Source: a bacterium (GTDB taxonomy: Bacteria; Patescibacteriota; Microgenomatia; CAZETR01; Amesbacteraceae). Taken from it: a stretch of 32,782 nt of DNA. Each line of letters begins with the position of its first letter. The stretch's first letter is position 1. The notes below the pieces were generated by a model. The model saw only the letters and a program-made list of their open reading frames with translations. It made no database searches and was not told the origin of the DNA. Of the stretch, positions 1-32,782 are shown piece by piece. The stretch lies in NCBI GenBank assembly GCA_030647735.1, contig JAUSIY010000012.1, positions 1-32,782 of the forward strand, given 5' to 3'. The position numbers and the translations under genes are program-made.

Positions 1-1
1 A

Positions 2-379
2 GCCGCCCACTTGGCTACTCCCAGAATAGGCACTCAATTTTGGAACCGGATAAGCAGGGAGGGCAGACTCATGGACGAAAGAAGTGACAGAAGAAATATG
101 CGTTATGACCTGGTACATCAACCCACTAGAATGACCAGAGATGAAGCTTTGGCTGAATTCATGCTCTTTCAGGCCCTAGTTTACGAGGGGCGGGAAATTT
201 TCAGCAGAACAGAAAGAAACATAACTGAAATCGGACCCCGCTATGCAGCTGGTCTATGGGCAGTAGATGCAACTTACTGGGCCAGCACTAAAGGATATAT
301 CCACCATCACCCAGACATAGCCGCCCGCGTACTTCCCTCAATTAGAAAAGATTGGCTGAAGTACATCCCCAGAACATAA
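2..379 (+). CDS. Hypothetical protein, probably 3' part of a CDS starting before the window
   Basis: Frame open from the window edge to TAA at 379; the track start at 11 is TTG, so the true start is uncertain. Confidence 0.5.
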   Translation, partial: AAHLATPRIGTQFWNRISREGRLMDERSDRRNMRYDLVHQPTRMTRDEALAEFMLFQALVYEGREIFSRTERNITEIGPRYAAGLWAVDATYWASTKGYIHHHPDIAARVLPSIRKDWLKYIPRT

Positions 380-458
380 ATTTGTAAGTGAAGTTGTAAA
401 TTCAATTCCACATGCAGTGAAAATACTCTTTACAACTTGTGTATAATAAATCTTACGC

Positions 459-662
459 ATGTCTTTTTTCGACGCCTTACGCGCCAGATTAGCTGCCTCT
501 CGGCAACCACCTCCTGAGACTGTACCTGAAATTCCATCTCTTCAACCTGAGCCAGAAATTTCCCAGCCCAAAACCACCGTGCTTGACGTCTTGGCCACTC
601 TTCCCCCAGAAGAACAGGCTGTTGTTTTGTCCTTCCTAGCTCTCAGATACAGTCGGAAATAA
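459..662 (+). CDS. Small hypothetical protein, Pro/Glu-rich N-terminal half
   Basis: 67 aa ORF with a TATAAT box about 10 nt upstream of ATG. Confidence 0.5.
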   Translation: MSFFDALRARLAASRQPPPETVPEIPSLQPEPEISQPKTTVLDVLATLPPEEQAVVLSFLALRYSRK

Positions 663-673
663 TTAGCTTTAGT

Positions 674-702
674 TTGACCCATAGTATCTCCCGGCTTAAA
701 AT
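674..702 (+). promoter_or_regulatory. Sigma70-like promoter TTGACC-17-TAAAAT for the 709 gene
   Basis: -35 at 674-679, 17 nt spacer, -10 at 697-702, ATG at 709. Confidence 0.55.
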
Positions 703-708
703 GGAATC

Positions 709-1752
709 ATGGCAGAGATAATAACGGCACAGGGATCAGCCACTCAGCGCGGAACTGAAATAGGCCGTCAGACTAAGTGGCAGATGATCCAACTGGTAGA
801 CTTATGCCGCGAGTCGCCTCCCGCCCCCTTTACCTGGCCGGAAACCGTTAAGCGCAGTGAACCCTACTACCAACAGACTCAAATCCATTTCCCCCATCTG
901 ATCGCGGAGAATGACGCTGCAGCGACAGCGGCCGGGTTAGATCCCCAGGAGTTATTCACCACCAGTGTTGAAGAACTGTGGGCCACTGCTCCTATGAACC
1001 ATAATTGCACCGACGTGATCGCTTACCCTCCTGCTTCCCACACCAATCAAATATGGGTGGGGCACAATAATGATACTGACCCCAAGGTTGCAGAGTTAAC
1101 TACGGTTGTCGAAAGACACCTGGAAGATGGTCTGGTTATTCTGGGAGTGGGTACGGCCGGGCTGTTTGTCAGTGCCGGAGCCAACTCCCAAGGGATAGTG
1201 CTGACCGGCAACGAGCTCACCCAAACAGATATTCAAGAGGGGGGCATTCCCAGAATTCAACTGGCCATGGCCCTGTTATACGCTCCAAACGTAACTCAGG
1301 CCGTTAGCATTGCTCTGCATCCCCGCCGGGCTTCTTCATATAACAACATTATTTCGTCTGTTCAAGAATCGGTATCGGTAGAGGCCTCAGCCACCGCACA
1401 CCGGTTGATCCGACCGGAGTCCGGCCTGATTATCCACTCGAACCATTATCTGACGCCGGGCATGCAGGCATATGAGGGCAAACCCAATTACACCAGTTCC
1501 CTCACCCGCCACCGCCGGGCCACCCAGCTGGCAACCCAACTTCATCCGCTGGACCGGGAAAACATGATCAGCATCCTGGCTGATCACGGCGAAGATAATT
1601 TACCCAGCGAAAACAGTATTTGCCGCCACGGGGAATCTCAAACCCAGTTTTCCTTTCTGGCTAACTTAACTACCGGAGTGATTGAACTGGCTGTAGGCAA
1701 CCCCTGTCAAAACCGATTTGAAGCCATCTGGCAAATCAGTAGCCACTCTTAA
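709..1752 (+). CDS. C45-type (acyl-CoA:6-APA acyltransferase-like) Ntn hydrolase family protein
   Basis: 347 aa; NHNCTDVIA (candidate nucleophile Cys) followed by VGHNNDTD, the layout of C45/choloylglycine-hydrolase-like proteins. Confidence 0.7.
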   Translation: MAEIITAQGSATQRGTEIGRQTKWQMIQLVDLCRESPPAPFTWPETVKRSEPYYQQTQIHFPHLIAENDAAATAAGLDPQELFTTSVEELWATAPMNHNCTDVIAYPPASHTNQIWVGHNNDTDPKVAELTTVVERHLEDGLVILGVGTAGLFVSAGANSQGIVLTGNELTQTDIQEGGIPRIQLAMALLYAPNVTQAVSIALHPRRASSYNNIISSVQESVSVEASATAHRLIRPESGLIIHSNHYLTPGMQAYEGKPNYTSSLTRHRRATQLATQLHPLDRENMISILADHGEDNLPSENSICRHGESQTQFSFLANLTTGVIELAVGNPCQNRFEAIWQISSHS

Positions 1753-2119
1753 ATTTGGCCCAGATCATTTGCCGATACTGGGAAGGTAAACCCCACTTTC
1801 TTAATTGTTCCTGACTGGCCACGAATCTGTACTTAGTTATATCCAAACTTAAATCAGGCTTGACCTGAACTTTCTCTTTAAGGAGCCGTTGCCTTTGGGA
1901 CTGAGCATCATATTGCCAGTTACCTTTTATAGACACTCGACCCGAATTATTAATTACCCGCCACCAGGGCAGATCCACTTTGGCTTGACGGAGTGTCCAA
2001 CCTACCTGTCGGGCAGCCCGGGGTAGGCCAACGTAAGCCGCTACTTGGCTATAGCTGACTACTTGCCCCTTGGGGATCTGCCGCACAATATAAACTACTT
2101 GTTGACTGAATTTAGTCAT
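1736..2119 (-). CDS. Alkyltransferase-like (ATL) protein, MGMT/Ogt DNA-binding fold without the active Cys
   Basis: IPKGQVVSYSQVAAYVGLPRAARQVGWTLR is MGMT-like; PCHRV is replaced by PWWRVIN. Confidence 0.8.
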   Translation of the reverse strand: MTKFSQQVVYIVRQIPKGQVVSYSQVAAYVGLPRAARQVGWTLRQAKVDLPWWRVINNSGRVSIKGNWQYDAQSQRQRLLKEKVQVKPDLSLDITKYRFVASQEQLRKWGLPSQYRQMIWAKFKSGY

Positions 2120-3417
2120 GCTAACAATTTAGTGAGGATTTTACCTGTTTGCTGGTAAGAAAAATTATCAGCCCCGATGTTAAAGTTGTGCTCTACCATC
2201 TGCTGGCGCTTTTGGCTATTGGCAAGAATAGCCACTACTTCTTCTGCTGCTCTGGCTATTACTTCCGGCTTGACCTTGGCCAACCCCGTTTGGCTATCGA
2301 AGCTTAACTCGTCACCCAAACTGACGACCTCAAAACCCAACGGCTTGATGTCAGTTTTAAATACCGGATATTCAAAAACCACAATTGGTTTTTTGGCATG
2401 AATGGCCTCCAGGAACTGGTTGCCGAACCCCTCCGCTTGGCTGGGGTAACTAATTATATCGGCATAGGGATATATACCCATTAAGGTACAAGCAGGCATA
2501 TCTGAGACGGGATGACTGGATACCTCATTTAGATGCACCACGGTGATGTCTAAAGCCCGGGCGTAATCTTGTAACAGTTTCAGGTATCCTTCGTCCCGCT
2601 TTTCGGCATAGCCCGCCATAACCAGAACCACCCGTTGCTTTCCCAGTTGGGTTGCCTTTTCTTTCAACTGGCTAACTAAATCTATGGCCAGCTCAATATT
2701 TTTACGCCGGACTATCCGGGTCGCCTGTAAGACAATCAGGTCGTCTGGAGCCAGACCTGATCTGGCCAACAGAGCCCGGCAGTCCCCATTGCTATCTACA
2801 GCTGGCTGGCTAAAGTCCATAGTGTCATATAGCAAAGTGGCCTTAATTCCTTTTCTGGTGATCAATTCTTTCTGGGCTAGTGTATTAATACAAGCATGCT
2901 TTAACCATGGACCGGTGGGGGGAAAGTACTTCTCCAGTTGCTCTTCGACCAGTGGAGATGACGGTCGGCGGTAGCGGGGATTTTCCCAGTAAAAATCATG
3001 GTGGATTGCTACAGTAGAAATCCCAGATATGGCCAAGGTTTGAAATAGTGCTCCGGCAGCTGCTAAGTTTTCTCCTACTGAAAATATGTTGCTCACTATA
3101 ATCCTATCCGGTAGGACTTTATTTATTAATTGGGTAAACTGATTGTTCAGTTTTTGTTGATTGGCTAAAAACGTGACTGCCCAGCTTTCTGAGGTCATAT
3201 TTTTAAATCCTCCAAAAGCCTCATTGTCTAATTCAAAAACTGGCGGATTAAGTTGAGCTTCTAAGCCGTCTACTACATAGTCTGCCCCCACATTAACCGG
3301 GCCGGAAGCTAACACTACTTCATGCTTTTGCTTGCTAAGAATTTCTTTCCACGCTGAAATTTCTATACTTACCCCGTCCGTCCTGCCAACCCGATAATGA
3401 ATAATCAGTACTTTCAC
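2116..3417 (-). CDS. Glycosyltransferase, family 4/group 1-like
   Basis: 433 aa with GT-B features (VLQATRIVRRKNIELAIDLV, SYPSQAEGFGNQFLEAIHAKKPIVVFEYPVF); GTG start; TGA stop overlaps the next ATG (ATGA). Confidence 0.8.
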   Translation of the reverse strand: MKVLIIHYRVGRTDGVSIEISAWKEILSKQKHEVVLASGPVNVGADYVVDGLEAQLNPPVFELDNEAFGGFKNMTSESWAVTFLANQQKLNNQFTQLINKVLPDRIIVSNIFSVGENLAAAGALFQTLAISGISTVAIHHDFYWENPRYRRPSSPLVEEQLEKYFPPTGPWLKHACINTLAQKELITRKGIKATLLYDTMDFSQPAVDSNGDCRALLARSGLAPDDLIVLQATRIVRRKNIELAIDLVSQLKEKATQLGKQRVVLVMAGYAEKRDEGYLKLLQDYARALDITVVHLNEVSSHPVSDMPACTLMGIYPYADIISYPSQAEGFGNQFLEAIHAKKPIVVFEYPVFKTDIKPLGFEVVSLGDELSFDSQTGLAKVKPEVIARAAEEVVAILANSQKRQQMVEHNFNIGADNFSYQQTGKILTKLLA

Positions 3418-3461
3418 TTGCGGGCCGAGTCCGGCCCTCTTCCTTTGTCACACAAAATTAA

Positions 3462-3486
3462 CTTAGTTGTCAACATGTGCTAGACT
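3462..3486 (+). promoter_or_regulatory. Extended -10 promoter TGC-TAGACT with weak -35
   Basis: TAGACT at 3481-3486 preceded by TGC; TTAACT 17 nt upstream; ATG at 3493. Confidence 0.4.
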
Positions 3487-3492
3487 CAATTG

Positions 3493-3790
3493 ATGGTGCT
3501 GATTTCTTTTGTTCAGGCATTGGGGCTGACTGTTTATGTTAGTCTGGTAGCAGTTCTTATTTGGCAGGGAAATAATTGGTTCGGCCAGCTAGATACCCTC
3601 CTCGGGCCGATGTTATTTTTGTCTCTGTTTGTCTTTTCAGCCGCTGTCTGTGGCCTCATTTTTGGGGGTTACCCTTTTTGGCTGGTGTGGGAGAAAAAAC
3701 AAACTAAAAAAGCTGCGCTTGGTGCTGTACACCATCGGCTGGCTATTAGGTTTGATGCTAATTTTGCTGGGATATATTGCCTTTAGATAA
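3493..3790 (+). pseudogene. Small multi-pass membrane protein with an apparent 1-nt frameshift near its C-terminus
   Basis: Frame 0 has two TM segments to ...GYPFWLVWEKK; after GAGAAAAAACAAACTAAAAAAG the +1 frame reads LKKLRLVLYTIGWLLGLMLILLGYIAFR-TAA, a clear third TM, and its stop overlaps the next ATG as TAATG. Confidence 0.65.
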
Positions 3791-4836
3791 TGCTAGATAA
3801 ACTCGTCGCCGCTCTGATTGCCCTGTTCACCTCTGTCCTATCTCTAATTTCTCCTACCTCTCTAGTCCCCCGCTCAGTCAGTTTACCTACACCCAGCGGT
3901 GAGAATCCAGCAGCAGTGGTCGTAGCTTCCAACCTGGAAATCCCCTGGGCTATTGCCTTTTTACCTAACCGGAATGCACTATTTACCGAACGGCCCGGGA
4001 GATTGAATCTGCTCACTCCTGCCGGGCAGGTGAAACTGATTACTCAGATCACAGATGTTAAACCTGTTGGCGAAGGAGGCTTATTGGGATTGGCTATTGA
4101 TCCGCATTTTGCTACTAATCAATTTGTATATCTCTACTTTACTTACCAGACCTCAGGCGAGAACACCTTCAACCGAGTCGTTAGATACGTATTTGATGGA
4201 TCTCAACTCAGTCAGAGTCAAATTATCATTGACAGCATTCCGGGAAATCTCAACCATAATGGTGGCCGGTTGAAATTCGGGCCCGACGGCAAGTTGTATA
4301 TCACGACAGGTGATGCCCAAAATCCTTCTCTAGCTCAGAATCAATCTTCTTTAGCCGGAAAGATCCTTACCTGGGATGGCCAACGGGCAGAAGTGTATTC
4401 TTTGGGGCATCGTAACCCCCAAGGACTGGCCTGGGATGAAGCCGGGCAATTGTGGGAAGTGGAACACGGCCCCACCGCTCACGACGAGATCAACAAAATT
4501 ATTCGGGGGGCAAATTACGGTTGGCCGACAATTGTGGGAACTCAAACCAGATTAGGCATGACCGGTCCGGTGTTGCAAAGTGGCGATGCTACTTGGGCCC
4601 CTTCGGGCATGAGTTACTCAAATGGAGCTCTCTACTTTGCCGGATTGCGTGGCCAAACTCTGTATAAATTTGATCTGGCTTCCTCGCATCTGGAGGAAAA
4701 ATTCTCCGGTGCATATGGCCGGCTGCGGGACGTGGTCATTGGTCCTGATAACTATATATACTTGTTGACCTCTAACCGGGATGGCCGGGGCGTTGTCCGC
4801 CTAAACGATGACTTGATTGTCAAAGTCAGACTCTAA
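3790..4836 (+). CDS. PQQ-dependent sugar dehydrogenase-like (GDH/Hhip beta-propeller) secreted protein
   Basis: 348 aa with NLEIPWAIAFLPNRNALFTERPGRL, GEGGLLGLAIDPHF, NHNGGRLKFGPDGKLYITTGD, YSLGHRNPQGLAWD. Confidence 0.9.
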   Translation: MLDKLVAALIALFTSVLSLISPTSLVPRSVSLPTPSGENPAAVVVASNLEIPWAIAFLPNRNALFTERPGRLNLLTPAGQVKLITQITDVKPVGEGGLLGLAIDPHFATNQFVYLYFTYQTSGENTFNRVVRYVFDGSQLSQSQIIIDSIPGNLNHNGGRLKFGPDGKLYITTGDAQNPSLAQNQSSLAGKILTWDGQRAEVYSLGHRNPQGLAWDEAGQLWEVEHGPTAHDEINKIIRGANYGWPTIVGTQTRLGMTGPVLQSGDATWAPSGMSYSNGALYFAGLRGQTLYKFDLASSHLEEKFSGAYGRLRDVVIGPDNYIYLLTSNRDGRGVVRLNDDLIVKVRL

Positions 4837-5612
4837 GCAAACCCGCTGGGAACCAGACCGCCATGTTTGGCTATAGTTGCCTCTAGCTTCCGTTGATTTA
4901 CTCCTTTGGGACCGACCAAAACCCCACCCATGTACCACCACTCTTCCCCAGGATAAATCAGCGTCTCAGACTGACTCATTTTCTCTCCCGTATAATCTTG
5001 GGCTATCCGGCGGTACCCCCGATCAGTCGCTGTCCAGACACCGAACGACTTGCCGTCGGTACGCATATCCGAATCAAGAAGCAGCCCCCGCCCCAGCTCA
5101 TCTGCCCCACCTATTAAATTCCAATGACCCCCCCCGGTCTGAGCTGAATCAGGTAATTCATCCAGATTCTGTTCCCACACACTGGCTTGAAATAAATATC
5201 CCTGTTTAAGATATGGCATCAGATCAGCCGCTGAATTAACTAGTCCGACTACAGCTGAGGCAATTCCAAAGCCAGCATAAATTTCCGGAATGATACCTTC
5301 GCCTGCCGCATCTTTTATTTCTCCTCCACAGGCCAAGTACTGGTTGACGACATCCATCATGCACCCAGCCTCGGTTCCTCTTTGCAATCCAAGAGCGTTA
5401 TAAACGCCGAACAATCCACACGCCCACCCCCGAACCAAGTAGCTCTCTTCATCAGTGAGGAGTAAATCAGGGTGTAAATCGTAATATGCTATTCCGTTAA
5501 AACGACCCGATCCCGCCCAATATTCGTCAGAGCGTAATCGAAACCTACTTACAGACACCGGCTCATCTACTACCCCTATTAAAGGAGCTTCCAGATCTGC
5601 CATTAGGCACAA
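4833..5612 (-). CDS. Papain-like/C39-like cysteine peptidase family protein
   Basis: WACGLFGVYNAL (Cys), GGHWNLIGG (His), LLLDSDMRT (Asp) in the usual order. Confidence 0.55.
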   Translation of the reverse strand: MCLMADLEAPLIGVVDEPVSVSRFRLRSDEYWAGSGRFNGIAYYDLHPDLLLTDEESYLVRGWACGLFGVYNALGLQRGTEAGCMMDVVNQYLACGGEIKDAAGEGIIPEIYAGFGIASAVVGLVNSAADLMPYLKQGYLFQASVWEQNLDELPDSAQTGGGHWNLIGGADELGRGLLLDSDMRTDGKSFGVWTATDRGYRRIAQDYTGEKMSQSETLIYPGEEWWYMGGVLVGPKGVNQRKLEATIAKHGGLVPSGFA

Positions 5613-5627
5613 TCATATCACTCACCC

Positions 5628-5656
5628 TTGACAAGAGTTGCAAACATTAATAATAT
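5628..5656 (+). promoter_or_regulatory. Sigma70-like promoter TTGACA-17-TAATAT
   Basis: -35 at 5628-5633, 17 nt spacer, -10 at 5651-5656, ATG at 5666. Confidence 0.65.
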
Positions 5657-5665
5657 CCGTGCCAA

Positions 5666-6343
5666 ATGGCTGAAGAAGAATTTTCCTCCTCACCTAGCCC
5701 CATCATTCCTTCGGAAGTGACCAAATCTGCCCGTAAACCTATTGACCCGACCGTATGGATTATCTTGGGAGCAATTATCCTGGCAATTCTAGGAGGGCTA
5801 GCTTTTTGGTTTGGTTCCCGCGACCAATCAGCGGTTCCTAGTTTGCCTACTCCCACCCCATCTCTAACCGTCCTGGTGTCTCCAGAACCCAGCCCCAGCC
5901 CTTCGGTCTCACCATCGCCTTCTCCCAAAGTCAGCCCTAAACCCACTCCCAAGCCCAGCCCTTCCCCAGTAGCTTCTCCATCGCCATCTCCATTACCATC
6001 GACTAGCCCTACACCCACGCCTACTCCAGCCGCTGTCTCAGTTTCTCCCCCTACCGTTACACCGCCATCTAGTAATTCGTGTACCCAAACCTTTACATTT
6101 CAGGCTAGTATCACAGTTAATGCTGCAATGACCATAACCTATAAATGGGAAAGAAGCGACCCGTCTTCATCAGATCCAATTTCTTTAACCTTCGCTGGCC
6201 CCGGTACCCAAAATGTATCTACCACTTGGCAAAGTGGCCCACTAGCGTCTGGCGCCAGCAATAACGGTTGGGAGCGAGTGCACGTGCTGACTCCCAGCGA
6301 TGTTACCTCTAGTCAGGCTAACTTCACTCAGACTTGTCCTTAG
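5666..6343 (+). CDS. Membrane-anchored protein: TM, Pro/Ser/Thr-rich stalk, C-terminal Ig-like domain with two Cys
   Basis: TM VWIILGAIILAILGGLAFWFG, then SPSPSVSPSPSPKVSPKPTPKP stalk, then a beta-rich C-terminal region. Confidence 0.75.
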   Translation: MAEEEFSSSPSPIIPSEVTKSARKPIDPTVWIILGAIILAILGGLAFWFGSRDQSAVPSLPTPTPSLTVLVSPEPSPSPSVSPSPSPKVSPKPTPKPSPSPVASPSPSPLPSTSPTPTPTPAAVSVSPPTVTPPSSNSCTQTFTFQASITVNAAMTITYKWERSDPSSSDPISLTFAGPGTQNVSTTWQSGPLASGASNNGWERVHVLTPSDVTSSQANFTQTCP

Positions 6344-6371
6344 TTCAAACAACTGTTATAATACTTGACAG

Positions 6372-6393
6372 TGATCCGCAAGGATCATTTTTT
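6372..6393 (+). terminator. Rho-independent terminator
   Basis: TGATCC-GCAA-GGATCA perfect 6-bp stem followed by TTTTTT. Confidence 0.8.
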
Positions 6394-6400
6394 GTGCGAG

Positions 6401-6409
6401 TGCTATACT
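6401..6409 (+). promoter_or_regulatory. Extended -10 promoter TGC-TATACT upstream of secE
   Basis: TGCTATACT 8 nt before the secE ATG, directly after the terminator. Confidence 0.5.
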
Positions 6410-6417
6410 AAAAACCT

Positions 6418-6597
6418 ATGCAGCCGATTTCTTTTTTGCGCGACACCTGGGCAGAGCTGAAGCTAGTGCGCTGGCCGAACCGGGCCACCACTATCAAGCT
6501 CACCGTGATAGTTATCGCTATCTCAGTTCTGGTGGGAGCCTATGTCGGCGGTTTAGATTATCTATTTACCAGTATTCTTAAACTCGTAGTCAAATAA
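6418..6597 (+). CDS. secE: Preprotein translocase subunit SecE
   Basis: 59 aa read by hand: MQPISFLRDTWAELKLVRWPNRATTIKLTVIVIAISVLVGAYVGGLDYLFTSILKLVVK; directly precedes nusG. Absent from the ORF track because of length. Confidence 0.92.
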   Translation: MQPISFLRDTWAELKLVRWPNRATTIKLTVIVIAISVLVGAYVGGLDYLFTSILKLVVK

Positions 6598-6600
6598 TAT

Positions 6601-7215
6601 ATGGACGAACAGCAATCAGTTACCGAGCGTGGTTTGGGTTCCAAGGTTATTGCCGGCCACATCATTATTAATGATGACGCCGACAAAGCCAGCCTATCCC
6701 GCTGGTATGTAGTGCACACTTACTCTGGCCACGAAGCCCGGGTAGCTGAAACCCTGCGCCAAAGGGTCACCACTCTCGGTCAAACCGACAAAGTCTTCGA
6801 GCTATTAATCCCCACCCAAGACAAGATTCAAATCAAGCATGGCAAGAAATCCACCATCCGGGAAAAAATGTTCCCTGGCTATCTACTGGTAAAGATGATC
6901 GTGGACGATAATTCCTGGTTAGTAGTCCGCACTACTGCCGGCATTACCGGCTTTGTAGGTACGGGTAACAAGCCTACTCCTTTAACTGATTCTGAAGTTG
7001 AGGCTATCAAGCAGTTTATCCAAATGGGGGCTCCTAAATATAAAGCCGACTTCTCCCCAGGCGAAGCCGTCAAAATTACCGACGGTCCCTTTGCGGATTT
7101 CTTAGGCTCTGTTGAATCTATTGATGAAGAGCAAGGAAAACTTAAGGTGCTGGTCTCCATCTTTGGCCGGGAAACTCCGGTTGAGTTAGACTTATTACAG
7201 GTTAAAAAGATATAA
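6601..7215 (+). CDS. nusG: Transcription termination/antitermination protein NusG
   Basis: WYVVHTYSGHEARVAETL, MFPGYLLVKM, VRTTAGITGFVG, KOW-like C-terminus; secE-nusG-rplK synteny. Confidence 0.97.
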   Translation: MDEQQSVTERGLGSKVIAGHIIINDDADKASLSRWYVVHTYSGHEARVAETLRQRVTTLGQTDKVFELLIPTQDKIQIKHGKKSTIREKMFPGYLLVKMIVDDNSWLVVRTTAGITGFVGTGNKPTPLTDSEVEAIKQFIQMGAPKYKADFSPGEAVKITDGPFADFLGSVESIDEEQGKLKVLVSIFGRETPVELDLLQVKKI

Positions 7216-7226
7216 TCTAAGGCCTT

Positions 7227-7652
7227 ATGGCATCGAAAAAGATAAAAATAGTACTCAAACTAAATCTTCCCGCTGGAGAGGCTACTCCTGCTCCCCCCGT
7301 GGGTCCAGCACTAGGCCAACACGGAATTCCCATCATGGATTTCGTCAAAGCTTACAACGATGCCACCAAAGATCAGAAGGGGAACATTATTCCGGCAGTA
7401 ATTACGGTGTATGAGGACCGCTCATTTACTTTCATTACCAAGTTGCCTCCCGTCTCTGCCATGATTAAAAAGGCCTTGGGTCTCAAAACTGCTTCTGCTA
7501 AACCCGGCAAAGAAGTGGCCGGAACTATGAGCCCCGAACAGGTCAAACAGATTGCCCAAGAGAAAATGAAAGACTTAAATACTGATTCCCTAGACGCCGC
7601 TATTAGATCCGTCTCCGGCACCGCCCGGTCAATGGGGATTAAAGTTTCCTAA
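7227..7652 (+). CDS. rplK: Ribosomal protein uL11
   Basis: KLNLPAGEATPAPPVGPALGQHGIPIMDFVKAYND. Confidence 0.98.
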   Translation: MASKKIKIVLKLNLPAGEATPAPPVGPALGQHGIPIMDFVKAYNDATKDQKGNIIPAVITVYEDRSFTFITKLPPVSAMIKKALGLKTASAKPGKEVAGTMSPEQVKQIAQEKMKDLNTDSLDAAIRSVSGTARSMGIKVS

Positions 7653-7657
7653 CTTAT

Positions 7658-8485
7658 ATGGGAAAGAAAAGAATTAGTTTACTAGGATCGGAAGCCGAAG
7701 AAACAGACAAAACCAAACGATCTGTTCAGCGGGAACAAAAGAAAATCCGTGAAGGCAAAGGAACCAAAGTTCCCGGCATGGGTGGGGGCCAACGGGTAGC
7801 GGATACTGCTGCCGAGTCTTTGGCAGAGATGGAAAAAGTAGAAGCCAAAATTGAAGAGGCTAAAGCGGAGGCAGCTCCGGCTGCTAAAGCCAAGCCAGTA
7901 CAGCCCCGATCTAAAACTTACCAGGCAGCCAAAAGCAAGGTTAATCCAGAACAGACTTATCCTCTAGCCGAGGCTATTAAACTATTACGAGAAGTATCAT
8001 ATAGCCCGCATAACGATACCGTGGAACTGCATATTAACTTAAAAGAAAAAGGCTTTTCCCAGGACGTAGAGCTTCCCTATGCTACTGGTAAAACTCGCCG
8101 GGTAGCTATAGTTGATGAGGCTACTTTGGCTAAAATCGAACAAGGTAAAATCGACTTTGACGTGCTTGTCGCTTCTCCTGCGGATATGGGTAAACTGGTT
8201 AAATTTGCCAAGCTCTTAGGACCCCGGGGGTTGATGCCTAATCCCAAAACTGGCACGGTAGTAGAAAACCCAGTTCAGGCAGCTAAGAAAATGGCCGCTT
8301 CTACAGCCATGCGCATTAAGTCTGAGAAAGACGCCCCCGTAATTCATACTACGGTGGGTAAGCTTACTTTATCCGATGCTGAGCTGGGCCAAAACATTTC
8401 GGCTGTCACTTCGGCCGTAGCTGGCCGAGCCGTTAAAGTAGTTCTCAAGTCTTCCATGTCTCCGGCTATCAAATTGGCCCTGTAA
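7658..8485 (+). CDS. rplA: Ribosomal protein uL1 with an ~80-90 aa charged N-terminal extension
   Basis: LLGPRGLMPNPKTGTV and overall L1 sequence; Lys/Glu/Ala-rich N-terminal extension. Confidence 0.97.
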   Translation: MGKKRISLLGSEAEETDKTKRSVQREQKKIREGKGTKVPGMGGGQRVADTAAESLAEMEKVEAKIEEAKAEAAPAAKAKPVQPRSKTYQAAKSKVNPEQTYPLAEAIKLLREVSYSPHNDTVELHINLKEKGFSQDVELPYATGKTRRVAIVDEATLAKIEQGKIDFDVLVASPADMGKLVKFAKLLGPRGLMPNPKTGTVVENPVQAAKKMAASTAMRIKSEKDAPVIHTTVGKLTLSDAELGQNISAVTSAVAGRAVKVVLKSSMSPAIKLAL

Positions 8486-8503
8486 CTTCCCCCCGTTCAT
8501 ACA

Positions 8504-8509
8504 TATACT
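8504..8509 (+). promoter_or_regulatory. -10-like box TATACT upstream of the 8517 gene
   Basis: TATACT 7 nt before ATG; no good -35. Confidence 0.35.
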
Positions 8510-8516
8510 AATAAGT

Positions 8517-9206
8517 ATGACTCTGCCCGAGAGCAGTTTTTGGCGAATATTTGTGGTTGTTGGTTTAGTTGTGGGTTTGGCCGTCGGGGTGATGTTAGTC
8601 CGCCAACGGCAACTCACTCAAACTTCGGCCAAATATACTGAGCTGGAAGCACTACCGGTTAATGTCACCGATACCTCAATTGGCATTTGGTGGAGAAGCG
8701 ATAATCTTTCTCCCGGCTGTGTTGATCTAGTCGACATTGATACCCGGCAAACTTTTTCCCAGTGCGAAGAGACAGCTGCCCTAAACCACTTGGTAAACGT
8801 GAGTGGATTAACCCCCTCGGCTAAATATGAAGTGCAAATCTCTTCCGGAGGCAACACAGTTCTCCTCAGTCCCTTTTTCGGAGCATATATTCAAACATCG
8901 GCCAGGCCCGACTTTCTGGCCCCCCAGTTAGTTATCGGGAAAGTTACCGTCTCGGATAGTTCCCTTAGTAATGCCACAGTTTTTGTGGGCCTAGATCTGT
9001 CAGACCATTTCCGTTTCCCTCTGGCTGTCAAAACTGCCGCAGATGGCACATTTACCGCCGACCTGGCCAAACTTGCTTACTTCTCTCCTCCGCCTTACTC
9101 GGCATATTTTGTGGAAGTTACTGATTCAACCGGTCTCAAGCTGACCGAAGTCTCCCTGGGAGTAGCTGAAGTAGATATTAATGGAATTAATTTAAATATC
9201 AAATAA
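8517..9206 (+). CDS. Membrane-anchored extracellular protein with Fn3-like domain
   Basis: N-terminal TM FVVVGLVVGLAVGVMLV; LPVNVTDTSIGIWWRSD...VSGLTPSAKYEVQISS is Fn3-like. Confidence 0.7.
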   Translation: MTLPESSFWRIFVVVGLVVGLAVGVMLVRQRQLTQTSAKYTELEALPVNVTDTSIGIWWRSDNLSPGCVDLVDIDTRQTFSQCEETAALNHLVNVSGLTPSAKYEVQISSGGNTVLLSPFFGAYIQTSARPDFLAPQLVIGKVTVSDSSLSNATVFVGLDLSDHFRFPLAVKTAADGTFTADLAKLAYFSPPPYSAYFVEVTDSTGLKLTEVSLGVAEVDINGINLNIK

Positions 9207-9209
9207 AGC

Positions 9210-12200
9210 ATGAGAAGACTGCTTACCCTACTATTTTTTCTGCTCCTGTTGTCTTTCGGACAGACCCCCAAAATCCGGGCAGCTGACAACATGTGCAATG
9301 TGGACCGGACTTGCACTACCTCCCAGGATTGGGAACGGGGTTGGGGGGACGCCAGACAATCAGAAAACATTGATAAGGCCCCGACCAGCACTGAAACTGA
9401 CACCAGCGGTAAAGAAATTCGCAAGGCCGGGGAAAGCAACAAGGTTAACCGCAGCCAAAAAGCTGCTGATGATGCTAAAGCTCGCGGGGGCGACCGGATT
9501 AACTCCAGCCAGGTGACAGAGGATGGCTCAGCGACCGGACCGGCAACGGCCCAGACCTCAAGCCAGGCAGCCGTGGCGGCTTCTTGTCCTACCAGTTTCT
9601 GTAATTACTGTGGAGGATTTTGTGCTAATTCTGGAGGGGGCGGCTGTCGGGAACAGGCTATTGGCAAATGTCCCGATGAAACAGGCACCAAGCCGGCCGT
9701 CATCGGTAACACCTGTATTACTGCTTCAGGCGATATATGTGGTATGGGTCTGGTCAACGGCCAACCTATGCAGTTGTATAACACCTGGGCAGTTAAAGAT
9801 GCTTCCGGGAAAATAACCAGCGTTAACTATTTAGTTAACCCTGAACAGGAGTTTCCCGGAGCTACCCTAAATTGCATCAAAAAAGTGGCTAACAAATGTT
9901 GGGTGAGTTTGGCTGACCCGGCTATCCAAAAAGTGGTCGGCCAGATTGTGGAAAATATCTCTCAAGGAACACCAGACAAAGCCAATCTGGCTATCAGTCA
10001 AAATTTACTGGATAACCTGGCGGCTACTCAGGTAATTAGCCAGGCTAAAATTAAAACGGCTGCCCAGCAAGCATATCTCGCAAATGTCAGCGTAGATTCT
10101 CTGGCCGCCAAATACAAACTTACTCCAGAGCAGGTTGACTCAGCTAAAAAGGAATTTGCCCGGCTGACCACAATTCAATCTGCCATCACTCGCCTGTCAC
10201 AAGCGGCTTCAAAAGACAGCGACGAATACCGCAGCGTTCTTCTATCTGTAACTAAAGACCTCTCCCCAACTGACGTCACTTTGGTTCTAAACAGCGTCGC
10301 AAATATTGTTGACCAACAAACCAGATTCACTCTGGCTCAATCCAACGATATCGGCAAAATTAAGTCTCTCTGTCACGAAAGAGAAGGTGGCAATCCTGAC
10401 TGTGACCGGGATGACTACGCCCGACTGGCAATAATTTCCGATCTGCCTGTAAATCAAGTCCAGGCAGTTAAAGATGAGGCGGACCGGCGGAAACAAATTG
10501 CTGACGCCGCTCAGCAAATTGTGGATATTAAAAGCACTGCCCAGGATCCGGTAGAGTTAACCACCCGCGAACAGACAGCCTTAAAAAACTTATCCTCAAC
10601 CGATCAGCAAATTGCCCGGGACCTAGCTTCTAATTCTATTCAGGAATACCGACAGTTGTACCAAAAATATGATCTGTACACTACCGGAGACAGCGTCAGA
10701 TTGGGATCAGACTGCCGGGCGAAATATCCGACCGGAAGTCTGCCCTCTGACCCTTGTGCAAACCTCAGTAACTACGCCCAACAATACCTGCTTCCTCAAT
10801 TACCTGCTCAATTGCAGCAGCAGGCGCAAAGTGATCGCTCAGCTATTCAGCAGCGTCTGGCTGAACTGAAACTGAGTCAACTGGCGGCCAATCAGGCTCT
10901 GATTGCAGATCAGGCTGCGGTAACTACTTTAACCGACGGCGGCCAGGTAATCTCTGTCTGTTCCGGAGACACTTTAACGACCACAGTTACCCAAACTATC
11001 ACCCGCGGTTCATCCCGGGGGGCCACGGGTACAGGAACCCGCAATTCCAACTGTAGTTTTGGCTGTTCCCGGGGAGCTTGTTCCACACCGGATAACGATT
11101 TTAACGGCAGCTTGGCTGACCGCAACCGGTATATCACCTCAGTCCAAACTGAGATGGCTGAAAAAAATATCGACCAGCAGCAGGCCCAGGCGCTGGTCGA
11201 AAGTGATTCCTACCTGCCCCGCATCAGCCCCGAACTATTGGCTATTATCCCGGGAACCAGCAGCCCGCTTAATCTCAGCCAGCCAGCTTCTACCACCGGC
11301 TTTGTCAGCCGTGGCCGACCTTCAATTGCCGCCATCGCCCAAGCTGCCCAAAATCAGATTAACGAGGTAGCGCAGTTTGCCACCAGCCGCTGCGGCGTGG
11401 CTCCTAATCAAAATGCCGCAAACTTGGACCAAAGCCGCAAAGACTGTTTGGGCCAATTTGACTACGACCAGTGGTCGGCATACCAGGATATTGTCGAGAC
11501 GGACCCCACTCTGAAGTTTTTGGGCCTGACTCCCCAATTGGAAACAGATATCTTGGCCGGGAAAGTTGATCCAGAAGTCCTCAGGGAACAACTGAGGAAA
11601 CAAAGTAATAGCTGGTCCTGGATTGGTCCCTTGCCCATTTACAACGGATCTCTGCTGGCCGCCAACAACTTCTTTCAAGGTACGACTTTCCGGGGCACCG
11701 CCTTACAAAAGGAAGCCTTAGAAACCGGGAATACCTGGGATTATGTGAGGGGAACATTCATAGCCGGTGCCCCACCGGCTGCTGCTGCTGTAGCCATTGC
11801 AGGTATAGCATTTCTGCCGGTATTTCCAGCCGCCACCGCCAGCTTAGGTACCTTCATGCAATTTGGCAGCCAGGCATTCAGCACCTACGCTACCACTCAA
11901 AGCCTGGCCAATACCGCCGAGGTCTGTTCTTTTGCCAATAACTGGACCACCGAGCAGAAGTATTCCTGCTCAATTGCAGCCGGAAATTCGGTGTATATGG
12001 CCACCAGCACGAGCTTGGGCATTTTATCTGCCTCTCTCAATGCCTCGCAAGTAGCTTTTCAAAGCGCTCTGCCCAAAATTGGGACGGCTGCCAACGCTGC
12101 CGGAGAGATTAATGTTATTAATGAAGCCCGTAACGCTGTGTCTTTGGGTACTAACGCCGCCCAGAGTGCCCGCGGAGCCCAGTTTATTAATTCTCTTTCA

Positions 12201-15200
12201 GCTGTGAATGCTGTCGCCGGAGCATATACCTTTGGCGGCCAGGCCATAACTTCATGCTTTGGAGCCAACGCCGACACTTTAAACTGTGCCACCAATGTAG
12301 GCATGGCCCTGGCTTCTTTAGGACGGATAACCGCCATCAGTTTAGCCCAACCGGTGTTTGCTCCTACTACCCAGACAGTTACTAAATTCACCTCCCAAGC
12401 CGGTGAAATTGCTGATTGGATTGATGGCATTAGTTCTTGTCGAAAAGGCAGTAATTTGGGCGAATGTGCTTCCGGAGTTATTGACGCAGTTTCCGGAGTT
12501 AATCTGGGCGGAGCCAGTCTGCAAACCACCAATGTAACCCAGAACTTGGACACAGCGGCTGCTGCTTTACAAAGTCTGCGTACTCCAACTGGCTTTAATG
12601 AGTCTGATCCGGCGGTTAAGCAAGCCCGGATAAACCTCAATTCGGCTATTATTGCCGCTGCCCGCCAAAACGCTCTGGTTCAGGCGGCTCTCAAGCAATC
12701 TGATCCCCTGCTTGCGGCTCCCCAAGCCGCATATCAGGCCAGTCCCAATGACACTACGGCTGGTCAGTTACTGCTGGACAAATACTGGCTCGATCAGCAC
12801 AACTATCTAACTACAATTAATCCTGTTTCCGGCTTAGACAGACTTCGCTTTTCCGGGCCAGAACTTACTAATTTGCGCATCAGTCAGGAAGAATTAAGAG
12901 CAGCTGCAGCGGCTGCTCAAAACTCCCCCGAAGGACTCAATTCACCCCAGTATCAGCAGGCTGCCTTAAAGACCGCTGTCGCTCTGGCCCAGGCTACGGT
13001 TGCTACCGGAGGGTCTCCTCAACTGGCTAACCAGATCATGCAGACTCTGTCTACCAAACTAAACCAGCAACAGCAACAGTTAGCCGCTTTGCAAACAGTC
13101 TCTCAAACCAACCCTGAATTTGCCGGATCAGCTACCGGCCAAATTAACCAGCTGGCTACTCAGGTCGCTTCCTTGCAACAAGGCCTGCTTGCTCTGGCCG
13201 GCCAAGCTGTAGGGGTCAGAGGTTTACCCATTGCCGCCAACCAATCAGTGAATCTCTCCAGCGGCGGTAGTTTTACCCCTAACGCTACTTCCCTGGCCCA
13301 AATACCTACCGGCACCACTACTACTGTCGGCAATCACACCTTTGTGTGGAACCGGGAGGCTAATATCTGGTATCTCAGGTCGGCCACCGACGCTGTCACC
13401 GATGACCCGACTGATCTCCCCCACGGTACGGTAGCGGAAGCCGGCAACCAGCTATATCTGCTGGATAAAAATGACCCTGATTTTGCCCAGTGGCGGCCAA
13501 TCGGAACAACTCCCCGCGTTACTGCAGCAGCCCCTACGGAAATCCGCAACTATCTCTCTTCTTTACCGGCCGGCAACGTTATCGTCCACAAATCTGACGG
13601 GGCTCTTATCGGTAACCCCGGTGGTTACTCGGCCAATGACTTAATTGAACTGCGGGATGCTTCCGGCCAGATCCAATGGTACAGACTCAACCCCGATTCA
13701 GGTTTTTATGCTGTGGAAAAACCGGCAGACATCCAACCGGTCCTTTCCCCGGTAACTCTGCCGGAACTGATTACCCAACCAGTGGGCATCAACGGTTTAC
13801 CCATTTCCGCTAACCAGTCCGTTCTTTTATCCAGCGGGGGGCAGTTTAATCCTCAAACATCTAATCTGGCTCTGCTGGCCACAGGAACCACGACTACTGT
13901 CGGCAATCACACATTTGTGTGGAACCGGGAAGCTAATATTTGGTACCTCCAAGCTACGACAAATGCTTTGCCCTCTGTTTCAGAATTGGCTGATCTACCC
14001 CGGGGAGTTCAAACCTTCGTGAATAATCAGGTTTACATCCTAAACCTGGACGCTTTGAACCAGCCAGTTTGGCAACAACTGACTACCACCTCAATTGCCG
14101 TTACCCAACCTCAGTCAGATGACACTCAACAACAAGTGCAATCGCTTTCTATTGGACAAAAGACTATTAATTGGGTAAGAAACTTGCCCAATTCCTGGAG
14201 AACCTCTGTCGCGGCTATTCCCCTCGCAGGCAATCAGCTTAGCCGTTTGGGTTTGCCTAACCGGCCCAATATTAATCAGGTAGTCTCTCAGGCCCAGCAG
14301 CAAGTTGCTTCAACCCAAACTGAATCTGGCAAGGCAACCCAAATCAAAGAAGCCGCTGAGCAGGCTTTAGTTGACCTCCAATCCCAAGCTCAAGTCCCTG
14401 TGACGGATGCTTCCCAAGCTAAACTTGCCTTAACTCAAGCCTATAACGCAGCCCAGGTAGCCTTAGCTGAAGCAGGCCAGATTCAGGATCGATTAAAACG
14501 GGTAGATGCTGACGTAGTTAACCTCATCAAACGCCAAATTGAGTTGGCCCAAACTCCAGTCCGCCCCCCTATTCCCGGATATACAGGGGCCACGGCTGAA
14601 AATGAAGGTACTAAATATAGTAAACGCCAAGAACCGATGGAAGACGCAGTGGGTATCAGCCAAAATCCTTCCCCAGTTCTCAAAAAAAGTTTAGGTGACG
14701 TCCTTCTGATTGAAGCCGATGGTATGGGTGCGATGGGACTAGTAAACAGCGGAGCCATTGCTGCCAGGATTATTCAGAGCCGAGCGGGGGAAATTTACTT
14801 CAATGAGCTGGCCTTTTCCTCAAACCAGACCGTTGACATCAACGACAGACTGCACCAAACCATGATTCAACTGAATGCTGAAATAGCCGCCCGGAACTTG
14901 AATGGCGGCGGAGCCACGGTTGAATTAGTGGTCATTGAAGAAAAGGGCGGTATTCAATTTGCCCACGTAGCCCATATCGGCGATTCTGCTACCTGGCTGG
15001 TCAGAAACGGAGTTGCTTATTCCATGACTAAAGATCAATCCTTTGTAGGAGCTCTCCTAGACGAAGGCCAAATTAGTGTTCAGGAAGCAGGTCAGCACCC
15101 ACAAAATAATGTGGTATTTGCTGCCTTGATGGGTAATCCAAGCGAAGACACCCCAGCCATTAAAGTGTCTACTTTCGAGGTGAAAGAAGGAGATGTGTTG

Positions 15201-17108
15201 ATTTCCATGAGTGACGGAGTGCTGGATCCCCTACGTTGGCACAACCGCATTTTTCATAACAAAGCCGAAGCTCTTACATCTGGAGGAGCTCAGTCTGGCG
15301 GTTTCTTTGTGGAAGCTGCCAAACAAAGCAATGCGCAGGCAGTCGCCAATTTTGTTGTTTCTAATGTCAGAAACCTGGCCAACCAGATTAGACCTGACAA
15401 GGTTGACAATATCACGGCCGGAGTTTTAGTTATCCAAAAACCGCAGCCTGCTGCAGGGGTTCCGGCCCAACAAACGGCCAGTTTGCAAAATGAACTGAAG
15501 GCAGCTCAAGCCCAACTGAATGAGTTAAATCTTCAGTACCGCCAGGCCCAGCAGACAGCCGATTTGGCCAGACAAAACTACCAAACTGCCAAACAAAATT
15601 ATGATAATTCGGTCTCTACAAACCAGAAACTGGCTCTGGCTGAAATTGCCCTGCGCCAAGCAGAAGAGGCAGAAAGAACTGCAGACCAGTTAGCTGCTGC
15701 TGCGGTTCTAAAAACCGGCGCGCTGAAAGAATGGAGCCAAAGTTGGAACAAATTGATTGCTCTCAATTCCAAGGCTACTACTGGTCTTAACTTACAAACC
15801 GCCAGCGAAGCGGATATCCGGATAGACAAACAATTATTAGACCAACAAATTGTTAATCTGGAATCTCCCTCATCACCCGAGCTTGAAGATCAGGGTATAG
15901 ACACGGAGTCTTCTACGTCTACTCCCCAATCGGCACTATCTAAAATCAGCCTGGTTTTAGGTAACTCGATTACCTCAACCCTGCCAATTGTTGGCAGTTC
16001 TCTAAGCAAAACCCGCTTTAAGGTTGGAGCGATAGTGGCGGATACTGTTATCACCTCCTTGGCCAAAACCTCGATCGAATGGGCTCTGACACAGCCTAAT
16101 GTTTCGGATGTAGTGAATATCGAAGAAGTTAATCTGACAGCAACTAATCCAGATTACAAACCCTACTTAGAGATCGTTAAATCTGGAGTCCAGCTATATC
16201 AACGAGGCCATCCCAATGCCTCAGTTACCTGGGCCAGAAAACCAGAGAGATATATGGTTTCAGATTTGGCCGAGGCCCTAACTAAAAAAATATCCCTGGA
16301 CGAGTCGGTCGTTATCTCGGAGAATTTACAGGGTAGGTATTTAGATAACCCAGATATTTTTTCAGGTAAGTCTGCCTTAACTGCCATCGGCATCATTTTT
16401 ATTAATAACGGGCTCAAAGTTAATAAATCTCTTATTGACTCCAAGGATGTTCTATTACACCGCCTGCCCCAAACAATATCTAAGGCTGCCCAAGCTGCCA
16501 GTAACGTCAATACTTTTCCCCGCGAAGCTCTTGGCAACTTCACTTACGGTGAGTTTGAAACCCTGCTCGACAAAACTGAAGTCTGGGTAAAACAGCAGGC
16601 AACAGTACAGAATGGGCCTATTGGTTCTGCTGAAATTTTGGCCCACCTGCTCAATGAAACCAACGGTGATTTAGAAAGATCGATGTATCTGCTAAGTGAA
16701 TTCTTCCGCTACGAATCCAGAACAGTTAATCGCCGGTTTGACCCTGAACGAGCCCTCTGGATGAAAGACCACATTCTCGACGAATATAGTTTGGTTTTGC
16801 CTTATAACTCCTTTGCAAGTCCTTCTGAAATTTCCTACTCCGGACCTTTTAAGCTTCCGTGGAACAACAGACCAACTTCAATTAACTATGATCTATCTCT
16901 TAAAAATAGGGTTGGCCTTCCCTATCACTCAGCTAATATCGTGGCTCTCTTAAATAGGTTCAGTCCTGAATTTATTACCTTAATGACAGCTGGAGAGTAC
17001 ATTACTTACGGAGACCAGCAAGGCTTTGTCAAAGCAGCTACTGACATCAAGGTTATTAGACAGTTAAAAGAAATTGAATCTTACCTCAGTTCATTCTCTT
17101 CACCATAG
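9210..17108 (+). CDS. Giant (2632 aa) secreted/membrane protein with embedded PP2C-like phosphatase domain
   Basis: Signal peptide MRRLLTLLFFLLLLSFGQ; Cys-rich N-terminus; Ala/Gln-rich helical regions; duplicated 62-aa module; PP2C motifs IEADGMGAMG, HIGDSATWLV, ISMSDGVLD, VDNITAGVLVI. Confidence 0.85.
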   Translation: MRRLLTLLFFLLLLSFGQTPKIRAADNMCNVDRTCTTSQDWERGWGDARQSENIDKAPTSTETDTSGKEIRKAGESNKVNRSQKAADDAKARGGDRINSSQVTEDGSATGPATAQTSSQAAVAASCPTSFCNYCGGFCANSGGGGCREQAIGKCPDETGTKPAVIGNTCITASGDICGMGLVNGQPMQLYNTWAVKDASGKITSVNYLVNPEQEFPGATLNCIKKVANKCWVSLADPAIQKVVGQIVENISQGTPDKANLAISQNLLDNLAATQVISQAKIKTAAQQAYLANVSVDSLAAKYKLTPEQVDSAKKEFARLTTIQSAITRLSQAASKDSDEYRSVLLSVTKDLSPTDVTLVLNSVANIVDQQTRFTLAQSNDIGKIKSLCHEREGGNPDCDRDDYARLAIISDLPVNQVQAVKDEADRRKQIADAAQQIVDIKSTAQDPVELTTREQTALKNLSSTDQQIARDLASNSIQEYRQLYQKYDLYTTGDSVRLGSDCRAKYPTGSLPSDPCANLSNYAQQYLLPQLPAQLQQQAQSDRSAIQQRLAELKLSQLAANQALIADQAAVTTLTDGGQVISVCSGDTLTTTVTQTITRGSSRGATGTGTRNSNCSFGCSRGACSTPDNDFNGSLADRNRYITSVQTEMAEKNIDQQQAQALVESDSYLPRISPELLAIIPGTSSPLNLSQPASTTGFVSRGRPSIAAIAQAAQNQINEVAQFATSRCGVAPNQNAANLDQSRKDCLGQFDYDQWSAYQDIVETDPTLKFLGLTPQLETDILAGKVDPEVLREQLRKQSNSWSWIGPLPIYNGSLLAANNFFQGTTFRGTALQKEALETGNTWDYVRGTFIAGAPPAAAAVAIAGIAFLPVFPAATASLGTFMQFGSQAFSTYATTQSLANTAEVCSFANNWTTEQKYSCSIAAGNSVYMATSTSLGILSASLNASQVAFQSALPKIGTAANAAGEINVINEARNAVSLGTNAAQSARGAQFINSLSAVNAVAGAYTFGGQAITSCFGANADTLNCATNVGMALASLGRITAISLAQPVFAPTTQTVTKFTSQAGEIADWIDGISSCRKGSNLGECASGVIDAVSGVNLGGASLQTTNVTQNLDTAAAALQSLRTPTGFNESDPAVKQARINLNSAIIAAARQNALVQAALKQSDPLLAAPQAAYQASPNDTTAGQLLLDKYWLDQHNYLTTINPVSGLDRLRFSGPELTNLRISQEELRAAAAAAQNSPEGLNSPQYQQAALKTAVALAQATVATGGSPQLANQIMQTLSTKLNQQQQQLAALQTVSQTNPEFAGSATGQINQLATQVASLQQGLLALAGQAVGVRGLPIAANQSVNLSSGGSFTPNATSLAQIPTGTTTTVGNHTFVWNREANIWYLRSATDAVTDDPTDLPHGTVAEAGNQLYLLDKNDPDFAQWRPIGTTPRVTAAAPTEIRNYLSSLPAGNVIVHKSDGALIGNPGGYSANDLIELRDASGQIQWYRLNPDSGFYAVEKPADIQPVLSPVTLPELITQPVGINGLPISANQSVLLSSGGQFNPQTSNLALLATGTTTTVGNHTFVWNREANIWYLQATTNALPSVSELADLPRGVQTFVNNQVYILNLDALNQPVWQQLTTTSIAVTQPQSDDTQQQVQSLSIGQKTINWVRNLPNSWRTSVAAIPLAGNQLSRLGLPNRPNINQVVSQAQQQVASTQTESGKATQIKEAAEQALVDLQSQAQVPVTDASQAKLALTQAYNAAQVALAEAGQIQDRLKRVDADVVNLIKRQIELAQTPVRPPIPGYTGATAENEGTKYSKRQEPMEDAVGISQNPSPVLKKSLGDVLLIEADGMGAMGLVNSGAIAARIIQSRAGEIYFNELAFSSNQTVDINDRLHQTMIQLNAEIAARNLNGGGATVELVVIEEKGGIQFAHVAHIGDSATWLVRNGVAYSMTKDQSFVGALLDEGQISVQEAGQHPQNNVVFAALMGNPSEDTPAIKVSTFEVKEGDVLISMSDGVLDPLRWHNRIFHNKAEALTSGGAQSGGFFVEAAKQSNAQAVANFVVSNVRNLANQIRPDKVDNITAGVLVIQKPQPAAGVPAQQTASLQNELKAAQAQLNELNLQYRQAQQTADLARQNYQTAKQNYDNSVSTNQKLALAEIALRQAEEAERTADQLAAAAVLKTGALKEWSQSWNKLIALNSKATTGLNLQTASEADIRIDKQLLDQQIVNLESPSSPELEDQGIDTESSTSTPQSALSKISLVLGNSITSTLPIVGSSLSKTRFKVGAIVADTVITSLAKTSIEWALTQPNVSDVVNIEEVNLTATNPDYKPYLEIVKSGVQLYQRGHPNASVTWARKPERYMVSDLAEALTKKISLDESVVISENLQGRYLDNPDIFSGKSALTAIGIIFINNGLKVNKSLIDSKDVLLHRLPQTISKAAQAASNVNTFPREALGNFTYGEFETLLDKTEVWVKQQATVQNGPIGSAEILAHLLNETNGDLERSMYLLSEFFRYESRTVNRRFDPERALWMKDHILDEYSLVLPYNSFASPSEISYSGPFKLPWNNRPTSINYDLSLKNRVGLPYHSANIVALLNRFSPEFITLMTAGEYITYGDQQGFVKAATDIKVIRQLKEIESYLSSFSSP
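13209..13394 (+). repeat. 62-aa module, copy 1, inside the giant protein
   Basis: VGVRGLPIAANQSVNLSSGG...GTTTTVGNHTFVWNREANIWYL; near-identical DNA to copy 2. Confidence 0.9.
13782..13967 (+). repeat. 62-aa module, copy 2, inside the giant protein
   Basis: VGINGLPISANQSVLLSSGG...GTTTTVGNHTFVWNREANIWYL. Confidence 0.9.
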
Positions 17109-17113
17109 CAGCC

Positions 17114-17142
17114 TTGAACTTTACAGGCTGAACAGTTATAAT
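17114..17142 (+). promoter_or_regulatory. Promoter TTGAAC-17-TATAAT for rplJ-rplL
   Basis: -35 at 17114-17119, 17 nt spacer, perfect -10 at 17137-17142. Confidence 0.7.
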
Positions 17143-17194
17143 TCCTCTCGTTACCTAAGACAGTAGGCAAAAAGCTAAGCCCTACCGAGGAACT
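17143..17194 (+). promoter_or_regulatory. Ribosomal protein L10 leader-like RNA
   Basis: TCCTCTCGTTACCTAAGACAGTAGGCAAAAAGCTAAGCCCTACCGAGGA: AGACAGTAGG...CCTACCGAGG with GTAGG/CCTAC stem and outer TCCTC/GAGGA pairing over the SD. Confidence 0.75.
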
Positions 17195-17713
17195 ATGCAT
17201 AACACACGTCCTGTAAATACTTCCAAAGCCGCCCGGGTTGAGGCGCTCAAGAAAATCCTGGCTGAATCTAAATCAGTGGCTGTAGTGGACTACACAGGCC
17301 TGAAAGTGGGCCAGGCTACCCAACTGCGCAAGAATGTTCGGGCTGCCGGCGGTGAAGTTAAGGTGGAAAAGAATACGCTGTTTAAACTGGCGGTGGGCAA
17401 GCCGGAAATGGATCTGGAAGGCTTGTCTGCTTTTGTCTTTTCCAAAACCGACGAAGTTGCCGCTCTTCAGGCTCTGGCTGAGTTTATGAAGAAAGCCGGC
17501 GTGGGCACATTTAAAGCCGGACTGCTGGGTGATCGGATTTTAACGGCCACAGAAGTAGAAGCTCTGGCCAAAACCCCCAACCGGGAAGTTTTGATTGCCC
17601 AATTATTGTCTGCGCTTAACTCTCCCCTGTATTCTTTAGCTTATTCTCTCAATTGGAACCTGTCTAAACTAGTGCGCGTCTTGGACGCCATATCCAAAAA
17701 GGGGGTGAATTAA
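17195..17713 (+). CDS. rplJ: Ribosomal protein uL10
   Basis: VVDYTGLKVGQATQLRKNVRAAGGEVKVEKNTLFKLA. Confidence 0.96.
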   Translation: MHNTRPVNTSKAARVEALKKILAESKSVAVVDYTGLKVGQATQLRKNVRAAGGEVKVEKNTLFKLAVGKPEMDLEGLSAFVFSKTDEVAALQALAEFMKKAGVGTFKAGLLGDRILTATEVEALAKTPNREVLIAQLLSALNSPLYSLAYSLNWNLSKLVRVLDAISKKGVN

Positions 17714-17716
17714 TCT

Positions 17717-18103
17717 GTGTCTGACAAAGTAACTAAACTTATTGATTCCATTTCAGAATTAACCGTTTTAGAACTGGCTGAACTGGTGAAAGCTTTGGAA
17801 GAGAAATTTGGAGTAACTGCAGCTGCACCTGTAGCCGCCGTTGCCGTTTCCGCTGGAGCTGCCGCCGATGGAGAAGCCGTTGAAGAACAGTCTGCTTTCA
17901 ATGTCATCTTAGCCAATGCCGGAGGTAACAAAATCGCCGTGATTAAAGCTCTGCGTGAGATTAATCCCCAATTGGGATTAAAAGAGGCTAAAGATCTGTC
18001 TGAAAAACCAGGAGCAGAAATTCTGTCCGGAGTAAACAAAGCTACTGCTGAAGAAGCTAAAGCCAAACTGACTACAGCTGGAGCTACAGTCGAGTTAAAG
18101 TAA
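17717..18103 (+). CDS. rplL: Ribosomal protein bL12 (L7/L12)
   Basis: GTG start; [24 protein letters not shown] and [26 protein letters not shown]. Confidence 0.98.
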
Positions 18104-18110
18104 GCCATCA

Positions 18111-18142
18111 ACCCCACATCGCTCGCGCTTGGTGGGGTTTTT
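18111..18142 (+). terminator. Rho-independent terminator after rplL
   Basis: ACCCCAC...GTGGGGT stem followed by a T-rich tract. Confidence 0.8.
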
Positions 18143-18147
18143 GGTGC

Positions 18148-18192
18148 TTGACAACCCACTTTCACAAGTGCTACTTTGATACTGTCAAAGTA
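18148..18192 (+). promoter_or_regulatory. Promoter with overlapping perfect inverted repeat (candidate operator)
   Basis: TTGACA at 18148-18153; TACTTTGA-TACTG-TCAAAGTA (18172-18192) at the expected -10 position. Confidence 0.5.
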
Positions 18193-18223
18193 TATCCGAG
18201 TATATATATCTGAGAATAAATAA

Positions 18224-18427
18224 ATGGCTACATTAAGTTTAAACGATCTCCCCGATTTACTCACTGTCCGTGAAGTGGCCCAGATCTTAAGAGTATCCAC
18301 CCTGACTATCAAACGCTGGGGTAAGCGAGGCAAGCTCACTCCCATCCGAATTAACTCCCGGGGTGACCGACGTTATAAAAAAGAAGCCGTTCTCTGGCTT
18401 CTAGGCATGACTCCCAAGGCTTCCTAA
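18224..18427 (+). CDS. Small MerR/excisionase-type HTH DNA-binding protein
   Basis: LLTVREVAQILRVSTLTIKRWGKRGKLTPIRINSRGDRRYKKEAVLWLL. Confidence 0.85.
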   Translation: MATLSLNDLPDLLTVREVAQILRVSTLTIKRWGKRGKLTPIRINSRGDRRYKKEAVLWLLGMTPKAS

Positions 18428-18474
18428 CATCCGCTCCCCTTCAGTTTACAAAGCAGTTCAAGAGTGGAATAGAA

Positions 18475-19572
18475 TTACACCGCTCTCTCTATCATATAGA
18501 GAGCAATTCCTTGCAGGTAATCAATGGCCTGAGGGTTAAGCTTAAGCTGACGTAACTGGTTAGCAGTCTCAGCTGCCTGCCCGGCATATTTCTGAGCCAA
18601 AACCCTGGAATAATCCGCCGAACCCGAGTCGGTAATGGCTTGTTTAGCCAACTCAATATCAGCATCTGCAGCTGTTTGCTTGCCCCACACTTTAAGCACC
18701 TGCTGTTTTTGTTCAGAAGTCCCTTTTTCTAACACTTGATGGATTAATACCGTCGCCTTACCTTGCAATAAGTCGGAGTTGGCTGATTTGCCCGTCTTTT
18801 CCGGAGTTCCAAATACTCCTAGTAAATCATCCTGTAATTGAAAGGCTACTCCCCCAGCCATAGAATAATCATGCAATAGTTTTCTGGCCTGGGGAGTAAC
18901 CCCCGCCAGAATGGCCCCGGTAATTAAAGGGTTCTCATACGTATAACGGGCGGTCTTGGCGGTATGCACTACCACCACATCTTCTTCCGTCCATTTTTTA
19001 TACAGCGGTAAAGTGACATCAAAAGCCTGACCGTAAGCTGTATCTATAATCGTACGAAAGAAAAATTGCAGGGCGGCTAAAAGTCGGTCCGGAGCAAACC
19101 CACTGGAAGCCAATATTTCATAACCTAAATTCCAGCCCAAATCCCCCACCGTGACCGCCATGGCTTCTCCGTAATGTTTGTCTCCTCCCATAAACCCTTT
19201 GTAATACTCGTGAGAGGTGGGCCCACCCCGCCGGATAACATCCTGATCCATGAAGTCATCGTGCATCAGAATAGCCGCGTGCACGATGTCAACGGCCATG
19301 GCTGCCTGCCAGACCTGCTCATCCGGTGTAGCCCCTAACATATATCCGTAATACACAAACGAGGGCCGCAGCCGCTTCTGCGGCCGCAGCAGATAGTCTT
19401 TGACGTGGGTCAGCATATGTTGGGCTAGTGCTTTCTCCTTGTGGTTATATCCGCTCTTTTTGGCCAACTCCGCGTCTAATAATTTCTCAAACCGGGGACC
19501 AATCTCCTCGGCAAACTTTTCCAAACAGGTTTTGGCATTTTTTGCCAACTGGGAGGTGACCGGCGAAGACAT
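18475..19572 (-). CDS. Polyprenyl (isoprenyl) diphosphate synthase
   Basis: AAILMHDDFMDQD and GVAFQLQDDLLGVFG aspartate-rich motifs. Confidence 0.93.
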   Translation of the reverse strand: MSSPVTSQLAKNAKTCLEKFAEEIGPRFEKLLDAELAKKSGYNHKEKALAQHMLTHVKDYLLRPQKRLRPSFVYYGYMLGATPDEQVWQAAMAVDIVHAAILMHDDFMDQDVIRRGGPTSHEYYKGFMGGDKHYGEAMAVTVGDLGWNLGYEILASSGFAPDRLLAALQFFFRTIIDTAYGQAFDVTLPLYKKWTEEDVVVVHTAKTARYTYENPLITGAILAGVTPQARKLLHDYSMAGGVAFQLQDDLLGVFGTPEKTGKSANSDLLQGKATVLIHQVLEKGTSEQKQQVLKVWGKQTAADADIELAKQAITDSGSADYSRVLAQKYAGQAAETANQLRQLKLNPQAIDYLQGIALYMIERAV

Positions 19573-20807
19573 CAGGCAACTCTCTCTTTCAGAGCAGTAT
19601 AAAATTTGACTAGGTAATCACGGGCTTTGGTCCAATTTTTGTCATCGGCTGCCCGGTCGGCCAAATACGCCAGATGAGCAGATTTGGCTGCCTGAAAAGT
19701 GGAGAACCTGAACTTTTCCGCTAATAAGTTACGCAGGGATTCTTCGCTTTCCCCTTCCCGCCATAGATCTACCTCAATTTTGGCTATAATCTGAGGCTCG
19801 AAAGCCAGCTTCAGGGTTTTCTGCAAGATACCATACAAGTCTTCCAAAGAAGCTTTGGCCCGGCTCCAGTCCTGTTTTTGCCGGAAAACTAAAGCTTTAG
19901 CCAAACTCAGACCGGCTTCTTTGGCCAGCTCTTTAGACAAACCGTAGTGTTCCTTAACGTATCTGACGGCTAGATCCCGCAGCCTCTCTCCTTCTTTGGC
20001 CTGCAAAGCGTGGCGCCACTTGAGCTCCAGATCGGCTACTACTTTAGGGTTGAACCTCAAATGTTTCTCTATATCATTACCTCCGAATCTTCTGCGGCGG
20101 CGAGAATAATCCAGAATGGCGTTTTTGAGTTTCTCCGGAGTGAAATCCGGCAGATGGTCCTGCTCCCAGAATAATTCGGCATATGCCATCTGCCAGGGCA
20201 TGAGGCCTGACGTGCGTTGTTCCCCGCTGGTTCTGATGAACAAATCTACGTACGGATACGGTTGAGAAGCAGTATCCAGATGGGCGGCAAAAACTTTGGT
20301 GTCGATTTGCTCAGCCGGTATTTTTTCCTTGACTATCTCTCTTGCGGCCCGCACAATTTCATCCTGACCCCCGTAATCTAAGGCCACGTTAAAGACGTTG
20401 GCAGCGAAGTCTTTGGAAATAGCCTCCAGCTTAGCCAGCCGATCCCGGATGTCTGCAGGCAGACGGTCACGTCTGCCCAACTGGATAAATCTGACTTTTT
20501 CCTTGGGAACATCTTTCTCAGCCTGAGACAAAGCCAGTCGAAACACGTTGAATATTTCATTCAGTTCTGACTGAGGGCGATCCCAGTTCTCAGTAGAAAA
20601 AGCCCAAACTGTAAACGTATGCACTCCCAACTCGCGGGCTGCTTTAGCCAGCCGGTTAACTGCCTCATAGCCGGCCTTGTGGCCTACCCAAGGTTCTTTC
20701 CCCCGGGCCCGGGCCCAGCGCCGGTTGCCGTCTAAAATCATGGCAATATGATTAGGTATCTTTGTCCCTTCAGGCAAAGTAATTTTTACGAGTGATTTCT
20801 TTGTCAC
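19572..20807 (-). CDS. uppS: UPP synthase (cis-prenyltransferase) with long C-terminal helical extension
   Basis: PNHIAMILDGNRRWARARG, FTVWAFSTENWDRP, DLFIRTSGEQRTSGLMPWQMAYAELFW; ~150 extra aa at the C-terminus; GTG start. Confidence 0.95.
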   Translation of the reverse strand: MTKKSLVKITLPEGTKIPNHIAMILDGNRRWARARGKEPWVGHKAGYEAVNRLAKAARELGVHTFTVWAFSTENWDRPQSELNEIFNVFRLALSQAEKDVPKEKVRFIQLGRRDRLPADIRDRLAKLEAISKDFAANVFNVALDYGGQDEIVRAAREIVKEKIPAEQIDTKVFAAHLDTASQPYPYVDLFIRTSGEQRTSGLMPWQMAYAELFWEQDHLPDFTPEKLKNAILDYSRRRRRFGGNDIEKHLRFNPKVVADLELKWRHALQAKEGERLRDLAVRYVKEHYGLSKELAKEAGLSLAKALVFRQKQDWSRAKASLEDLYGILQKTLKLAFEPQIIAKIEVDLWREGESEESLRNLLAEKFRFSTFQAAKSAHLAYLADRAADDKNWTKARDYLVKFYTALKERVA

Positions 20808-20859
20808 AGTCAGCCAATCTTACCATAATTAGGTGCCTAAATTGCCCCTTTATCCGCTC

Positions 20860-20888
20860 TTGACAACCTGGCTACATTGTAATAACAT
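20860..20888 (+). promoter_or_regulatory. Promoter TTGACA-17-TAACAT upstream of the TA pair
   Basis: -35 at 20860-20865, 17 nt spacer, -10 at 20883-20888, ATG at 20898. Confidence 0.65.
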
Positions 20889-20897
20889 TGTTAGCAC

Positions 20898-21149
20898 ATG
20901 AACACTCAAACCATCTTTCAGGCCGGCAACAGCCGTGTGGTATCTATTCCCAAGTCCTTATTGGAGGAACTTAACTTTAAACTTGGGCAAAAAGTCAACG
21001 TCACAAAGCTGGACGATGAATCTATTGTTATCAAAAAAGTCAAGACTACCCCACTCTCTTCCGCTAAAACTACGTCCGAGTTTAAAAAGTGGCTCAGCGA
21101 TGTATTAGAAGAAGACGCTGAAGTACTCGATGAGCTGGCAGTACGTTGA
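20898..21149 (+). CDS. AbrB/MazE-like antitoxin
   Basis: IFQAGNSRVVSIPKSLLEELNFKLGQKVNVTKLDDESIVIKK swapped-hairpin AbrB fold; overlaps the Doc ORF. Confidence 0.88.
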   Translation: MNTQTIFQAGNSRVVSIPKSLLEELNFKLGQKVNVTKLDDESIVIKKVKTTPLSSAKTTSEFKKWLSDVLEEDAEVLDELAVR

Positions 21150-21522
21150 TATCACCGAAGTGTACGAAATTCACGCAGCCGTGGTTAAACGTGCCGGAAC
21201 TAAAGCTTCCGTCCGAGATTTCGGTTTACTCCACTCCGCCGTCGAGAGACCAAAAGCCACCTATTCTGGTCAAGACTTGTATCCCAATACATTTCTAAAG
21301 GCCGCCGCCCTCATGCAGTCTTTATGCCTGAACCACCCTTTTACAGATGCCAACAAAAGGACGGCATGGTTATCAACTAAACGATTTCTGAAAATCAACG
21401 GTTATCACCTCAAACCCCAGAAATTAGATGCGGCCGATTTTATGGTCTATGTCGATAACTCCCAGCCAGATATTAAAGAGATTGCTAAATGGTTGAAAGA
21501 GCACTCACAACTTCTGGCCTAG
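21130..21522 (+). CDS. doc: Doc-family (Fic fold) toxin
   Basis: HPFTDANKRTAWLSTKRFL matches the Doc motif HxFx(D/N)ANKR. Confidence 0.9.
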   Translation: MSWQYVDITEVYEIHAAVVKRAGTKASVRDFGLLHSAVERPKATYSGQDLYPNTFLKAAALMQSLCLNHPFTDANKRTAWLSTKRFLKINGYHLKPQKLDAADFMVYVDNSQPDIKEIAKWLKEHSQLLA

Positions 21523-22711
21523 TCATCAGCCTGGTTTCGTCAGAATTTCTGTCTTTCCATTCTATTTTGTCTCCGGTTTTGGCAGACACCACTAACCGCA
21601 CCGGTATCCCCAACAGATCCGCATCGGCAAACTTCTCTCCGGCTGAGCGGTCAGAATCGTCATACAGGACTTCTATTCCAGCCGACTGGAGTTCTTCATA
21701 AACTTCGCCTGCGTCTTTTAGACCAACCAAGTGCGCTGCAAACGGGGCCACCTCTTTCGGCCACAGAATTCCTTTTTCGTCATGATGTACCTCAACCAGT
21801 GTCCCCAATACCCGAGTGGGGCCAATACCGTAACTGCCAAACCAAAAAGGTTGCTGTTTACCATTTTTGTCTGTGAAAAAGGCCTTCATATCGGTAGCAT
21901 ATTTAGTACCTAGAGGAAAGATATTACCCACTTCTATAGACTTACCTACAACTACTTTTCCCAGGCTACACCAGGGACATTTGTCTCCTTCCGCAACTGA
22001 CAAGACCTCTTTATTCTGTCCTTGCTTACATTCGGAGCAATAGTAGATAGTGTCTTCGCCTGACTCAGCCAGCACCTGAAACTCGTGGGTGTGTTTGTCG
22101 GTAAATACTCCTCCAGATGCTTCGGTAACAATTACTTCCAGACCCAGCCTGGCAAAAATTTTTAAGTAAGCCTGCTTCACCTCTTCGTAGTAGGCCATTA
22201 GATCCTCCTCTGACTCATGAGCGCTATACATATCTTTCATCAAAAATTCCCGGCCGCGCAAAATACCTCCGGTTGCCCGCAATTCCTGGCGGAACTTGGT
22301 GGAGAACTGGTAGATTTTAATGGGCAAATCTTTGTAAGAAGAAACGTGCTTGCGAATCAGGTCCATAATGATCTCTTCGTGAGTAAATGACAGTGCATAC
22401 TCTCGCTCCCGAGAGTCCTTAAGGGTATACATTATGTCAGCAGCACTTTCCCACCGGCCGGTCTCGTTCCAGATTTCTTTGGAGTGCAACAGAGGCAAGG
22501 CCAACTCCTGTCCTCCGGTAGCATTCATCTCCGCCCTAATAATATTGTTTATCTTGCCCACCACCCGCCAGCCTAAAGGCAACAGGGTCCAACTCCCGGC
22601 CATCAGTTGATCCATGAACCCTCCCCGCACTAACAGCTTGTGATTGGCAGCCACTGCATCCCTGGAAGCTTCCTTCAAGGTCTTGGGGAACAACTGACTA
22701 TGCATCATCAT
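21485..22711 (-). CDS. proS: Prolyl-tRNA synthetase
   Basis: GGQELALPLLHSKEIWNETGRW, FRQELRATGGILRGREFLMKDMYS, GSYGIGPTRVLGTLVEVHHDEKGILWPKEVAPF. Confidence 0.97.
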   Translation of the reverse strand: MMMHSQLFPKTLKEASRDAVAANHKLLVRGGFMDQLMAGSWTLLPLGWRVVGKINNIIRAEMNATGGQELALPLLHSKEIWNETGRWESAADIMYTLKDSREREYALSFTHEEIIMDLIRKHVSSYKDLPIKIYQFSTKFRQELRATGGILRGREFLMKDMYSAHESEEDLMAYYEEVKQAYLKIFARLGLEVIVTEASGGVFTDKHTHEFQVLAESGEDTIYYCSECKQGQNKEVLSVAEGDKCPWCSLGKVVVGKSIEVGNIFPLGTKYATDMKAFFTDKNGKQQPFWFGSYGIGPTRVLGTLVEVHHDEKGILWPKEVAPFAAHLVGLKDAGEVYEELQSAGIEVLYDDSDRSAGEKFADADLLGIPVRLVVSAKTGDKIEWKDRNSDETRLMTRPEVVSALSTI

Positions 22712-22745
22712 CTAATTATACCCGTGCTTTTTTCAAATTACACTT

Positions 22746-23135
22746 CTAACTGCGGAATGGCAATCCTTTGACCAACTTCCAGTCCCAGGGGGGGTAGCGG
22801 GTTAACAACCATACCCGGCTCAAGGACCACAAAGCTTGTAACCGGTCGGTTTCTTCAATCAACCTTATCTCTTCACATCCCAAGGCCATCAATTTTGCCA
22901 AGGCCAAGCCTTCGGCATGCTCGTCATTGATTAATAGCACGTCTTCAGAGTTGGGTATGTCACTGGCATATAACCTGACTATAACCGGCTTCCGGAGATC
23001 ATGGCGCACGTATACCGTACCGCTTCGTTCAGCTGAGGGCAGAGCTATTTTAGATTCTCCCTCATGACCACTTATCCCCCTCACCCAGAAGGGGTTTCCC
23101 TCTTCAACTAGGTCTCCCCAAGCGAAAGCAGCCAT
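22746..23135 (-). CDS. Hypothetical protein
   Basis: 129 aa ORF in the gap upstream of proS on the same strand. Confidence 0.6.
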   Translation of the reverse strand: MAAFAWGDLVEEGNPFWVRGISGHEGESKIALPSAERSGTVYVRHDLRKPVIVRLYASDIPNSEDVLLINDEHAEGLALAKLMALGCEEIRLIEETDRLQALWSLSRVWLLTRYPPWDWKLVKGLPFRS

Positions 23136-23174
23136 GAAGATAAAATACTCCCCGTTTTTGCAGCTGTCAATAAC

Positions 23175-23510
23175 TTAATGTTCGAAGCTATATAGTACGG
23201 AGCTAGTCAGCGACAGAATCACGCTGAAAGCCAAGGCCCAGCCGAAGCCAGCCACAGTGAATCCAGGCACAAAGGAACTGACTAAGAGCACCAAGACGGC
23301 ATTAATTATCAGAGTGAATAATCCCAAGGTCAAAATGGTGATGGGTAAGGTTAACAGTACCAACACCGGCTTAAGAATCATGTTTACCAGTCCCAAGGCC
23401 ACAGCTACCACAAATGCAGTCCAGAAACCGGCTACTTCCACTCCCGGCAAAACATAAGCAACTACCAGTACAGCGACTGTACTCACTAACCAATGTATCA
23501 ACCATTTCAT
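23175..23510 (-). CDS. Phage holin family 4 / YvlD-like four-TM membrane protein
   Basis: MKWLIHWLVSTVAVLVVAYVLPGVEVAGFWTAFVVAVALGLVNMILKPVLVLLTLPITILTLGLF; internal Met preferred over the ORF-track start. Confidence 0.88.
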   Translation of the reverse strand: MKWLIHWLVSTVAVLVVAYVLPGVEVAGFWTAFVVAVALGLVNMILKPVLVLLTLPITILTLGLFTLIINAVLVLLVSSFVPGFTVAGFGWALAFSVILSLTSSVLYSFEH

Positions 23511-23512
23511 AG

Positions 23513-23782
23513 TTAAATAGTAGCACTTTTTTCGTTTAGCTGAGACGCCCAGATCCACTCACCCGGATTGCCTTCCGCATCAGAAATTCTTAATCTCATG
23601 TCTTGAATACGACCGCCTTGAGTCATCCGTTCTGCCTTAGCACACAATCGGCCTGAAGCATGCCTGTTCCGTCCCCGGATATCCATTTTGACCAATTCAC
23701 ATTCCATATCAGGCTTCAGGCGGGCACAGGGCCAGCACATAATCCGAGCCTGCCTATTTAAAGCTGCCACTTCAATTGCCAT
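23513..23782 (-). CDS. Small hypothetical protein
   Basis: 89 aa ORF just upstream of the YvlD-like gene. Confidence 0.5.
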   Translation of the reverse strand: MAIEVAALNRQARIMCWPCARLKPDMECELVKMDIRGRNRHASGRLCAKAERMTQGGRIQDMRLRISDAEGNPGEWIWASQLNEKSATI

Positions 23783-23820
23783 GCCTCCTTATATCTCCTT
23801 TAGCCTCAACCTGTCAAGTT

Positions 23821-23849
23821 TTGCTCAAATTGACACAGGGGTATATAAT
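23821..23849 (+). promoter_or_regulatory. Promoter for the T-box operon
   Basis: TATAAT at 23844-23849, weak -35 TTGCTC 17 nt upstream. Confidence 0.45.
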
Positions 23850-23867
23850 GTGTTTAACAATTTATAA

Positions 23868-24186
23868 CGCAATGAAGCAGTGAAGTAGGAATCAGACAGA
23901 GACAGCAGAGATCTCGCGGTTGCTGAAAGCGAGACGATTATCTGAAACCGAATTACCCTGGCAAAAGCGGCTCTGACAAAATCAGAGACGGGATCAGCCC
24001 GACAAAGCTGAAAGGATGTGTCGGAAACGGAGCATTCGATGAGGCCAAAGCCAAAATTGAATCCCCTTCTGGGGATTTTTTAGTGGGTTTGGTAAAACAA
24101 GGTGGTACCGCGAGAAGCCTCGCCCTTGTCAATCAGATTTTCTTTCCAAAGGAAATGTTATCTGGCTGATGGGAGCGAGGTTTTTT
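23868..24186 (+). promoter_or_regulatory. T-box riboswitch leader, tyrosine-type, with antiterminator and terminator
   Basis: T-box AAGGTGGTACCGCG at 24099-24112; antiterminator CAAGG(24098-24102)/CCTTG(24124-24128) and GCGAG(24110-24114)/CTCGC(24119-24123) around the 7-nt bulge TGGTACC; terminator CCTCGCCC/GGGAGCGAGG + TTTTTT; candidate specifier TAC at 23954-23956. Confidence 0.93.
24118..24186 (+). terminator. Regulated T-box terminator
   Basis: CCTCGCCC (24118-24125) pairs with GGG(A)GCGAGG (24171-24180), followed by six T. Confidence 0.85.
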
Positions 24187-24738
24187 ATGTCCAACATAGA
24201 CAAAAAAATAGTTATTCTGACCGGTCCTCCGGCAAATGGAAAATCGACTATTGGCGGGTTACTTTCTGAGGCCGGTTTTTGCCATATCGAAGCAGATAAC
24301 TTTATCTCGTCCCTTGGCAGGCAAAGACTTAATGACGGTACCTGGTCAGACATAGACCGTGAAGAATACATGACTGGGGCAGCTCAAGCCGCCCTTGAAG
24401 CTTCCCAGACAGGCCAGCCAGTGGTGATTTCGGATACCCTAACCCTGCCCTGGATGAGAGAATTCATGACATCTCAGCTGGCTCAACCCGGTATCACCGT
24501 TGGGTTAGTGTTTGTGAACCGGATATTAGACGAAAAACAGATAGCTCAAATAGCCCTTAAAAGAGCTTCGGAAGGACATGCTCTTGATCCTGATGCTTTA
24601 GTTAAGTTCAGGAAATTGTTTGTCCCGCTGGATGCAATTACTGAACCTCACGTAACTTTAGAGAATCCAGGCGATGTAGATTTGAACAAGCTGTTAGTCA
24701 CCGCTCTTGCGACTATTGAAAAATTATGGAACAACTAA
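24187..24738 (+). CDS. P-loop kinase/NTPase (small-molecule kinase or zeta-toxin-like)
   Basis: KKIVILTGPPANGKSTIGGLLSEAGFCHIEADNF Walker A; ATG at 24187 preferred because ATG 24169 lies in the T-box terminator stem. Confidence 0.85.
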   Translation: MSNIDKKIVILTGPPANGKSTIGGLLSEAGFCHIEADNFISSLGRQRLNDGTWSDIDREEYMTGAAQAALEASQTGQPVVISDTLTLPWMREFMTSQLAQPGITVGLVFVNRILDEKQIAQIALKRASEGHALDPDALVKFRKLFVPLDAITEPHVTLENPGDVDLNKLLVTALATIEKLWNN

Positions 24739-25400
24739 TCACTTCACCCTCTGCCCAACTAACAATTGGAACTAGTCAAGGTCTCGTAAAGACTGTTAAT
24801 GAGGACTGCATTGAATTCAGACTGGATGGAAACCAAACCGTTGTTTGCCTCTGCGATGGTCATTGGGGTGATACTGCTGCAAAGCTTGTCTGCCGGACAA
24901 TTGCAAATAACTTCCCATCCAGCCGCAGAAAGGCCCTCCATCTGCTAAATCACATTGAACTCCAACTATTGGGAGAATTTGGCAAAGAACCACCTAACCC
25001 TGAGATAGATCAACCTCCGGAAACCAGCCTAGTAGCAGTCAGGTTTGATTCTTCCTCTCGTAAATTAACGGTCATTTGCTATGGAGACTGCCGAATCCTC
25101 ATATCCAATCATGGCCAAATTAGATTCCATACGCTTCCCCAAGCTACCTGGCTTGGAGTGTTTTCGCGTCTGGGACTTCGTGGAAGAATTCCTGTCAAAA
25201 GGGGGCTGACTTTCAATACTTTGGCTCTTCAATCTAATGATTCTGTTTGGATGTTTACTGATGGTGTAGATGAATGTATTTACGAAAAACCAACTCTTTC
25301 TCATGGTTGGGTTGTAAAGCACAATATCTCGGAAATCTTTGCTCAGATTGAAAAACAGGGTGCCCAAGATAATGCCAGTTTAGTTATTTTGAAATGCTAG
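24726..25400 (+). CDS. PP2C-family Ser/Thr phosphatase-like protein
   Basis: VVCLCDGHWGDTAAK, VICYGDCRILI, SVWMFTDGVDE, QDNASLVIL motifs. Confidence 0.85.
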   Translation: MEQLITSPSAQLTIGTSQGLVKTVNEDCIEFRLDGNQTVVCLCDGHWGDTAAKLVCRTIANNFPSSRRKALHLLNHIELQLLGEFGKEPPNPEIDQPPETSLVAVRFDSSSRKLTVICYGDCRILISNHGQIRFHTLPQATWLGVFSRLGLRGRIPVKRGLTFNTLALQSNDSVWMFTDGVDECIYEKPTLSHGWVVKHNISEIFAQIEKQGAQDNASLVILKC

Positions 25401-25409
25401 AATAACCAT

Positions 25410-26555
25410 ATGGATAAGATTGATGAATTGTTAACCCGGGGAATAGCCAATATTATTCCCTCTAAACAAGCATTGGAAAAAAGGTTGCGTTCTGACCAAA
25501 AAGTAAATGCATATCTTGGCATTGATACTACCGCCCCCCATGTTCACTTAGGTAACGCCTTTGGACTGCGCAAACTGCAACAGTTAGTAGATATGGGTCA
25601 CCATGTGACCTTCTTAATTGGAGATTTCACAACTAAGATTGGAGATTCTTCGGACAAAGAATCTGAACGGCCAATTCTGACAGATACTGAAATCGAGACC
25701 AATTTTCAAACCTACAAACAACAAGTCAGCAAAATCTTGGACTTTTCCCGAGTGGAATTACATCACAATAGCGAATGGCTGTCTAAGTTAACTTTTGCGG
25801 ATGTTATAAAATTGAGTCAACAATTTACCCTAAATGATTATATCAGTCGGGAGATAATGAAAAAGAAGCTAGAGAATGGGGTTTCAATTCGCTTAGACGA
25901 AGTCCTCTACCCCCTGATGCAGGGATATGACAGCTACTTTATGGATACTGATATTCAAGTCGGAGGAGCTGACCAAACTTTTAATATGCAGGCTGGCCGA
26001 AACTTGCAAAAGAAATTAAGAAGTAAGGATTCGTTTGTATTAGTCGGCCAATATTTAACTGGCACTGATGGTCGGAAAATGAGCAAGAGCTGGGGCAATG
26101 CTATTTGGCTGGATGACACTCCCAACGATATTTTCGGTAAGGTGATGTCAACCAAAGATGAATTAATTGACGAATACTTCACCCTAGGAACTAATTTGCC
26201 TTTGAAAGACATACCCAAAGGAAAATCTATGGACAGAAAGAAAAAACTGGCCTGGCAAATCGTGTCTGAGCTACATTCCCCGACGATAGCTGATATGGCT
26301 CAGGCTTATTTTGAATCAACTTTTCAGCAAAAACAAACTCCGGCAGATATTCCCCAATACCACCTCGAGAAGAATCGGTCGATTTTAGAAGTTCTGGTTG
26401 GAAGTGGCCTGGTTAAATCCAAGTCAGAAGCCCGTCGTGTGATTGAACAGGGCGGGGTAAAACTAAACCAGTCCCCTGTAACAGATTTTGCAACTGAAGC
26501 CGGTCCAGGAGACCTCGTCCAAGTGGGTACCCGGAAATTCGTCAAACTGACTTAA
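25410..26555 (+). CDS. tyrS: Tyrosyl-tRNA synthetase
   Basis: PHVHLGNAFGLRKLQQLVDMGH, GGADQTFNMQAGR, GRKMSKSWGNAI (KMSKS), C-terminal S4 domain. Confidence 0.96.
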   Translation: MDKIDELLTRGIANIIPSKQALEKRLRSDQKVNAYLGIDTTAPHVHLGNAFGLRKLQQLVDMGHHVTFLIGDFTTKIGDSSDKESERPILTDTEIETNFQTYKQQVSKILDFSRVELHHNSEWLSKLTFADVIKLSQQFTLNDYISREIMKKKLENGVSIRLDEVLYPLMQGYDSYFMDTDIQVGGADQTFNMQAGRNLQKKLRSKDSFVLVGQYLTGTDGRKMSKSWGNAIWLDDTPNDIFGKVMSTKDELIDEYFTLGTNLPLKDIPKGKSMDRKKKLAWQIVSELHSPTIADMAQAYFESTFQQKQTPADIPQYHLEKNRSILEVLVGSGLVKSKSEARRVIEQGGVKLNQSPVTDFATEAGPGDLVQVGTRKFVKLT

Positions 26556-26616
26556 TACACTACACTGTAATACCCAGGGGTAGAAATAGTGGTTGCCACG
26601 GTTTGAACCGCTTCAT

Positions 26617-27378
26617 TTATATCAGTTTCCAGACGAACTTGAACAGCCTCAACTGCCTGCGCCAGCGCCAGGGTTCGTGTATTAAGCGCCAGGCCCATTC
26701 CAAACCCAATTTATTGATCCATTCCGGAGGCAGTTTTGCCAGACCCACCAGATAATCGAATGTGCCCCCTACTCCCATGGCCACTTTAACTTTCAACTGA
26801 CTTCGGTGAGCCCAAATCCATTTTTCCTGCCACGGGGCCCCATAGGCAACCAGTAATATGTCGGGCCGGAAGGCATTAATCTTAGTCACAATCTCTTCAT
26901 CTTCCTTATTTTGTTTACTCCCTATAGGACTTGTCTGTTTGATATCCGCGTGTCCAGGCGAAAAAGCCCCGCCAAACCGCTGGGCCATTTTTTCGGCTAC
27001 CTTGTCCCGTCCACCTAGAAAAAATATCCTGTAGTTATGATCAAGGATTCTTTGCACCAGCTTCCGGCCAGGCACAATTGGTAAATCTGGTTTAGCCAAT
27101 TTCAGTCCGTTTCCGTCAGCAATTGCCAAATCAGCCGAGTTAAGAACTGTCTGAAACTCATTATCTTCCTGGGCTACCATAATAAACTCTGGATTTACGG
27201 TTACAATCAAGAAGGGTTTTTTGAAGCTAGATGTGCAAATCTGGTCGATTTTTCCTAGCACTTGGTCTATGGAAGTGACAGATACGTCCACCCCGAGAAT
27301 ATTTACCTTATCATCGTTCTTTTTATATAGGATAGATTTCAATTTAGCTTCAGATCGGTAAGGTAATATAAGTCTCAT
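26617..27378 (-). CDS. WecG/TagA/CpsF family glycosyltransferase
   Basis: TVNPEFIMVAQED, LADLAIADGNGLKLA-like region, FFLGGRDKVAEKMA, PDILLVAYGAPWQEKWI, GVGGTFDYLVG, LEWAWRLIHEPWRW. Confidence 0.93.
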   Translation of the reverse strand: MRLILPYRSEAKLKSILYKKNDDKVNILGVDVSVTSIDQVLGKIDQICTSSFKKPFLIVTVNPEFIMVAQEDNEFQTVLNSADLAIADGNGLKLAKPDLPIVPGRKLVQRILDHNYRIFFLGGRDKVAEKMAQRFGGAFSPGHADIKQTSPIGSKQNKEDEEIVTKINAFRPDILLVAYGAPWQEKWIWAHRSQLKVKVAMGVGGTFDYLVGLAKLPPEWINKLGLEWAWRLIHEPWRWRRQLRLFKFVWKLI

Positions 27379-27454
27379 TATTATTTCATATCACAACATC
27401 TATTTCAATAAAAATCTTATACTTACTACAAGGTATGCACAATTCATTAACAAC

Positions 27455-27463
27455 TTATCCACA
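27455..27463 (+). other. Perfect DnaA-box consensus TTATCCACA
   Basis: TTATCCACA in AT-rich intergenic DNA; single perfect copy seen. Confidence 0.4.
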
Positions 27464-28914
27464 GAGCTAAAAATTTACTACTATGTTCATAATTACACAT
27501 TCTCCAGGACTTATAAGATGGCAATTGCTACTTTTTGCCAACTTAACAGTTTTACTCGATAGAAACTCTTGACAACTAGTAGTTTCTGCAGAGACTGATT
27601 AATTAGCTCTAACCACAATTTGTGACTCATCTCTACAACAATTTATGGTGATGCTCCACAATTTATTTAACTACCGGGACACCCGCAGCCATCACTCCCA
27701 ACACTTGAAGACCAGATCCCTCTGAGATATCAGGTAGGTATAAATGGTTACGTGAGTGACAAAACGACACGTAGTGCATTACTTATATATCATACTATCT
27801 CAACTTACTTTTTATTCAAAATTACTGTGAGCCATTAAAACCCGTTATAGTTCCTTCCAAATTTACCAAACAGAACTAAATTACAATTTCAAATAATTTC
27901 TTAATTTACTATAGGGATCTATAAGTCCCTCTCTAAACTTGTTAAGGTTGAAAATCCCGGTAAATAAAATGGATTTCTTTATAACTAGTTTGTACTTTTT
28001 GAGAACTTTATTTGTTTGAGAATTGGTCATTGAAAACCCGGAGATCTACTTCTCCCTATCTTACTGTGATCTTTTTGGCACCTGCTCCATTCCTATCAAA
28101 ACGTAGGGTTTTTTGTAAATTAACTCAGGCTACGATTTTTTCGGCGCTTATCATGGCGTACTGCGTACAAGGAGGTAAATACGCCTGTTGTGGGTCATTT
28201 TCATTGGCTTGCTGCCGCTTGTACTCAATTCAATTTCATTTGACTAGACAAGTAATAATCGATCGTGCTGACTAGTTACTGGCAGTCCTTACATGAGTTT
28301 GATAATTTATATGAATGCTGCTCTGTTCCGCCCTTTTGTTACTAAGTGCCCGACGTGCATTAATGGGGATCACTACGACCTCAACATACTACATCAACAC
28401 CTTTTATTCTCTAATAGTTTCTCGCATCTGTTATTAATTTACAATCCAAGATCTTTGTCCACCGTTAAACACTGCATAGTTTTTCTTTATCTCCGTCGAT
28501 TCTAATCGCTTTCTACGAGTACAAGCATTAATTAGTTCCCTTTCCACTAAATCCGGCATAACGACCTTCTCCAGGCACTCCAGGTGATAATGATCGAACA
28601 CTTCTCCCCCTTTGTTTAGTACGTGTTTTTCCCTTTCTTATGCGTGTTTCTATCCTGACTCAAAAATTCCGCTAAATTTACATCTTGTCTACCAAACTTG
28701 GCTACTTGATGCATGTGATCTCTACTTTGCGAGAAGGGTCTAATAGATTTTTTCAAGAATTCACGGTTGGCTTGATAAATATTTTTTCTGACTGTCTTTC
28801 CCTTCCACAAGGCTCGCTTCTTAACTAACATGAACAATGCAGACTCGAAATAATTTGTATTTATCCTTATTTACACAAATATGCGCGCGTATTAAAAGCT
28901 TATCTAATTAGTTC

Positions 28915-28944
28915 TTGACACTATCCTTAATATATAGGCATACT
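28915..28944 (+). promoter_or_regulatory. Promoter TTGACA-18-CATACT upstream of the surface-protein gene
   Basis: -35 at 28915-28920, -10-like CATACT at 28939-28944. Confidence 0.5.
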
Positions 28945-28973
28945 GATATATTGAGTACAAAAAATCTATCTAA

Positions 28974-28987
28974 AATATCTAGATATT
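28974..28987. promoter_or_regulatory. 14-bp perfect palindrome AATATCTAGATATT (candidate operator)
   Basis: Perfect dyad ending 8 bp before the ATG at 28996. Confidence 0.45.
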
Positions 28988-28995
28988 AGCCTCAA

Positions 28996-31900
28996 ATGAG
29001 TAAACTCCTGCCCATTGGTTCTGCTGCCCGTAAACTGGGAGTATCTATTGAAACTCTGCGCCGCTGGGAGAAGGAAGGGAAAATTAGCTCCCATAAAACT
29101 CCAGCCGGACACCGCCGCTATTCACTGCAGCACCTCAAAGCCTCGCCTATCCCCTACCAGAGATTAATCCCCACCCATGACCTTGCTACCGCTGAACTAT
29201 CTCCGCTTGTTCGGGAGCCGTTATTTGTAGACCGCGGACTCGTGCATTCTAAGTGGATTACTGCAGCCATCACTTCGGCTGCAGTTATAGCTATTTCACT
29301 AACAGCCGCAGGTATCAAAACAGGGTTTCTGGCCGATAAACTTGGTCATAAGCCCCAGTCACCATCCGCGCAGGTTAGTAACACTGAGGGTCAGGTTTTG
29401 GCAGACAGCACTGCCACCGATTTGTACCAGCTAACCATTACCGTACCTGTAGACATCAAAGACTCTCTGACCATTAATGGGGAAGCGGTTCTGGCCAATC
29501 CCCTGGCAAATCTAGCTGCCGGTTCCGGAATCGGACTATCCCAAACCAATACCATCACCAATACCGGAATACTATCCATCGGCGGCAATACCGGAGAATT
29601 GACTCTGGCCACTGGCCTGGGAATCTCAGATGCTAATGTGTTGTCTCTCTCCTCCATCCCCAACTCCGCCTTGACCAACTCCAAAGTAACGATTACGACC
29701 AGCGGTAATTTATCCGGAGGCGGTGATGTCTCCCTGGGCAGTTCCATCTCTCTGACCCTATCAAACAATATCAGTCTATCTGGTACTGCCACAATCGCCG
29801 GCACATTGGGAGTGGGCAACAATCTGACCGTGGCAGGTAATCTCAATGGACTGGTAGTTAATTCCGGGGTAATTACTACCGGCGTCTGGAATGCCACAGT
29901 TATCGACCCTACCTACGGCGGCACCGGTCTGGCAGTTGTGGGTTCAAACGGCCAGGTGTTAGGGGTATCCGGAGGCAATCCCATCTGGGTCGACCCGACT
30001 TCCCTGTCTAATACCTACTGGCAAAGAATATTAGGTACCCTCTCCCCGTTAAATATTACCGATGATCTGTTAATCGGCGGTACAGCTACCTCCAGTGCCT
30101 TGTTTCAAATCTTGGGCACCAGCGGCAATTTCACTTCTGCCGGATCTGCCAGTATAGCCGGAGCATTGACACTTTACTCGACTCCAACCATTCAAAGTGC
30201 ATCAAACCAAACCTTAACTCTGGGCGGAAATTCCACCGGAAACATTCTTCTCAATGACCGGACCGGAATTGGCATCTCCACCCCCTCTGCCATGCTGGAA
30301 GTGCAACCAGATGCGGTAGGAACAACCGGACTGCAACTACGGATGTCTATTGGTCAAACAGCAGATTTGTTTAAATGGGTAGACAGTAGTGGGAATGTCC
30401 TGGGCAGAATCGATTCATCTGGTAACCTGATTCTAGCCAATCAAACTACCAGCGGCATCAACATCAACCAGACCATTGGGGGTATTGACTACAATGTGTT
30501 TAACGCCAGCTCTTCCGGAACTGTTTCCATCACTCAGAGAAGTGCGGATCTGGGAACAGGTAATGATGGCAATTGTGTCGTCTCATCATCGATAACCATT
30601 GATACCGGTACTTGCGTGGGCCGGGCTAACGCAGATGCTGTCAACTTCCGGGTGACTGCAGATGTAGCTACAGCTAGTGCAACCATTACAGTGGCCTCTA
30701 CTCCAACCGGCTTGGCTGTTGGTGATGAGATACTCATCATTAACCTGCGGGATCCCAATAATGCCGGAGCTAATTACTATACCGCCGGAGACTGGACCAA
30801 TGCGCCGCTGGGAAAATACGAGACCCGGTACATCACGGCTATTAATACTAATACTCTAACACTTTCCTCCCCCACTACCTATGCCTACCCGGCTGCAACT
30901 CACAATTACGATGTGGTTGTCCAGAGAGTTCCCCAGTATGGAGCAGTCACAGTCAACAACAGTGGAACACTAACCACCAGTGCTTTCTCTACCTCAACTC
31001 ACAAAGGCGGAGTAATTTTCTTCAGAGCTACAGGAAATGTGTCAGTGGCTACTGGTGGAACAATTACTGCCGCTGGCAAAGGATATACAGGAGGTAATGG
31101 TGGTTCATCTGATCCAAACAGGGCAGGATTTGGTGGCGTGACATATAATGGTTCAGGAAATACCAATAGTATTAACTCTGGCGGTGGAGGTGGAGGAGGA
31201 GCAGGAGTGAGTAGTGAGACAGGCTCAGTTGGTGGTGCTGGAGGCGGGGGTGGATTTGGAGGAGTGGGTATAGGAGGAGGAGCAAGTGGGTCAAACGGTA
31301 GTGGTTCAACTGGAGGAAATGGCGGTGCTGGTTACATGAAAGGAGGTGGAGGGGGAGGTGCATACGGATTAGCAAATCTAAGTTCCCTATATCTTGGGTC
31401 GGGTGGTGGAGGTGGTTCAAATAGCGGTGGAACATCCGGAGGCGTAGGTGGTGGAATAATTTTCATTGCTTCTGGGGGGACGATAGTCAATGGGTCAGTC
31501 TCTTCAAATGGACAAAGTAGTACTAACTCTTGAACTCAAGGAGGGGGCGGAGGGGGAAGTGGTGGAACAATGTTTATTAAGTCATCAATACTCCAGTTAG
31601 GTAGTTCTTTAGTAACTGCCTCAGGAGGAACGGGTGGAACTGGACAAGTATCAACAACAACCGGAGATGGGGGTAATGGAAGGATTAGACTTGAATATAC
31701 AACTATCTTGGGATCCACTTCCCCATCTGCAGGATCAACAGGAACATTTCCCACAACAACCCCCGGAACAACACTGTCTGTTAACCGCCAGGACTCATTT
31801 GGAAAGCTGTTACAGCTATTATCCGGTGGAACTGAAATGTTGGGAGTAGATTCATCCGGTAACTTCTATCTTAATTCTTTGCAAACTACTGGAGATGCAG

Positions 31901-32782
31901 CTTCAATCTCTGCTAATCTTCTTACTTCCGGTAATTTGTTGAAGTTGTCATCTTCTTCCCTATCTACCGGTAACTTAGTTCGCTTGGATACTACTCTAAC
32001 AACCGGTAACTTATTGTCCGCTACAGTTTCCGGAATCACCACCGGGAACTTAATTAATATCACTGAGGCCGGGATATCTAACTTCTCCGGAACAGGTATT
32101 CTTCTTAATCTAGCCCAAGACTTACAGAATGCCACTGGTGCCGGGTTCACCGGCAAGTTCCTGGAGTTTATTAATGCTGCCACTACTGCATTTGTAGTCG
32201 ATGCCGGGGGCAAGATCACTTCTCTGTTTGGAGCCAGTAGTGATCCATCTTTGCAAATCAATGGCCAAGGCTTTGATGTGAGTGGCTTTGGCAAGACAGC
32301 CATCACCGACTCCACCATTACTCTGGGTAACGGGGCAGATGGAGCCTGTACCCTATCCTCGACCATCACTTTGGATGCGGCTTCTGCAAATACCTGCGTA
32401 AGTAGAGCCAATGCTGATGCGGTTAACTTCAGACTAGCTAATCTGGCAGTATCAGGGTCAACTTCCATTACCGTCTCCTCCACTCCCACCGGATTAGCTG
32501 TAAATGACGAAATCTTAATCATTAACCTTCGGGATGTAAACAACACCGATTCGGCCTTGTATGCCTCTAGTGATTGGATCAATGCTAGTGTGGGTAAATA
32601 CGAAACCCACAGAATTACCGCTATTAATACCAATACCCTGACTCTGGACGGACCCCTGGTCCACGCATATGACGGATCTAATTATTCTGTCATGGTCCAA
32701 CGTGTCCCCAACTACACTACTGTGACCGTTTCTTCAGGTGGCACCATGACTATCTCTGCCTTTTCAACATCTACTCAAAAAG
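28996..32782 (+). CDS. Surface protein: N-terminal MerR-type HTH, TM, tail-fibre-like and Gly-rich repeats; interrupted by in-frame TGA at 31531-31533; continues past window end
   Basis: LPIGSAARKLGVSIETLRRWEKEGKISSHKTPAGHRRYS HTH; TM WITAAITSAAVIAISLTAAG; the frame after TGA stays open from 31534 to 32782 and contains a second copy of a domain seen before the TGA. Confidence 0.8.
30595..31017 (+). repeat. Surface-protein domain, copy 1
   Basis: ITIDTGTCVGRANADAVNFRV...STPTGLAVGDEILIINLRD...GKYETRYITAINTNTLTL...VVVQRVPQYGAVTV...SAFSTSTHKG. Confidence 0.85.
31150..31560 (+). repeat. Glycine-rich low-complexity coding tract
   Basis: SGGGGGGGAGVSS...GGAGGGGGFGG...KGGGGGGAYG...GSGGGGGSNSGG; DNA is purine (G/A)-rich. 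Confidence 0.9.
32365..32782 (+). repeat. Surface-protein domain, copy 2 (truncated by window end)
   Basis: ITLDAASANTCVSRANADAVNFRL...STPTGLAVNDEILIINLRD...GKYETHRITAINTNTLTL...VMVQRVPNYTTVTV...SAFSTSTQK. Confidence 0.85.

Follow-up and report, generated by a model that had tools for sequence, protein, structure and literature searches.

A tyrosine-specific T-box operon with unusual gene content and a conserved extra hairpin in a Patescibacterial genome

A tyrosine-specific T-box riboswitch heads a three-gene operon encoding a P-loop kinase, a PP2C-type phosphatase and tyrosyl-tRNA synthetase in the genome of an ultrasmall, uncultured CPR bacterium of the Amesbacteraceae (Patescibacteria). 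The operon lies in a window of 32,782 nucleotides, corresponding to contig C48 in a 0.69 Mb genome with 93% completeness, and all its leader elements and genes are on the forward strand. Our analysis confirmed that this is a real Tyr T-box operon, that its gene content is unusual and that its leader carries a conserved extra hairpin. We hold with considerable confidence the overall reading that the T-box drives all three genes, that the kinase and the PP2C protein are accessory products encoded in a variable slot rather than a signalling pair, and that the extra hairpin probably acts as a pause site or leaky terminator.

The leader matches the full Rfam covariance model of the T-box (RF00230, model positions 1–219) at 23863-24130, with a score of 79.2 bits in Infernal (E = 1.3e-17; per genome E = 4.5e-18), and a genome-wide search with this model detected it as the sole T-box of the host. 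The score falls below the Rfam gathering score of 93, which is a reporting cut-off and not a structural feature, and for this reason a default Rfam scan of the window reported no T-box. The first-pass annotation had named a covariance score below threshold as grounds for discarding its T-box; formally the score does fall short (79.2 versus 93), but this is overridden by the other evidence. T-box matches were recovered in five of 14 control genomes, every one from groups known for T-boxes, and in the same search two of these five pass the score of 93 and three fall under it, so that the weak score of the leader is no argument against a T-box. Nearly all T-boxes of the phylum, bar a few, also score below 93. 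The T-box is thus real, with a full-length model match, a specifier, the bulge and both alternative helices intact.

The Rfam alignment places the specifier codon UAC (Tyr) at 23954-23956, where it aligns with the UUC of the model consensus GAAa-UUC-aCC, as the TAC singled out in the first pass would require. It agrees with the downstream tyrS gene and with the genomic tRNA-Tyr(GUA), which has an A discriminator and is encoded on another contig. The T-box sequence AAGGTGGTACCGCG is found at 24099-24112, and the antiterminator, delineated from the Rfam alignment and the sequence, spans 24099-24127; it comprises intact A1 (AAGG/CCTT) and A2 (GCGAG/CTCGC) helices and the expected 7-nucleotide TGGTACC bulge (24103-24109), of which the UGGU is complementary to the A73-CCA end of the tRNA. 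In an alignment with the leaders of two other genera of the same family (G006 and G013), mean column identity is 83%, and all three leaders share CGAATTACCCTG unchanged. The whole leader folds with a z-score of -3.74 relative to shuffled sequences, with 0 of 100 shuffles being as stable. A -10 promoter element, TATAAT, can be read from the sequence at 23844-23849, 14 bases 5' of the T-box; the candidate -35 element (TTGCTC, 23821-23826) is poor, and a promoter consensus scan did not list the TATAAT. Similar -10-like boxes also occur 5' of the T-boxes in G006 (TATAAT) and G013 (TTAAAAT).

A competing terminator with T6, likewise proposed in the first pass, was found at 24117-24186 (henceforth T2; -29.9 kcal/mol). 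Its arms, CCTCGC (24118-24123) and GCGAGG (24175-24180), are followed by the T6 tract at 24181-24186, and in the fold the segment 24118-24127 is used by both the antiterminator and T2, which makes the two helices mutually exclusive. As the listed start of the kinase reading frame (24169) falls inside T2, we moved the start to the ATG at 24187, which is best placed, with a GAGG 6 bases upstream. This Shine-Dalgarno-like GAGG is contained in the 3' arm of T2, suggesting that T2 formation would also mask the ribosome-binding site of the kinase, so that leaders folded into T2 that escape termination may be poorly translated. A simple terminator scan reported neither T2 nor the extra hairpin (T1, see below), because the T2 loop is long and branched and the T1 stem runs into its U-tract.

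While this anatomy is observed, the response to tRNA is taken from the established T-box mechanism. We read the leader as a class I transcriptional T-box, specific for Tyr, over kinase-PP2C-tyrS. Uncharged tRNA-Tyr would pair through its GUA anticodon with UAC and through its ACCA end with UGGU, thereby stabilising the antiterminator, blocking T2 and allowing RNA polymerase to read the kinase, PP2C and tyrS genes; with charged tRNA, T2 would be free to form. The tyrS T-boxes of Firmicutes (RF00230) have the same stem I with a UAC specifier, stem III, UGGN-bulge antiterminator, U-rich terminator and tyrS target, whereas the present switch differs in its Patescibacterial host, the kinase and PP2C genes before tyrS, a U6 hairpin in stem III and a sub-cut-off Rfam score.

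This U6 hairpin, T1, was absent from the first-pass annotation. It consists of AATCCCC-UUCU-GGGGAUU with a U6 tract at 24076-24081 (24060-24081; -12.1 kcal/mol) and sits upstream of the antiterminator, enclosed within stem III (24044-24093; -26.3 kcal/mol), which is formed by GCCAAA (24044-24049) and UUUGGU (24088-24093). Among the 103 T-boxes of the class that we screened, a hairpin of this kind within the 120 bases preceding the core was detected in 11 of 16 motif-called Tyr leaders and in 10 of the remaining 87 (Fisher p = 4.5e-6), the shuffle expectations being 0.07 and 0.16, respectively. Three of the Tyr calls proved false and were dropped (L116, L159 and L135; in the first two the motif falls in the antiterminator), L102 was added, and L106, with its hairpin 141 bases before the core, was counted. 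After this curation, 12 of the 14 related Tyr T-boxes carry T1 at the corresponding position. Both sides of the helix change together at pairs 3 (T-A/C-G), 5 (C-G/G-C), 6 (C-G/A-T/G-C) and 7 (C-G/G-C), and all pairs except the two outermost are maintained across the relatives. By this comparative evidence T1 is a conserved element, and, nested in stem III, it most likely represents a hairpin pause or a leaky first terminator, which would allow the tRNA to dock before synthesis of the discriminator.

It might instead serve simply to cap stem III stably and aid folding of the discriminator, with no terminating or pausing role, an explanation to which we give a substantial but minority chance. 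A review describes stem III as a sequence-variable part of the discriminator (PMC7583486), and in two of the 14 Tyr T-boxes it lacks a U-tract. However, the hairpin and a U5-U7 tract co-occur in the other 12, and the U-tracts of T1 and T2 often precede identical bases ((A/G)TG or ATT); since a U-tract would be superfluous for a plain cap, this recurrence counts against it. No outgroup T-boxes adjoining tyrS were found in Omnitrophota, Chloroflexi or Coriobacteriia, and viral contigs with a T-box core, considered for the same purpose, were rejected as their matches are not T-boxes.

The three genes are as tightly packed as first described: the kinase (183 aa, 24187-24738; AAA_33, E = 4e-7) overlaps the start of the PP2C gene (224 aa, 24726-25400; SpoIIE, E = 9e-6; Stp1-type PP2C model, E = 2e-7) by 13 bases (24726-24738), and tyrS (381 aa, 25410-26555; TIGR00234, 328 bits versus a cut-off of 113.8) starts 9 bases past the PP2C stop. 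The synthetase is closest to those of Candidatus Amesbacteria MAGs (60-62% identity), which places the host among the Microgenomatia; at the tyrS loci of close Amesbacteria, however, both the T-box and the kinase are absent. The kinase was found in three of 233 genomes of the class, and in three of the 14 sampled from the family; in all three it immediately follows a Tyr T-box and precedes tyrS. Its synteny, which the first-pass annotation had offered as a check, holds in full in G006, with the order T-box-kinase-PP2C-tyrS and an identical 13-base overlap, but only as T-box, kinase and tyrS in G013, where a 343-aa protein lacking any Pfam match and an M20 peptidase take the place of PP2C. PP2C was found in G000, G006 and G027, and its relative in the last of these (L097, 6875-7618) belongs to the str operon, where it is flanked by rpsG and fusA and not accompanied by the kinase. 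More generally, different lineages carry different genes in the slot that separates the T-box from tyrS, including those for methyltransferases, a metallo-β-lactamase-fold protein, GNAT-like and M20 proteins, and tRNA-Tyr.

AAA_33 is the only Pfam match of the kinase above cut-off, and both sequence and structure comparisons relate it to gluconokinase, shikimate kinase and adenylate kinase. The top structural matches of its AlphaFold model (pLDDT 87) are gluconokinases (TM 0.68-0.71), followed by adenylate kinases and the archaeal O-phosphoseryl-tRNA kinase (PSTK). With GntK/IdnK (TIGR01313; PDB 1knq, 3t61) it shares the P-loop, a D-rich substrate region, the R..GH lid motif and the fold (TM ~0.7), but it is only 15-19% identical to them and stands here only in T-box-tyrS operons. 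The window kinase itself gave no match to TIGR01313 at E 0.001, and its relatives reach E ~1e-8 with 34-35 bits (35 for the best), far under the cut-off of 113.75 for assignment as gluconokinase. A profile comparison with an E. coli gluconokinase sequence also agreed, serving as a lead only. Across the three genera the kinase retains 33-46% identity and conserved P-loop motifs. Taken together, sequence and modelled structure indicate that it is a divergent gluconokinase-type P-loop enzyme and not a protein kinase. Phylum-wide matches to the kinase profile were rejected as weak P-loop similarity, the best of them (G399) being an ordinary gluconokinase.

The model of the PP2C protein (pLDDT 81) finds its best structural matches in RsbX, PppA and MsPP, and the PPM fold together with invariant metal-binding Asp motifs identifies it as a predicted PP2C/PPM phosphatase. 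It shares this fold and the NED, DG, TDG and DN metal motifs with bacterial representatives such as Stp1/PrpC, RsbX and PppA, but differs from them in its small size, in scoring far under the Stp1 cut-off and in that no partner Hanks kinase was found in the genome. DGHWG replaces the usual DGMGG, and a Lys stands where most PP2C proteins have the phosphate-binding Arg. PADLOC gave a marginal match for the PP2C protein and none for the kinase. A second PP2C domain (PF13672 above cut-off, 14607-15245) is encoded elsewhere in the window, within a 2632-aa protein (9210-17108).

The first-pass annotation had interpreted the operon as a starvation-linked phosphosignalling module induced by uncharged tRNA-Tyr; of this, the Tyr T-box over kinase-PP2C-tyrS and its recurrent synteny stand, but the signalling module is not supported. 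Its appeal lies in the position of both genes under the T-box, the 13-base overlap conserved in two genera, and a phosphatase whose fold resembles those of RsbX, PppA and bacterial Ser/Thr phosphatases and whose metal-binding Asp motifs are invariant. We nevertheless regard it as quite improbable. The kinase groups with small-molecule kinases, and the Hanks-type Pkinase domain (PF00069) has no match in it or in the rest of the genome, making a protein-phosphorylation pair unlikely; moreover, the two proteins are separable, with the kinase occurring without PP2C in G013 and PP2C without the kinase in G027. Action of the kinase, and perhaps of PP2C, on RNA or tRNA in the manner of polynucleotide kinase or O-phosphoseryl-tRNA kinase, with the T-box inducing TyrRS and, alongside it, the repair or modification of tRNA, also appears unlikely. 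A search of phage proteins with the kinase yielded only weak polynucleotide kinase matches (phrog_505, E = 6e-5; 27.5% identity, E = 9e-3), which together with the archaeal PSTK among the structural matches and the PP2C relative between rpsG and fusA would favour such a role; but gluconokinases score higher in both sequence and structure, much of the similarity is common to P-loop kinases in general, and no PP2C is known to act on RNA ends.

The lineage-specific filling of the slot raises the further prospect that kinase and PP2C are passengers in a fast-changing insertion site, with selection acting only on the control of tyrS. We consider this doubtful, though deserving some weight: the kinase has been retained in three genera and was found nowhere else in the 233 genomes of the class, and the P-loop and PP2C motifs are conserved. 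The preferred reading remains that of accessory genes in a variable slot, whose products would most likely serve tyrosine or translation economy.

T-boxes are not confined to this family. Matches at E ≤ 0.001 were recovered in 48 of 95 relatives and in 95 of 287 sampled Patescibacteria, or about one third. In 2008 a survey found T-boxes limited to a few phyla (PMC2494555), and our literature search, which had subscription papers outside its scope, returned no paper on T-boxes in CPR bacteria or before tRNA genes. At least seven relatives have a tRNA-Tyr gene 3' of the Tyr T-box, mostly 3-35 bases past the terminator; the leaders concerned (L098, L099, L105, L114, L124, L139, L148 and L111) show the order T-box, cognate tRNA gene, accessory ORFs and synthetase. 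Similarly, in G026 a Phe T-box (L123) precedes tRNA-Phe and pheST. A pattern search detected no tRNA-Tyr other than the T-box-linked gene in G055 and G026; in G066, G074 and G075 the linked gene is a second copy. The corresponding tRNA of G093 carries a GTT anticodon, and that of G020 looks degenerate. We tentatively propose that Patescibacterial Tyr T-boxes might be two-gate riboswitches, with a terminator or pause in stem III followed by the canonical terminator, and that many may gate their own ligand tRNA-Tyr and TyrRS, with lineage-specific enzymes added.

Several other genes in these neighborhoods deserve mention. A family of ~280-aa proteins with an invariant YxxxE is encoded between tRNA-Tyr and tyrS in L098, L111, L139 and L148; it shows only a marginal match to class Ic synthetases (PF00579, E = 0.033) and none in the PDB, and is possibly a synthetase-like or tRNA-dependent enzyme. 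In L124 (G062) a single operon combines a Tyr T-box, an atypical tRNA-Tyr, an M20 peptidase and an apparently archaeal-type TyrRS. Such peptidases are a repeated feature of T-box operons specific for various amino acids (L093, L103, L124, L145 and L172), some beside a GNAT-like protein, and possibly serve amino-acid salvage. In the window itself, a small AbrB-like gene and the Doc/Fic-like gene after it (HPFTDANKRTA), at 20898-21522, probably constitute a toxin-antitoxin pair.

CPR bacteria are believed to rely on other organisms for their amino acids, and how they sense starvation is little understood. Patescibacterial T-boxes widen the range of this regulator relative to the 2008 survey (PMC2494555), and the conserved extra hairpin and unusual target genes distinguish their Tyr switch. 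If the two-gate proposal is true, the gating of tRNA-Tyr and TyrRS would constitute a self-referential loop, extended by enzymes such as the kinase and PP2C. The presence of a tRNA-sensing switch in about a third of the sampled Patescibacteria would make regulation directly testable in cell-free assays for organisms that seldom grow in culture.
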